Positions 1 to 64,000 of a DNA stretch of 64,000 nt are shown here, piece after piece. The notes under the pieces were generated by a model. That model was not told where the DNA came from. It did not search any database and was given only the letters and a program-made list of their open reading frames with translations. The first letter of the stretch is position 1. Every line of letters starts with the position of its first letter. The stretch is from Caulobacteraceae bacterium (GTDB lineage: Bacteria; Pseudomonadota; Alphaproteobacteria; Caulobacterales; Aquidulcibacteraceae): the NCBI GenBank assembly GCA_009773335.1, contig WRPF01000008.1, forward strand, positions 1-64,000, written 5' to 3'. Both the position numbers and the translations under genes were made by a program.

Positions 1-95
1 ACTGGACGCGGCGCTGGCGTCGGTCTCGCCGGCGGCGGCGCGGAGGGGCGGCGGCGGCCGAAAATCGCGGCGAAAAGGTTGTCCCAGAAGCTCAT
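1..95 (-). CDS. partial CDS at window edge, hypothetical protein (MSFWDNLFAAIFGRRRPSAPPPA...)
   Basis: Open reverse frame from ATG at 95 running off the window, preceded on the minus strand by a purine-rich AGGAAAGG; Pro/Arg-rich after a short amphipathic start. Confidence 0.4.
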   Translation of the reverse strand, partial: MSFWDNLFAAIFGRRRPSAPPPARPTPAPRP

Positions 96-151
96 GTCAT
101 GTCCCTTTCCTGCGCGGACCCAGGTCCGGCGGCCAGAAGCTGAAGCGCGTG

Positions 152-1465
152 CTAGTCCCCGGACGTGAGGCGGCGCTCAAACAGGCGACCCATTGCGTCC
201 AGTCTCGTTTTCGGTTGCCCCAGCGCCCTGTCGGAGAAGAACTCCGGATCGAAGCGCGGCGGCAGGATCTGGTTCTCCCAGTCCTGCGCCTCACGGCCCG
301 GCGCATTGCGGAAATAAGACTGCCCCGTGCGCAACCCGATGTCATGGAGCCGCGCGAGCGTCGCCGGATCGTCGGTCGCGAGATCGCGCATGCGCAGGAT
401 GTCGGCCTCCGCGTAGTCGAAGTCGAGCGCCTTCAGCGCATCCGCGTCCAGGCCGACATCCATCCGCTGGAACGACAGGATCGGGAACGGCGAGAGATGG
501 TCCTCGCGCATGTCCTCCACCTCGCTGTCGATGCGCCACGGACGCGGCGAGCGCGAGATCGCCTGCATCGTCGACACCGCGCCGACGGTCGTATCGTGGA
601 TCATCGTCTTGAGCGCTTCGATCGCGCGCGCTGCGGTCGGTGCGATTTCATCGAGCGCAGTCGACGCGAAGGTCGTGGCGTCGATGCGCGGTCGCCAATA
701 GCCGGCGCCTACGGACACCATCAGGATCTGGTCTTCGCCCGAAGGCCACTCGAGACCAAAGCTCTTGAGCGTCGCCACCTTCAGCAGCTGCACGCTCGGA
801 TTGTTGAGGCCCGCGATGGCGCCATCCACGAACACGCCTTCCGCATTCTCGACCAGCGCGCCATCCTGATCGAGCGTCAGGCGCACTTCGTCGAAGAAGG
901 TCGGCGCGGCCGCGCTCGCCTGTACGAGCTTGCGCACGACGAGGCGCTTGTTGGGCGCGGCGCCGAGCGTGGATCCTTCCCAGTATTTCGAGCGCGGGTT
1001 GTTCGTGAGCGTCCACGCCGACCCTGTGTCCACGCGCTTGGCGAAGATGGCGAGGCCGGTCTTCAGCGCGTTTGAGGAAAGCTCGTGATCGCCGAGTGCG
1101 CGCGCCAGCGCCGCCTCAAGCTTGGCCGCGTTGAAACGCGGTTTCCTGATGCCGGCGTTCTTGGCCTTGGAGTTGAACACGTCCGGCGCAATCTCGCGGT
1201 AGAGTTCGGCGCATTCGGCGCAGGACTTGCCCATGGCGAGGCCGGCCGCGAGGATCGAGCCGGTCGAGGTGCCCCCGATCAGGTCGAAATACTCGCAGAG
1301 CCGAAAATCGGTGCGTCCGCTGCGCAACGCGAGGCGGCGTTCGAGTTCCTGCAGGATCCCCGCGGAGAGGATGCCGCGCACGCCCCCGCCGTCGAGCGCC
1401 AGGATGCGCTTGGGACCGCCGCCGAACAGCCGCTGGTCAAGGGTACGACGCCGCGATCCGGCCAT
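152..1465 (-). CDS. patatin-like phospholipase family protein
   Basis: ILALDGGGVRGILSAGIL (DGGGxRG oxyanion motif), GGTSTGSILA (GxSxG) and VDGAIAG (DGA) typical of patatins. Confidence 0.88.
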   Translation of the reverse strand: MAGSRRRTLDQRLFGGGPKRILALDGGGVRGILSAGILQELERRLALRSGRTDFRLCEYFDLIGGTSTGSILAAGLAMGKSCAECAELYREIAPDVFNSKAKNAGIRKPRFNAAKLEAALARALGDHELSSNALKTGLAIFAKRVDTGSAWTLTNNPRSKYWEGSTLGAAPNKRLVVRKLVQASAAAPTFFDEVRLTLDQDGALVENAEGVFVDGAIAGLNNPSVQLLKVATLKSFGLEWPSGEDQILMVSVGAGYWRPRIDATTFASTALDEIAPTAARAIEALKTMIHDTTVGAVSTMQAISRSPRPWRIDSEVEDMREDHLSPFPILSFQRMDVGLDADALKALDFDYAEADILRMRDLATDDPATLARLHDIGLRTGQSYFRNAPGREAQDWENQILPPRFDPEFFSDRALGQPKTRLDAMGRLFERRLTSGD

Positions 1466-1593
1466 GCTTCAAGGACCTCCCCGATCGCGCTCTGGTTAAC
1501 AGACCGGCGGCGGTCCCGACAGGCCCCGCACCAGTGAGGGAGCCCACCGTGGCCCGGCCGCATCACCCCGAAATCCGCTGCTTTTCCAGCGAC

Positions 1594-2295
1594 CTAGTCG
1601 ACGATCTGGGCCGCCGCTTGCCCCTGCAGCGTGGAGAATCCGATGTATTTGTACCGGAGGCCCGTCTCGGCGATGAATTCCTGGAACGCCTTGAACTCGT
1701 GCTCCCGCCAGTTGGGGTAGTTGTAGTACTCGTCGAACACCAGAACCGTGCCCGGCCGGATACGGTCTCGGAAGGCCGAAAGCACTGTTTTGGTTGAGGA
1801 ATAGAGGTCGGCGTCGAGGTGCAGCAGCGCCGCCGGCCCGTCGTGTTTCGCCAGGAACGGCGGCAGGGACCGGTCGAACCAGCCGACATGCAGCGTGGCG
1901 TTGGACGGCAGGCTCGGCAGCTTGCCCTTGAGGTCGAAACGGCCGGCCTGCTCGGCAGTCCCCGTCCAGTCCTCGGGCAGGCCCTCGAAACTGTCGAAGC
2001 CGTGGACGGGCGCGCCCCAGAGGCCGGCGATGTGGCGGAGCGTCTTGCCGCCGGCCACCCCGAACTCGCAGACGAGCCCCCTGGGTGCATTTGGTGGCGT
2101 GGCGGCCCTGGCCTGCTTCACGGCGTAGTCGAGGAGCGCATAGCGGTCCGCGAACAGCATGGCGGTCTTCAGGTGGGGCGTGATGTAGTTGACGGTGTCC
2201 CGCTTGGCGTCGATCCGCAGATCGAGCATCAGGTCGGCGACGAAATACTTGTGGATCAGGCGCCGGTAGATCCGCCCGAGAATGCGACGGTCCAT
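1594..2295 (-). CDS. class I SAM-dependent methyltransferase, TylF/MycF-like
   Basis: CEFGVAGGKTLRHIAG SAM motif, HGFDSFEGLPEDW, LLHLDADLYSSTK and VFDEYYNYPNWREHE motifs of the TylF/MycF group. Confidence 0.75.
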   Translation of the reverse strand: MDRRILGRIYRRLIHKYFVADLMLDLRIDAKRDTVNYITPHLKTAMLFADRYALLDYAVKQARAATPPNAPRGLVCEFGVAGGKTLRHIAGLWGAPVHGFDSFEGLPEDWTGTAEQAGRFDLKGKLPSLPSNATLHVGWFDRSLPPFLAKHDGPAALLHLDADLYSSTKTVLSAFRDRIRPGTVLVFDEYYNYPNWREHEFKAFQEFIAETGLRYKYIGFSTLQGQAAAQIVD

Positions 2296-2396
2296 GCCGG
2301 CGGTTCCTGTTCTGTGGTCGTGCTGCTTCTAGATAAGGCGAGGCTTATAGACGTCCCTTGCGGGCCGGTGAACGGGCGCCTACAGGAAATCTGCAG

Positions 2397-2472
2397 GCCG
2401 CCATAGCTCAGCTGGTAGAGCACCTGATTTGTAATCAGGGGGTCACAGGTTCGAGTCCTGTTGGCGGCACCG
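2397..2472 (+). tRNA. tRNA-Thr (anticodon TGT)
   Basis: GCCGCCA/TGGCGGC acceptor stem, D-arm AGCTCAGCTGGTAGAGC, anticodon arm CTGATTTGTAATCAG, T-loop GGTTCGAGTCC. Confidence 0.96.
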
Positions 2473-2570
2473 CCCTGCTCTGCCCGCGTTTCCAAGCTCA
2501 GGACATGCGCGGGCGCCTGCGGACTCGTTCCCGAAAAACGACGCCACATCCGGCCTGCCTTCGATGTTGG

Positions 2571-2686
2571 GAACCGCGGGCCTTCAGGCCCGCAAGACGA
2601 TCGACCTCATGACGCTGTGCACACGCAGTCGACTCTTCAGGCGCTCCATTGGAGGCCGGGGCGCTGGGCTAAAGGCCCGCAGTCCC
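2571..2686. repeat. REP-like inverted doublet
   Basis: GAACCGCGGGCCTTCAGGCCCGC at 2571-2593 (arms GCGGGCCT/AGGCCCGC) and an inverted related copy, reverse complement GGGACTGCGGGCCTTTAGCCC, at about 2664-2686. Confidence 0.55.
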
Positions 2687-3126
2687 TTGAAGACCCGCGC
2701 GCGGCGCGGATTGGAAACAAGGGCCCGCTCACACAACGGACCCGGCGCGCGCGGCGCATGGGAAAAGGACCGCCGGACGCCGGCGCCGCGCGAGATCGTC
2801 AGAAGGATGCTGGACGCATCGGCGTGCGGCGCGCGGGACACGTCCCCCGCGTCGCTGCGGCCCGGCCGCGCATGCCCGAAGACCGCCCGCAGGAGCCCCC
2901 AGACCGCCAGACCTACAACCACAAGAACCGCCAACACGTTTGCCTCCTTCAGAAATCCAGACCTTTTGTTCACTATATGTTCTTTTCCAGCAAGTAAAAT
3001 TTCGGAAAGGCTGATCTGACGGCGGCGCACTGAAGATCACTGCACCCCAACGGGCCATTCTACATTCGCACGCGGGACCGTGGGCTCGCGCCCAAATTTC
3101 GGAAATGCGTGTATGGCACGCTTTCC

Positions 3127-3159
3127 AATGGTGACTGTCCCCATTTCCCCCCATTTCCC
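3127..3159 (-). repeat. GGGGACAGTCACCATT repeat, copy 1 (inverted relative to copies 2 and 3)
   Basis: AATGGTGACTGTCCCCATTTCCCCCCATTTCCC; reverse complement shares GGGGAAAyGGGGACAGTCACCATT with the copies at 5303 and 6228. Confidence 0.8.
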
Positions 3160-3345
3160 ATCGGCGTTCCATTTCCAGCGCCGGACATGGCGATCCATTG
3201 CATCGGCGCGACACCACAGCCCCGCTTCATCTTCGTTACCCGGGTCGCTGACGCAGGCGAGCCGTTTGAGGAGTTGCGGCTCCGCTTCGGGCGGCTTGAC
3301 TCATCAAGTTTCCCAAATATAACTTTCTTCAAGAAAGGTAATAAA

Positions 3346-3864
3346 GTGTCGGGGACGCGTACGAGCTTTTCGGATCATGATTGCGGTTTTGCCCTGGCCA
3401 TCGAGGCGCTCGGTGACCAGTGGTGCCTTCTCATCACCCGCAATCTGTTCATGGGCATGGAGCGATACGACGATTTCGCGGAGCACTTGCCCATCTCCAC
3501 CAAAGTGCTCGCCGAAAGACTCCAACGGCTGGTGGCGCACGGTCTAGTGAGTGCAGCACACTCCCCGAAGGATCGCCGCGGAAAAATTTACCAACTGACC
3601 TCGAAGGGGCGCGAGCTTCAGCCGTTCGTCGGTTACTTGACCCAGTGGGGCGACAAATGGGTGCCGAAAAAGGGTGGTCGGCGTACCAAATTCTTCGATC
3701 TGAAGACCGGCGATCCGGTTGTGTTCGGCCCGATCAACGCTCGCACCGGCCGCGCCATAACGTGCGCGAACGTAGGCACGCGCACAGGGCCAGGCGGCAG
3801 CAAAGTGAGAGCTAGTCTTGAAGCCATCGTGGCAAGACGGAACGGAGAGAAGGCGACATCTTGA
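3346..3864 (+). CDS. HxlR-family winged-helix transcriptional regulator
   Basis: CGFALAIEALGDQWCLLITRNLFMGMERYDDFAEHLPISTKVLAERLQRLVAHGLV...YQLTSKGREL matches the HxlR wHTH core. GTG start at 3346 behind AAGAAAGG; the upstream part of the ORF (3109-3345) is probably not translated. Confidence 0.82.
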   Translation: MSGTRTSFSDHDCGFALAIEALGDQWCLLITRNLFMGMERYDDFAEHLPISTKVLAERLQRLVAHGLVSAAHSPKDRRGKIYQLTSKGRELQPFVGYLTQWGDKWVPKKGGRRTKFFDLKTGDPVVFGPINARTGRAITCANVGTRTGPGGSKVRASLEAIVARRNGEKATS

Positions 3865-4055
3865 AGACCATGCTGATCTCTGTCGTTTCATGGTTGCCGG
3901 TGATCTTCGGAGTCGGCTTCCTGGGTCCCGTCGTAGCCGCCTTGGTGACTGTAGCCGGCATCGACGCGCCATTTGGCTTGACGCCGATCCAACTCGGGCT
4001 CGTCGCGGGCCTCATCTGGGGCGCCATCGCAAAATTCGGCGGGCGTTGGGTTTAA
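3861..4055 (+). CDS. small (about 61-64 aa) hydrophobic membrane protein
   Basis: Two hydrophobic helices (MLISVVSWLPVIFGVGFLGPVVAALV; LGLVAGLIWGAIAKF). Overlaps the HxlR stop if the TTG start is used (an internal ATG at 3870 is the alternative). Confidence 0.6.
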   Translation: MKTMLISVVSWLPVIFGVGFLGPVVAALVTVAGIDAPFGLTPIQLGLVAGLIWGAIAKFGGRWV

Positions 4056-4058
4056 GGA

Positions 4059-4952
4059 ATGACGACCATGAGCCTAGATGTTTCCAGCATGTCCGACGCC
4101 GAACTCGCGAAGGCTGAAAGAGCGATCGCTCGCAAATATGTAGGCGGCGTTCCTTGGATGATGGTGGTTTGGGGCCTTGGCAATTTCGTCGTTTGGCTGA
4201 CACTCTGGCCGCTGGTTCTGACCGGTGTCATTCCACTTTGGGCGGGCTTTCTCGTGGCGTGCTTGAACATGTCGCTCGCCTACTTGCCTAGTCACGAAGC
4301 TCAGCATTCGAACATCGCCAAAGAAGGGCACCGGCTGCGTTGGTTGAACGAATTGGTTGGGCACGTTTCGACTTTGCCGTTGGTCTATCCCTACCGGATC
4401 CTGCGCATGACGCACATGCTACACCACGCGCATACGAACGATCCGGACAAGGACCCCGACTACAACAACAACGCGCCAACCTGGATCGGTGCGGTGCGGC
4501 GCACGATCGCGAGCTTCCAGCCCAATTATGTCGATCCCTACGGTACGGCCATGCAGAAACGTGCGGGCGATCCGGCCGCTGAATGGGCGCTGGTCGAGGC
4601 CGTGCTTTACAAGCTCGCTTTCGTTGCCGCGCTCATCACGCTGGCGTGGAGCGGCTACGCACTGGAGGCCTTTTTTGTTTGGTGGCTGCCGTCGAAGATC
4701 GGCATGATCTATTTGCGACTATGTCTTAGCTGGGCGCCGCATGTGCCATTCGCCGAACAGGGCCGATATCGCGATACGCGCGCGTGGCGCTTCTACGGCG
4801 GGATGGGAACCTGGAACGTGCTGACGATGGGCATGCAGTACCACATCGTCCATCACCTTCACCCTGCAATCCCGCTGTTCCGCAACGGGCCCGCCTATTG
4901 GGAGATGCGGGACATTCTAACCGCGCGCGGCATCCGCAACGACGGGCTCTAG
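4059..4952 (+). CDS. fatty acid desaturase / beta-carotene hydroxylase (CrtR-like) superfamily protein
   Basis: Three histidine boxes: HEAQH, HMLHHAHTNDPDKDPD, HIVHHLHP, with intervening membrane helices. Confidence 0.85.
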   Translation: MTTMSLDVSSMSDAELAKAERAIARKYVGGVPWMMVVWGLGNFVVWLTLWPLVLTGVIPLWAGFLVACLNMSLAYLPSHEAQHSNIAKEGHRLRWLNELVGHVSTLPLVYPYRILRMTHMLHHAHTNDPDKDPDYNNNAPTWIGAVRRTIASFQPNYVDPYGTAMQKRAGDPAAEWALVEAVLYKLAFVAALITLAWSGYALEAFFVWWLPSKIGMIYLRLCLSWAPHVPFAEQGRYRDTRAWRFYGGMGTWNVLTMGMQYHIVHHLHPAIPLFRNGPAYWEMRDILTARGIRNDGL

Positions 4953-5302
4953 CTCGGCTTGGGCGAAGGCAACACAAGGAGGTACCGCATGACAAAGCGT
5001 TCGGCACCAATCCTCGAACCGCCACGCCGGAAAGGGTGACATGTGTGGACGGCCCCACTGGTGCAAGAAGAATCTGATCGTCGAAGCAGTGCGCGTGGTC
5101 GGGTGCTGACATGTGTCCGGCCTCTGTTGAAGCGGGACGATGCCCGCGGGCCCGTATGGGAGTTCGATGGATCGGATCCACATCACACCGACGCGCTCGA
5201 AGGCGCGCATGTCACCGCTGGTTTTTCCGATCCCGTCTCACGACCGTTGCGCCATACCTTTCCGTGTCTGACCTTGAAACGGGCCTTGAAACGGGGAAAC
5301 GG

Positions 5303-5334
5303 GGAAACGGGGACAGTCACCATTAATAATCGTA
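5303..5334 (+). repeat. GGGGACAGTCACCATT repeat, copy 2
   Basis: GGAAACGGGGACAGTCACCATTAATAATCGTA, identical over 32 nt to 6228-6259; preceded by a short GGGGAAAC tandem (about 5293-5308). Confidence 0.9.
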
Positions 5335-5571
5335 AACTTTCGCGCGGTTTCGCCGACTATCTGGTTATGGTCTCAGTGCTTGCCTTCGGCTTCGTGTGTT
5401 TCCTCTGCGGCTTCTGTCTTAGAAACGCCCGCATGCACCTCGGCTCGCGGAAGCGCACCCTAGTCGCACGCCAGGCCCGGGGCCGGATCGCCTCATGCCT
5501 TGTCGGCGGCGGCCTGCACCGCAGCTACACCCGCATCGCCCTGAAATGAGGTTTTCGGAAGGGACAGGTTT

Positions 5572-6165
5572 TCAGTCGCGTCCTTCCTCGGCGTTTCGAT
5601 CAATGTCCGACTCAACCCACTGATCGTACGTGAGTTCTTGCTTGGTTCCGTCCACTTTCAACATCTCGACAGTCGCGCGGGCCGGATCGAAAGATGACCA
5701 CGTATAACCTTGCTCATTGATCAGACGACTCGCGCCTGGCCCCACATATTCAAACTTGTTGACCGACCTCCAATTCTCGCCCAGCCACGCTTTGATCTGA
5801 GTGAAAGCCCTCCCGATCGCAGCGAAATCCTCACCCTCCTTGGTCATATAGGAATGGTGGCGAAGGAAACCAGCGACGATCACCTTCCCTGTGAAACGAG
5901 TGACATCCCACTTGATCAATGGCGCCACGACACAGTTATAGTGAAGAAATGGTTTGGTATCCAACTGCACCTGCTCAATCGGCTTAAGCGACAGGAAGCG
6001 GTTGCGGTTCATCTCGATCTCTTCGTCAGACAGACCGCTAGGATATTCCGGTCGGGCAGGCAGTACGAAAAGACCAAGTGTCTTGAGGTGCTCGCGGAAC
6101 ACTGCCTCGTCCTCTGCGCTCGCGACATAGTAAAGATCATCGTACATCTTCAACTCATCCACCAT
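5572..6165 (-). CDS. hypothetical protein (197 aa)
   Basis: Continuous ORF with ordinary residue composition (MVDELKMYDDLYYVASAEDEAVFREHLKTLGL...), no recognised family, lower GC than its surroundings. Confidence 0.6.
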   Translation of the reverse strand: MVDELKMYDDLYYVASAEDEAVFREHLKTLGLFVLPARPEYPSGLSDEEIEMNRNRFLSLKPIEQVQLDTKPFLHYNCVVAPLIKWDVTRFTGKVIVAGFLRHHSYMTKEGEDFAAIGRAFTQIKAWLGENWRSVNKFEYVGPGASRLINEQGYTWSSFDPARATVEMLKVDGTKQELTYDQWVESDIDRNAEEGRD

Positions 6166-6227
6166 CGGCTCGACGCAGAGTCACAGGTACAATCTCAACC
6201 GCCCGGTTGGTGTACCGCTGCAAAAAC

Positions 6228-6259
6228 GGAAACGGGGACAGTCACCATTAATAATCGTA
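6228..6259 (+). repeat. GGGGACAGTCACCATT repeat, copy 3
   Basis: 32-nt exact match to 5303-5334, same orientation. Confidence 0.9.
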
Positions 6260-6337
6260 TTGACGCAAAAGCATGCCACACACACATTGATCCCGGAATC
6301 CGTGACACACCGAAAGCGCGCCCCACCTCGCTTGTCC

Positions 6338-6805
6338 CTAACTCACCTGGAACGCCCGCTCGCCGGGCCTCGGCTCCCGCGGCTGCAGCGCCTTGAAGAC
6401 GCCGCTGCCGGTGAGGATGAGCCGGTCGCCGACCCAGACCTTGCCTGACACCGTGAACACGTCGTCGACGATGCCGAGCACCTCGCCGCCGCCCTCGACC
6501 CACTCGCCGAGGCGCGCCGACGACAGGAACTCGCAGGTGAGCTTGACCGTCACCCAGAAACTCGACCGCTCCACCGAGACCGTATTGCCCCACGCCACAT
6601 CCGCGAAGGTCATCAGCATGCCGCCGTGCGCGGCCTTCATGCCGTTGGTGTGGTGCGGTTCGACGCGGAACCCCATGATCCGGCGGAAGTCCGGAAACTG
6701 CTTGTTGTAGAGCGGCCCGCACTGGCCGCCGAAACCGCGCCGCCAGCCCCAGTCGATGAAGCCGTCAGGAATGGGCGTTGGGGCTGCATCGATATCGTCG
6801 GACAT
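6338..6805 (-). CDS. PaaI/hotdog-fold thioesterase family protein
   Basis: HHTNGMKAAHGGMLMTFADVAWGNTV...VTVKLTCEFLSSARLGEWVEGGGEV matches the hotdog thioesterase pattern (HGG...D). Confidence 0.82.
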   Translation of the reverse strand: MSDDIDAAPTPIPDGFIDWGWRRGFGGQCGPLYNKQFPDFRRIMGFRVEPHHTNGMKAAHGGMLMTFADVAWGNTVSVERSSFWVTVKLTCEFLSSARLGEWVEGGGEVLGIVDDVFTVSGKVWVGDRLILTGSGVFKALQPREPRPGERAFQVS

Positions 6806-6939
6806 GAGTCTTCCTTGGGAGCTTCCTTAGGGGCGTTTCTCAATTTGCCGCACGCTGGCGCCGCTACGGAATGGGCGCAAGGCGCTTGGCCGCGCGGCGG
6901 CGAAGGTGGATCATGCCCCCAACAAGACGGGAGGAACGC

Positions 6940-7821
6940 ATGGCTGGCAGACTGGACGGCAAGGTCGCGGTGATCACGGGCGCGGCGAGCGGCATCGGCC
7001 TCGGCGCCGTGGAGCGCTTCATCGAGGACGGCGCGCTGGTGCTGGCCGCCGACATCCAGGACGAAAAAGGCAAAAACCTCGAAGCGCGCTTCAAGGGCAA
7101 GCTGCGCTACATGCACTGCGACGTGACGCAGGAAGCCGAGATCAAGGCCGCGATCGACGGCGCCGTGGCGGCGTTCGGCGGGCTCGACATCGTGTTCAAC
7201 AACGCCGGTGGCGGCGGCGCGGGCAATGGCGTCGAGGACGCCGATCTCGCCGGCTGGAAATCCACCTACGACCTGCTGCTCTTTTCCGTCGTCGCCGGGA
7301 CGAAATATGCGACGCCGCACCTGAAAGCGCGCGGCGGCGGCGCGATCATCAACACCTCCTCGATCACCGCGCTGCAGGCAGGCTATGGCCCCATCGCCTA
7401 TTCGACCGCGAAGGCGGCGGTGATGCACTTCTCGCGGCTCGCGGCGGCCGAGCTTTCGCAGCACAAGATCCGCATCAACGCGATCCTCCCGGGCTTCATC
7501 GCCACATCCATCTTCGGCGCGAGCCTCGGCATGGAACGCCCCGTAGCGGACCAGATGGCCGCGCTGCTCGCGGAGAAAGGCGGCAACGTGCAGCCCATCG
7601 GCCGCGTCGGCGAACCGCGCGATATCGCCGCGATGGCGGCCTTCCTCGCGAGCGACGACGCGAGCTTCATCACCGGATCGCACTTCGTCGTCGACGGCGG
7701 CATCACCATCGGGCCGCGTAGCGCATGGGATACGTCCGCGCCGTCAGCGTTGCTCGATGCGCTGGGCATTTCGCCGGAGCAGGCCGAAGCGATGCGCGCC
7801 GCGCAGAGCGCCAAGGGCTAG
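6940..7821 (+). CDS. SDR-family oxidoreductase
   Basis: VAVITGAASGIGLG (TGxxxGIG), NNAGGGG, YSTAKAAV (YxxxK), VDGG near the C-terminus. Start at ATG 6940 behind GGGAGGAA. Confidence 0.93.
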   Translation: MAGRLDGKVAVITGAASGIGLGAVERFIEDGALVLAADIQDEKGKNLEARFKGKLRYMHCDVTQEAEIKAAIDGAVAAFGGLDIVFNNAGGGGAGNGVEDADLAGWKSTYDLLLFSVVAGTKYATPHLKARGGGAIINTSSITALQAGYGPIAYSTAKAAVMHFSRLAAAELSQHKIRINAILPGFIATSIFGASLGMERPVADQMAALLAEKGGNVQPIGRVGEPRDIAAMAAFLASDDASFITGSHFVVDGGITIGPRSAWDTSAPSALLDALGISPEQAEAMRAAQSAKG

Positions 7822-7923
7822 AGCATTTTCCGACGAAGTGGGCGCCGGTTCGTCGCCAGAAAATGCGTTCAAACAAGAGGCTAGAGCCCCGATCCGATTC
7901 AATCGGATCGGAAATGGCTCTAG
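7818..7923. repeat. mosaic palindromic intergenic element
   Basis: CTAGAGCATTTTC...GAAATGGCTCTAG termini (imperfect inverted repeats), internal GCATTTTC/GAAAATGC and CGACGAA/TTCGTCG inverted repeats, and perfect 23-nt palindrome CCGATCCGATTCAATCGGATCGG. Confidence 0.85.
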
Positions 7924-7958
7924 ATCGACGCCGCCAGTGCGCGCAATTGCACCTCGCC

Positions 7959-8915
7959 ATGGGCGCATCCGGCGCCTACGGTGGCGGCCTCGTGAGTCCC
8001 CCCATCATCCTTTCGCCCAACGCCCTTTCGTCCAACGCACGGGGCGCGTTGTGGATGCTCGCTTCGGCGGGCTGCTTCACGGTCATGGCGATCCTGCTGA
8101 AGCTGCTCAATCAGGCGCACTATCCGGAAAGCCAGATGATCTTCTTCCGCTGTGCGGCGGGGGTCGTCGCGATCGTTCCGTTCGTCATGCGCGCCGGTTC
8201 GAGCGCCTTCGCGATGAAGCGCCCCTGGGTCGTAGCACGGCGGTGTTTTTTCTCCACGCTCGGCTTCTTCGCGAGCTTCTACGCCTTCGCCCATTTGCCG
8301 CTCGCCGACGCGCAGGCGATCAGCTTTTCGCGGGTGCTGTTCATCACCGTGCTCGCGGTCTGGCTTCTGAAAGAGCATGTCGGCGTGCGCCGGTGGGCGG
8401 CCGTGGGCATCGGATTTGTTGGCGTGCTCATCATGCTGCGCCCGACGGGCGATGCGCCGCCCGACATCGCCACGCTGGCGGCTCTGGCGTCCGCCTTCCT
8501 GTTTGGTGTGACGATCGTGACCGTCAAGGACCTCACGCGAGATCACTCGTCGCTCACGCTGGTGGCGTACACGAACGTCTTCACGACGCTGGTCGGGCTG
8601 CCGTTCGCCTTTCTGGCATGGGTGCAGCCGACGTGGATTGATCTGCTGCTTTTTCTGGGGATGGGTTTCGCTGGCGTGGGGGCGCAGAGCTGCTACGTGC
8701 GGGCGCTTTCGTCGGCCGATGCGTCTCTCATGGGACTGATCGACTATGTGCGCCTGCCGCTGGCGATCTTCTTCGGCTGGCTGATCTTCAACGAGCGGCC
8801 CGACGCCTGGATGCTCACCGGGGCCGCGATCATCATCGCTTCGACCGTTTACATCACCTGGCGCGAAGCCAGAAACAAAGCCGTCACTTCGTCGGATACA
8901 GGAAACCCGCCGTAA
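7959..8915 (+). CDS. DMT superfamily transporter (EamA domain)
   Basis: About ten hydrophobic helices with two EamA-like repeats; ORF extends further upstream but the region 7725-7958 overlaps the SDR gene and the palindromic element, so ATG 7959 (or GTG 7992) is preferred. Confidence 0.85.
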   Translation: MGASGAYGGGLVSPPIILSPNALSSNARGALWMLASAGCFTVMAILLKLLNQAHYPESQMIFFRCAAGVVAIVPFVMRAGSSAFAMKRPWVVARRCFFSTLGFFASFYAFAHLPLADAQAISFSRVLFITVLAVWLLKEHVGVRRWAAVGIGFVGVLIMLRPTGDAPPDIATLAALASAFLFGVTIVTVKDLTRDHSSLTLVAYTNVFTTLVGLPFAFLAWVQPTWIDLLLFLGMGFAGVGAQSCYVRALSSADASLMGLIDYVRLPLAIFFGWLIFNERPDAWMLTGAAIIIASTVYITWREARNKAVTSSDTGNPP

Positions 8916-9531
8916 TGGCGGCCTGCCCTCCCCAGTAGAGGATCCACACCGCCGGCGTCGTCCAGCGCCGGGCGGGACTGTCGGCGGGCAGTTTGAACAT
9001 CTCTCCCGCCAGCAGTGCGTCCGACGTCAGGAACATCAGCGCGCCCACGGTCACCAGCCACAGGCTCGACGGCAGTCCGAGCGCAAGCAGCGTCATCAGC
9101 GCCACAACGACCACATATCCGGCCACCGGCATGCGCATCGCGCCGAGCGAGGGCCACAGCCAGCGCGCGAGACCGCCCGCCGCCAGCACGACGCCGACCT
9201 GCAGCGCCATCCGCAACGGGTCCGCGCCGATGCCGCCGCCGAGGTTCAGGAACAGCGCGACATAGACAAGGTGCCCCGCCGCGAACGCGCCCATGCCGGC
9301 CTTCAGCGGCCCTTCCCCCGTCCGTGACAGGAACCCGTCGCCAACCGCGCACAGTATCAGCGCAATCACCAGCAGGATGAACCCGCCCCCCACGAGCGCC
9401 ACGAACGCGAGCGCCAGCACCGACAGCGTCTTCAGCATCGTGCGGGTGCGCCCCGGCGGATCGCCCACGCGCGGCAGATAGAGGAGGGCCAGCGCGGCGG
9501 CGACGAGCCAGTAGATCGGCGTGAGGGTCAT
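8884..9531 (-). CDS. YhhN-family (lysoplasmalogenase-like) membrane protein
   Basis: Polytopic membrane protein with CAVGDGFL and FLTSDALLAGE motifs of YhhN/TMEM86. Start ATG at 9531; the upstream remainder of the ORF is antisense to the next gene. Confidence 0.75.
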   Translation of the reverse strand: MTLTPIYWLVAAALALLYLPRVGDPPGRTRTMLKTLSVLALAFVALVGGGFILLVIALILCAVGDGFLSRTGEGPLKAGMGAFAAGHLVYVALFLNLGGGIGADPLRMALQVGVVLAAGGLARWLWPSLGAMRMPVAGYVVVVALMTLLALGLPSSLWLVTVGALMFLTSDALLAGEMFKLPADSPARRWTTPAVWILYWGGQAAITAGFLYPTK

Positions 9532-9675
9532 GGACTGGTTGTTAATCGAAGTGCAGGCCGCCCTGCTACCCCTGCGGGACGCTTCCCTTCCGGCAGGACT
9601 TTCGCGGGGCACGCCGGAGTGCTTCAACGTCGCCATCATTCCCGCAGCCCCCAAGCACCCCCAAGGGAGACCGTC

Positions 9676-10458
9676 ATGCAGCTCGACTCGTCCATTTCCG
9701 CCGTCATCACAGGGGGCGCTTCCGGCCTCGGCGAAGCCACCGCGCGCGCGCTCGCGGCGCAAGGCGTGAAGGTCGCGCTGTTCGACATGAACGCCGAGAA
9801 GGGCGAGAAGGTCGCCAAGGAACTGGGCGGCGTGTTCTGCCAGATGAACGTCACCGACGAAGCCAGCGTGGACGCTGCGTTCGCGAAGTCGCGCGCGGCC
9901 ATCGGCCAGGAGCGCATCCTGGTGAACTGCGCGGGCACCGGCAACGCGGTGAAAACCGCCTCGCGCTCGAAGGATACCGGCGAAATCAAGCACTTCCCGC
10001 TCAACCAGTTCGACCTGATCATCCAGATCAACCTCGTCGGCACCTTTCGCTGCATCGCGAAGTCCGCCGCCGGCATGCTGACCCTGCCCGTGCTCGCCGA
10101 CGGCGATCGCGGCGCGATCGTCAACACGGCCTCGGTCGCGGCGGTGGATGGCCAGATCGGCCAGGCGGCGTATTCGGCGTCGAAGGGCGGCGTCGTCGGC
10201 ATGACCCTGCCGATCGCGCGCGATCTCTCCAGCGAGAACATCCGCGTCAACACCATCCTGCCGGGCATCTTCAACACGCCGCTGCTGGCCGCCGCACCGC
10301 AGAACGTGAAGGACGCGCTCGGCGCCTCGGTGCCGTTCCCGAAGCGTCTCGGCGATCCGGCGGAATACGCATCGCTCGCGCTGCAGATGATCACCAACGG
10401 CTACTTCAACGGCGAGTGCGTGCGTCTCGACGGCGCGATCCGCATGGCGCCGCGCTGA
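9676..10458 (+). CDS. SDR-family 3-hydroxyacyl-CoA dehydrogenase type II-like
   Basis: AVITGGASGLGEAT, NCAGTGNAVKT, YSASKGGVVGMTLPIARDL, VNTILPGIFNTPLL characteristic of HSD10-like SDRs. Confidence 0.88.
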   Translation: MQLDSSISAVITGGASGLGEATARALAAQGVKVALFDMNAEKGEKVAKELGGVFCQMNVTDEASVDAAFAKSRAAIGQERILVNCAGTGNAVKTASRSKDTGEIKHFPLNQFDLIIQINLVGTFRCIAKSAAGMLTLPVLADGDRGAIVNTASVAAVDGQIGQAAYSASKGGVVGMTLPIARDLSSENIRVNTILPGIFNTPLLAAAPQNVKDALGASVPFPKRLGDPAEYASLALQMITNGYFNGECVRLDGAIRMAPR

Positions 10459-10484
10459 TATTTCGACGTTAAAGGAGAACACCC

Positions 10485-11006
10485 ATGGCCATTTCGCTCT
10501 ATGACGCCAGCGTCGTCAGCTTCCTGCAGGTGCTCGGGGGCGTCGCGGGCGTTCTGGACCGTGGGCTTTCCCACTGCACCGACAACAACATCGACACCAA
10601 TGAAATCGTCGAGACGCGCCTGTTTCCGGACATGCTGCCGTTTCGCTATCAGGTGCTCTCGACGGTGCATCACTCCATCGGCGCCATCGAGGCCGTGAAG
10701 GTCGGAACCTTCACGCCGCCGACCACGATGGAGCCGCTCGATTACGCCGGCCTGCAGAAGTATGTCGCCGACGGGATCGCGAAGCTGAAGGCGCTCAAGC
10801 CCGACGAGGTCAACGCGCTCGAAGGCCGAGACATGCTGTTCCAGATGCGCGATTTCAAGATTCCGTTCACGGCCGAGGGCTTCCTGCTCTCCTTCTCGCT
10901 GCCGAACCTGCACTTCCACGCCACCACCGCCTACGACATCCTGCGTACGAAGGGCGCGCCGCTTGGCAAGCGGGACTATCTGGGACAAATGCGGATTAAG
11001 GGCTGA
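10485..11006 (+). CDS. DUF1993 family protein
   Basis: MAISLYDASVVSFLQVLGGVAGVLDRG...FSLPNLHFHATTAYDILRTKGAPLGKRDYLG matches the DUF1993 pattern. Confidence 0.8.
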   Translation: MAISLYDASVVSFLQVLGGVAGVLDRGLSHCTDNNIDTNEIVETRLFPDMLPFRYQVLSTVHHSIGAIEAVKVGTFTPPTTMEPLDYAGLQKYVADGIAKLKALKPDEVNALEGRDMLFQMRDFKIPFTAEGFLLSFSLPNLHFHATTAYDILRTKGAPLGKRDYLGQMRIKG

Positions 11007-11020
11007 GAGGTCGGCGAGTG

Positions 11021-11130
11021 GGACCGCGGGCCTCCCGGTGCGCATACGCCTGCGGCGCCAGACTCCGTGGAATCTCGCGTGAACTCAATACTGATTGCGG
11101 GCCCCCAATGGATTCTGGGGCCCGCGGTCC
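11021..11130. repeat. REP-like inverted doublet
   Basis: GGACCGCGGGCC at 11021 and its inverted copy GGCCCGCGGTCC ending at 11130; the second unit also forms GCGGGCCCC...GGGGCCCGC hairpin (11098-11126). Confidence 0.6.
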
Positions 11131-11238
11131 TGTTTCGATACTCATGACGTGTCTGCGCCTTCGGGCGCGGGTGTGGGCGCGGTGACGAGGGGAATCTATC
11201 CCCGCATTTCCCGCCTGCATTTCCCGGCAAGCTCACCT

Positions 11239-11421
11239 TTCCCTCCCCTCAATGGGGAGGGTGGCGCGAAGCGCCGGGTGGGGTGCGCGCGTGATGCTGG
11301 GCGAAGATCACGGATGGCTCGATGCGTTCGTCGCCTCGCGTGAATTTCCTTCAAAATTGAGCCCGCACCCCACCCGACCTTCGCTGCGCTCAGGCCACCC
11401 TCCCCATGGAGGGGAGGGAGA
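11239..11421. repeat. long inverted repeat pair (CTCCCC...GGGGTGCG type)
   Basis: CCCTCCCCTCAATGGGGAGGGTGGCGCGAAGCGCCGGGTGGGGTGCG (about 11239-11287) and inverted relative GCACCCCACCCGACCTTCGCTGCGCTCAGGCCACCCTCCCCATGGAGGGGAGGG (about 11366-11419). Confidence 0.8.
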
Positions 11422-11447
11422 GCGCTGGCAGGTGTTCGATCCGCAGT

Positions 11448-11768
11448 TCAGTCATCGCGCGGCGGTTCGTGAAAATGCAATTCGACCAGTTCGTAGATGA
11501 ACTCAGTCATGTTCTTATCGCACGCGCTGCAACGGATGACGCCGACTTCGCTTTCCGTGGCTTCAACCCCGCATCCCGGACAATACCAGGTTCCGCCTAT
11601 GCGCTGTTTGTGGCAGACTTCGCTCGGGGCTACCGTCGTGCCTGTGGCATAGACGTCTTGCAGGCGCTGCGAGACGCGCTTCGACAACTCCATGTTGCAG
11701 AAAGTGCATGACAACAGTCCTGTTGAAGCCGACACCGCGAGCGTGAATCCGCATCGAGGGCAGTACAC
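11448..11768 (-). CDS. zinc-ribbon protein with two Cys4-type sites
   Basis: VYCPRCGF...LLSCTFCN and WYCPGCGV...VIRCSACD CxxC pairs; GTG start at 11768 places it just downstream of the thiolase gene. Confidence 0.6.
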   Translation of the reverse strand: MYCPRCGFTLAVSASTGLLSCTFCNMELSKRVSQRLQDVYATGTTVAPSEVCHKQRIGGTWYCPGCGVEATESEVGVIRCSACDKNMTEFIYELVELHFHEPPRDD

Positions 11769-11781
11769 TTCGGCCGCCCCC

Positions 11782-12984
11782 TCACGCCCCCTGCTGCCCG
11801 ATGATCGCCACCGAGCAAACATTGGTGGAAGGCGAGCCGCCGAGATTGTGGGTGAGACCGAGTTTCGGATTCGCAAGCTGGCGATCTCCCGCGCGGCCTT
11901 TGAGTTGCAGGTACATCTCGTAGAGCATGCGCAATCCTGATGCCCCGATCGGGTGGCCGAAGCACTTCAGGCCGCCGTCGATCTGGCAGGGTACCTTGCC
12001 ATCGGCGTCGTAGAAGCCGTTGAGCACGTCGCTCCAGCCCTTGCCTTCCTCGGAGATGAAGAGATCCTCCATCGTCACGAGTTCGGTGATCGAGAAGCAG
12101 TCGTGCACCTCGATCATCGAGATCTGTTCACGCGGCTTTTCCACGCCGGCTTCCTTGTAGGCCTTCTTCGCCGCGATGCGCGCGGTGTGGAAGTAGCTGC
12201 CGTCCCAGGAATTATGCTGGCTTTCGAGGCCGTTCGACACCGACAGCTGCAGCGCCTTCACGGTGACGAGATCCTTGTGGCCGAGGGCGGCCGCGATCTC
12301 GGGCGTGGTGACGATGGCGGCGGCCGCACCGTCCGACACGCCGCAGCAGTCGAACAGGCCAAGCGGTTCGGCGATCATCGGCGCGTTGAGCACCTGTTCT
12401 TCCGTGACGACGTTGCGCAGGTGCGCCTTCGGGTTCTTCGAGCCGTTGGCGTGGCTTTTCACCGACACGTGCGCGATGGCGCGTTTGAGATCTTCCTTCG
12501 ATACGCCGTGCTTGGTGCGATAGGCGCTGGCGAGTTGCGCGAAGTTGCCGGGCGCGGAGCCGTTCGGCGAGGTTTGCGGAATGAGCGTGCCCATGTTGCC
12601 GACGGGAAGCCCGCCGTAGCCGGTGTCCTTCAGCTTCTCGACGCCCACCGCGACGGCGATGTCTGCGGCGCCGGCGGCGACGGCGTACACTGCGCCGCGA
12701 AACGCTTCGGAGCCCGATGCGCAGAAGTTTTCAACGCGCGTCACCGCGATGTTCGGCAGGCGCAGCGCAAGCGACATCGGCGTGCCGCCCTTGCCCGTGC
12801 CGATCTCGTCGATGTGCGTGGAGAACCATGCCGCGTCGAGCTGGCTCGGCTCGATGCCGGCCTCGCCCATGGCCTCAAGATAGGCCTCGACCATCAGGTC
12901 GTCGGGACCGGCGTCCCAACGCTCGCCGAATTTCGAGCAACCCATGCCGATGATCGCGACCTTGTCCCGGATGCCTGCAGCCAT
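11782..12984 (-). CDS. SCP2-type thiolase / acetyl-CoA acetyltransferase family protein
   Basis: VAIIGMGCSKFGERWD, VENFCASGSEAFRGAVYAVAAG (active-site Cys), CFSITELVTMEDL, GGLKCFGHPIGASGLRMLYEMYLQL. Confidence 0.9.
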   Translation of the reverse strand: MAAGIRDKVAIIGMGCSKFGERWDAGPDDLMVEAYLEAMGEAGIEPSQLDAAWFSTHIDEIGTGKGGTPMSLALRLPNIAVTRVENFCASGSEAFRGAVYAVAAGAADIAVAVGVEKLKDTGYGGLPVGNMGTLIPQTSPNGSAPGNFAQLASAYRTKHGVSKEDLKRAIAHVSVKSHANGSKNPKAHLRNVVTEEQVLNAPMIAEPLGLFDCCGVSDGAAAAIVTTPEIAAALGHKDLVTVKALQLSVSNGLESQHNSWDGSYFHTARIAAKKAYKEAGVEKPREQISMIEVHDCFSITELVTMEDLFISEEGKGWSDVLNGFYDADGKVPCQIDGGLKCFGHPIGASGLRMLYEMYLQLKGRAGDRQLANPKLGLTHNLGGSPSTNVCSVAIIGQQGA

Positions 12985-13032
12985 GTACGCCTCCTCGTGT
13001 GTCTCTTCGCGTTGTCGTTGTGTCTTCGGTGA

Positions 13033-14514
13033 TTATTCGGCTGCGGCCTTGGCCGACGCCTTGCGGCGCTTGTCCGGTTGAGCTTTCCAGAAGTAGCGGG
13101 TGAAGCCGCGCCGGTCGTCCCACTCCTTCACGCGGAACACCATGCGCACCGGCGTGCCGCTGTCGACGTCGCCCGGATCGACGTCGGTGATGTCCATGAA
13201 GATGCGCCCGCCGCCGTCGAACACCATCATGCCGTAGTGGTTCGGCGGGCTCATGGCGTAGGTGAGGTTGTCGGCCGACCACGACAGGATGGACGCCGGC
13301 TTCTCGGCGAACTTGTAGGGCTCCTGCGTGTCGACAGCGGCGTTGTTCGGGTTCACCGAGATGCGCGTGCGCGGGAACTGCACCGTGCCCGTCTCCGTGC
13401 AGCGGCCGCCGACGAGGCCGAGGATCATGTCGTTGTTGCGGTAGAGCGTGGTGAGCGCGGTCTTGTTGTCCTTCTCCGCGCGCATGCCCTTTTCCCACTC
13501 GACGAGGCCGTTGAAGACGAGCCACTTCATGTAGTTCGTCTCTTGCTTGCCGTCGGCGAGCCAGCCGGAGACGCCGCGCTCGGGCTTCCAGCTTTCGATT
13601 TTCCTGGTCGTCTTGAAGACGTGCGCCTCGCAGCCCTGGCCGAACTGCGCGACGACGATCACCTGGCCGGCCTTCGCGGTTTCCAGCGCGTGCGCGAGCA
13701 GCACCAGTGCGTGCGCGGCGCCTGAATCGCCCACCTGCGCGCCGAGCTGGTCCTTCACGGATTCAGGCTTGAGCCCCGCCTTCTTCGCCACGCTTTCGGC
13801 GACGCCCTTGAACGTCGTCGGCAGGATGAAGACATCGACGGCGGCGGCTTCGATCTTCGCGTTCGCGAGCGCGGCCTTGATCACCGGCGGGACGATCTTC
13901 GCGAAGCCCTCGTCACGGATCCAGCGCTCTTCCCACGCGTAGTCGAACTCCTCGCCCGATCCGCGGAAGTGATCGACGAAATCCGCCGTCGTCACCGCAG
14001 AGCCGATGTGGTCGGCGAGCGTGTCTTTCGTTCCGACGAGAATCGCCGCGCCCGCGTCGCCGCCGTCCATTTCCTGCGCCGAAGCCGCGCGCGCCTTGCG
14101 CCGTTCGCCGGTCACCGCGAGCGCTTCGCCGACGCCCGCCTTCGCCGCATTCAGCGCGTTCGCCAGCGCAGACAGCCCCGCGCGCTGCGTGCCCGTCACA
14201 TCGAAGCACGCGGTGTCGGGCTCGAGCGTGAGCGCGGCCTGGATGATGCCGGCGTTGAGACGGTCGCTGAAGGCCGCCGTGGTGGTGCCGAAGAAGAGCG
14301 CCTTCACGCGGCTGCGGTCGTCGCCGGTGCCGAGCGCATCGCGCGCGGCTTCCACCGCCATCGTGATCGCGTCCTCGTCCCAGTTGGCCATGGCGCGTTC
14401 GCCCTTGGACTTGCCCATGAGGCCGGGATTGAGCCAGGCGTTCGCTTTCGCAGCGGCCGCGCGCTGCAGCCGCAGACGCGGCACATATCCGCCATAGCCC
14501 GTGATGCCGACCAT
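13033..14514 (-). CDS. HMG-CoA synthase / KAS-III-like thiolase-fold protein with C-terminal OB-fold (DUF35-like) region
   Basis: N-terminal VGITGYGGYVPRLRLQR...FDVTGTQRAGLSALANAL, DGGDAGAAILVG, GDSGAAHALVLLAHAL; C-terminal ETGTVQFPRTRISVNP...GRIFMDITDVDPGDVDSGTPVRMVFR resembles DUF35 OB-fold proteins. The residue normally aligned to the catalytic Cys region reads FDVTGTQR. Confidence 0.78.
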   Translation of the reverse strand: MVGITGYGGYVPRLRLQRAAAAKANAWLNPGLMGKSKGERAMANWDEDAITMAVEAARDALGTGDDRSRVKALFFGTTTAAFSDRLNAGIIQAALTLEPDTACFDVTGTQRAGLSALANALNAAKAGVGEALAVTGERRKARAASAQEMDGGDAGAAILVGTKDTLADHIGSAVTTADFVDHFRGSGEEFDYAWEERWIRDEGFAKIVPPVIKAALANAKIEAAAVDVFILPTTFKGVAESVAKKAGLKPESVKDQLGAQVGDSGAAHALVLLAHALETAKAGQVIVVAQFGQGCEAHVFKTTRKIESWKPERGVSGWLADGKQETNYMKWLVFNGLVEWEKGMRAEKDNKTALTTLYRNNDMILGLVGGRCTETGTVQFPRTRISVNPNNAAVDTQEPYKFAEKPASILSWSADNLTYAMSPPNHYGMMVFDGGGRIFMDITDVDPGDVDSGTPVRMVFRVKEWDDRRGFTRYFWKAQPDKRRKASAKAAAE

Positions 14515-14601
14515 CGCTTCTCTCCCTGCGCATCTTTCCGGGGAGACTAGGCAGGCCGCGAGGAGCGGGCAACGGGTCGCGCAGCGTCAACCACCCGCAG
14601 C

Positions 14602-15609
14602 TCAGACGTAAGGATCTTCCTGAGCCAGATACTCCCGCACATACGCGCCGACGCCCGCCTCGATCGAGGTGAACTGCCTGTCGTAGCCGAGCGCGCGCAG
14701 GCGGGTGAGATCGGCTTCGGTGAAGTACTGGTAGTTGCGGCGGATGTCCGGCGGCGTATCGACGAACTCCACGACAGGCTTTGAACCGAGCGCGATGTGC
14801 AGCGCCTCGGCGAGTTCGAGGAACGTCCGCGCGCGCCCGCTGCCGACGTTGACGACGCCCGCGCTCTTGTCGCTGGTCAGCAGCCATTCGGCGACATCGA
14901 CGCAATCGTCCACGTACACGAAATCACGCTTCTGACCGCCGTCGGGATAGTCGGGATGATGTGACTTGAAGAGCCGCGTCACCTCGCCGGCCGCGGCCTT
15001 CGGATACATGTGCGCGACGACGCTCTTCTGCCCGCCCTTGTGGTATTCGTTCGGGCCATAGACGTTGAAGAAGCGCAGCCCCGACCAGCGCGGCGGCGCA
15101 TTTCCGCGGGCCGCCGCGCGCAGCGCATAGAGATCGAACAGCTTCTTCGACCAGCCGTAGGCGTTGAGCGGACGCTGCGCGAGCACGGCGCCGAAGGCGT
15201 TGTCGTCGACGAACCCTAGCGCGCCGTCGCCGTAGGTCGCGGCTGACGAGGCGTAGACGAGCGGCTTGGCCTCCGCGGCACACCAGTCCCACACGCGCTT
15301 CGACAACCGGAAATTCGTATCGGCGATGAGATCGGCGTCCGGCTCGGTGGTCGACGAGATGGCGCCCATGTGGACCACGCCCGCCACCCGCGCCGCGTTT
15401 CCGGAAAGCCACGCATCGAGCTGCTCGGGCGCGACGAGATCAGCCACGTCATGCCTGGCGATGTTCTTCCACTTGCCGTCGGCGGCGTCGCCCAGCCGGT
15501 CGCAGACGACGATGTCGGCATCGCCGCGCCTGGCCAGTCGCGCGACGATGTTGGAGCCAATGAACCCGGCGCCGCCCGTCACCAAGATCGCCGGTCCGCT
15601 CACATCCAT
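14602..15609 (-). CDS. hldD: ADP-L-glycero-D-manno-heptose 6-epimerase
   Basis: ILVTGGAGFIGSNIV, YASSAATYG, NAYGWSKKLFD, LRFFNVYGPNEYHKGGQKSVV, KRDFVYVDD diagnostic of RfaD/HldD. Confidence 0.93.
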   Translation of the reverse strand: MDVSGPAILVTGGAGFIGSNIVARLARRGDADIVVCDRLGDAADGKWKNIARHDVADLVAPEQLDAWLSGNAARVAGVVHMGAISSTTEPDADLIADTNFRLSKRVWDWCAAEAKPLVYASSAATYGDGALGFVDDNAFGAVLAQRPLNAYGWSKKLFDLYALRAAARGNAPPRWSGLRFFNVYGPNEYHKGGQKSVVAHMYPKAAAGEVTRLFKSHHPDYPDGGQKRDFVYVDDCVDVAEWLLTSDKSAGVVNVGSGRARTFLELAEALHIALGSKPVVEFVDTPPDIRRNYQYFTEADLTRLRALGYDRQFTSIEAGVGAYVREYLAQEDPYV

Positions 15610-15947
15610 CTCCCTCGGGACCGGGCTTGATCCGCGCGCCGGTCTCACGCGCATGATCGCGGTCGCATAGGATCGGCGTCGGGGCAAGAACTGCGGGGTG
15701 TCCGGGACACGACGGGAGGAGGGATGATCGCCGCGACCGGCCCCCAGAGAGCCCCGTTGCGGCCGCCTCCAGCCCGCCGCCGCGCCGGGCGTTGTGGTTC
15801 CGCCGGCGTGGACCTCATCGTGTGCGCAAGCGACGCGGGCGTTGAATATCGGCCTGCACGGGGCCACATGACTTCCAGCGCGCGCCACCCGCCAGATGGC
15901 GGGTCATTTGCGATCCCGGGCGCGCCACGCGCCCGCGCGTTGACGAC

Positions 15948-17201
15948 ATGAACATGAAAACCGGCGACATTTCTCCCGTGAAGCGGACGAACGAGCGCGC
16001 GACGCCCGCTCTCGTCGCCGGCCTCAAGGCGCCCGCGCGTTTCAAGGCTGTGTGCATGGCCGCCCTCAACCTTCGCGACGGCTGGCTCGTGATGGTTCTG
16101 CCCGATGGTCGCCGCCTCGCTTTCGGCGACGGGGACGGCCCCGAAGCGACGCTCGTCGTGAAGTCCTGGGCCTTCGCCTATCGCCTCGTCCGCAATGGCG
16201 ATATCGGCCTCGCGGAAGGTTACATGGCCGGTGAGTGGGACACGCCCGATCTTTCCGTGCTGCTCACCTTCCTTTCGGGCAATGCCGATCGCGTCGTCCG
16301 CATCCTCCGTGGCAATCCCATGATGCAGATGATGAACCTTTTCCGCAATCTCGGCCGCGAAAACACCCGCGCGGGATCGAGGAGGAACATCCTCGCCCAC
16401 TACGACCTCGGCAACCGCTTCTATGCAGCGTGGCTCGACCGTACGATGACCTATTCGGCGGCGCGCTTCGACGAGAAGCCGGGCGCCGACCTCGCGAATG
16501 CGCAACTTGCAAAGTACCGATCTCTGGCGCACTCGATGCGCCTGAAACCCGGCGAGCACGTTCTGGAAATCGGCTGCGGCTGGGGCGGATTCGCCGAAGT
16601 GGCGGCCAAGGAGTTCGGCGCCCGCGTCACGGGCCTCACGATCTCCGACGAGCAATTCAACTTCGCCAGAGCGCGCATGCAGCGCGAGGGTTTGTCCGAC
16701 AGGGTCGACCTCCGGATGCTCGATTACCGCGACGTGTCCGGGCAGTTCGACAAGGTCGCCTCCATCGAGATGTTCGAGGCGGTCGGTGAGAAATACTGGC
16801 CCGCCTACTTCGCCAAAATCTCCGAGGTCCTGAAACCCGGCGGGACGGCGGGCCTGCAGATCATCACCATCCGCGACGATCTCTTCGACGCCTACAGGAA
16901 GCGCGTCGACTTCATCCAGCAGTACGTGTTTCCTGGCGGCATGCTCCCCAGCCGTGCGCGCCTCGGTGAGGAAACCGCCCGGGCCGGCCTCACGCTGGAG
17001 CAGGTCCAGGCGTTTGGCGTCAGCTACGCTGACACGCTTGCCGAATGGGGTCGCCGGTTCCGCCGCGCCTGGGGCGAGATCAACCAGCTCGGCTTCGACG
17101 AGCGCTTCAGGCGCCTCTGGCAATTCTACCTGAGCTACTGCGAAGCGGGCTTCCGCTCGGGGCGCACGGACGTCGTGCAGATCGCACTGACGAAGGCTTA
17201 G
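15948..17201 (+). CDS. cfa: cyclopropane-fatty-acyl-phospholipid synthase family protein
   Basis: ILAHYDLGNRFYAAWLDRTMTYSAARF, HVLEIGCGWGGFAEVAA, GLTISDEQFNFAR, FIQQYVFPGGMLPS. Confidence 0.93.
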   Translation: MNMKTGDISPVKRTNERATPALVAGLKAPARFKAVCMAALNLRDGWLVMVLPDGRRLAFGDGDGPEATLVVKSWAFAYRLVRNGDIGLAEGYMAGEWDTPDLSVLLTFLSGNADRVVRILRGNPMMQMMNLFRNLGRENTRAGSRRNILAHYDLGNRFYAAWLDRTMTYSAARFDEKPGADLANAQLAKYRSLAHSMRLKPGEHVLEIGCGWGGFAEVAAKEFGARVTGLTISDEQFNFARARMQREGLSDRVDLRMLDYRDVSGQFDKVASIEMFEAVGEKYWPAYFAKISEVLKPGGTAGLQIITIRDDLFDAYRKRVDFIQQYVFPGGMLPSRARLGEETARAGLTLEQVQAFGVSYADTLAEWGRRFRRAWGEINQLGFDERFRRLWQFYLSYCEAGFRSGRTDVVQIALTKA

Positions 17202-17368
17202 CGTTTCCTCGGCGCGGGCGGTCCACGGTCGCTCCCTGGCCGCCGCGCGCCGGGCGCCGGCGTGCGGCGTCTGATCGTATTCTCCATGCGATCTGTCGGT
17301 GTTACGGCTGCGTCACTCCGCCGGATCAGCGGTTGAACCCCCCGACCGGCGCGCACTAGGGTGCAGGC

Positions 17369-18232
17369 ATGACAGATCATCCCGCCGATCCTCTCGTGGA
17401 CGCCGCCTGGCTCGCCGCCCATCTCGGCGCCCCCGACATCCGCATCATCGACGCGACGTGGTTCATGCCGGGCGATCCGCGCGATGCGCGTCTACTGCAC
17501 GTCGAGGGACGCATACCCGGCGCGATTTTCTTCGACATCGACGAGATCGCCGACACCTCGTCGCCGCTGCCGCACATGCTGCCGTCGCCGGAGAAGTTCG
17601 CCTCGCGCATGCGCAAGCTCGGCGTCGGCGATGGCGCCCGCATCGTCGTCTACGATGCACACGGCGTGTTTTCCGCCGCACGCGCGTGGTGGATGTTCCG
17701 TGTGATGGGCAAGGATGACGTGGTCGTCCTGGACGGCGGCCTGCCCGCGTGGGTCGCGGCCGGCGGCGAGACCGAGGACGGTCCGCCGACGAAGCCGTCG
17801 GAGCGTCACTTCACGGCGCAGTTCCGCCGTGACCTCGTGCGCGACCTCCCCGACATGCGCGCGGCGGTCGGCGGTGCGGCTGCGATCCTCGACGCCCGGC
17901 CGCGCGGGCGTTTCGAAGGTCGTGACCCCGAGCCTCGCGCCGGTCTGAAGTCCGGATGCATGCCCGGCGCGGTCAACGTGCCGTTCGGCGACCTGCTCAC
18001 CGAAGACAAGCGCATGAAACCGCGCGACGCGCTCGCCGCGCTTTTCGCCGCGACGCCGGTCGATCCGCGCCAGCCGCCGATCGTGACCTGCGGCTCCGGC
18101 ATCACGGCGGCGGTCATCGCGCTCGCGCTCGCGCGCACGGGACGCTGGGATGCGGCGGTCTACGACGGGTCGTGGGCCGAATGGGGGGCGCTTGACGACG
18201 CGCCGATCGTCACGGGTGCGCAAGGTGAATGA
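17369..18232 (+). CDS. sseA: 3-mercaptopyruvate sulfurtransferase
   Basis: Two rhodanese domains; VTCGSGITAAVIALAL catalytic loop CGSGITA, RIPGAIFFDIDEI, GCMPGAVNVPF. Confidence 0.93.
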   Translation: MTDHPADPLVDAAWLAAHLGAPDIRIIDATWFMPGDPRDARLLHVEGRIPGAIFFDIDEIADTSSPLPHMLPSPEKFASRMRKLGVGDGARIVVYDAHGVFSAARAWWMFRVMGKDDVVVLDGGLPAWVAAGGETEDGPPTKPSERHFTAQFRRDLVRDLPDMRAAVGGAAAILDARPRGRFEGRDPEPRAGLKSGCMPGAVNVPFGDLLTEDKRMKPRDALAALFAATPVDPRQPPIVTCGSGITAAVIALALARTGRWDAAVYDGSWAEWGALDDAPIVTGAQGE

Positions 18233-19397
18233 CCGCGGGGACCCGACGTGGCGCCTTTCCACGCGTCTGATGCGCGCCGGACGTGCGCAGGGGCGTGAGA
18301 GCGGCGCGGTGAATCCGCCGATACAGCGCGGATCCACCGTGCTGTTTCCCGACATCGAGGCTCTGCATGGCCCCGGGAAGAGCTACGGTCTCGAAGGGTT
18401 CGGGATTCACGACGCGCTGACCGAGGCGCTTGCCGACATTTCCGGCGCCACGGGGGCCGTGCTGGCGCCATCCGGCCTCGCGGCCGTCACCACGGCGCTG
18501 CTCAGTTTCACACGCGCAGGTGGCGAGGTGCTCGTGACCGACTCCGTCTACGCGCCGACGCGGCGCTTCTGCGACGGCCTGCTCACACGCCACGGCGTCA
18601 CGACGCGCTACTTCGATCCGCGCATCGGCGCCGGCATCGAGGCGATGATTTCGCCGAGCACACAGATCATCTTCCTTGAATCCCCGGGCTCGCTCACCCT
18701 CGAAATCCAGGACGCGCCGGCGATCACGCGTATCGCGAAGGCGCGCGGGATAGCGACGATCATCGACGATACCTGGTCCGCCGGACTTCACTTCAAGCCG
18801 TTCGATCACGGGGTAGACGTCTCGGTGCAGGCGCTGACGAAATATCAGGCGGGCCATGCCGACGTGCTGCTCGGCGCGACGCTCGCGCTTGACCCCGCCC
18901 ATGTCGCGCGCCTGAAGCAGACGGTGAAGGAGCTCGGGCTCGGCTGCGGTGCGGCGGAGGACGCCTATCTCACGCTGCGCGGGCTGCGGACGATGCCACT
19001 GCGCATCGAACGCCAGTCCGCTTCGGGGCTCGCTGTAGCAGAGTGGCTTTCACGCCGCCCGGAGGTCGCGCGCGTGCTCCATCCGGCGCTGGCGTCGCAT
19101 CCAGACCACGCGCTGTTCCAGCGCGACTTCACCGGCGCCGCCGGCGTCTTCTCCATCGTGCTCAAGCCGGTTGCGAAGGCGCGCCTCGCCGCAATGCTCG
19201 ACGGACTCGCGCTGTTCGGGCTGGGCTTTTCCTGGGGCGGCTACGAGAGCCTCGTCATCAACTGCACCGAACAGGAAACCCGCAAGGTCGCACGGTGGAC
19301 GGAGCCGGGCGCGCTGCTGCGCTTCTCCATCGGCCTCGAAGACCCCGCCGATCTCATCGCGGATCTCGATGCGGGATTTGCACGCCTGGCTGGCTGA
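18225..19397 (+). CDS. metC: cystathionine beta-lyase (Cys/Met PLP enzyme)
   Basis: GAVNPPIQRGSTVLFPD, LAPSGLAAVTTALL, DDTWSAGLHFKPFDHGVDVSVQALTKYQAGHADVLLG; GTG start overlaps the sseA stop. Confidence 0.9.
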   Translation: MNDRGDPTWRLSTRLMRAGRAQGRESGAVNPPIQRGSTVLFPDIEALHGPGKSYGLEGFGIHDALTEALADISGATGAVLAPSGLAAVTTALLSFTRAGGEVLVTDSVYAPTRRFCDGLLTRHGVTTRYFDPRIGAGIEAMISPSTQIIFLESPGSLTLEIQDAPAITRIAKARGIATIIDDTWSAGLHFKPFDHGVDVSVQALTKYQAGHADVLLGATLALDPAHVARLKQTVKELGLGCGAAEDAYLTLRGLRTMPLRIERQSASGLAVAEWLSRRPEVARVLHPALASHPDHALFQRDFTGAAGVFSIVLKPVAKARLAAMLDGLALFGLGFSWGGYESLVINCTEQETRKVARWTEPGALLRFSIGLEDPADLIADLDAGFARLAG

Positions 19398-19408
19398 ATT
19401 TAGAGCGG

Positions 19409-19485
19409 TGGCGACCCCGGCGTGACTCGAACACGCAACCGTCCGCTTAGAAGGCGGATGCTCTATCCAGTTGAGCTACGGGGCC
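19409..19485 (-). tRNA. tRNA-Arg (anticodon TCT)
   Basis: Reverse strand GGCCCCGTAGCTCAACTGGATAGAGCATCCGCCTTCTAAGCGGACGGTTGCGTGTTCGAGTCACGCCGGGGTCGCCA; full cloverleaf with encoded CCA. Confidence 0.96.
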
Positions 19486-19560
19486 TATTTCCTGACCGGG
19501 CCGTTCGGCCGTGAACGGCGTGCTATCACAGACCGGCCACAGGGCTCCATGCCCACGGCG

Positions 19561-19863
19561 TCAGTGCGACCACGGCTCCTTGCGGCGGAACGCGAAGTTG
19601 TCTGCGTAGGCGCGCAGCACCCGGCGCGGCTCTCTCGGCTCGACGACCTGATGCGGGATGGCGTTGCGGCGGGCGAAATCGATCGCCTCCTCGCGCGTCT
19701 CGAAGGCCAGACGCACCTGCCCGCTCGTGTCGGCGGTGCTCTGCCAGCCCATGAGCGCCTCGGGCGCCACGGCGCCCGCTTCAAACTCAAGCAGCCAGTC
19801 GTGCGACTTGGCGCGACCGGACTGCATGGCCGTCTTGGCCGGGCGATAGATGCGAGCGAGCAT
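19561..19863 (-). CDS. NDUFS4-type complex I accessory subunit (ETC complex I subunit family)
   Basis: MLARIYRPAKTAMQSGRAKSHDWLLEFE...MGWQSTADTSGQVRLAFETREEAIDFARRNAI...YADNFAFRRKEPWSH matches the bacterial NDUFS4 pattern. Confidence 0.9.
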   Translation of the reverse strand: MLARIYRPAKTAMQSGRAKSHDWLLEFEAGAVAPEALMGWQSTADTSGQVRLAFETREEAIDFARRNAIPHQVVEPREPRRVLRAYADNFAFRRKEPWSH

Positions 19864-19961
19864 GAAGCCTCCTAGGCAGTTCCTACACATGATCGCCCGC
19901 ACACGGAACCCCGCCTCGCCGCGACATCGGCGCCAGCAAACCGGACAAACAAAAACAGGGC

Positions 19962-19998
19962 AAAACAAAACGGGCGGCCGGTTGCCCGGTCGCCCGTT
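19962..19998 (-). terminator. intrinsic terminator of the hup gene
   Basis: Minus-strand AACGGGCGACCGGGCAACCGGCCGCCCGTTTTGTTTTG: GC-rich hairpin followed by a T-rich tract. Confidence 0.8.
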
Positions 19999-20019
19999 CC
20001 TGTCTTCGATGCCCTGCGC

Positions 20020-20322
20020 CTAGACGCTGGCGCGGGCGCCGGCCTTGGCCGCTTCCAGCGCTTCCTTCAGCGCCTTGCCCGGCTTGAACCGTGCGCGCCG
20101 ACCGGCCGGCACGATCACTTCCTGGTTCGTCTGCGGATTACGCGCCTTGCGCGCAGCCGTCGTCACGACAGCGAAGGCGCCGAAGCTCGGCAGCTTCACT
20201 TCATCGCCCTTCGTGAGTGCGTCGGTGACGACTTCGAAGACCGCGTCCACGAGTTCTCCGGCCTTCGCCTTCGACTCGCCGGTGCGCTCGGCGACGGCCG
20301 TGATGAGTTCCGCTTTGTTCAT
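20020..20322 (-). CDS. hup: HU family DNA-binding protein
   Basis: MNKAELITAVAERTGESKAKAGELVDAVF...LPSFGAFAVVTTAARKARNPQTNQEVIVPAGRRARFKPGKALKEAL. Confidence 0.95.
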   Translation of the reverse strand: MNKAELITAVAERTGESKAKAGELVDAVFEVVTDALTKGDEVKLPSFGAFAVVTTAARKARNPQTNQEVIVPAGRRARFKPGKALKEALEAAKAGARASV

Positions 20323-20449
20323 TTCCTTGAGCCCCCTTTGGCTATGAGATCGACGATAAGGGCGCCGAGGCGAAGGCTTGTCAAAACCTTTGGCGCACAA
20401 GGCCCTTACAATGAAGTAATGCGAATCACAGGTGCATAAGACCTGTGGA

Positions 20450-22861
20450 TTAATGCGGTCTGGCGTCGTCGCGATCATCCCCTTCGGCTTTCGCGGCGAG
20501 CTTTCCGCGACGGTCTTCAGCCTGTTCGTCTTCCTCTGTCCAGACAATCGGCGTCAGCTGTTTCGTCAGCGCATGCTTGAGCACGTCTTCCGCGCTGCTG
20601 ACGGGAATGATCTTGAGGCCGGACTTCACGTTGTCGGGAATATCGGCGAGATCCTTTTCGTTTTCGCTGGGGATCAGCACTGTCTTCACGCCGCCGCGCA
20701 GCGCTGCGAGGAGTTTTTCCTTGAGGCCGCCGATCGGCAGCACGCGCCCGCGCAGCGTGACCTCGCCAGTCATCGCGATGTCCTTACGGACAGGAATGCC
20801 CGTGAGCACCGACACGATCGCTGTCACCATCGCCACGCCCGCGGACGGCCCGTCCTTCGGTGTCGCGCCTTCCGGCACGTGCACGTGGATGTCGCGCGCG
20901 CGGAAGATCGGCGGCTTGATACCGTACTGAACAGCGCGCGAGCGCACGAACGAATTGGCCGCCGAGATGGATTCCTTCATCACGTCGCGCAGGTTCCCGG
21001 TTACGGTCATGGCCCCGCGCCCCGGCATCGACACCGCTTCGATCGTCAGCAGGTCGCCGCCCGCTTCCGTCCATGCCAGGCCGGTGACCATGCCGACCTG
21101 GTCTTCAAGGTCGGTCTCGCCGAAGCGGTATTTCCACACGCCCGCATAATCCGGGAGACTGGCCGCCGTGATCTTCACGGTTTTCTTTTTCTTCTGCTCG
21201 ATCTCGCGCACCGACTTGCGGCAGAGATTGGCGAGTTCGCGTTCGAGGCTGCGCACGCCCGCTTCACGAGTGTAGCGGCGGATCAGGTCGCGGATCGCCT
21301 CGTCGGTCGCGGAGAATTCCCCGGCCTTCAGGCCGTTCGCCTCGACCTGCTTGGGCAGTAGGTATTTCTTTGCGATCTCGAGTTTCTCATCCTCGGTGTA
21401 GCCGGGGATGCGGATGATCTCCATCCGGTCCAGCAACGGCTGCGGCATGTTCAGGCTATTGGCCGTGGTGATGAACAGCACGTCCGAAAGATCGTAGTCA
21501 ACTTCGAGATAGTGATCGTTGAACGTCGCGTTCTGTTCGGGATCGAGCACTTCCAGCAGCGCGGCTGACGGATCGCCGCGATAGTCGGCGCCGAGCTTGT
21601 CGATCTCGTCGAGGAGGAAGAGTGGGTTGGCGCTCTTGGCCTTCTTCATCGACTGGATGACGCGGCCCGGCATGGAGCCGATATAGGTGCGGCGGTGGCC
21701 GCGGATTTCCGCTTCGTCGCGCACGCCGCCAAGCGAGAGGCGCACGAAATCGCGTCCCGTCGCCTGTGCGATCGACTTGCCGAGCGAGGTCTTGCCGACG
21801 CCGGGCGGGCCGACGAGACACAGGATCGGTCCCTTCACCTTGGTCGTGCGCGCCTGCACGGCGAGATATTCGAGGATGCGCTCCTTGACCTTCTCGAGCC
21901 CGTAGTGATCGGCGTCGAGGATTTCCTCGGCCTTCTTGAGGTCCTTCTTGACCGGCTTCTTCTTGCCCCAGGGCAGCGACAGCAGCCAGTCCAGATAGTT
22001 CCGTACGACGGTGGACTCCGCCGACATCGGGCTCATCTGGCGCAGCTTCTTCAGCTCCGCCTCCGCCTTCGTCAGTGCCTCCTTCGAGAGCTTGGCCTTG
22101 CGGATGCGATCCTCGATCTCGGCGAGATCGTCACGGCCGTCATCCGTCTCGCCCAGCTCGCGCTGGATCGCCTTCATCTGCTCGTTGAGATAGTATTCGC
22201 GCTGCGTCTTCTCCATCTGGCGCTTCACGCGGTTGCGGATGCGCTTGTCCATCTGGAGCACCGACAGCTCGCCTTCGATGAGCGCGAGGATCTTCTCCAG
22301 CCGCTGTGTCGTGGCGACGGTTTCAAGCAGGGTCTGCTTGTCGGCGATCTTGATGGTGAGATGCGCGGCGACGGAATCCGCAAGACGGCTCGGATCGGCG
22401 ATGCCGGCGATCGACTGCACGACTTCCGCCGGCGTCTTGCGCGACAGTTTGGAAAACTGCTCGAACTGTTCCGTGACGGCGCGCGCCATCGCGCGCGCTT
22501 CCGGCGTGTCGGCGCCTTCGTCCTCGACGGCCTCCACGTCTGCCAGGAAGAAGTCCGGGTTTTCCTGGAACTTCACGATCCGCGCACGGTGTCCGCCTTC
22601 CACAAGCACGCGCACCGTGCCGTCGGGCAGCTTCAGAAGCTGCACCACGGTCGCAACGGTGCCGATGCGGTAGATGCGGTCGGCGACAGGGTCGTCCTCG
22701 GACGCATCCATCTGCGCGGCAAGCAGGATCTGCTTGTCGTTGCGCATCACCTCTTCGAGCGCTCGCACCGACTTCTCGCGACCCACGAACAACGGCGCCG
22801 CCATATGCGGAAAAACGACTATGTCGCGCAGCGGCAGGACCGGAAGCAGCTTGGTCGCCAT
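20450..22861 (-). CDS. lon: endopeptidase La (Lon)
   Basis: [45 protein letters not shown] (Ser-Lys protease); start ATG 22861. Confidence 0.97.
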
Positions 22862-22925
22862 GGGAAAGACTCCTCTCGGCGGCCCGTCCGAGGCCCGCCC
22901 GTTCCGATTAGGGGGATTCGCAGAT

Positions 22926-22968
22926 GAATGGCCGCCCACGCCATTTGGCGCTCGGCGGGCGGCCGTTC
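22926..22968 (-). terminator. hairpin between clpX and lon (possible attenuator or terminator, no clear U-tract)
   Basis: GAATGGCCGCCC ... GGGCGGCCGTTC 12-bp stem enclosing a second CGCCAAATGGCG hairpin. Confidence 0.4.
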
Positions 22969-23025
22969 AAGGCTGGAATTGCAAGCGGAACGAGCCAGGG
23001 CGCCCGGTCGCGGGCCGCCGCGAGG

Positions 23026-24297
<1,272 letters not shown>

Positions 24298-24529
24298 GTG
24301 CGCTCCTTGACGGGCCGCGACCGCGCCGTGATGGCGCTCCGGGACCCGTACGGATGGCGAAGACCAGCAACCCCGATCACCCGCATGCGCCCCCAGACTG
24401 GCGCGCCATCCCTTACAAAACTGTTCACCAACTTGCCGAACGAAACCCTTTCACGGCCTTCGCGGATACGAGCATAGCAAGAAGCGAGCCGCAAGCGACC
24501 GACTCCCTGGGTCTGCAGGCGGCCCTGAT

Positions 24530-25177
24530 TCAGTGCCCGCCCGCCCCCTCGGCCGCCTCGCGCTTCTCGTAGACCCGGTCGACGATCCCGAAGGCCTGCG
24601 CCTCCTCGGCGGTCATGAAGTAGTCGCGATCCAGCGTTTTCTCGACCAGTTCGTACCGCTGGCCGGTGTGCTTCACGTAGATTTCGTTCAGCCGCTTCTT
24701 GGTGGCGATGATGTCCTCGGCGTGGCGCTCGATGTCGGAGGCCTGCCCGCGGAACCCGCCGGACGGCTGGTGAACCATTACACGCGCGTTAGGAAGGCAG
24801 ATCCGGAGCCCCTTTTCGCCCGCCGCCAGCAGCAGCGACCCCATCGACGCCGCCTGCCCGGTGCACACGGTCGAGACCGGGCTGCGGATGTATTGCATGG
24901 TGTCGTAGATCGCGAGCCCGGACGTCACGACGCCTCCGGGGCTGTTGATATACATGGCGATTTCGCGCTTCGGGTTCTCGGATTCGAGAAACAGGAGCTG
25001 GGCGGTCACAAGGCTCGCCATGCCGTCCTCGACCGGGCCGGTCACGAAGATGATCCGCTCCTTGAGCAGTCGGGAGAAGATGTCGAAGGCGCGCTCGCCC
25101 CGGCTCGTCTGCTCCACCACCATGGGCACGAGCTGCATGTACCGTTCGATCGGATCGCGCATGTCTGTCCTTCGCAC
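24530..25177 (-). CDS. clpP: ATP-dependent Clp protease proteolytic subunit ClpP
   Basis: [37 protein letters not shown] (Ser), [17 protein letters not shown] (His). Confidence 0.97.
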
Positions 25178-25279
25178 GCTTCTTGGGCGGCCCCGCGACT
25201 CGGAACCGCCGTTATTTGCATATTTGACTGCCCGAGGCCGACCGCAAGGTCCGCGCCAGGGACTTGTGTAGGCGCGCCG

Positions 25280-26611
25280 TCAGTCTTCGGGGTCGGCGAA
25301 GAGCGTTTCCCGGTCCACCGTCTTGTTGGACACCTTGGCCAGTTCGAGGATGTAGTCGACGGTTTTTTCCTCGAAGATCGGCGCCCGGAGCTGGGCGAGC
25401 AGCTGCGGGTTTTTCTGATAGATTTCAAAAATTTGCCGTTCCTGACCGGGGTACTGGCGGGCCTGCTGCATGACCGCCTGCGACACTTCTTCATTGGTCA
25501 CGTCGATGCTGCTGCGGCGGCCGATCTCGGCCAGCACCAGCCCCAGCTTCACCCGGCGCTCGGCGATCTTGCGGTATTCGGCCCTCAGTTCGTCGTCGGA
25601 TTTGCCCACGTCGGAGGAATCCAGCGAGCCCGCCGCCTTGTCGGCCTCGATCTGACGCCAGATCTGCTGGAACTCCTGCTCCACCATGGCCGGCGGCAGC
25701 GGGAACTCGTGCGCAGCCTCGAGCTGGTCGAACAGCGCGCGCTTGGCCCGGGTGCGGGACTGGGCGGTGTGCTCGGACTCGATGCGGCCGCGCAGGGCCG
25801 TCTTCACCGCGTCGATGCTCTCCATGCCCAGCTTCTTGGCGAGCTCGTCGTCAATGACGGTCTCCTTCGGCGCACGTACTTCATGAACCACGATGTCGAA
25901 GGTCGCGTCCTTCCCCTTGAGGTTTTCGGCGGCGTAGGCCTCCGGGAATTTGACCGAAATGACCTTCTCGTCGCCCTTCTTGAGGCCCTTCAAGCCGTCC
26001 TCGAAGCCGGGGATGAACTGGTTGGAGCCGATGACGACGGAGGCCTTTTCCGCCTGACCGCCTTCGAATGCCACGCCGTCAATCTTGCCGAGGAAGTCGA
26101 TCGTCAGCGCGTCGCCGTCTTCGGCAGCGGCGTCCTTTTCCTCGAATGTCCGGTTCGCCTTGGCGATCTGTTCGAGCGCCTCGTCGACCTGCGAGTCCGC
26201 CACCGGCGCGACCAGACGCTCCATCGAGATGGTGGCGGGATCGACCGGCTCGAACTCCGGGATCAGTTCCACGTTCAGGTTGAAGGCGAAATCCGCCTGC
26301 CCGGCGAACACCTTTTCCATGTCGGATTCGAGCTGCAGGTCGGGCTGCGACGCCACCCGGAGCGCCCCGTCCTGAAGCGCTTTCTTGGTCGCGGCGTCCA
26401 CTTCCCCGTTGATGATCTCCTGCAGCATCGAGGGGCCATAGAGCTTGCGGACGTGGCTCGCGGGCACCTTGCCGGGGCGGAACCCGTTGATGCGCATGCG
26501 CGGACGCACTTCCTCGATCTTGGCGTCAAGGCGCTGCTGGAGTTCGGCAGCCGGTACGACGATCTTGAAGACCCGCTGCAAGCCTTCGGAATGGGTCTCG
26601 GTGAACTGCAT
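25280..26611 (-). CDS. tig: trigger factor
   Basis: MQFTETHSEGLQRVFKIVVPAAELQQRLDAKIEEV...INGFRPGKVP signature; PPIase region LTIDFLGKIDGVAFEGG. Confidence 0.95.
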   Translation of the reverse strand: MQFTETHSEGLQRVFKIVVPAAELQQRLDAKIEEVRPRMRINGFRPGKVPASHVRKLYGPSMLQEIINGEVDAATKKALQDGALRVASQPDLQLESDMEKVFAGQADFAFNLNVELIPEFEPVDPATISMERLVAPVADSQVDEALEQIAKANRTFEEKDAAAEDGDALTIDFLGKIDGVAFEGGQAEKASVVIGSNQFIPGFEDGLKGLKKGDEKVISVKFPEAYAAENLKGKDATFDIVVHEVRAPKETVIDDELAKKLGMESIDAVKTALRGRIESEHTAQSRTRAKRALFDQLEAAHEFPLPPAMVEQEFQQIWRQIEADKAAGSLDSSDVGKSDDELRAEYRKIAERRVKLGLVLAEIGRRSSIDVTNEEVSQAVMQQARQYPGQERQIFEIYQKNPQLLAQLRAPIFEEKTVDYILELAKVSNKTVDRETLFADPED

Positions 26612-26811
26612 GGTGAACAAGGTCCTTCGGAGGGTACGGGGCGCCGGCAAGCGCGACAGCAAACGCTGCGCCTCGCCGAAATATTAAGCGGGCGCTTATG
26701 CACCCCGCTCCTGCGCCTGTAAACCGACACTGTCTTCGCCGGCAGCCCTTCGGACGCACCCGGGGGCCGACGGTTGTGGCGGCTGCGGAGGCGATCTAGA
26801 TGTCGGCGCGG

Positions 26812-26896
26812 GCCCGTCTGGCGAAACTGGTAGACGCACCAGATTTAGGTTCTGACGCCGCAAGGTGTGCCGGTTCGAGTCCGGCGGCGGGCACCA
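26812..26896 (+). tRNA. tRNA-Leu (anticodon TAG)
   Basis: GCCCGTCTGGCGAAACTGGTAGACGCACCAGATTTAGGTTCTGACGCCGCAAGGTGTGCCGGTTCGAGTCCGGCGGCGGGCACCA with long variable arm and encoded CCA. Confidence 0.96.
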
Positions 26897-26903
26897 TTCT
26901 CAC

Positions 26904-28379
26904 TCAACGACGCTTCAGGTGCGCGGGCGCGAGGTCGTCGAGCAGAGCCGGCAGCGCTTCCGGCATGTCCTCGGCGATGAGCCCGGCGCCCAGCCGCTCG
27001 CCCAGACGGCCGTGCAGCCAGGCCCCGGCGCACGCCGCCTCGAACGACGTCATGCCCTGCGACACAAGTCCGCCGATCAACCCCGCGAGCACGTCGCCGG
27101 ATCCGGCGGTTGCGAGAAAGGGCGTGCCGGCCGTGTTCACCGCCACGCGCCCGTCCGGCGCGGCGATCACGGTGTCGGGCCCCTTGAGGAGCACAACACA
27201 ACCTGCGCGCTGCGCCGCTGTTCGCGTGCGCTCGATCTTCAGGGCCTCGCCGTCGGCGAGATCGGGAAACAGGCGCGCGAACTCGCCCACATGCGGCGTC
27301 GCCACGCAGTTGTCGTGCAGCGCCTCGAACAACGTCTCCGGCTCCTTCGCGAAAACCGTGAGCGCGTCTGCATCCAGCACGACCGGCTTTCCGTCGGCGG
27401 CCAGCGCAAGCACCGTGTCACGCGTCCGCGGGGTGAGCCCTGCGGCCGGTCCGACCACTGTCGCTGACGCGGCTGCCGTGATGTCGCGCACCTGTTCGAC
27501 GCCCTTTGCGGGCGCAAGCATGATGGCCGTGAGCTGGGCCGCATTTTCAGGCATCGCCGCGACCGGCGAAACCAGCGTTACGAGGCCGGCTCCGACGCGC
27601 AGCGCCGCCCGCGCTGCGAGACGCGCTGCGCCGGTGCGCCCGGCTTCGCCGCTCACGACCATCGCATGACCGCGCGCGTGCTTGTGCATCTCCGCGTGCG
27701 GCCACGGCAGTGTCCACAGGTGCGGGCCGTTCTCGACAGGCGCATCGCGGATCTGATCGAAGGCCTCTGGCGGCGCGCCTATATCGGCGACGACGACTTC
27801 GCCGCACAGCGACCGCGACGGCTCAAGGACATGAGCAAATTTCTTACGCAGGAACGTCACGGTCACGTCGGCGCGGAAGGTGACGCCTTCGGGCGGCGCC
27901 CCATCGCCGGGAACGCCGCTTGGAAGATCGATGGCGACCGTATCGGAGCCGCGACAGGCGCGGGCGATCTCGCTCGCCGTCGCATCGAGCGGCCTTGCGA
28001 GACCCGCACCGAACAGGGCGTCCACGATCAGCGACCCGGGTTCGACCAACGCGGCGGACGCGGGATCGACCCACCCCATCCACGCCGACGAGGCATCGGC
28101 GGCGTCTCCCTTCAACGCCGACCGGTCGCCGAGAAATCCCACGCGCACGGGCCAGCCGGCTTCAGCGAGCTTGCGCGCGACGACGAAGCCGTCGCCGCCA
28201 TTGGCGCCGGGTCCGCAGAAGATGACGGTCGGTCGCGGCGCCCATCGCGCCTGTATTTCCCTTGCTGCGGCGGCCCCGGCGTTTTCCATCAGCACGCGTG
28301 TCGGCACGCCGAGTTCAGCGGCGCGCGCATCGATCGCGCGCATCTGCGCGACCGTGATGATCTCGCGCCCCGCGGTCAC
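26904..28379 (-). CDS. nnr: bifunctional NAD(P)H-hydrate epimerase / ADP-dependent dehydratase
   Basis: N-terminal YjeF (RVLMENAGAAAAREI, GPGANGGDGFVVARKL) and C-terminal carbohydrate-kinase-like domain (NTAGTPFLATAGSGDVLAGLIGGL). Confidence 0.93.
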   Translation of the reverse strand: MTAGREIITVAQMRAIDARAAELGVPTRVLMENAGAAAAREIQARWAPRPTVIFCGPGANGGDGFVVARKLAEAGWPVRVGFLGDRSALKGDAADASSAWMGWVDPASAALVEPGSLIVDALFGAGLARPLDATASEIARACRGSDTVAIDLPSGVPGDGAPPEGVTFRADVTVTFLRKKFAHVLEPSRSLCGEVVVADIGAPPEAFDQIRDAPVENGPHLWTLPWPHAEMHKHARGHAMVVSGEAGRTGAARLAARAALRVGAGLVTLVSPVAAMPENAAQLTAIMLAPAKGVEQVRDITAAASATVVGPAAGLTPRTRDTVLALAADGKPVVLDADALTVFAKEPETLFEALHDNCVATPHVGEFARLFPDLADGEALKIERTRTAAQRAGCVVLLKGPDTVIAAPDGRVAVNTAGTPFLATAGSGDVLAGLIGGLVSQGMTSFEAACAGAWLHGRLGERLGAGLIAEDMPEALPALLDDLAPAHLKRR

Positions 28380-28924
28380 AGTGCGTCAATCGCGGGTGAT
28401 TCCGCGCCGAGTTCGACGAGCCGCAAGCCGCCCTCCCGATTTTCGAGGATCGTCACCGATGCGTGGCCCGGCTTGAATACCGCGACGGCATCGACCCCCG
28501 TGGCGACGGCCACCGCAGCGTTGATGGCGACGAAATGCGAGAATACCGCCGCGTCATGTGGCAGCGCGAGCAGCGTCGCGACGACGCCATCCCGGAAGCG
28601 CGCGAGGCCATGGTCGTCGCTCCAGGCGCCGCGCATGGCCGCCGCGAGCCATGCCGGCCGGTCCGCGAGCCCTTCGGGCGTGGGCACTTCGCGAACGCCG
28701 TCCGAGACGCGGGCGACGACCGCCGCCTCCATTTCAAATGCGCCGGCGGTTTCCCGGCACCGCATCAGGGGCGATGTGATGGCTGCGCCGACTTTCAGCG
28801 CCGCAAGACGCGCGGCCGTAAGACCGGCCTGCGCCTGGCCGAGGCGGCTGAGGCCCGGGTCGGGATTGGGCCCGCCCCACCCGGAGGCGGGTTCGCCGTG
28901 ACGGACGAGATAGAGCAGCGGCAT
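28376..28924 (-). CDS. histidine phosphatase family protein
   Basis: LYLVRHGEP catalytic motif, GLSRLGQAQA, SPLMRCRETA, VFSHFVAI. Confidence 0.88.
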   Translation of the reverse strand: MPLLYLVRHGEPASGWGGPNPDPGLSRLGQAQAGLTAARLAALKVGAAITSPLMRCRETAGAFEMEAAVVARVSDGVREVPTPEGLADRPAWLAAAMRGAWSDDHGLARFRDGVVATLLALPHDAAVFSHFVAINAAVAVATGVDAVAVFKPGHASVTILENREGGLRLVELGAESPAIDAL

Positions 28925-28958
28925 GGAGAACCCTCTGGATTGCGAACCTCTGGGCCGA

Positions 28959-30494
28959 TCAGCCTGGAATGAAAAGGTTCTTCATCCCGCCGTCAGCTGA
29001 ACTCACCATGCCGGGGCGCCCGACGCCCTCGCGGCTCTCCAGGTCGAGCAGCGTCGCATCGTCGTCGGGCGTGTTGGCCACGAAACGGCGGCCGTTGGCG
29101 TCGCGGCCGATGACGATGCCCATGCGCAGGCGATCGCGACCGTGGATCACGGTGTAGGTTTCAGTTGTCGCGGGTCCGGAGGGCTCGCGCACGATCTCGG
29201 GCGATGACAACGCGTCGATCTGCTTCTGGTAGCCCTTGGGATTCTCACGCGCCCAGGCGCCTTGCACGGGTTCCGTCGAGTACACGCCCATGGCGTGCTT
29301 GGTCAGGAACCAGCCGTTCGCCGTGACGAGACCGAAGGCGCCGGGCTTCGCCCGCAGCCCCTCCCTCATCGAAACGATGGCGTGCATCGAGTAGTTGTTC
29401 CCGGGGCCCCCGAAATAGGGGAGACCGCCCGTCACCGTGAGCGGGCGCCTATCGCTGGTCTCGATGCCGATCTCGGCGCAGGCGATCTGCACAGCTGACG
29501 GAAAGCAGGAATAGATGTCGAACAGCGCCATGTCGGCCGGCGCCTTGCGGGCCATGGCGAACGCCTTCTCGGCGCAGAGCCCGATGGCGGGCGAACTCCA
29601 GTAGTTCACACGGTCGAGCGGGTTCCACCGCTCGGCCACGTCTGCGCAGCCGTGAAGATAGACGCGTTTGTCCTGCGACACGCCGAGTTCGTCGGCCTTC
29701 GCCGCAGACGCCAGGATCACCGCCGCCGACTGATCGACCTGGATTATGGCGTTGAGGTACTTCGTGTAGGGAAAACCGACCATCCGGTTTTCAGGGCTTT
29801 CATTGGCGATTTCGTCTGCGGACCGCTCCGTGGGAAACCAGGCGTAGGGGTTGGCCGCCGCCACGGCGCTGAAACGCGAAAACAGGTCGCCCATCTTGCG
29901 CTGGTGCTCACCGATGGAGCGCCCGAGTTTTGCGCGCAGTGCGTTCTCGAAAAGCGGATAGGTGTTCGCCGGCAGCGAGAGTCCGTGCGCGGACTCCTGC
30001 GCCGACTGCCCATCCCGCCCATCGCCCCAGCGGACAGGATCTGTGTCGGGACCGCCGGTGAATAACTTCGTGTCGCCGCCGGACGCCAGCGTCTTCATCA
30101 GGCTGCCGAGGAATTCCGCGCCGGCCAGGACGACGAGGTCGGACTCGCCGGATGCAATCCGTTCGCTCGCCCAGTTGACCAGCGCCTGCGGCGTGTTTCC
30201 GCCCATGTGGCTGTAGACCGCCGTGTGCGGCTTGGCCCCGAGATCCTCCGCCAGCGCCGCCGGCGGATTGGCCATGCGTGGCGGCTTCAAACGATCGGCC
30301 GTCCCCGGCGCATCGATCGTGAAGCCGACGAGACCGATCGTGTCGGCGCCGGCAAGCACCGCCAGATCGAGCCCGGCGTCGGCCGCCGCCCGCGAAACGG
30401 CCTCGAGAACCATGGCGCGGGGGCCGGGCGGCGCGGCTTTGCGCCATGTCGCCTGGCCGCCGCCAATGAGGACGGGCATTCTTGGGTCAGTCAT
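28959..30494 (-). CDS. acetyl-CoA acetyltransferase / thiolase-like protein
   Basis: MPVLIGGGQATWRK, AGAEFLGS, FDIYSCFPSAVQIACAEIG, VTGGLPYFGGPGNNYSMHAI typical of the long thiolase-like family; start ATG 30494. Confidence 0.85.
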   Translation of the reverse strand: MTDPRMPVLIGGGQATWRKAAPPGPRAMVLEAVSRAAADAGLDLAVLAGADTIGLVGFTIDAPGTADRLKPPRMANPPAALAEDLGAKPHTAVYSHMGGNTPQALVNWASERIASGESDLVVLAGAEFLGSLMKTLASGGDTKLFTGGPDTDPVRWGDGRDGQSAQESAHGLSLPANTYPLFENALRAKLGRSIGEHQRKMGDLFSRFSAVAAANPYAWFPTERSADEIANESPENRMVGFPYTKYLNAIIQVDQSAAVILASAAKADELGVSQDKRVYLHGCADVAERWNPLDRVNYWSSPAIGLCAEKAFAMARKAPADMALFDIYSCFPSAVQIACAEIGIETSDRRPLTVTGGLPYFGGPGNNYSMHAIVSMREGLRAKPGAFGLVTANGWFLTKHAMGVYSTEPVQGAWARENPKGYQKQIDALSSPEIVREPSGPATTETYTVIHGRDRLRMGIVIGRDANGRRFVANTPDDDATLLDLESREGVGRPGMVSSADGGMKNLFIPG

Positions 30495-30508
30495 GGGAGC
30501 CCCTTTGA

Positions 30509-31081
<573 letters not shown>

Positions 31082-31151
31082 AGACTTGTGATTTCGTAGA
31101 AGACTTGAACGGGCGGACCGGAGAAGTCCGTACCGAGGAGGATGGTGAAAG

Positions 31152-32561
31152 ATGTCTGCCACTAGCGACGTGATGAAGTTGATCAAGGAGAAGGAGGTCG
31201 AATTCGTCGACCTCCGCTTCAACGACATGCGCGGGAAAATGCATCACGTCACGTTCGACGTGGACATGTTTGAAGAAAACTACTTCACCGAAGGCACGAT
31301 GTTCGACGGCTCGTCGATCGCAGGCTGGAAGGCGATCAACGAGAGCGACATGGTGATGCGCCCCGACACGGCGGGCGCCCACATCGATCCCTTCTTCCAG
31401 CAGACGACGCTGGCGCTTTTCTGCGACATCCTCGAGCCGGGCACGCTGCAGCCCTACAACCGCGACCCGCGTTCGATCTCGAAGAAGGCCGAGACCTACG
31501 TGAAGTCGGGCGGCTTCGGCGACACGGCCTATTTCGGCCCCGAGGCTGAATTCTTCGTGTTCGACGACGTGCGCTGGAATACCGAACCGAACAACACCGG
31601 CTACAGTTTCGATTCCACCGAACTGCCGATGAACACCGGCAAGGTCTACGAATCCGGCAACATGGGCCACCGCCCCGGCCCGAAGGGCGGCTACTTCCCC
31701 GTCCCGCCGATCGACTCGCTGCAGGACATGCGCGGCGAAATGCTGGCGGTGATGAAGGAAATCGGCCTCGCGGTGGAAAAGCACCACCACGAAGTCGCGC
31801 CTGCCCAGCACGAACTCGGCCTGAAGTTCAACACGCTCGTCCACATGGCCGACGCGATGAACCTCTACAAGTACGTGATCCACAACGTCGCGCAGAGCTA
31901 CGGCAAGACCGCGACGTTCATGCCGAAGCCCTACTACAAGGACAACGGCTCGGGCATGCACGTGCACCAGTCGATCTGGAAGGGCGGACAGAATACCTTC
32001 GCGGGTGATCGCTACGCGGGTCTCTCGGAAGCCTGCCTGTTCTACATCGGCGGCATCATCAAGCACGCGAAGGCGATCAACGCGTTCGCGAACTCGACCA
32101 CGAACTCGTACAAGCGTCTGGTGCCGGGCTATGAAGCTCCCGTGCTTCTCGCCTATTCGGCGCGCAACCGCTCGGCGTCGTGCCGCATTCCGCACGGCAC
32201 CGGCGCCAAGGCCAAGCGCGTGGAAGTCCGCTTCCCCGATCCGGCCGGCAACATGTACCTCACCTACACAGCGCTGCTCATGGCCGGCCTCGACGGCATC
32301 CAGAAGAAGATCCATCCCGGCGAGCCGCTCGACAAGAACCTCTACGACCTGCCGCCGGAAGAACTGAAGGAAGTGCCGACGGTCTGCGGCAGCCTCGAAG
32401 AGGCGATCAATTCGCTCGATGCCGACCGCGACTTCCTGAAGAAGGGCGGCGTCATGGATGACGACTTCATCGACGCCTATCTCGACCTGAAACGGGAAGA
32501 AAACGACCGCTACCGGACCCATCCGCACCCGGTCGAGTTCGACATGTACTTCAAGGCGTAA
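31152..32561 (+). CDS. glnA: glutamine synthetase type I
   Basis: [68 protein letters not shown] (adenylylation Tyr). Confidence 0.97.
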
Positions 32562-32601
32562 ACGCCCAAGACCCCAAATGGGGTGTCTCTGCGGGGAGAT
32601 G

Positions 32602-32640
32602 AAAGGGCCGGAGTCGCACCATGCGGCTCCGGCCTTTTTC
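32602..32640 (+). terminator. intrinsic terminator downstream of glnA
   Basis: GGCCGGAGTCGC ACCAT GCGGCTCCGGCC followed by TTTTT. Confidence 0.88.
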
Positions 32641-32649
32641 ACACGCGGA

Positions 32650-33156
32650 TCAGAACTTCACCACCGCCGAGGCGCTGACGGTGTCGACGCCGTCGTCCTG
32701 CCCCTCAAGCCGCGTGTAGTCGCCGCGCACGCCGAATTTCGGGGTGAGCATGTACTGGGCGCCGCCGCCGAAGGCGAAGCCGTCCTCATCGGCGGCGACA
32801 TTGAACCCCGGCACCGACGCCGACGCCTTCACCTGTCCGTAGCCGACGCGGCCAAAGATTTCGAAGTTCGGCGTGACCGGCAGGATGCCCACGCCGAAAA
32901 CACCCACGGCGTGGTCGAGCTCGACGTCCACGGCGCCCACGTTGTCGTCCTTGACCCCGATCGAGGCCTCTCCTTCCACAGCGAAGTTCGGGTTGAACTT
33001 GTACCCGAGCCGCCCGGTCACGCCGCCCAGCGTCACGTCGTCGGCGTCGAAGTGCGTGTAGCCGGCATTGGCGTACACGCCAGTATCCTGCGCGCTTGCC
33101 GGCGCGGCGACGCCGACGACGGCCGCCAGGGCTGCGAGAACTGCAATGGCTTTCAT
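32650..33156 (-). CDS. outer-membrane beta-barrel protein (opacity/OmpA-like barrel)
   Basis: Signal peptide MKAIAVLAALAAVVGVAAPASAQD, alternating beta-strand pattern, C-terminal aromatic VSASAVVKF. Confidence 0.82.
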   Translation of the reverse strand: MKAIAVLAALAAVVGVAAPASAQDTGVYANAGYTHFDADDVTLGGVTGRLGYKFNPNFAVEGEASIGVKDDNVGAVDVELDHAVGVFGVGILPVTPNFEIFGRVGYGQVKASASVPGFNVAADEDGFAFGGGAQYMLTPKFGVRGDYTRLEGQDDGVDTVSASAVVKF

Positions 33157-33404
33157 GGTGGTGCTCCTTGAAGCGCTCCGCCCTTTATTGGGCGGATGTG
33201 CGCCCTCCATGGACTGCAGCGGCGGCGGCCGGCGTGACCGTGCAGTCATGTCGGGCCGCCGGCTGCCGCTGTTGCGTCAAGATCACGCAATGCCCCAATC
33301 CCGCCACGCGAGCGCCCTCCCCCGCCGCAAGCCTGTGCGCGGCGTTAACGGTTGGCACACCGAACCATGGCGCAGTCCCCGGACTCGTGCCAAAGGGCCC
33401 TCCC

Positions 33405-35393
33405 ATGTCGAAATCGAACGCTGTGAGGCAGAACGCCTTGGAATTCGCCCCGAACGCCTATTCGGCCAAGGACATCGAGGTCCTTGAAGGGCTTGAGCCC
33501 GTACGGCGGCGACCGGGGATGTATGTCGGCGGGACCGACGAGCGCGCGCTCCATCACCTGTTCGCCGAAGTGCTCGACAACTCGATGGATGAAGCCGTCG
33601 CGGGCCACGCGGACCGCATCGAGGTCGAACTGATGGCCGACGGCTCGCTGTCGGTGACCGACAACGGGCGCGGCATTCCCGTCGATCCACACCCGAAATT
33701 TCCAAAGAAATCTGCGCTCGAAGTGATTCTCACGACGCTGCACGCGGGCGGCAAGTTTTCTGACAAGGCGTATCAGACGTCCGGCGGCCTGCACGGCGTC
33801 GGCGTGTCGGTGGTGAACGCGCTTTCCGATACCCTGTACGTGGAAGTCGCGCGCGATCGCCGCCTCTTCGCGCAGAGCTATTCTCGCGGGCTGCCGCAAG
33901 GCGCGCTCAAAGAGATCGGCACGGCTCATAACCGCCGCGGCACCACCGTTCGTTTCCATCCCGACCCGGACATCTTCGGCGCCAACGCCGCGTTCAAGCC
34001 GGCGCGTCTCTTCCAGATGGCGCGATCGAAAGCCTACCTGCAACGCGGCGTGGAAATCCGCTGGAAGTGCGCGCCCGAACGTCTGCGCGACGGCGACGCG
34101 ACGCCGGCCGAGGCCGTCCTGAAGTTCCCGAACGGGATCAAGGATTTTCTGACCGAGATCATCAAGGACAAGCGTGTCGTCACCAATGAGCCGTTCTTCG
34201 GGCGGACGGTGAAGGACATCGGCCACGGCAAGGTCGAATGGGCGGTCGCCTGGGTCGAGGACGGCTTCGGCGAAGCGGATGGCATGTTGCGATCCTACTG
34301 CAACACCATTCCCACCGCCGACGGCGGCGCGCACGAGAATGGCCTGCGCGCGGCGCTCACGAAGGGTCTGCGCGCCTACGCCGAACTCAAGAAGGAAAAG
34401 AAGGCCGACCTCATCACGCAGGACGACGTGATGAACACGAGCGCCGCGCTCGTGTCGGTCTTCATCCATGATCCGCAGTTCGAGGGACAGACCAAAGGCC
34501 GCCTCGTCACGACGGAAGCGGCCAAGATCGTCGAACAGGCCGTGCGCGACCCTTTCGAGCACTGGCTCACCGCCGCTCCGAAGGAGGCTGACCGGCTGCT
34601 TGAATGGGTGATCGGTCAGGCCGAAGAGCGCCTCAAGCGGCGCAAGGAAAAGGAAGTCGCGCGGCAATCCGCGACACGGCGGCTGCGGTTGCCCGGCAAG
34701 CTCGCCGACTGCGCGCGCGGCGATTCCACCGACACCGAAATCTTCATCGTCGAAGGCGACAGCGCCGGCGGCTCCGCAAAACAGGCGCGCAACCGCAACA
34801 ACCAGGCGATCCTGCCGCTGCGCGGCAAGATCCTCAACGTCGCCAGCGCCGGCGGCGAGAAGGCTTCGGCCAACCTCGAACTGGCGGATCTGACGCTGGC
34901 GCTCGGCTGCGGCGTGAACGGCAAGTTCAAGCTCGACGACCTGCGCTACGAGCGCGTGATCATCATGACCGACGCCGACGTGGACGGCGCACACATCGCG
35001 TCCCTGCTGATCACGTTCTTCCACCGCTCCATGCCGGGCCTGATCCGCTCCGGCCGGCTCTACTTGGCGCTGCCGCCGCTGTTCCGTATCTCGACCGGCA
35101 AGGCGCATGTCTACGCCCGCGACGACGCCCACAAGGATGAGCTGATGCGCACGACCTTCGCCAACAAGAAGGTCGACATCGGACGCTTCAAGGGCCTCGG
35201 CGAGATGATGCCGGCGCAGCTGAAGGAAACCACGATGGACCCCAAGACCCGCACGCTCGCGCGGGTGGTCCTGGACGCCGAGGATGCGCCCGAGTTCGAG
35301 GATCTGGTGGAAACCCTGATGGGGCGAAAGCCGGAACTCCGGTTCAACTACATCCAGCAGAACGCCCGTTTCGTGGAAGAAATCGACGTCTGA
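33405..35393 (+). CDS. parE: DNA topoisomerase IV subunit B
   Basis: LEPVRRRPGMYVGG, EVLDNSMDEAVAGHA, TDNGRGIPVD, GGLHGVGVSVVNALS, EGDSAGGSAKQARNRNNQAILPLRGKILNV. Confidence 0.95.
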   Translation: MSKSNAVRQNALEFAPNAYSAKDIEVLEGLEPVRRRPGMYVGGTDERALHHLFAEVLDNSMDEAVAGHADRIEVELMADGSLSVTDNGRGIPVDPHPKFPKKSALEVILTTLHAGGKFSDKAYQTSGGLHGVGVSVVNALSDTLYVEVARDRRLFAQSYSRGLPQGALKEIGTAHNRRGTTVRFHPDPDIFGANAAFKPARLFQMARSKAYLQRGVEIRWKCAPERLRDGDATPAEAVLKFPNGIKDFLTEIIKDKRVVTNEPFFGRTVKDIGHGKVEWAVAWVEDGFGEADGMLRSYCNTIPTADGGAHENGLRAALTKGLRAYAELKKEKKADLITQDDVMNTSAALVSVFIHDPQFEGQTKGRLVTTEAAKIVEQAVRDPFEHWLTAAPKEADRLLEWVIGQAEERLKRRKEKEVARQSATRRLRLPGKLADCARGDSTDTEIFIVEGDSAGGSAKQARNRNNQAILPLRGKILNVASAGGEKASANLELADLTLALGCGVNGKFKLDDLRYERVIIMTDADVDGAHIASLLITFFHRSMPGLIRSGRLYLALPPLFRISTGKAHVYARDDAHKDELMRTTFANKKVDIGRFKGLGEMMPAQLKETTMDPKTRTLARVVLDAEDAPEFEDLVETLMGRKPELRFNYIQQNARFVEEIDV

Positions 35394-35483
35394 TGAAGAC
35401 TTGTTGCGCCTCCGGATTGACTTTGGAGGCCTTCGACCGCATCTACGTTGAGTGTGACGGGCCTGCAGGGCCGCGTCCCCTTT

Positions 35484-35520
35484 GGCGTTGTGCGCCACTG
35501 CCTCTCAGGCGCACAGCGCC
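35484..35520 (+). promoter_or_regulatory. 5' leader hairpin of the rhlE-like gene
   Basis: GGCGTTGTGCGCC (35484-35496) pairs with GGCGCACAGCGCC (35508-35520) with one G.T wobble; no U-tract follows; the start codon is at 35536. Confidence 0.45.
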
Positions 35521-35535
35521 CATTTGGAAACCTTC

Positions 35536-37224
35536 ATGACTGATACACCGGCGTCCTCCGACGCCCCAACGACCTCGAACATCACGTTCGCGGATATGGG
35601 CCTCAGCCCCGATCTCCTCCGTGCGGTCGAAGAGTCCGGCTACACTGTGCCAACCCCGATCCAGGCGCAGGCGATCCCTCACGTCCTCGCCGGCCGCGAC
35701 GTGCTCGGCATCGCCCAGACGGGCACCGGCAAGACGGCCTCGTTCACCCTGCCGATGATCGAGATCCTCTCGCGCGGCCGGGCCAAGGCGCGGATGCCGC
35801 GCACGCTGATCCTCGAACCGACGCGCGAACTCGCAGCGCAGGTCGCCGAGAACTTCAACAAGTACGGCAAGTACCACCAGCTGAAGATGGCGCTGCTGAT
35901 CGGCGGCGTCTCGTTCGGCGACCAGGATGCGTTGCTGACCCAGGGCGTCGATGTGCTCATCGCAACGCCGGGCCGCCTGCTCGACCACTTTGAACGCGGC
36001 AAGCTGCTGCTCAATGGCGTGCAGGTGATGGTGGTCGACGAAGCCGACCGCATGCTCGACATGGGCTTCATTCCTGACATCGAGCGCATCTTCAAGATGA
36101 CGCCGTTCACGCGCCAGACGCTGTTCTTCTCCGCGACCATGCCGCCCGAAATCCAGCGCCTGACGGACCAGTTCCTGTCGAGCGCGGTGAAGGTGGAAGT
36201 CTCGCGACCTGCCTCGATGGCCTCGACAATCAACGCGCGCATCGTGCCAATCCCGAGCGGCGATCCGCGCACAAGACGCGCTGCGTTGCGCGCGGTGCTG
36301 CAGTCCCTGCCAATCAAGAACGGCATCATCTTCTGCAACCGCAAGACGGACGTGGATGTGGTCGCCAAGTCGCTTGCGCGTCACGGCTTCGACGCGGCGC
36401 CGATCCATGGCGATCTCGACCAGTCGCTCCGCACCAAGACGCTCGACCGGTTCCGCGCCGGCGATCTCAAGCTGCTGGTGGCGTCGGACGTCGCCGCCCG
36501 CGGCCTCGACATTCCCGACGTCGGCCACGTGTTCAACTTCGAGCCGCCGCGTCACGCCGAAGACTACATCCACCGCATCGGCCGCACGGGCCGGGCCGGG
36601 CGATCGGGCGAGGCCTATACCCTCGTGGGGCCCGAAGACGGTCGCACGATCGGGCCGATCGAGAAACTCATCGGCCAGAAAATTGAAACCGTGACCATTG
36701 AAGGCGTTCCGACCGAACGCCTCGGGGATTCCGGCGACACCGGTGGTCGTGGCCGCCGCGCGGAGGAACTTCGCCGCGAACGGAGTTCGCGGAAAGACCG
36801 GTTCCGCAAGCGCGATCCGGAGCGTCCGATGGCGTCGACCGAGCCGGTCGAGCAAACCGACGACGGCGAGGCGGTAGCTGCCGCCGCCCCGGTTGAGCAA
36901 CCCGCTCGCAGGGAACGCCGCCCGCGCGCCGAGCGCGCGCCGCGTGAAGACCGTCCGCCGCGGGAGGAGCGCCCCGCGCGCGAGCCCGCCGAAGCGAACG
37001 AGCCGCGCGAGGAACGCCAGCCCCGTGAGGCGCGCGAGCCCCGCGAGGAACGTCGCCCGCGTGAGCCGCGTGAGCCGCGCGCCAGAGAGCCCAGAGAACG
37101 CGACAATCGTGAGCGCGAGGATCGCGGCGACCGGGGTGAGCGCGCGCCGGTGCTCGGCTTTGGCGACGCGATGCCCGCCTTCCTGACCCGCAGCGCGCCG
37201 CGCCGCGAGCCCACGGAAAGCTGA
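35536..37224 (+). CDS. rhlE: DEAD-box RNA helicase, RhlE-like
   Basis: AQTGTGKTASF, PTRELAAQV, VDEADRMLDMGF, SATMPPEI, HRIGRTGRAGRSG; long Arg/Glu/Pro-rich C-terminal tail. Confidence 0.92.
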   Translation: MTDTPASSDAPTTSNITFADMGLSPDLLRAVEESGYTVPTPIQAQAIPHVLAGRDVLGIAQTGTGKTASFTLPMIEILSRGRAKARMPRTLILEPTRELAAQVAENFNKYGKYHQLKMALLIGGVSFGDQDALLTQGVDVLIATPGRLLDHFERGKLLLNGVQVMVVDEADRMLDMGFIPDIERIFKMTPFTRQTLFFSATMPPEIQRLTDQFLSSAVKVEVSRPASMASTINARIVPIPSGDPRTRRAALRAVLQSLPIKNGIIFCNRKTDVDVVAKSLARHGFDAAPIHGDLDQSLRTKTLDRFRAGDLKLLVASDVAARGLDIPDVGHVFNFEPPRHAEDYIHRIGRTGRAGRSGEAYTLVGPEDGRTIGPIEKLIGQKIETVTIEGVPTERLGDSGDTGGRGRRAEELRRERSSRKDRFRKRDPERPMASTEPVEQTDDGEAVAAAAPVEQPARRERRPRAERAPREDRPPREERPAREPAEANEPREERQPREAREPREERRPREPREPRAREPRERDNREREDRGDRGERAPVLGFGDAMPAFLTRSAPRREPTES

Positions 37225-37225
37225 C

Positions 37226-38674
37226 CTACTTTTTCGTGCGCGCCGCGACCTGCTTGCGGAACGCCGCGCCGTAGGGCGGCCGCATCATGGCGACGACCTC
37301 GCTCTTGATCTGCTTGTAGATCGCCTTCTTGTGCGAGAATTCGTAGAACCCGTCGCGACCGTGGTAGGCGCCCATGCCCGCAGGCCCGACGCCGCCGAAC
37401 GGCAGGTCTTCCTGCGCCACGTGAAAGATCACGTCATTGATCGTCACGCCGCCTGACGTGGTGCTGTTGAGCACCTTCTCCTGCTCCGCCTCATCGTCGC
37501 CGAAGAAGTAAAGACCCAGCGGACGCGGATGGGCGTTCACATACGCAACCGCGTCATCCATGGCCTTGTAGGTTTTCACCGGCATCACCGGGCCGAAGAT
37601 CTCGTCCTGCATGATCTTCATGTCGTCGGTGGCGTCGAGCACGAGCGTGGGCGGAATGCGGCGGTGCTCCTGCTGGCTGAAGTCCTCGTTGGCGGGATTG
37701 ATCTCGACAACCGTGGCCCCCTTGGCCCTGGCGTCAGCCACCAGCCCGCGGATGCGATCGTAGTGCCGCTGGTTGATGATCGCCGTGTAGTCCGGGTTGT
37801 CCTTGATGGTCGGGAACATCTTGCTCACCGCGCCGGTCGCCGCCTGGACAAACGCGTCGCGTTGCTCCTCGGCCACCATGACATAGTCGGGGGCGAGACA
37901 TATCTGCCCCGCATTCAAGGTCTTTCCCGCCATGATGCGCGCTGCGGATTTCGCCATGTCGGCGGACTTGCTGACAAACACCGGGCTTTTGCCGCCCAGT
38001 TCGAGCGTCAGCGGCGTGAGGTTTTCGGCAGCCGCGCGCATGACGTGATAGGCGATCGAGGTGCCGCCGGTGAACACGAGGTGGTCGAACGCCAAACCGG
38101 CGAAGGCGCCGCCCACATCCGGCCCGCCCACGATCACAGCGATCTCTTCCTCGTCGAAGTAGAGATCGAACAGGCGCGCCATGGCGTCGGATGTGGCGGG
38201 CGTGAGTTCGCTGGGCTTGATCATCGCGCGGTTGCCCGCTGCAAGAACGCCCGCCAGCGGCGCGAAGGTGAGATTGACCGGGAAATTCCATGGACTGATC
38301 ACGCCGATCACGCCCTTCGGCTGGAAGCGCACCTCCGCCTTCGCGCCGAGCAGATTGAGGGGCGCCTCCACCTTGCGCCTGTCGGGCCGCATCCACTTGG
38401 CGAGATTGTCCCGTGCGAACTTCAGCGGGCCAATCGAGCTGGCGATGTCGGTGAGGCGACTGGCGTCCTTCGACCGGGCGCCGAAGTCTGCGTTGAGCGT
38501 CTCGACGAATTCCTCGCCGTGATCGACCAGAAGCGCGATGCAGCGGTTGAGCCGGTCGATCCGCGTAGCCAGTGTCGGCGCTCCCTCACGGACATGAGCG
38601 GCCTTCTGGCGCGCCAGTACATCGGTCATGCGCCGCTTGGCGTCTTCGCCGGTCACACTGGTCATTGCGTTCAT
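37226..38674 (-). CDS. coniferyl-aldehyde dehydrogenase-type aldehyde dehydrogenase
   Basis: GVISPWNFPVNLTFAPL, LELGGKSPVFVSKSAD, NAGQICLAPDYVMV (catalytic Cys), GGVTINDVIFHVAQEDLPFGGVGPAGMGAYHGRDGF. Confidence 0.88.
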   Translation of the reverse strand: MNAMTSVTGEDAKRRMTDVLARQKAAHVREGAPTLATRIDRLNRCIALLVDHGEEFVETLNADFGARSKDASRLTDIASSIGPLKFARDNLAKWMRPDRRKVEAPLNLLGAKAEVRFQPKGVIGVISPWNFPVNLTFAPLAGVLAAGNRAMIKPSELTPATSDAMARLFDLYFDEEEIAVIVGGPDVGGAFAGLAFDHLVFTGGTSIAYHVMRAAAENLTPLTLELGGKSPVFVSKSADMAKSAARIMAGKTLNAGQICLAPDYVMVAEEQRDAFVQAATGAVSKMFPTIKDNPDYTAIINQRHYDRIRGLVADARAKGATVVEINPANEDFSQQEHRRIPPTLVLDATDDMKIMQDEIFGPVMPVKTYKAMDDAVAYVNAHPRPLGLYFFGDDEAEQEKVLNSTTSGGVTINDVIFHVAQEDLPFGGVGPAGMGAYHGRDGFYEFSHKKAIYKQIKSEVVAMMRPPYGAAFRKQVAARTKK

Positions 38675-38870
38675 CGGACACCCTCCTGGACAGAAACTCA
38701 GCCCTTGCCCACCAAGTTTTGGGCCCACCACGTTTAGGCCGGTCAGGCGGCGGACTGCAAACGGATCAGGCCCCTCCCGCTAGGGCATTTGGCCTACGTT
38801 GTTTACCTCTCATGCACCAACTCCAGCCTACAGTGCGCCCAGCATCAATAGTCCGGTAGGACCCATCGCC

Positions 38871-39929
38871 GTGACCAACTGCCTGTCGAGTCTGAAAGTA
38901 CCTGAGGCGCTGGCGCTTGGGCATGACACGATCAACATCATGGGCGCACATGAGGTCAGACCCTCAGCGCAGAACTATGAGGTCTGGCTCGCATACCGGC
39001 TCGGGGCCCTCTCCGAACTCCGCCAGGAAATCGATTCGCGGATCGGCAAGGGCGAGGTATTCACCGACGAGGCGAACCGGCAACTCCACGACAAGTATTT
39101 CTCGAACGCCCGTTTGACCGCCCAGATGGTCGAGACCGGCGAGCGCATCGCCAGGGAGCTCAATGGAGTCATCGCCACCATCAGTTCGGCCGGCGAGCAC
39201 GCATCAGACTATGGCGCCGAACTGGATTCGGCTGCGAAGCGACTGGAACACGACGTTGGCGCCGATGTGCTGCGTGAGGTCATCTCGGGGATAGCGAACG
39301 CGACCGTGAAAATGTCCGAGCAGAACCGCGAGTTGACGGCGCAGCTCCAGAAATCAAGCGCCGAGATGGACGGCATGCGACGCACGCTCCGTCAGGTGCG
39401 CGCGGAGGCCATGACGGACGGCCTGACCGGCCTCGCCAACCGGAAGTTGTTCGACGAGACGCTGCGGTCCAGGCTGCGCGAGTCGACCGTCGAGCGCACG
39501 CCGTTGTGCTTGCTGCTGTGCGATATCGATCACTTCAAGCGCTTCAACGATACCTGGGGTCATCAGACTGGCGACCAGATCATCCGTTTCGTCGCGACGA
39601 CCCTGCAGCGCTTTGCGCCGCCCGGAGGTCTGGCCGCCAGATACGGCGGTGAGGAATTCGCGCTTGTCATGCCCCGCATGGCGCTTGGCCCCGCCCGGGC
39701 GCTGGCCGAACGCATCCGTCAGATGATCGAGTCCAAGACGCTGGTCCGTAAATCTACGGGCGAGGACCTCGGCCGCATCACGGTGTCCACGGGTATCGCG
39801 CAGGCGCGCATTGATGAGACGCCGACGTCGCTCATCGAACGGTCCGACGCTTGCCTCTACGTGTCCAAGAGGACTGGCCGCAATCGTGTGACCACCGAGG
39901 CCGACCAGGCCGCGCTTGACGCGGCGTGA
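38871..39929 (+). CDS. GGDEF-domain diguanylate cyclase
   Basis: DGLTGLANRKLFDETL, LLLCDIDHFKRFNDTWGHQTGDQII, ARYGGEEFALVMP (GGEEF). Start uncertain (GTG 38871 or ATG 38940). Confidence 0.88.
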   Translation: MTNCLSSLKVPEALALGHDTINIMGAHEVRPSAQNYEVWLAYRLGALSELRQEIDSRIGKGEVFTDEANRQLHDKYFSNARLTAQMVETGERIARELNGVIATISSAGEHASDYGAELDSAAKRLEHDVGADVLREVISGIANATVKMSEQNRELTAQLQKSSAEMDGMRRTLRQVRAEAMTDGLTGLANRKLFDETLRSRLRESTVERTPLCLLLCDIDHFKRFNDTWGHQTGDQIIRFVATTLQRFAPPGGLAARYGGEEFALVMPRMALGPARALAERIRQMIESKTLVRKSTGEDLGRITVSTGIAQARIDETPTSLIERSDACLYVSKRTGRNRVTTEADQAALDAA

Positions 39930-39984
39930 CCACTAGGCCCCCGGCGCGGGACGCCTTAGTCTCCCTTTGAACAGGGAGACTGCC

Positions 39985-40767
39985 ATGACACTGGTTCGTT
40001 ATGCGCTCGAAGATGGCGTCGCCGTCGTCACAATGGCCGACCCCGCGACCATGAACGCTGCCGGCGTCGACATGGCCGTAGAACTCACAACGGCGTTCAA
40101 GAAGGCTGCGGATGAAGCGCGGGCCGCCGTCCTGACCGGCGAAGGGCGAGGCTTTTGCTCAGGCGCCAATCTTTCCGGCGGCGGCCCTCTCAGCCGCAAG
40201 ACCGACGAGCCTCTCGACGCAGGCGCCGCGCTGGAGAGCACCTACAACCCGCTTGTAACGATGCTGCGGGATCTGCCCATTCCCTTCGTGACGGCCGTCA
40301 ACGGCGCGGCCGCCGGGGTCGGTTGTTCGTTTGCGCTTATGGGCGATCTGATCGTCGCCGGCGAAAGCGCCTACTTCCTTCAGGCCTTTCGTCGCATCGG
40401 CCTCGTCCCGGATGGCGGCTCCACCTACCTGCTGCCACGCATGATCGGCCGCGCGCGCGCAATGGAGATGATGCTTCTCGGTGAAAAGGTGCCGGCGAAG
40501 ACCGCCCTCGACTGGGGTATGGTCAATCGCTGCGTGCCTGACGCCGACCTTCTGCCGACCGCGAAAGCGCTCGCCAGGGAACTCGCCAACGGCCCTGCGT
40601 CCATCGCCATGATTCGCCGTATCGCATGGGCGTCGCTCGACAACGACTGGAAGGCCCAGCTCCACCTGGAGCGCATGACCCAGCGCGAGGCCGGACGCAC
40701 GAGCGACTTCGTCGAGGGTGTCACGGCCTTCGCGCAGAAGCGCCCGGCGAAATTCACGGGCGCCTGA
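39985..40767 (+). CDS. enoyl-CoA hydratase/isomerase family protein
   Basis: AVLTGEGRGFCSGANLSGG, PFVTAVNGAAAGVGCSFALMGDLIVAGESAYFLQAFRRIGLVPDGGSTYLLPR crotonase signature. Confidence 0.92.
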   Translation: MTLVRYALEDGVAVVTMADPATMNAAGVDMAVELTTAFKKAADEARAAVLTGEGRGFCSGANLSGGGPLSRKTDEPLDAGAALESTYNPLVTMLRDLPIPFVTAVNGAAAGVGCSFALMGDLIVAGESAYFLQAFRRIGLVPDGGSTYLLPRMIGRARAMEMMLLGEKVPAKTALDWGMVNRCVPDADLLPTAKALARELANGPASIAMIRRIAWASLDNDWKAQLHLERMTQREAGRTSDFVEGVTAFAQKRPAKFTGA

Positions 40768-40970
40768 CGGGATCGCAATCGCTTCGGGGCGATATCCTGG
40801 CCCAGCCTGGTCCGGAGGAAGCCTGATCGCGCTTGGAGTCGGCCCGCACTATTGGGGCGAGACGCCGGCGCCGCCGAACATCCGCTTGATCGTCACCGGC
40901 CGCAGCCGGCCAGCAGATCGATGATGAACGCATGCGTTCCGTTCGGATCAGCAGCCACTGCGCGGCTCCG

Positions 40971-41333
40971 TCATGCGTCTTGCTTCGCCGGTGTGATGGT
41001 TACGCTTTCACCGCAGCCGCACGCATCCGTCTGGTTCGGGTTACGGAAGACAAACTTTGACGCGAGTTTCGTCGTCTCATGGTCAAGCGTCGAGCCGATC
41101 AGGAACAGGACCGCGTTCGCCTTGATGAGTATCTTCACGTCCTTGTCCTCGACGATCTCGTCGAGCGGCTCCGGCGCATCGGCGTACTCCATGACGTACT
41201 CCATCCCGGCGCAGCCGCCGTTCTTCACGCCGACGCGAAGGTAGGGCTTCTGTGACGCAGACATGATCGCCTTCACGCGCTCCGCGGCGGCGTCCGTCAA
41301 GGTTACGACTTTCGGTCTTGCGCGCGCCATCAC
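40971..41333 (-). CDS. sufA: Fe-S cluster assembly A-type carrier (SufA/IscA family)
   Basis: VTLTDAAAERVKAIM, YLRVGVKNGGCAGMEYVMEY, NPNQTDACGCGESVTI (Cys and CxC ligands). Confidence 0.92.
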   Translation of the reverse strand: MMARARPKVVTLTDAAAERVKAIMSASQKPYLRVGVKNGGCAGMEYVMEYADAPEPLDEIVEDKDVKILIKANAVLFLIGSTLDHETTKLASKFVFRNPNQTDACGCGESVTITPAKQDA

Positions 41334-41340
41334 GAGCCTC

Positions 41341-41688
41341 TCACAGCATGTTCAGTTCAAGTTTCGCCTCGTCGCTCATTCGCGCAGGCGTCCATGGCGG
41401 ATCGAAAACCAGATTCACCTTCGCGGATGTCACGCCCTCGACGCGGAGCGCGGCTTCCTCGACCCAGCCCGGCATTTCGCCGGCGACCGGACAACCTGGC
41501 GCAGTCAGCGTCATCTCGATGTCCACATGTCGGTTGTCGTCGACATCGACCTTGTAGATGAGGCCCAGCTCGTAGACGTCGACCGGTATCTCGGGATCGA
41601 ACACGGTCTTGAACTGGGCGATGAGCTCATCCGTGAGGCGGTCCAGTTCCGCCTTCGGAAGAGTAGTCTCTGTCTCGGTCATCGTCAT
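41341..41688 (-). CDS. sufT: SUF system MIP18/DUF59 family protein
   Basis: FDPEIPVDVYELGLIYKVDVDDNRHVDIEMTLTAPGCPVAGEMPGWVEEAA (DUF59 motif, ligand Cys). Confidence 0.9.
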   Translation of the reverse strand: MTMTETETTLPKAELDRLTDELIAQFKTVFDPEIPVDVYELGLIYKVDVDDNRHVDIEMTLTAPGCPVAGEMPGWVEEAALRVEGVTSAKVNLVFDPPWTPARMSDEAKLELNML

Positions 41689-41691
41689 GTC

Positions 41692-42921
41692 TCAGGCCAG
41701 CATCTTGCGCGCTTTCACCAGCGCATCGAGGAATACATCTACGTCTTCAGCGGTATTGTAGAGTGCGAGGCTCGCGCGCGCCGTTGCGCTCACGCCCAGG
41801 CGCGTCATCAAGGGCTGCGCACAATGGTGCCCCGCGCGGATGGCGACGCCATGTCGATCCACAATCTGCGCCACATCATGTGGGTGTGCGCCCTCCATGT
41901 TGAAGGCCACGATCGCCCCCGTGTCAGGCGCATCACCGTAGAGCGTGATCCAGTTGAGATTGCGCAGCCCCGCGACCAGGCGGTCACGCAGGCCGTGTTC
42001 GTGCGCGGCGATAGCGGCTCCATCCTGCGAAGCCAGCCAGTCGATCGCGGCCCTCAGGCCAACTGCCTCGATGATCGGCGGCGTGCCGGCCTCGAAACGA
42101 TGAGGCGGCGCATTGTAGGTGACCCGATCCCGCGTCACCGTCTCGATCATTTCTCCGCCGCCCTCGAACGGCGCCAGCGCAGCAAGGCGTTCGGGTTTGC
42201 CGTAGAGGACGCCGATCCCCGTGGGGCCATAAAGCTTGTGCGACGAGAAGGCGTAGAAGTCCGCTTCCAGCGCCTGTACGTCCACCGTCCCGTGAACGAC
42301 GGCCTGACAGCCGTCCAGCAGAACAGGGACCCCTTTCGCATGCGCGATCCTGACGGCTTCCGCGCCCCGTGTCCTGACGCCGAGCACATTGGACATGTGC
42401 GTCAGCGCAAGCATGCAGGTGCGCGGTCCGATCAGCGCATCGAGCGCGTCAAGGTCAATTTCGCCATCGTCACCCACGTCGAGCCACTTCAGCACGGCGC
42501 CCTTGCGCTCGCGAAGGAAGTGCCACGGTACGATGTTGGAATGGTGCTCCATCACCGACAGAACGATCTCGTCGCCCGCACGGACATCAAGGCCCGCTGC
42601 AACAATGTTGATCGCCGCCGTCGCGCCTCTGGTGAATACGATCGTCTCTGGCGAAGGCGCATTGATGAAGCGCGCCACGGTCGAGCGGGCCGCCTCGAAT
42701 GCCTCGGTCGCCTCGTTCGCCAGCGCGTGCAGCCCGCGATGGACGTTTGCATAGGAATGGCGCATCGCGCCTGCCATGGCGTCGATCACGGCGTCCGGCT
42801 TCTGCGCGGATGCCGCGTTGTCGAGGTAGACCAGCGGCCTTCCGTGAACCTTGCGAGAGAGAATCGGAAACTGCTCGCGCACCGCGTGGACATCAAAGCT
42901 CATGACGTCGCCCCAAGCCAT
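41692..42921 (-). CDS. sufS: SufS-type cysteine desulfurase
   Basis: YLDNAASAQKPDAVIDAM, FSSHKLYGPTGIGVLYGK (PLP Lys), RAGHHCAQPLM (active-site Cys). Confidence 0.95.
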   Translation of the reverse strand: MAWGDVMSFDVHAVREQFPILSRKVHGRPLVYLDNAASAQKPDAVIDAMAGAMRHSYANVHRGLHALANEATEAFEAARSTVARFINAPSPETIVFTRGATAAINIVAAGLDVRAGDEIVLSVMEHHSNIVPWHFLRERKGAVLKWLDVGDDGEIDLDALDALIGPRTCMLALTHMSNVLGVRTRGAEAVRIAHAKGVPVLLDGCQAVVHGTVDVQALEADFYAFSSHKLYGPTGIGVLYGKPERLAALAPFEGGGEMIETVTRDRVTYNAPPHRFEAGTPPIIEAVGLRAAIDWLASQDGAAIAAHEHGLRDRLVAGLRNLNWITLYGDAPDTGAIVAFNMEGAHPHDVAQIVDRHGVAIRAGHHCAQPLMTRLGVSATARASLALYNTAEDVDVFLDALVKARKMLA

Positions 42922-43781
42922 GCGCGGATGCGATCAAGGATTTCGCGCTGCAGGTCTTCGGGCAAGCCGTCGCTGATGGCCTCGCCGAGAAACGCTTCCA
43001 CAAGGAGCGCGCGCGCCTCGCTTTCAGGGACGCCGCGCTGCCGGATGTAGAAGAGCGCTTCAGCGTCCAGGCCGCCAACGGTGTTGCCATGCGCGCACTG
43101 CACGTCGTCAGCATGGATTTCGAGCTCGGGCTTCGCGAACACCTCAGCGCCATCCTCAAGCAGAAGTGCGTGATGGTTCTGCCGAGCATCGGTCTTCTGG
43201 GCGTACGGCGCGACCAATATCCTGCCCTGGAACACGCCGCGCCCGCCCGCCCGCGCCACACCTTTCACGAGTTGGCGGGTGACGCCGCCGGCGCACGCGT
43301 GGTGAATTGTGCTCGTCAGATCGGCATGCAGTCCGCGACCGACCATGTAGACGCCGTTCAGTTCGACCGTCGCGCCCTCGCCCTCTACGGAGACATGGGT
43401 CTCGATACGCGCGAGCCGTGCGCCTTCGGCGAGAACGAACTGCCTGTATGTTGCGCCCGCCGCAAGCCGTACGCGAACGGTCGACAACGGGACGCCGCCG
43501 GATCGCGCCTGGATGACGATCCGTGTCAACATGGCGCCCTGGCCGACGTCTGCAGAGAACGCCCTGGCGTCCAGAGCAGCATCTCCATAGCGATCAATCT
43601 CGGTCGCCTGCGCTCCCGGCGGGACGGTCATCGACTTAGCGCCGCCCGAAAGCCCCTCGATTATGTCGACGCCTTCGCGTACGGTCGGCAGGACAACATT
43701 GCTCAGGGCAGCCGAAAGATCGGAGTATTTCCAGGCCTCGACGCGCCGCGTCGGCAGAACGGTGGCGGACGACATCTTCAA
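42900..43781 (-). CDS. sufD: Fe-S cluster assembly protein SufD
   Basis: RVEAWKYSDLSAALSN, VARAGGRGVFQGRILVAPYAQKTDARQNHHALLLEDGAEVFAKPELEIHADDVQCAHGNTVGGLDAEALFYIRQRG. Confidence 0.94.
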   Translation of the reverse strand: MKMSSATVLPTRRVEAWKYSDLSAALSNVVLPTVREGVDIIEGLSGGAKSMTVPPGAQATEIDRYGDAALDARAFSADVGQGAMLTRIVIQARSGGVPLSTVRVRLAAGATYRQFVLAEGARLARIETHVSVEGEGATVELNGVYMVGRGLHADLTSTIHHACAGGVTRQLVKGVARAGGRGVFQGRILVAPYAQKTDARQNHHALLLEDGAEVFAKPELEIHADDVQCAHGNTVGGLDAEALFYIRQRGVPESEARALLVEAFLGEAISDGLPEDLQREILDRIRAWLGATS

Positions 43782-44524
43782 GCCGCGGCGAGGTACTTGT
43801 CGTACCCCTCCTTTTCCAGCCTGAGAGCGAGTTCCGGACCGCCGGTATCAACGATGCGTCCGCTCACGAGGACGTGCACCTTGTCGGGGCGAATGTAGTC
43901 GAGCAGGCGTTGATAGTGGGTGATGACCAGCATTGCGCGATCCGGCGCGCGCAGTGCATTGACGCCGTCCGCCACGATGCGCAAGGCATCGATATCCAGA
44001 CCGGAGTCGGTTTCGTCGAGGATCGCGAAGCGCGGCTCCAGCACCATCATCTGCAGAATTTCCATGCGTTTCTTCTCGCCGCCGGAGAAACCGACGTTGA
44101 GCGGGCGCTTGAGCATTTCCGCGCTGATGCGCAATTCGCCGGCCCGCGCGCGCACGCGCTTCAGGATTTCCGTGGCGCCCAGTTCCGGTTCACCGCGCGC
44201 CTTGGCCTGCGCATTGAGCGCCGCCTTCAGGAACGTCATCGTGGGCACGCCCGGAATCTCGAGCGGATACTGGAAAGACAGGAAAAGGCCGGCGGCGGCG
44301 CGTTCCTCCGGCGTCATCGCCAGGAGGTCCCTGCCTTCGAGCGTGACGGCGCCTTGCGTCGCCTCGTATCCCTCCCGCCCCGTCAGGGCGTAGGACAGCG
44401 TGGACTTGCCGGCTCCGTTCGGGCCCATGATCGCATGGACCTCGCCGGCCGGCACACTCAGCGTCAGGCCCTTGAGAATCTCGGCGGCTCCGACGGATAC
44501 GTGAAGATCAGATACGGACAGCAC
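43778..44524 (-). CDS. sufC: Fe-S cluster assembly ATPase SufC
   Basis: IMGPNGAGKSTLSYALTG, GFSGGEKKRMEILQM, AILDETDSGLDIDALRIVADGVN. Confidence 0.96.
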   Translation of the reverse strand: MLSVSDLHVSVGAAEILKGLTLSVPAGEVHAIMGPNGAGKSTLSYALTGREGYEATQGAVTLEGRDLLAMTPEERAAAGLFLSFQYPLEIPGVPTMTFLKAALNAQAKARGEPELGATEILKRVRARAGELRISAEMLKRPLNVGFSGGEKKRMEILQMMVLEPRFAILDETDSGLDIDALRIVADGVNALRAPDRAMLVITHYQRLLDYIRPDKVHVLVSGRIVDTGGPELALRLEKEGYDKYLAAA

Positions 44525-46008
44525 TAGCCCACGCTCCCCTCAAGGCTCACTGCGACGAGTTTCTGCGCTTCCACCGCGAACTCCATCGGCAACTGCTGCA
44601 GGACCTCCCGCACGAAGCCATTCACCAGAAGCGCCACCGCTTCCTCTTCCGGTATTCCGCGCTGGCGCATGTAGAAGAGCTGGTCCTCCGACAGCTTCGT
44701 CGTCGTCGCCTCGTGTTCCAGCTTGGCGCTCACATTGCGCGCCTCGACGTAAGGGATGGTGTGGGCCCCACACTTGTCGCCGATGAGCAGCGAATCGCAC
44801 TGGGTGAAGTTGCGCGCGTTGGCGGCCTTGCCATGGATCGAGACGAGCCCGCGATAGGTGTTCTGCGCGCGCCCGGCGGAAATGCCCTTCGAGATGATCC
44901 GGGACTTCGTGTTGCGCCCGAGGTGAATCATCTTGGAACCGGTATCGGCTTGCTGGCGACCATTGGTGATGGCGATGGAATAGAACTCGCCGCTGGAGTC
45001 GTCGCCGCGCAGGATGCAACTGGGGTATTTCCAGGTAATCGCGGAGCCCGTCTCCACTTGCGTCCAGGAAATCCTGGAGCGCGCGCCGCGGCAGTCCCCG
45101 CGCTTGGTGACGAAATTGTAGACGCCGCCTTTGCCGTCAACGTCTCCGGGCCACCAGTTCTGGACGGTCGAATACTTGATCTCGGCGTCTTCGAGCGCCA
45201 CGAGTTCCACCACGGCCGCATGCAGCTGGTTCTCTTCACGCATCGGCGCGGTGCAGCCTTCAAGGTAGGAAACATGGCCTCCCTTGTCGACGATGATGAG
45301 CGTGCGTTCGAATTGGCCGGAACCCTGAGCGTTCATCCGGAAGTAGGTCGACAACTCCATGGGACAACGCACACCCTGCGGCACGTAGACAAAGGAGCCA
45401 TCGGAGAACACCGCGCTGTTGAGCGTCGCGAAGAAATTGTCTGTCGTCGGCACCACCGAGCCCAGATACTTTTTCACGAGATCCGGGTGCTCACGCACCG
45501 CTTCGGAAATCGAGCAGAAAATCACGCCCGCCTGCGCCAGCTCCTTCTTGAACGTCGTCAGGACCGAGACGCTATCGAACACCGCATCCACCGCAATGCG
45601 CGGCGCGCCCGCAACCCCCAGCAGCGTTTCCTGCTCGCGGAGCGGAATGCCGAGCTTCTTGTAGGTCTCAAGGATTTCCGGGTCGACCTCATCGAGACTC
45701 TTGTACTTGGCGGCGTTCTTTGGCGCGGCGTAGTAGGTCGCGTCCTGATAGTCGATCGGCGGATAGCGGACCATTGCCCACGAAGGCTCTTCCATGGTTT
45801 GCCAGCGGCGAAACGCCTCAAGTCGCCAGTCCAGCATCCATTGCGGCTCGTCCTTCTTGGCCGAAATGAAGCGCACGGTGTCTTCGCTCAGGCCCTTCGG
45901 AGCAAATTCCTGTTCGATGTCGGTCGTGAAGCCGGCCGTGTACTTGCCCGCTTCCAGCGCCCTCACGGCGTCGACCGTGGAGAGATCGATCCCTTCCCTG
46001 GCCATCAC
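44524..46008 (-). CDS. sufB: Fe-S cluster assembly protein SufB
   Basis: [90 protein letters not shown]. Confidence 0.96.
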
Positions 46009-47132
46009 ACGCTCTCCTGAAGCGCGCCGAACCGCGCGCGAACCTTTGTGAGGGCCGCAAGCAGTCGCTCCACATCATGTTCGCTCGATGCCCAGCCAAA
46101 GCTCGCGCGCAAAGCGCATCTAGCCGTCGCCGACTCCACGCCCATCGCCAGGAGCACCCGGCTCGACTTCACCTTGCCTGACGAGCAGGCTGAACCGGAA
46201 CTGAGCGCGACGCCTTCGAGATCAAGGGCGATGAGCGCCAGCTCCGCGGGCGTGCCCGGGAGTGCGAAAAGCGATGTATTTGGCAGACGCGGCGCCTCCG
46301 CACCGAAAATGACCACGTCCGCATGGTCCCGCCGCAGCCGCTTCTCGAAAAGCTCGCGCAGCTGTTGCACCCGCGAGGTTTCGATGGTCGCGGCAGCTTC
46401 CATGGCTGCACCGAAGCCCGCAAGCGCAGGGACGTTCTCTGTCCCCGGCCGGCGTCCCTGTTCCTGCCCCCCGCCACGACGCGTGATGGCGAACGGCGCC
46501 CCTGGAGCAAGGACCAGGGCGCCTGCGCCGGGCGGCCCGCCGGTCTTGTGGCTCGACATCACCAGATAGGAGGCGTCCAGAACGCCGATATCTACCGGGA
46601 TGCGCCCAACCGCCTGCGAGGCGTCGACCAGCAACAACCCGCCAGCCTCACGCACGCGCGCCGCCACCTGCGCGACCGGCTGCACGACGCCGGTTTCATT
46701 GTTGGCGAGCATGACCGCCACAAGTGGGTGACTTGCCGCCGCCAGGAGATCGCCGAGATGCCCGAGATCGACGAGGCCGTCCCCGTCGACACGCAGCGGC
46801 GACATCTCGTCCATCGTAGCGGTCGCTTCCCACAGGGCATCGTGTTCGATCTCGGAAATGATGAGATCGTCATATGTATCGCGCGCCGCCTCGAGCGCGA
46901 GTTGGAGCGCCTCGGTCGCTCCGCCGGTGAAAATCACGTCGCGCGCCCGTGCGCCGACGCCTTTCGCGACAGCCTCGCGTGCATTCTCCAGAAGCGCCTT
47001 GGCCGCGCGGCCGGCCGCATGCACAGACGACGGGTTGCCGCCGATCGCGAGCGCACGCGTGACCGCCTCCGCGGCTTCAGGGCGGACCGGCGTTGTGGCG
47101 TTGTAGTCGCAGTAGGCGATGTCGGCGTTCAT
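46005..47132 (-). CDS. cysteine desulfurase (NifS/IscS-type, class I)
   Basis: [89 protein letters not shown]. Confidence 0.94.
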
Positions 47133-47148
47133 ATGAGGTCGGCCCTGC

Positions 47149-47613
47149 TCATTCGGCCGGCGTCAGGCAAGCGAGTCCCGGCGCCCCGGCGCGACCGCGC
47201 ACCCGACTGGTGATGACGTCTTCAAGCGTCACGGCGTCGAGGAACACATGAATTTGCCGACCGAGTTCGTCCCACAGATCGTGTGCGATGCACCGGCCGA
47301 CCTTGCCCTGGCAACTCTTGAGCGAACCGTCCCGGCAGCGCGTCGTCTTGATCGGCTCATCGACCGCCGCGATCACCTCGGAGATCGCAATTTCGGCCGC
47401 CCGGCGCGCAAGCTTATAGCCTCCGCCCGGCCCTCTGACGCCCCCGACCAGCCCCGCCCGCCGCAGTCGCGCGAAGAGCTGCTCCAGATAGGACAGCGAG
47501 ATTTCCTGACGCTCGGAAATTTCCTGGAGCGGCACGGCGCGCTCCGCCCCGCCATTGGCGGCGAGGTCGGCGAGCGCCATGACCGCATAGCGGCCCTTGG
47601 ATGTCAGTCTCAT
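47149..47613 (-). CDS. iscR: Rrf2-family regulator, IscR/SufR-like
   Basis: MRLTSKGRYAVMALADLAANGG...QEISERQEISLSYLEQLFARLRRAGLVGGVRGPGGGYKLARRAAEIAISEVIAAVDE; C-x7-C-x6-C cluster ligands (TRCRDGSLKSCQGKVGRC). Start ATG 47613. Confidence 0.93.
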   Translation of the reverse strand: MRLTSKGRYAVMALADLAANGGAERAVPLQEISERQEISLSYLEQLFARLRRAGLVGGVRGPGGGYKLARRAAEIAISEVIAAVDEPIKTTRCRDGSLKSCQGKVGRCIAHDLWDELGRQIHVFLDAVTLEDVITSRVRGRAGAPGLACLTPAE

Positions 47614-47715
47614 GTGACGGGTCCTGATCTTGCCCGTCCGGCGGCCTGCCGTGCGGGAAAACCTCGCTTCGCGCGGGGGCATTGTGTTAAGGCACGCGCT
47701 TTCACGATCAGACCC

Positions 47716-47754
47716 TGAGGTAGGATGTCCTACTAAAAAGGTCAACAATTCCCC
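47716..47754 (-). promoter_or_regulatory. candidate iscR/suf operon promoter with palindromic operator
   Basis: Minus strand TTGACC-17 nt-TACCTC with a GTAGGA-CA-TCCTAC palindrome (47720-47733) in the spacer and -10 region, upstream of iscR. Confidence 0.45.
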
Positions 47755-47805
47755 CGGGGAAATACCGCGCCGCGCGGTCCCGTGGCGCAGAGAGGTTCCA
47801 AGGGC

Positions 47806-48489
47806 ATGCCTGAAGTGATTTTCGCCGGACCCGCCGGTCGTGTTGAAGGCCGATACGCGGAGCCCAAGCGCGAGAACGCGCCGATCGCCCTCATTCTCCA
47901 CGCCCACCCCCGGGCGGGCGGTTCGATGCAGGATCGGGTCACGGTCCAGCTCTACCAGATATTCACGCGGTTCGGCTTCGCCACGCTGCGGTTCAACTTC
48001 CGCGGCATTGGACGCAGCCAGGGCGTGTTCGACAACGGCATGGGCGAACTGTCGGACGCGGCGCAGGCGCTCGACTACCTGCAGAGCATGAATCCGAACG
48101 CCGAACAGTGCTGGGTCGCGGGCTACTCCTTCGGCGCATGGATCGGGCTCCAGCTCCTCATGCGGCGGCCTGAGATTGACGGTTTCATCGCCATCTCGCC
48201 GCCAGCGAACCACTACGATCTGTCCTTCCTCGCGCCGTGCCCGGCGTCGGGCCTCATCGTGTACGGCACCAAGGACGGCGTATCGCCCGCCTCCGATGTC
48301 GAGCGCGTGGTGTCGAAGATCCGCACGCAGAAGAACATCAAGGTCGATCACCAGTCCGTGGAAGGCGCCGACCACTTCTATCGCAACCCGGCAGACAAAT
48401 CCGTCGATTATCTCGCGGAAGTTGAAGCCAAGGTGAGCGCCTACCTCGAACGCCGGCTGGCGCCGGATGCGATCAAGCGACAGGGGTAG
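47806..48489 (+). CDS. alpha/beta hydrolase
   Basis: ILHAHPRAGGSMQDRVTVQLYQIF, FNFRGIGRSQGVFD, WVAGYSFGAWIGLQLL (GxSxG), late catalytic His in GADHFY. Confidence 0.9.
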   Translation: MPEVIFAGPAGRVEGRYAEPKRENAPIALILHAHPRAGGSMQDRVTVQLYQIFTRFGFATLRFNFRGIGRSQGVFDNGMGELSDAAQALDYLQSMNPNAEQCWVAGYSFGAWIGLQLLMRRPEIDGFIAISPPANHYDLSFLAPCPASGLIVYGTKDGVSPASDVERVVSKIRTQKNIKVDHQSVEGADHFYRNPADKSVDYLAEVEAKVSAYLERRLAPDAIKRQG

Positions 48490-48495
48490 GAACGG

Positions 48496-49758
48496 CTAGG
48501 CCGACACCGGAAATGTCGGCCAGACGCCTGTGATGTTTTCGCCGTCGAACAGCGCAATATCGCCGAATTGCAAGAAAATCGCTTCGCTCTGCGTGGGGCG
48601 AAGGAAAACGTAGTCGTCCGGCTGCAGATCGATCGCATCCGATCCTGTGAGCAGTTCCTGATTGCTCGAGCGCCCGAACAGCGCGCTGTACTCCAGCCCC
48701 GGCGGCGACTCTGGCTTTGCCAGCCAGTGACCGCCATGAATGAAGAACGCCCGTTTCGTGTTCGGATCAAAGAAGGCGAAAATGCCCGACGCGGATTCGA
48801 TCGTGGGGATTTCCGTCCGCGCGAGCGCCTTGATGACCGGCGTCGCGATGAAGGCGGCCGCCGTGTGGTGGACCAGCGTCTTGAGATCGAAATCGGCCGG
48901 CTTCACGAAAGCCGATCCGATCGCGACCTCGTTCGCGGCCGTGCCCTTCGCGTGCAGCGCGTAGGTCGGACTTCCGGCCGAGTTCAACGTGAGCGATGCG
49001 GGATCAACCTTCAGTCGTTCGATGAGCACCGCCTTGGCCGCCTCGTAGGCCTTCTGCACGGAGGCATAAGCGCGTTCGGGATTCGCCGCCTTGGGCACGT
49101 GCGGGTCGTAGCCCATAAGGCCCGTCACCGTGACGCCGGCGTCGCGCGCAAAGTCCAACGCGCGCGCCAGCTCTTCGAGATCGACAAACCCGCCTCTATG
49201 CAGGCCGACGTCGATCTCGAAATTGGCCCTCAACGCTACGCCACGCGATTTCGCCAGCTCCGCGTACTGTGCAAGGCGCGCCGGCGTATCGATGAGCCAC
49301 TGTGGCGACACCGGGCCGATTGTTTCAAGCACGTGCGCAGCTTCTGCAACCGGCAACGGCTTGCCGAGCAGGAGATCGGCGCCCTGTTTCGCGCGGACCA
49401 GCTCCGTCAGCATCGGCCCGTTGAAGACCATGTAACGATTGGTTCCCACACCGTTCGCCACCGCGTCCAGAAGGTCGTGCGCCGGCAGCGATTTCACAAC
49501 GATGCGCGTCGCGAGCCCCGTCCCTGCCAAAGTCTCCTTCACCGCCCTGATATTCGCATCGAGCCGCACGCGATCGACAACCAGCGTCGGCCTGGAATGG
49601 CCAGCGGCATGCAGTGCGAGCGAGAGCTTCTGGAAATACGCACTGTGCGGACCGCCGCGATCGGATTTCCGTGCCGCCATGACGCCTCCTCCTGCCAACA
49701 CCAGCGCGCCGCCGCCCCACATCGCTGCACGCCGGGTCCAGCCTCGCGCTTCAACCAT
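48496..49758 (-). CDS. alanine racemase N-terminal-fold PLP protein (DSD1 / D-threonine aldolase-like), predicted Tat-exported
   Basis: ATRIVVKSLPAHDLL (PLP Lys region), ANFEIDVGLHRGGF, VTGLMGYDPHVPKA, TLNSAGSPTYALH; N-terminal RRAAMWGGGALVLAGGGVMAA. Confidence 0.8.
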   Translation of the reverse strand: MVEARGWTRRAAMWGGGALVLAGGGVMAARKSDRGGPHSAYFQKLSLALHAAGHSRPTLVVDRVRLDANIRAVKETLAGTGLATRIVVKSLPAHDLLDAVANGVGTNRYMVFNGPMLTELVRAKQGADLLLGKPLPVAEAAHVLETIGPVSPQWLIDTPARLAQYAELAKSRGVALRANFEIDVGLHRGGFVDLEELARALDFARDAGVTVTGLMGYDPHVPKAANPERAYASVQKAYEAAKAVLIERLKVDPASLTLNSAGSPTYALHAKGTAANEVAIGSAFVKPADFDLKTLVHHTAAAFIATPVIKALARTEIPTIESASGIFAFFDPNTKRAFFIHGGHWLAKPESPPGLEYSALFGRSSNQELLTGSDAIDLQPDDYVFLRPTQSEAIFLQFGDIALFDGENITGVWPTFPVSA

Positions 49759-51154
49759 CTTGGAACACCGCGCGCAGGTGATCGTTCAGCATTCGCCCAT
49801 CCGGGTCCAGCATGTCGCGCACGGCGACAGCATCCTTGAACCGCGGATACAGGGACACGAAATCGGCATGCTTGAGCGAATGGAGTTTACCCCAGTGCGG
49901 TCGCCCGCCGTGCTTGCGCAGGATTGGCTCAACAAGATCGAAGAAAAAGCGGTAGTCGTCCTTGTAGTAGGCGTGGACCGCTATGGAGCCCGAGACGCGC
50001 TCATGAAATGGCGAAAGCCACGCATCGTCCGCGTCGATCACGCGCGCCTCGATCGGAAAGAAGACATCTGACCGATGTTTCTCGATCGCAGCAATCACAT
50101 CGCGCAACGCCGCCATCTGCGTCTCAAGCGGCAGATGATACTCCATTTCGTTGAAACGCACCGGCCGTTCGTTCGACAGGAGCTTCCACCCCTCATCAAC
50201 GGCTTCGTCGGGCGGCGCATCCTTGAACGCCGCTTGCGCAAGGCTGCGGCGTACGCCCGGCAGGAAGCCCGCAACATCGCGCAGCTTCTTCAGTTCCATC
50301 ACCGCATCGACATCGGTGTCCGGCCCGCGGGGCGAGACCGGCTTGTCCGTTTCATCGACGGTGATCAGCGCCGCGAGCCCCGTGAACGGGATCGCGTAGA
50401 ACTCGACGTTGCGGTGTTGCGCAATCAGGCTGGGCCACTCCTCGATGACCTCATCGAGCTGGCGGCCGACAGTGCGTTTCAACACCCGCTTCAACGGCCG
50501 GTTCTGAAGGGTGATTTCGCTGATGACGCCGAACGCGCCGAGATTGACTCGGGCCGCATGGAACACGTCTGCATTCGTCGTGCGATCGCAGGCGAGCACG
50601 TCGCCCCGGGGGGTCGCAATACGAAACGCCGTGACATCGCCATGGATCGCCTTGAAGGCGCGCCCTGTACCGTGCGTGCCGGTTCCCAGAGCGCCGCCGA
50701 GCGACTGCTTGTTGATGTCCGGCAGATTCGGCATTTCCTGGCCGATCGCGGCAAGCGCGGGCCCCAGATCTCCAAGGCGCGTTCCTGCGCGCACCGTCGC
50801 CTGTTGCGTGGCCGCGTCGTGGCTCACCAACCCGCTCATGCGGTCAAGCGTGAGCAACGTGCCGCCGGTCGGCACAAGTGCGGTGAAGGAATGCCCAGCT
50901 CCGACCGGACGGATCGGTCCTGGCGAGGACTTCAGGATGCCAGCGAGCGCTTCTTCGCCATCCGGCGCGGCGCGTTCCTTCGGATAGGCGTTCTGGATCC
51001 CGGACCAGTTGCGCCAGAGCAGTCGCCCCTGGTCGTCCTGCGAGGGCGGCGAGGCGGGCTCCCTGTCACGCCAGACTCGATAGCCTGCCGCGCCGCCCGT
51101 AGCGGCGATGCCGGCGCCTACACCTCCCACGACAACAGCGCGTCTCGAAACCAT
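49751..51154 (-). CDS. FAD-binding sugar-lactone oxidase (D-arabinono-1,4-lactone oxidase family), predicted Tat-exported
   Basis: IRPVGAGHSFTALVPTGGTLLTLDRMSGL (VAO-type FAD domain), LGGALGTGTHGTG, C-terminal GGRPHWGKLHS; N-terminal MVSRRAVVVGGVGAGIAATGGAAGY. Confidence 0.88.
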   Translation of the reverse strand: MVSRRAVVVGGVGAGIAATGGAAGYRVWRDREPASPPSQDDQGRLLWRNWSGIQNAYPKERAAPDGEEALAGILKSSPGPIRPVGAGHSFTALVPTGGTLLTLDRMSGLVSHDAATQQATVRAGTRLGDLGPALAAIGQEMPNLPDINKQSLGGALGTGTHGTGRAFKAIHGDVTAFRIATPRGDVLACDRTTNADVFHAARVNLGAFGVISEITLQNRPLKRVLKRTVGRQLDEVIEEWPSLIAQHRNVEFYAIPFTGLAALITVDETDKPVSPRGPDTDVDAVMELKKLRDVAGFLPGVRRSLAQAAFKDAPPDEAVDEGWKLLSNERPVRFNEMEYHLPLETQMAALRDVIAAIEKHRSDVFFPIEARVIDADDAWLSPFHERVSGSIAVHAYYKDDYRFFFDLVEPILRKHGGRPHWGKLHSLKHADFVSLYPRFKDAVAVRDMLDPDGRMLNDHLRAVFQDG

Positions 51155-51165
51155 GTTGGCTTACC

Positions 51166-51519
51166 TCAGTTCTCGTGATCGGCCATGAAGCGGATCAGCG
51201 CCTCGTAGTCCTGCGGCGTGCAGGAAAAACACTGCCCGCCCGCCGGCATGCCGTTGAGACCGCCCACAGTGCTCGAAAGCAACGCAGGCATGCCCTTCTT
51301 CCAGCGCGGCTCCCACGACGCCCGGTCCCCCGCCAGCGGCGCGCCGGTATCCACCACCGTGTGGCACGTCCGGCAGGATTGGGCATAGAGGTCGGAGAGC
51401 CGCGGACCGGCCGGGACGAGGGTGAGCGCGTACGCCGCAGCTTCGGCCGGCGAGCGCTTTGGCGCAGCCGGAGCGCATGCGGCGAGCATCAGCGCGACCG
51501 CCAGAACAATCCACTTCAT
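51166..51519 (-). CDS. cytochrome c5-like lipoprotein
   Basis: Lipobox-type MKWIVLAVALMLAACAPA, haem motif SCRTCHTV (CxxCH), GMPAGGQCFSCTPQDYEALIRFM distal region as in c5-type cytochromes. Confidence 0.87.
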   Translation of the reverse strand: MKWIVLAVALMLAACAPAAPKRSPAEAAAYALTLVPAGPRLSDLYAQSCRTCHTVVDTGAPLAGDRASWEPRWKKGMPALLSSTVGGLNGMPAGGQCFSCTPQDYEALIRFMADHEN

Positions 51520-51573
51520 TCCGTCCTCCCTCCTGCCAGTGTGCGAAAGGACGGGCGGCTTGGCTAGTCCCGC

Positions 51574-52266
51574 CTAACGAGGGCGCGCGTGCTCCACGAG
51601 GTGGCCGTCCTTCAGCGTCACCACACGGTCCATGTACGAAGCCAGTTCAAGATTGTGGGTCGCGATGAGCGCGCCCACGCCTTCGCGCCGCGCGACATCG
51701 AACAGACTCTGGAAAACCGCGCCCGAGGTCGTCGGGTCAAGGTTGCCGGTCGGTTCGTCTGCGAGAAGCAGCCGCGGGCGGTTTGCCAGCGCACGTGCGA
51801 TCGCCACGCGCTGCTGTTCGCCGCCGGACAGCTGAGCCGGTTGATGATGCAGACGCGCGCCGAGTCCCATGAGGGTCAGAAGCCTCTCAGCCTCCACACG
51901 CGCATCGCGACGCCTGCGTCCCGCAATGAGTTGTGGCAGCGCCACGTTGTCGAGTGCGTCGAATTCCGCGAGCAGATGGTGGAACTGGTAGACAAAACCG
52001 ATATAGCGCCGCCGCAACGCCGTTCGCGCGTCATCGCCGAGCGCCCACGCATCGACGCCGTCGATCAGAACCGTTCCGCCCGTCGGACGTTCGAGCAGGC
52101 CGGCGGCGTGCAACAGCGACGACTTGCCGGATCCTGACGGCCCGACAAGGCCCACCATTTCACCCGGCTGCACGTCGAGATCGACGCCCGACAGGATCAC
52201 GAGTTCGCCATCGCCCGATGCAAAGCGCCGTTCGAGACCACGAATAGAGAGCGCCGGCTCACTCAT
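51574..52266 (-). CDS. lolD: lipoprotein-releasing ABC transporter ATP-binding protein
   Basis: GLVGPSGSGKSSLLHAAGLLERPTGG, QLSGGEQQRVAIARALANRPRLLLADEPTGNLDP. Confidence 0.93.
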   Translation of the reverse strand: MSEPALSIRGLERRFASGDGELVILSGVDLDVQPGEMVGLVGPSGSGKSSLLHAAGLLERPTGGTVLIDGVDAWALGDDARTALRRRYIGFVYQFHHLLAEFDALDNVALPQLIAGRRRRDARVEAERLLTLMGLGARLHHQPAQLSGGEQQRVAIARALANRPRLLLADEPTGNLDPTTSGAVFQSLFDVARREGVGALIATHNLELASYMDRVVTLKDGHLVEHARPR

Positions 52267-53539
52267 AGCGAAGCGCCTCCACGGGATCGAGACGCGAGGC
52301 GCGCCAGGCCGGCGGCAGCGTCGCGAGGAACGACATGAGCAACGCCCAGACGGTCACGATGCCAACTTCCCCCCAGTCGAGTTTCGCGGGCAGGCGCGAA
52401 AGGGAATAGACTTCCGGATTGAAGATCTGTGTGCGCGTCACGAACTCGATCGCGGCCTGGATTGCGCTGATGTTCAGGCACATGAGCGTGCCCAGCACGA
52501 GCCCCGCGATTGTGCCGAGCACGCCGATGGATGCCCCGGACAGGAAGAAGATGCGCAGGATCGCGCCGCGCGTGGCCCCCATCGTGCGCAGGATCGCGAT
52601 GTCGCGCCCCTTGTTCTTCACCAGCATCACGAGACCGGTGATGATGTTCATCGCCGTGATGGCCACCAGGATCATCAGCACGATGCGCATCATGTTTCGC
52701 TCGACGATAAGCGCCGTGACGAGGCTCTGGTGCATGTCCTTCCAGTCGGTGATGATCACGTCGGGCGGGAGGCTGGCGCGCAGGGCCTGCTTCACCGGCA
52801 GCGGATCGGTCGGATCATCGATACGGACTTCCAGCCGGTCCACGCTGTCACCGCGCCCGAAAAAGAGCTGCGCCTGATCGAGCGGCATGAAAACCAGTGT
52901 CGCATCGAACTCGGCGGCGCCGACGGTGAACAGGCCGGCGACGGTGAAGCTCTTGCGTCGCGGCACCATGCCGAACGGCGTCGCGGACCCGTTGGGCGAA
53001 AGAAGCGTGACGGTATCGCCCTCGAAAGCGCCAAGTTGCGCCGCCAGCCGCGACCCGAGAAGCACCTTGGGATCTTCCTGGTCGTCGAACGCGTCGAGTG
53101 AGCTTCCGGGCGCCATCTGCCGGGACACGATGGTCAGCGACTTGAGATCGGTCTCGCGGATACCGCGGACATAAACGCCAGATGCGCCGCCTTCCACGCT
53201 GGCCAGCGCCTGCCCGTCGATCATCGGCGCCACATGATTGACGCCCGGCGTCGCTCTCGTCCGCTCAATCGCCGTATCGACTTCGTTGGGTGATCGCCCC
53301 CGCACGTCGACATAGACATGCCCGCTGACGCCGAGAATGCGCGACAGCAGCGTTTCGCGGAAACCGTTCATGATCGACATGACGACAATGAGCGCGGTCA
53401 CGGCCAGCATGATGCCGGCGAACGAAATGATCGAGATGAGGGCGACCCCCCCCTGCTGGCGTTTCGCGCGCAGATAGCGCGACGCGAGCGATCTCTCGAA
53501 GGCCCCAAAGGGCGGCGCAGACGTCGGTTCGCTCAACAC
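52259..53539 (-). CDS. lolC: lipoprotein-releasing ABC transporter permease (LolC/LolE)
   Basis: FERSLASRYLRAKRQQGGVALISIISFAGIMLAVTALIVVMSIMNGFRETLLSRILGVSGHVYV; C-terminal FtsX-like permease. Confidence 0.93.
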   Translation of the reverse strand: MLSEPTSAPPFGAFERSLASRYLRAKRQQGGVALISIISFAGIMLAVTALIVVMSIMNGFRETLLSRILGVSGHVYVDVRGRSPNEVDTAIERTRATPGVNHVAPMIDGQALASVEGGASGVYVRGIRETDLKSLTIVSRQMAPGSSLDAFDDQEDPKVLLGSRLAAQLGAFEGDTVTLLSPNGSATPFGMVPRRKSFTVAGLFTVGAAEFDATLVFMPLDQAQLFFGRGDSVDRLEVRIDDPTDPLPVKQALRASLPPDVIITDWKDMHQSLVTALIVERNMMRIVLMILVAITAMNIITGLVMLVKNKGRDIAILRTMGATRGAILRIFFLSGASIGVLGTIAGLVLGTLMCLNISAIQAAIEFVTRTQIFNPEVYSLSRLPAKLDWGEVGIVTVWALLMSFLATLPPAWRASRLDPVEALRYE

Positions 53540-53552
53540 GGTTCTCCGGAGA

Positions 53553-53789
53553 TCAACGGCTGTAGTAGACCGCGTTGAGGACCAAAATCAGGCCGATCCA
53601 CAAGACCGTCGCCAGCCCCGCAGCCCACAGCGCCTTCCTGCCCAGGTTCGGGCGTGAGGGAGCGCCGCGCTCGTGCCCGGGGGTCATCTCGCCAGTCTCC
53701 TCGAGATTGCGCACCCCGATCGGCAACATGATGAAGAAGGAGAGCCACCACAGGATGAGCCAGGCGGCGGCGGCGAGAAGCGGATCCAT
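53553..53789 (-). CDS. DUF1467 family membrane protein
   Basis: ILWWLSFFIMLPIGVRNLEETGEMTPGHERGAPSRPNLGRKALWAAGLATVLW. Confidence 0.88.
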   Translation of the reverse strand: MDPLLAAAAWLILWWLSFFIMLPIGVRNLEETGEMTPGHERGAPSRPNLGRKALWAAGLATVLWIGLILVLNAVYYSR

Positions 53790-53792
53790 GGC

Positions 53793-54212
53793 TCAGTGCC
53801 CTTTCGGGGTCTCCATCAACTCGATCAGTACGCCGTTCGAGTTCTTCGGATGCACGAAGATCACCAGCGTTCCGTGCGCGCCGATGCGCGGTTCGCCGAG
53901 AACGGTGGCGCCGCGGGCCGCCATCTCCGCCTTGGCGACGTGAATATCCGCCACCTCGAAACATACATGGTGTTGGCCGCCCTGCGGGTTCTTCTCGAGA
54001 AACTTGATGATGGGCGAGGTTTCACCGAGCGGCTCGATCAGTTCGATCTGACTGTTTGGTACGTTCACGAACGCGACGCGGACTCCCTGTGTCGGCATAT
54101 CCTTCGTTTCGGTGATATCGGCGTCGCTGACGCCGTAGAGGTCGCGATAGGTCGCCTTTGCCGCCTCGATCGAGGGAACTGCAACGCCGACGTGATTGAG
54201 CCGACCGATCAT
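53793..54212 (-). CDS. mce: methylmalonyl-CoA epimerase
   Basis: MIGRLNHVGVAVPSIEAAKATYRDLYG...GVRVAFVNVPNSQIELIEPLGETSPIIKFLEKNPQGGQHHVCFEV. Confidence 0.93.
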   Translation of the reverse strand: MIGRLNHVGVAVPSIEAAKATYRDLYGVSDADITETKDMPTQGVRVAFVNVPNSQIELIEPLGETSPIIKFLEKNPQGGQHHVCFEVADIHVAKAEMAARGATVLGEPRIGAHGTLVIFVHPKNSNGVLIELMETPKGH

Positions 54213-54229
54213 GTGCGCACTCCCTTATC

Positions 54230-55908
54230 TCAGGCTTCCAGAATGATGGCTTCGACAATCGGGCGCTTGCCCCAGGCGCGTTCGGCCGCGCGGCGCACCG
54301 CCTTCATGACCGAATCCTCAGCAATTTCGGTGTCGGCGCGGTCGGCGGCGCTCAGCCGGTTGAACGCGGCCTCAGCGATGCTGGCCATGTCCTCCAGCAT
54401 CGTCTCAAGGTCTTCCTCGTCGGCCGCAGAAAGCCCCCGCACGCGAATATCGGGGCCGGACGTGATCGTGTGCTTCTTGGCTGAGACAACCATCGCGACA
54501 GTGAGAAAGCCTTCCGTTCCGAGGCGTTGGCGGTCTTTGAGCGCCTCGTCGTCGGATTCGATCATCACCACGCCGTCGAGATAGAGCCGCCCCGACGGCA
54601 CCTCATCGATGATCGATGGCCCGTTCGGCGCCAGCAGGATCATCTCGCCATTGCGGCCAGGGATGGCCTGCGGCGTCTGGAGTTCGCGGGCGAGTTTGGC
54701 GTGCTCGATGAGATGGCGCCGCTCACCGTGAACCGGCACCGAGATCTGCGGACGCGCCCACTGGTACATCTGGCGCAATTCATCGCGCGCAGGGTGCCCC
54801 GACACGTGGATCGGCGCCTGCTTGTCGGTAATGACTTCCACGCCGCGTTCGGTGAACCGGTTCCAGAGCGCGTAGATTGCGGTTTCGTTGCCGGGAATGA
54901 CGCGGGAGGAAAACAGGACGCTGTCGCCTTCGCCGAGCTTCACGTTGCGGTGCTCGCCAGAGGCGATGCGCGCGAGCGCCGCGCGCGGTTCGCCCTGACT
55001 GCCGGTACAGAGATACAGCACGTTTTCAGGCGGCAGCTTGGTGGATTCATCCTCGGTGATGAACGGCTGGACATCGGTGAGCAGCCCGACCGACCGCGCC
55101 GCGCCGACGACACGGTGCATCGAACGGCCGACTAGGCACACGGATCGCCCCGCAGATTCCGCCGCCTTGATCACGCTCTCGACGCGCGCGACGTTTGAGG
55201 CGAACGCGGTCACTGCAACCTTGCCGGAAAGGCCGCGAATGACTTCGGCGAGCGTCTCACGCACGCCTTCCTCAGATCCGGCTTCACCTTCCACGAACAC
55301 GTTGGTGGAATCGCACACCATCGCAAGGACGCCGTGATCCCCGAGCGCGCGAACGGAAGCCGAATCCGTGGGCGCTCCAATCTGCGGTTCGTCGTCGAGT
55401 TTCCAGTCGCCAGTGTGCCAGATCATCCCGAGCGGCGTGTTGATCGCCAGGCCGTTCGGCTCCGGGATCGAGTGCGTCAGCGTGATGTAGCGCACATCGA
55501 ACGGCCCGATCTCGATGCGGCCTTCCAGCGGCACCACCGTCACAGGGGCCTTCTTCTCAAGGCCCTTCTCCTTCAGCTTTTCACGCACGAGATAGGCGGT
55601 GAAGGGCGTCGCATAGATCGGCGTCTTGAAGCGCGGCCAGAGGTGCGCGATGGCGCCGATGTGATCCTCGTGCGCATGGGTGAGCACAATGGCGAGCACG
55701 TTCTCGCGTTGCTCGGCGAGGAATGTCGGGTCCGGCAGGATGAGATCGATGCCGGGCGTATCCTGCCCGCCGAACGTCACGCCGATGTCGACGATGATCC
55801 ACTTGCGATTGTCCGGCGGGCCGTAGCCGTAGGCGTTGAGATTCATCCCGATCTCGCCGGAACCGCCGAGCGGAAGGAATACGAGTTCGTCGGTCGCGTG
55901 GGCCGGGT

Positions 55909-55912
<4 letters not shown>
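54230..55912 (-). CDS. rnj: ribonuclease J
   Basis: [36 protein letters not shown] (metallo-beta-lactamase), [32 protein letters not shown]-type beta-CASP features. Confidence 0.94.
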
Positions 55913-56704
<792 letters not shown>

Positions 56705-56724
<20 letters not shown>

Positions 56725-57457
56725 CGAAGAACACTTCTCCGGCCGTGATCAAGCGCGTTCGTCCGTCAGGAAGTTCCAGCTCAAGGGCGCCCTCGCTGCT
56801 GAGACCGCGGATCACGCCGGAAACCTCCTCCTGCCCGACCCGCGCAACGGCGGGCGCCTGCAGACCATGCGCCCGGGCGAGCCAGGCATCGCGCAGCGGC
56901 GCGAAGCCCTCACGTTCGTAGCGCCCAGCCCAGAACCCCAACCGCCGCCGCAGGATCTGCTCGACTGAATCGACCGAGATAGCCTTGCCGTCCGCGAAGG
57001 ACGCGAGCGCGGCGATAGGTTGATCGACGCCGTCTGGAACGGAGGCGATGTTGATGCCGACGCCGACGGCGATCCAGGTGCGGCCGTCGCCGAGTGCGCC
57101 CGATTCCAGCAGGATGCCGGAGACTTTCCGACCGAGAACCATCACGTCGTTCGGCCATTTCACCAATGCAACGGGGCGTCCGATGACGCTGTCGGCCACA
57201 TCCGCAACGGCGAGCGCCGCAGCGAAGCTCAGCAGCGCGATCTCGCCCGGCGGGTGCGCTGATGCGCCGAGATAGGTGATGAAGAGATTGCCCGGCTCGG
57301 ACGTCCATGTGCGGCCGCGACGACCGCGCCCAGCGCTCTGGCGCGTCGCGCGCAGCCAGTACGGACCAGCATCGCCACCGGCTGCGCGGCGCGCGGCTTC
57401 GGCGTTGGTGGAATCGATCTCGTCGAACGTGACTCGCGGTGCGTTGGGATCGATCAC
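56705..57457 (-). CDS. birA: biotin-[acetyl-CoA-carboxylase] ligase
   Basis: [69 protein letters not shown] start at 57457 overlapping the nuoN stop by 4 nt; the longer ORF upstream is antisense-biased extension. Confidence 0.88.
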
Positions 57458-58908
57458 GGGAAACTGCTCGACGCTGCAAACAGCGCCGCTTGCTCGATCC
57501 AGCCGAACCCGACAACGAGCACCGGGAACACGAGCAACGTCGCGAGACCAGCGGTGACCGCAATCGTCGGCCCCGAAGACTGGAACGCCGGCGCCGGCGC
57601 GTTCACCCACATCACCTTGATGATATTGAGATAGTACGCCGCCGAGATCACCGTCGCGAGCGCGGCCACGACCGCCAGCGGCCACAGGCCGCCGTCCACC
57701 GCCGCCTGGAATGTCACCAACTTGCCGAAGAAGCCTGCCAGCGGCGGAATGCCCGCCACCGAGAAGAAGAGCACCGTCAGCAACATCGCGAGCCACGGCT
57801 TGCGCGATGCGAGACCGGCGAGATCATCGATGGTCTCCACGTCCTTGCCATCGCGGCGCATCGCGAGGATCCCTGCAAATGCGCCGATGGTCGTGGGCAG
57901 GTAGATCGTCATGTAGATGAGCGCGGCGCTCATGCCCTTCTCGGTCCCCGCCGCCAGCGCCATGAGCGCAAAGCCCATGTTGTGGATCGAGGAATATGCC
58001 ATCAGGCGTTTGATGTTGGTCTGCGCCAGCGCGATGAAGGCGCCGACAAGCAGCGAGATGCCGGACAGTGCGATGATGACCTGCTGCCATTGAGCTTCAA
58101 GGCCCGCGAACGGCCCGTAGAGCACGCGCGCCAACAGCGCCACGGCGGCAAGCTTGGGCGCGGCGGCGAAGAAGGCCGTGACCGGCGTCGGCGCGCCTTC
58201 ATAGACGTCCGGCGTCCACATGTGGAACGGCGCCGCCGACATCTTGAATGCGAGACCGCAAACCAGGAACACGAGCCCGAAGATCAGTCCCACGCCGCCC
58301 TGGCCGGCCGCGGTGGCGATCTCGTCGAACCGTACCGAGCCCGCGAACCCGTAGATGAGCGAGGAGCCGTAGAGCAGCAGCCCCGACGCCAGCGCGCCGA
58401 GCACGAAATACTTGAGGCCCGCTTCAGAGGAGCGCGCGTCGTCACGCCGGAACGCCGCCAGCACATACGCCGCCAGACTTTGCAGCTCGAGGCCTACGTA
58501 GAGCGTGATGAGATCGTTGGCCGAAACCATCACGAACATGCCGACAGCCGAAAGCGCGATCAGCACAGGGAACTCGAAGCGCCGCTCGTTGCGGCGCGCG
58601 AAATGGTCGGCGCCGAGCAGCAGCGTCGCTGCCGCAGCAAGTGCAATCACCGTCTTCGCGTAAGCGCTGAAACCGTCGATGCTGAGCGCGCCGTTGAAAA
58701 CTGTGTGCGGTTCGGCAGGACGCACCTGCCACGCGAAATATGCAGCGACCACGAGCGCGATCGCGCACAGGCCCGAGAGCAGCCCGCTGGCGCGATCGCC
58801 CATCCAGGCGCCGACGAGCGTCCCGAGCAGGGCGAATCCCGCAAGCAGCAGTTCCGGCCGGATCCAGGCGAGGTCCGCTGTCAGTCGGGCGAGAAGTTCC
58901 GCTTCCAT
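57454..58908 (-). CDS. nuoN: NADH-quinone oxidoreductase subunit N
   Basis: Antiporter-like membrane subunit; ILGALASGLLLYGSSLIYGFAGS, KMSAAPFHMWTPDVYEGAPTPVTAF, IPPLAGFFGKLVTF. Confidence 0.95.
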   Translation of the reverse strand: MEAELLARLTADLAWIRPELLLAGFALLGTLVGAWMGDRASGLLSGLCAIALVVAAYFAWQVRPAEPHTVFNGALSIDGFSAYAKTVIALAAAATLLLGADHFARRNERRFEFPVLIALSAVGMFVMVSANDLITLYVGLELQSLAAYVLAAFRRDDARSSEAGLKYFVLGALASGLLLYGSSLIYGFAGSVRFDEIATAAGQGGVGLIFGLVFLVCGLAFKMSAAPFHMWTPDVYEGAPTPVTAFFAAAPKLAAVALLARVLYGPFAGLEAQWQQVIIALSGISLLVGAFIALAQTNIKRLMAYSSIHNMGFALMALAAGTEKGMSAALIYMTIYLPTTIGAFAGILAMRRDGKDVETIDDLAGLASRKPWLAMLLTVLFFSVAGIPPLAGFFGKLVTFQAAVDGGLWPLAVVAALATVISAAYYLNIIKVMWVNAPAPAFQSSGPTIAVTAGLATLLVFPVLVVGFGWIEQAALFAASSSFP

Positions 58909-58914
58909 GGTGCC

Positions 58915-60417
58915 TCAGCGCGCAGCGAAGACGTCATAGCCGGCGAGGATCGCCTGCGTGGACGCTTTGGTGAAATCGAGGGCGATCATCGGCGCAAAGC
59001 CGAGCACGAGTGTGGCGACCACAAGCGGTACGAAGATCACCCACTCGCGCGCGTTAAGATCGGCGATGGACGCGAGCGCCGGATTTTCGAGCTTCCCGAA
59101 CGCAACCTTGCGGTAGAGCGTCAGCGCGTAGACTGCCGACAGGATTACCCCTGTCGCCGCGCCTGCCGTGACCCACGCATTGACCGGGAACGTGCCAGTC
59201 ATGGTGAGGATTTCTCCTATGAACCCGCTGGTGCCCGGCAGCCCCACGTTCCCCATCGTGAAGAGCAGGAAGATCGCCGCGTAAACCGGCATGCGGTGCA
59301 CAAGACCGCCATAGGCCGCGATCTCGCGGGTGTGCATGCGGTCGTAAATGACGCCCACAACGAGGAAGAGCGCGCTGGCGATGACGCCGTGGGAGAGCAT
59401 CTGGAAGATCGCGCCCTGCACGCCCTGCTCGGTGCCCGCGAAGATGCCCATGGTGACGAAGCCCATGTGCGCGACGGACGAGTAGGCGATCAGCTTCTTG
59501 ATGTCGGTCTGCCGGAAGGCCACCAGCGAGGCGTAGATGATGGCGATCACCGACATGACGAACACGAGCGGCGTGAAGTAGGCGCTGGCATCCGGGAACA
59601 TCGGCAAGGAGAACCGCAGGAAGCCGTAGCCGCCCATCTTCAGCAACACGCCGGCGAGGATCACCGAGCCCGCGGTGGGCGCCTCTACGTGCGCATCCGG
59701 CAGCCAGGTGTGGACCGGCCACATCGGCATCTTCACCGCGAACGACGAGAAGAACGCGAGCCACAGCCATATCTGCAGGTTCTTAGAGAAGCCCCCCTGC
59801 TGGGCGAACGCCGTGATCTCCGGAATGCTCGTCGTCTTGGCCATGATGGCCATGAGGATGAGCGCCACGAGCATCAGAACCGAGCCGATCAGCGTGTAGA
59901 GGAAGAACTTGAACGCCGCATAGACGCGGTTCTTGCCGCCCCAGACCCCAATGAGAATGAACATCGGAATGAGGCCGCCTTCAAAGAAGACATAGAACAG
60001 CACGATGTCCATCGCCGCGAAGACGCCTTGCATGAGCGTCTGGAGCGCGAGGAAGAGCATCATGTAGGCCGACACCTGCTTCTCGATGGACCAGCTCGCG
60101 AGAATGCAGAGCGGCATCAGGAAGTTGGTGAGGAGCAGAAGCGCCATGGACATCTGGTCCACGCCCATGTGGTATTCCAGTCCCGCGCCCCATGGGACGC
60201 GTTCGACAAGCTGGAAGCCGGGCTGATGCGCATCGAACTGAGATAGCGCCACGAGATTGAGCGCCAGCGTCGCCAGCGTGACGATGAACGCGATCCATTT
60301 CACGCCGGTGTCGTGGCCGGCATGTTGCCCGGAACTCGACCAGCGCGCGGCGAGAATGAGAAGCGCCCCTGCCGCCGGCAGGAACGTCATCAGCGAAAGG
60401 ATGGGCCAACCGCTCAC
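58915..60417 (-). CDS. nuoM: NADH-quinone oxidoreductase subunit M
   Basis: [73 protein letters not shown]. Confidence 0.96.
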
Positions 60418-62489
60418 GGCATGCCTCCGCCCGCCCAGATGGCGTAGGCGCCGACGGCGGCCACCGCGATGAGCATGAAGAAGCTATAGTGGTAGACGAA
60501 GCCCGTCTGGGTCTTGCGCATCTGTCTCGCCGTGAACTTGGACATCCAGGCGAAGCCGTCCGGCCCGAGGCCGTCGATCACCTTCTTGTCGCCTGTCTTC
60601 CAGAAGAAGTCGCCCAGCGCGCGCGCGCCCTTCACGAAGACGAAGTCATAGAGTTCGTCGAAATACCATTTGTGCGACAGGAAAGCGTTGATCGGGGCGA
60701 AGGCCCGCGCGAGCGCCCCGCCGAGGGCGCTGCTGAAGAAGTAGATCGGCATCGCCAGCACAAAGCCCGCGAGGGTGACGAAGAACGGCGCCCACATCAC
60801 CCATTGCGGCACGTGATGGCCGCCTTCGCCGTGACCGCCCTCAGCAGCGTGCGCGGCGACCGACGGATTGAGCGGATCGTTTACGCGCTCGATGGCGGTC
60901 CGCCAGAAGTCACCGTGGTTCTGCAGGAAGTACGGCGCGAAAATCACGCCTGCCAGAACCGCTCCCGCCGCAAGCGCCATCAGCGGAATGGTCATCACCG
61001 CGGGAGACTCGTGGGCCGGCGCGACGCCATCGGCGGGTTTGGCGTGGCCATGGTCGTGCGCGTCGTGGTGCGTATCCGCGTGGGCGTCATGGTGTGCGTG
61101 CGGGTTCGGACGGAACTTGCCTTCGAACGCCATGAACATGAGGCGCCACGAATAGAACGATGTCAGGAACGCCGCGCTGATCCCGCACCAGAATGCGATC
61201 TCGCCGAACAGGCGGCCCTTCTCGCTGGCGGCGAAGGCGCTCTCGATGATGGCGTCCTTGGAGAAGAAGCCGGCGAAACCGATCTGCGTGCCCGGGATGC
61301 CGACGCCGGTGAGCGCCAGCGTGCCTATGAGCATCATCGCCCAGGTCAGCACCATGGGTTTGCGCACGCCGCCCATGAAACGGAGGTCCTGTTCGTGGTG
61401 CAGGCCGTGGATCACCGAGCCCGCGCCGAGGAAGAGAAGCGCCTTGAAGAAGGCGTGCGTGAAGAGGTGGAACATCGCCGCGCCGTAAGCGCCCACGCCC
61501 GCCGCGAAGAACATGTAGCCGAGTTGCGAGCAGGTCGAATACGCGACCACCCGCTTGATGTCGTTCTGTGCGAGGCCGACCGTGGCGGCGAAGAGCGCCG
61601 TCACCGCGCCGGTGATCGTGACGAAAGCGGCCGCGTATGGCGCCATCTCGTAGAGCGGCGAGCAGCGGCAGACCATAAACACGCCCGCGGTCACCATGGT
61701 TGCGGCGTGGATCAGCGCGGAGACCGGCGTCGGGCCTTCCATCGCGTCCGGCAACCAGACGTGGAGGAAGAATTGCGCCGACTTGCCCATCGCGCCGATG
61801 AACAGGAGCCCGGCGATGGTCTCGACGGCTGGCAGCTGGAAGAGCTTGAAATCGAACGCGAGCGCCGGGTTGGCGGCGGCGGCCTGGAACACCTCGTCGA
61901 AGCGGATCGTTCCGTAGGCGAAGAAGCACGCCATGACGCCGAGCGCAAAGCCGAAGTCTCCGACGCGGTTGACGACGAACGCCTTGATCGCCGCGTCGTT
62001 CGCCGAGCGCTTGTCGTACCAGAAGCCGATCAGCAGGTAGGATGCGACGCCCACCCCTTCCCAGCCGAAGAACATCTGCAGGAAGTCATTGGCCGTCACG
62101 AGCGCGAGCATCGCGAACGTGAAGAACGACAGATACGCAAAGAACCGCGCGCGGTGCGGATCCTCGGCCATGTACCCCCAAGAATAGAGGTGCACGAGGA
62201 AAGAGACGCTGGTGACCACGACGAGCATGATCACCGACATCGTGTCGATGCGCACCGACCAGGTCGACTTGAAGCCGCCCACATCGAGGAAGGTGAACAG
62301 CTCGATGAGGCGCCGCTCGCCGCCCAGCCAGACATAGTCTGCGAAGGTGTAGAGCGAGAGCGCCAGTGCGAGGCCGACGGCGCCCGTTGTGAGCGCCATC
62401 GCCGGCTTGTCGCCGAGGAAGCGCTGCCCGAGGCCCGCGATGACGGCCGCGAAGAGCGGCGCGAGGACGATGATCGGCTCGAAGCCCAT
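60414..62489 (-). CDS. nuoL: NADH-quinone oxidoreductase subunit L
   Basis: [58 protein letters not shown]; His-rich loop [21 protein letters not shown]. Confidence 0.96.
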
Positions 62490-62496
62490 TGTGGCG

Positions 62497-62805
62497 TCAG
62501 CCCTTCATCAGGTTGAGGTCTTCCACGGCGATGTCGCCGCGGTTGCGGAAATAGGTGACGAGGATGGCGAGGCCGACGGCGGCTTCGGCCGCCGCTACGG
62601 TCAGCACGAACATCGCGAAGATCTGGCCCTCGATGTTGCCGAGGAAGCTTGAGAACGCCACGAGGTTGACGTTCACGGAGAGCAGGACGAGTTCGATCGA
62701 CATCAGGATGATGATGATGTTCTTGCGGTTCACGAAGATGCCGAAGACGCCGATCGTGAAGAGCGCCGCGGCCACCGCGAGATAGTGTTCCAGTCCGATC
62801 TGCAT
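62497..62805 (-). CDS. nuoK: NADH-quinone oxidoreductase subunit K
   Basis: [49 protein letters not shown]. Confidence 0.96.
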
Positions 62806-63410
62806 CAGCCCAACCCCTGCCCAGGACGGACGTCCTTCAGTTCCACGCCCTGTTTGCGCGTGCGCCCGACCTGCTTTGACACGTCCTGACGCTTGATGCC
62901 GTCGCGTTTGCGCAGCGTCAGCACGATCGCGCCGATCATCGCCACGAAGAGAACAAGCCCCGCGAGCTGGAACAGGAAGAGGTAGTCCGTGTAGAGCACG
63001 CGCCCGATCCGCTCGGCGTTGGTGACGCCCTCGGGCAACGCAGTCGGGCGATCGCTGAAGGCGCCGCTCGTCCGCACTGCGCTGGTGACCAGCAGCATTT
63101 CACCCAGCAGTACAACGCCAACAAGCCCGCCCAGCGGCATGTAGCTAAGGAAGCCCTGCTTGAGCTCCACGAAATCGACGTCGAGCATCATCACGACGAA
63201 CAGGAACAGCACAGCCACCGCGCCGACATAGACGACGACCAGCAGCATCGCGAGAAACTCCGCGCCCAGCAGCACGAACAACCCCGCCGCGTTGAAGAAC
63301 GTCAGGATCAGGAACAAGACGGAGTGCACGGGGTTGCGCGCAGACACGACCGCGAAGGCCGAGAGGACCGCCACGCTAGCCAGCACATAGAAGGCGATCG
63401 CCTCCAGCAT
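62805..63410 (-). CDS. nuoJ: NADH-quinone oxidoreductase subunit J
   Basis: [53 protein letters not shown]. Confidence 0.95.
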
Positions 63411-63422
63411 AGTTCCGTCTCC

Positions 63423-63473
63423 GTACCGCCGGCTTCAGCCGGCTTGTTCAAAATGCGCCGGCTGTAGCCGGCG
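63423..63473. repeat. REP-like inverted doublet between nuoI and nuoJ
   Basis: GTACCGCCGGCTTCAGCCGGC at 63423-63443 and inverted relative CGCCGGCTGTAGCCGGCG at 63456-63473. Confidence 0.8.
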
Positions 63474-63962
63474 TTACCTGTAGGGCGCGTCCAGTTCCAG
63501 GTTCTTGGCGATCTCGCGCTCCCAGCGATCCCCGTTCGCGAGCAGCTTTTCCTTGTCGTAGAACAGCTCTTCACGGGTTTCGGTGGCGAACTCGAAGTTC
63601 GGTCCTTCCACGATCGCATCCACCGGGCACGCCTCCTGGCAGAAGCCGCAGTAGATGCACTTGGTCATGTCGATGTCGTAGCGGGTCGTGCGCCGCGAAC
63701 CATCCTCGCGCGGCTCCGCCTCGATGACGATGCACTGCGCCGGACAGATCGCCTCGCACAGCTTGCACGCGATGCAGCGCTCCTCGCCGTTGGCGTAGCG
63801 GCGCAGCGCGTGCTCGCCACGGAACCGCGGGCTGAGCGGCCCCTTCTCGAAGGGGTAGTTCACGGTCGGCTTGCGCTTGAAATAGTACTTCATGGCCAGC
63901 GCGAACCCGCCGATCATGTCGAGCATCAAAGCGCCCTTGGCGGCCTGAAGGATGCGGGACAT
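63474..63962 (-). CDS. nuoI: NADH-quinone oxidoreductase subunit I (2x 4Fe-4S)
   Basis: [25 protein letters not shown] and [28 protein letters not shown] ferredoxin motifs. Confidence 0.96.
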
Positions 63963-64000
63963 CGTCAGCTCCTCAACCGCCCGCGACGGCGGCGATGGCC

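Follow-up and report, generated by a model that had tools for sequence, protein, structure and literature searches.

A candidate alphaproteobacterial sphBCD-type operon for the periplasmic oxidation of sphingoid-base-like compounds

The window analysed here, 64,000 nucleotides of contig WRPF01000008.1 from a Caulobacteraceae bacterium, carries three adjacent genes for a c5-type cytochrome lipoprotein, an FAD enzyme and a fold-III PLP protein, which on sequence comparison are almost certainly homologous to the sphBCD genes of Pseudomonas. We favour, with some reserve, the reading that the trio is an alphaproteobacterial sphBCD-type operon serving the periplasmic oxidation, and probable breakup, of external sphingoid bases or long-chain 2-amino-1,3-diols. 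Two aspects are new: a wide alphaproteobacterial set of sphBCD loci in which SphD is retained and carries predicted export signals, and a linked switch of predicted compartment, cytochrome and flavin-site residue among the relatives.

The operon and its relatives

The genes form a tight operon on the minus strand, transcribed in the order cytochrome, FAD enzyme, PLP protein:

51166..51519, minus strand: c5-type mono-haem cytochrome lipoprotein, SphB-like, 117 aa (ORF; PF13442, 43 bits)
51155..51165, minus strand: intergenic spacer of 11 nt, cytochrome gene to FAD gene (ORF coordinates)
49751..51154, minus strand: FAD enzyme, SphC-like, predicted Tat-type export, 467 aa (TIGR01679, 542.7 bits against a curated cut-off of 292.25)
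49751..49758, minus strand: 8 nt shared by the FAD gene and the PLP gene (ORF coordinates)
48496..49758, minus strand: fold-III PLP protein, SphD-like, predicted Tat-type export, 420 aa (PF01168, 53 bits against a cut-off of 24)

These coordinates confirmed the close same-strand packing described in an earlier note on this DNA, with its 8-nt overlap and 11-nt spacing, and the family calls made there were upheld by the profile searches, in which the PLP protein matched PF01168, the FAD protein PF04030 and PF01565 as well as TIGR01679, and the cytochrome PF13442. The export-type N-termini that it described are likewise present on all three proteins. The cytochrome begins with MKWIVLAVALMLAAC, containing the lipobox LAAC with Cys15, and has the haem motif CRTCH and a GMPAGGQCFSC tail, which we take to be a typical cytochrome c5 feature. 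The FAD protein (MVSRRAVVVGG) and the PLP protein (MVEARGWTRRAAMWGGG, with the motif WTRRAAMW) each show an arginine pair followed by a hydrophobic stretch, the combination of sequence motifs by which export was called. In the FAD protein His88 occupies the covalent-FAD position and Pro145 the oxygen gatekeeper position; in the PLP protein Lys89 is the PLP lysine, and His187, Gln390, Ser391 and Glu392 form the signature.

The lolCD genes precede the operon on the minus strand. No regulator or receptor gene was seen adjoining it, neither an SphR-type AraC gene nor an SphA porin was found beside it within the window, and a promoter and terminator scan at the operon found nothing. We do not class it as a member of the Pseudomonas SphR regulon.

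The trio had been thought to be without prior description. This proved to be incorrect, as Pseudomonas has this cassette under the name sphBCD, published in 2014, 2016 and 2025; beyond sphBCD, no further descriptions were found in the literature searched. The P. aeruginosa genes PA5328-PA5326 encode a cbb3-III-type cytochrome, a homologue of D-arabinono-lactone oxidase and an alanine-racemase-N-terminal homologue, and sphingomyelin induces PA5328, PA5327 and PA5326 by 45-, 31- and 18-fold, respectively (PMC5150637). Sphingosine, too, induces the operon. SphR with sphingosine binds the sphBCD promoter, and sphA is convergent to the operon (PMC3900636). Both growth of P. aeruginosa with sphingosine and its depletion require sphB and sphC, a requirement that extends to sphinganine and phytosphingosine; secretion of SphC goes by the Tat route, and SphB is a c5-like lipoprotein (PMC11893366).

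None of the sampled genomes was recognised as that of P. aeruginosa, and a search by argB synteny within one Pseudomonadaceae genus did not turn up its arrangement; Pseudomonadaceae counterparts were chosen by layout. In two Pseudomonadaceae-like loci (L092 and L161) the cytochrome, FAD and PLP genes lead on to a PF13557 porin gene in convergent orientation and an AraC regulator (PF12625/HTH_18), and these loci were taken as sphBCD counterparts because this layout matches the published sphBCD-sphA-sphR arrangement. The window proteins are 43–45% (PLP), 37–42% (FAD) and 37–49% (cytochrome) identical to those of the Pseudomonadaceae-like trio loci. Judged from sequence, the window operon agrees with P. 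aeruginosa sphBCD in its three families, gene order, strand, homology, and Tat and lipobox motifs, with a c5-like lipoprotein, a Tat-type exported FAD enzyme and an aldolase-like PLP protein as the third gene. It differs in its position downstream of lolCD, without adjacent SphR or SphA, and its FAD protein falls outside the Pseudomonas clade in the FAD tree.

Scanning a single genome for each species gave another 52 loci, spread over Caulobacterales, Sphingomonadales, Kordiimonadales and unplaced proteobacteria, and the order cytochrome-FAD-PLP was kept in essentially all of these 52 alphaproteobacterial loci with a long enough contig. Identity to the window proteins across the relatives was 54–78% for the PLP protein, mostly 54–83% for the FAD protein and 49–71% for the cytochrome. 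Gene maps of GC-rich loci were based on similarity searches, in place of greedy longest-ORF calling. A TetR gene, usually divergent, was present in 13 alphaproteobacterial and seven Rhizobiales-like loci, and TonB-dependent receptors lay near the operon in seven alphaproteobacterial loci, neighbours that set these copies apart from sphBCD of P. aeruginosa; in most Pseudomonadaceae-like loci an AraC gene adjoins the operon. Sphingolipid-making sphingomonads are among the trio carriers. Among close relatives of the window genome the distribution was patchy, with the gene present in 9 of 61.

The PLP protein and a proposed pathway

The AlphaFold model of the PLP protein (pLDDT 89) gave D-threonine aldolase (4v15) as its top Foldseek match, and the best 21 matches were to D-threonine aldolase, beta-hydroxyaspartate aldolase, D-threo-3-hydroxyaspartate dehydratase and D-serine dehydratase, with racemases after these. 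A plain alanine racemase was rejected, since its structural match ranks below the aldolase group. The modelled two-domain fold III architecture and the PLP lysine, Lys89, which is conserved in 81 of 81 copies, are those of D-threonine aldolase, BhcC and DSD1-type D-serine dehydratase, the best structural matches. Unlike these enzymes, the window protein carries an export signal and is without the metal ligands, the EHG histidine and the PF14031 metal domain: a profile search for PF14031 gave no match, and its profile alignment to 22 PF14031 proteins matched the metal pair His-x-Cys/Asp to Gln390-Ser391-Glu392 and the EHG histidine to a leucine. The PLP protein has an aldolase-group-like fold and is not classed in the metal-dependent D-threonine aldolase/DSD1 family. 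That a fold-III PLP enzyme can be periplasmic has a precedent in BsrV, which is a weaker structural match and is not known to share an operon with an FAD enzyme.

All 74 scored FAD-linked copies have Gln390, and 73 of 75 have His187. The six paralogues without an FAD gene, which form one clade, have neither. Because they track the FAD partner, these two residues are the best candidates for the chemistry performed on the FAD enzyme's product.

The substrate in this organism, the oxidation at C1, the retro-aldol step and the products given below are those that we infer. The SphC-like and SphD-like proteins would be folded with FAD and PLP, respectively, and then exported by the Tat route, and SphB would be a membrane-anchored c5-type cytochrome. 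SphC would oxidise the C1 alcohol of sphingosine, sphinganine or a close 2-amino-1,3-diol, and its electrons would pass through SphB to the respiratory chain and not to oxygen, because the flavin site has Pro145, a presumed blocking residue, and not the Gly of oxidases. This oxidation would convert the 2S amino alcohol to a 2R (D-configured) 2-amino-3-hydroxy aldehyde or acid. Sphingosine has the 2S,3R configuration, and oxidation at C1 alters the priorities at C2 to give 2R,3R, the configuration of D-allo-threonine; on stereochemical grounds such a product would suit a D-threonine-aldolase-type fold. More tentatively, SphD might then cleave the oxidised product by a retro-aldol reaction, yielding glycine (or aminoacetaldehyde) and a fatty aldehyde.

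The earlier note had implied a PLP step before the FAD step. This order is probably reversed, as LaBauve and Wargo (2014) put forward oxidation first and the PLP step second (PMC3900636). The D-amino- or hydroxyamino-acid-like substrate proposed at the same time fared better, in that it fits the D-threonine-aldolase fold and the sphingoid-base role of the homologues; a sphingoid-base-like substrate is moderately probable.

Several observations count against this pathway. For growth of PAO1 with sphingosine sphD is dispensable, and no product of the sphBC reaction was found (PMC11893366); the dispensability fits a scheme where oxidation is enough for detoxification and SphD acts on what is formed. 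The metal ligands of the classical D-threonine aldolases are absent from the PLP protein, the window FAD protein lies in a separate clade, SphR and SphA do not adjoin the operon, and Pro is the gatekeeper in most exported enzymes. C. crescentus is reported to carry sphBC only; its sphC mutant shows only a small effect on sphingosine, and its sphBC gave no significant complementation of P. aeruginosa, the authors calling the orthology uncertain (PMC11893366). A cytochrome-FAD pair of this kind, likewise without a PLP gene, occurs in two Caulobacteraceae-like genomes of the window's order (G050 and G346) and is 50–56% identical to the window proteins. The C. crescentus pair resembles the first two window genes, and differs from the window operon in having no PLP gene and in the little sphingosine effect reported. 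In the alphaproteobacterial loci sphD is almost always retained, predicted to be exported and co-varying with sphC, a pattern that speaks for SphD being part of the pathway.

The host genome (4.0 Mb, 285 contigs) showed no sign of serine palmitoyltransferase in a motif check of its six strongest PF00155 matches, the sole alpha-oxoamine synthase motif among these resembling that of 5-aminolevulinate synthase. A sphingolipid-making host is unsupported by this check, which weakly suggests that an external source of sphingoid bases is likelier than the organism's own lipids. Searches of the host genome with PF04734 (ceramidase) and PF13557 (SphA-type) gave no matches, with the controls equally silent.

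The exported trio might instead act on some other amino alcohol or hydroxyamino compound of D configuration, such as one derived from cell walls or peptides, sphingosine in Pseudomonas being one specialisation. This appears unlikely, although the homologues are only about 40–45% identical, TetR takes the place of AraC/SphR in the 13 alphaproteobacterial loci, some loci have a TonB-dependent receptor in place of an SphA-like porin, sphC of C. crescentus barely affects sphingosine (PMC11893366) and the host lacks any sign of serine palmitoyltransferase in the motif check. What speaks against it is that His187, Gln390, Ser391 and Glu392 are common to the exported Pseudomonas and alphaproteobacterial copies, a retained signature that argues for shared chemistry, and that the carriers include the sphingolipid-making sphingomonads.

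With sphingoid-base oxidation as the preferred role, the relevance of the operon can be considered beyond Pseudomonas, where sphBCD serves the removal of sphingosine, an antimicrobial lipid. Soils and fresh water commonly contain sphingolipids of sphingomonads, and the pathway may therefore influence how bacteria interact with one another as well as with hosts.

Co-occurrence and joint variation of export, cytochrome and gatekeeper

The trio recurs more often than expected by chance. In a sample of 398 genomes spread evenly over the phylum, the PLP gene (E ≤ 1e-40) was present in 26, the FAD gene (E ≤ 1e-60) in 33 and both in 23, against 2.2 expected; kinship of the genomes inflates the formal P value for this co-occurrence and leaves adjacency unaffected. 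The two genes lie no more than 160 nt apart in 22 of the 23 genomes and 1239 nt apart in the remaining one. With 23 of the 26 PLP genomes also holding the FAD gene, the concern that the genes might rarely be found together was not borne out, and on co-occurrence and adjacency in this sample we rejected the reading that they are unrelated neighbours.

Export signals, cytochrome and gatekeeper were compared in the 77 loci that have both FAD and PLP genes with complete N-termini. Both proteins carry export signals and a cytochrome gene is present in 58 loci; neither protein has a signal, and there is no cytochrome, in 13. Three loci have both signals without an adjacent cytochrome, and three show mixed signals (L022, L034 and L168); L168 has the arginine pair in both proteins and fell short at the hydrophobic threshold only. 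Overall, the signals are shared by or absent from both proteins in 74 of the 77, and the cytochrome gene is confined to loci with export.

The window FAD protein is closest in fold to GalDH and alditol oxidase, and in an alignment to these two enzymes Pro145 falls on Ala113 of GalDH. In GalDH, Ala113 bars oxygen so that cytochrome c serves as acceptor, the oxidases having Gly, and no test of Pro at this position was found in the passages cited (PMC11099136). With a residue other than Gly here, the window protein agrees with VAO-type cytochrome c dehydrogenases. It shares with GalDH and alditol oxidase, both of the VAO family, the fold, the FAD domain and the one-residue choice between cytochrome c and oxygen, and differs from them in identity (about 22–27%), in gene partners and in its Tat-type export signal. 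Across the 58 loci that combine export with a cytochrome, the gatekeeper is Pro (45), Ala (9) or Ser (4), the window enzyme having Pro whereas the Pseudomonadaceae enzymes have Ala or Ser; Pro is also found in both cytochrome-FAD pairs without a PLP gene. All 13 cytoplasmic loci without a cytochrome have Gly, as do four FAD-only loci without a cytochrome.

The FAD tree requires three changes in export state and three in the gatekeeper, and these coincide; they amount to two to three independent pairs, so that a sign test cannot reach significance. On the better supported PLP tree the export state needs four changes, three of them forced by supported branches; one of these three lies within family f2 (100/99), another in the Pseudomonadaceae-like clade (99/97). 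We read these patterns as apparent repeated joint switching of the FAD/PLP pair, with few switches counted.

The joint variation of signals, cytochrome gene and gatekeeper among the relatives backs the earlier proposals that the trio is one functional unit and that electrons would flow from FAD to the cytochrome, and the twin-arginine signals, with their joint switching, are consistent with the proposed Tat-type export of both cofactor proteins. The unit is likely to work as an FAD dehydrogenase feeding the cytochrome. It seems improbable that the FAD enzyme works as an oxidase on oxygen and that the cytochrome is a mere genomic neighbour: no exported enzyme has Gly at the gatekeeper, this residue being confined to cytoplasmic ones that lack a cytochrome, and complementing the operon deletion in Pseudomonas takes sphB together with sphC (PMC11893366). 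These points stand against the invariance of His88, the covalent-FAD position (84 of 84), the association of covalent FAD with oxidase activity in eukaryotic relatives (PMC11099136), and about three to four exported loci without an adjoining cytochrome.

We judge it very improbable that the FAD protein works as a dehydrogenase of sugar lactones or alditols and that the PLP protein does something unrelated in the periplasm, for instance racemising amino acids, as TIGR01679/PF04030 and the fold, which are those of GalDH and alditol oxidase, and the PLP fold shared with periplasmic broad-spectrum racemases (BsrV being among the fold-search matches) have to be set against near-complete FAD/PLP co-occurrence and adjacency, export signals that switch jointly on both proteins, His187 and Gln390 following the presence of the FAD gene, the ranking of alanine racemase and BsrV below the aldolase group in Foldseek, and the published sphingosine phenotypes of Pseudomonas (PMC11893366).

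For the family as a whole, we consider it an even call that the FAD/PLP module has moved repeatedly and as one between compartments, the exported form acting as a cytochrome c dehydrogenase with a c5 lipoprotein of its own and the cytoplasmic form (Rhizobiales-like and others) as an oxygen oxidase that has Gly at the gatekeeper and lacks a cytochrome, and that Gln390 and His187 make up a new metal-free catalytic site specific to the product of the FAD enzyme. The chemistry offers several handles, namely Pro145 in SphC, His187, Gln390 and Glu392 in SphD, and the natural cytoplasmic homologues.

Genes flanking the window operon

The lolCD genes lie on the same strand as the cytochrome-FAD-PLP operon and upstream of it, separated from its start by 54 nt, an arrangement shared by the sister genome (L013). 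Co-transcription of the operon with lolCD is possible and, if true, would be unusual for catabolic genes under regulation. The features near the operon within the window are as follows.

51519-53539, minus strand: lolCD (lipoprotein release system) and the operon start
43778-47132, minus strand: SUF-type iron-sulfur assembly cluster (sufC, sufB and a cysteine-desulfurase-like gene)
47149-48375: ORF containing an Rrf2-like sequence, further along the strand from the SUF cluster

TonB-dependent receptors near the operon

Genes for TonB-dependent receptors were found close to the operon, upstream in L016, L026 and L063 and downstream in L021, L027, L032 and L033. These receptors may provide the substrate's route across the outer membrane, as counterparts of the SphA porin, which takes this role in the Pseudomonas system.

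Homologous loci of different composition

Thirteen loci (L096, L101, L102, L104-L107, L109-L112, L170 and L171) carry a cytoplasmic version of the FAD/PLP pair, lacking export signals and a cytochrome, with glycine as the flavin-site gatekeeper residue; MFS transporter and TetR genes accompany it in several Rhizobiales-like loci. Exported pairs with a non-glycine gatekeeper and no adjacent cytochrome gene occur in L097, L098, L168 and L169, whose cytochrome may be encoded elsewhere in the genome. Finally, a PLP-protein paralogue with a Tat-like signal and no nearby FAD partner is present in L099 (7197-9538), L100, L103, L172, L173 and L174, having lost both His187 and Gln390 in all six; in L099 its gene overlaps one of the nitronate-monooxygenase family.
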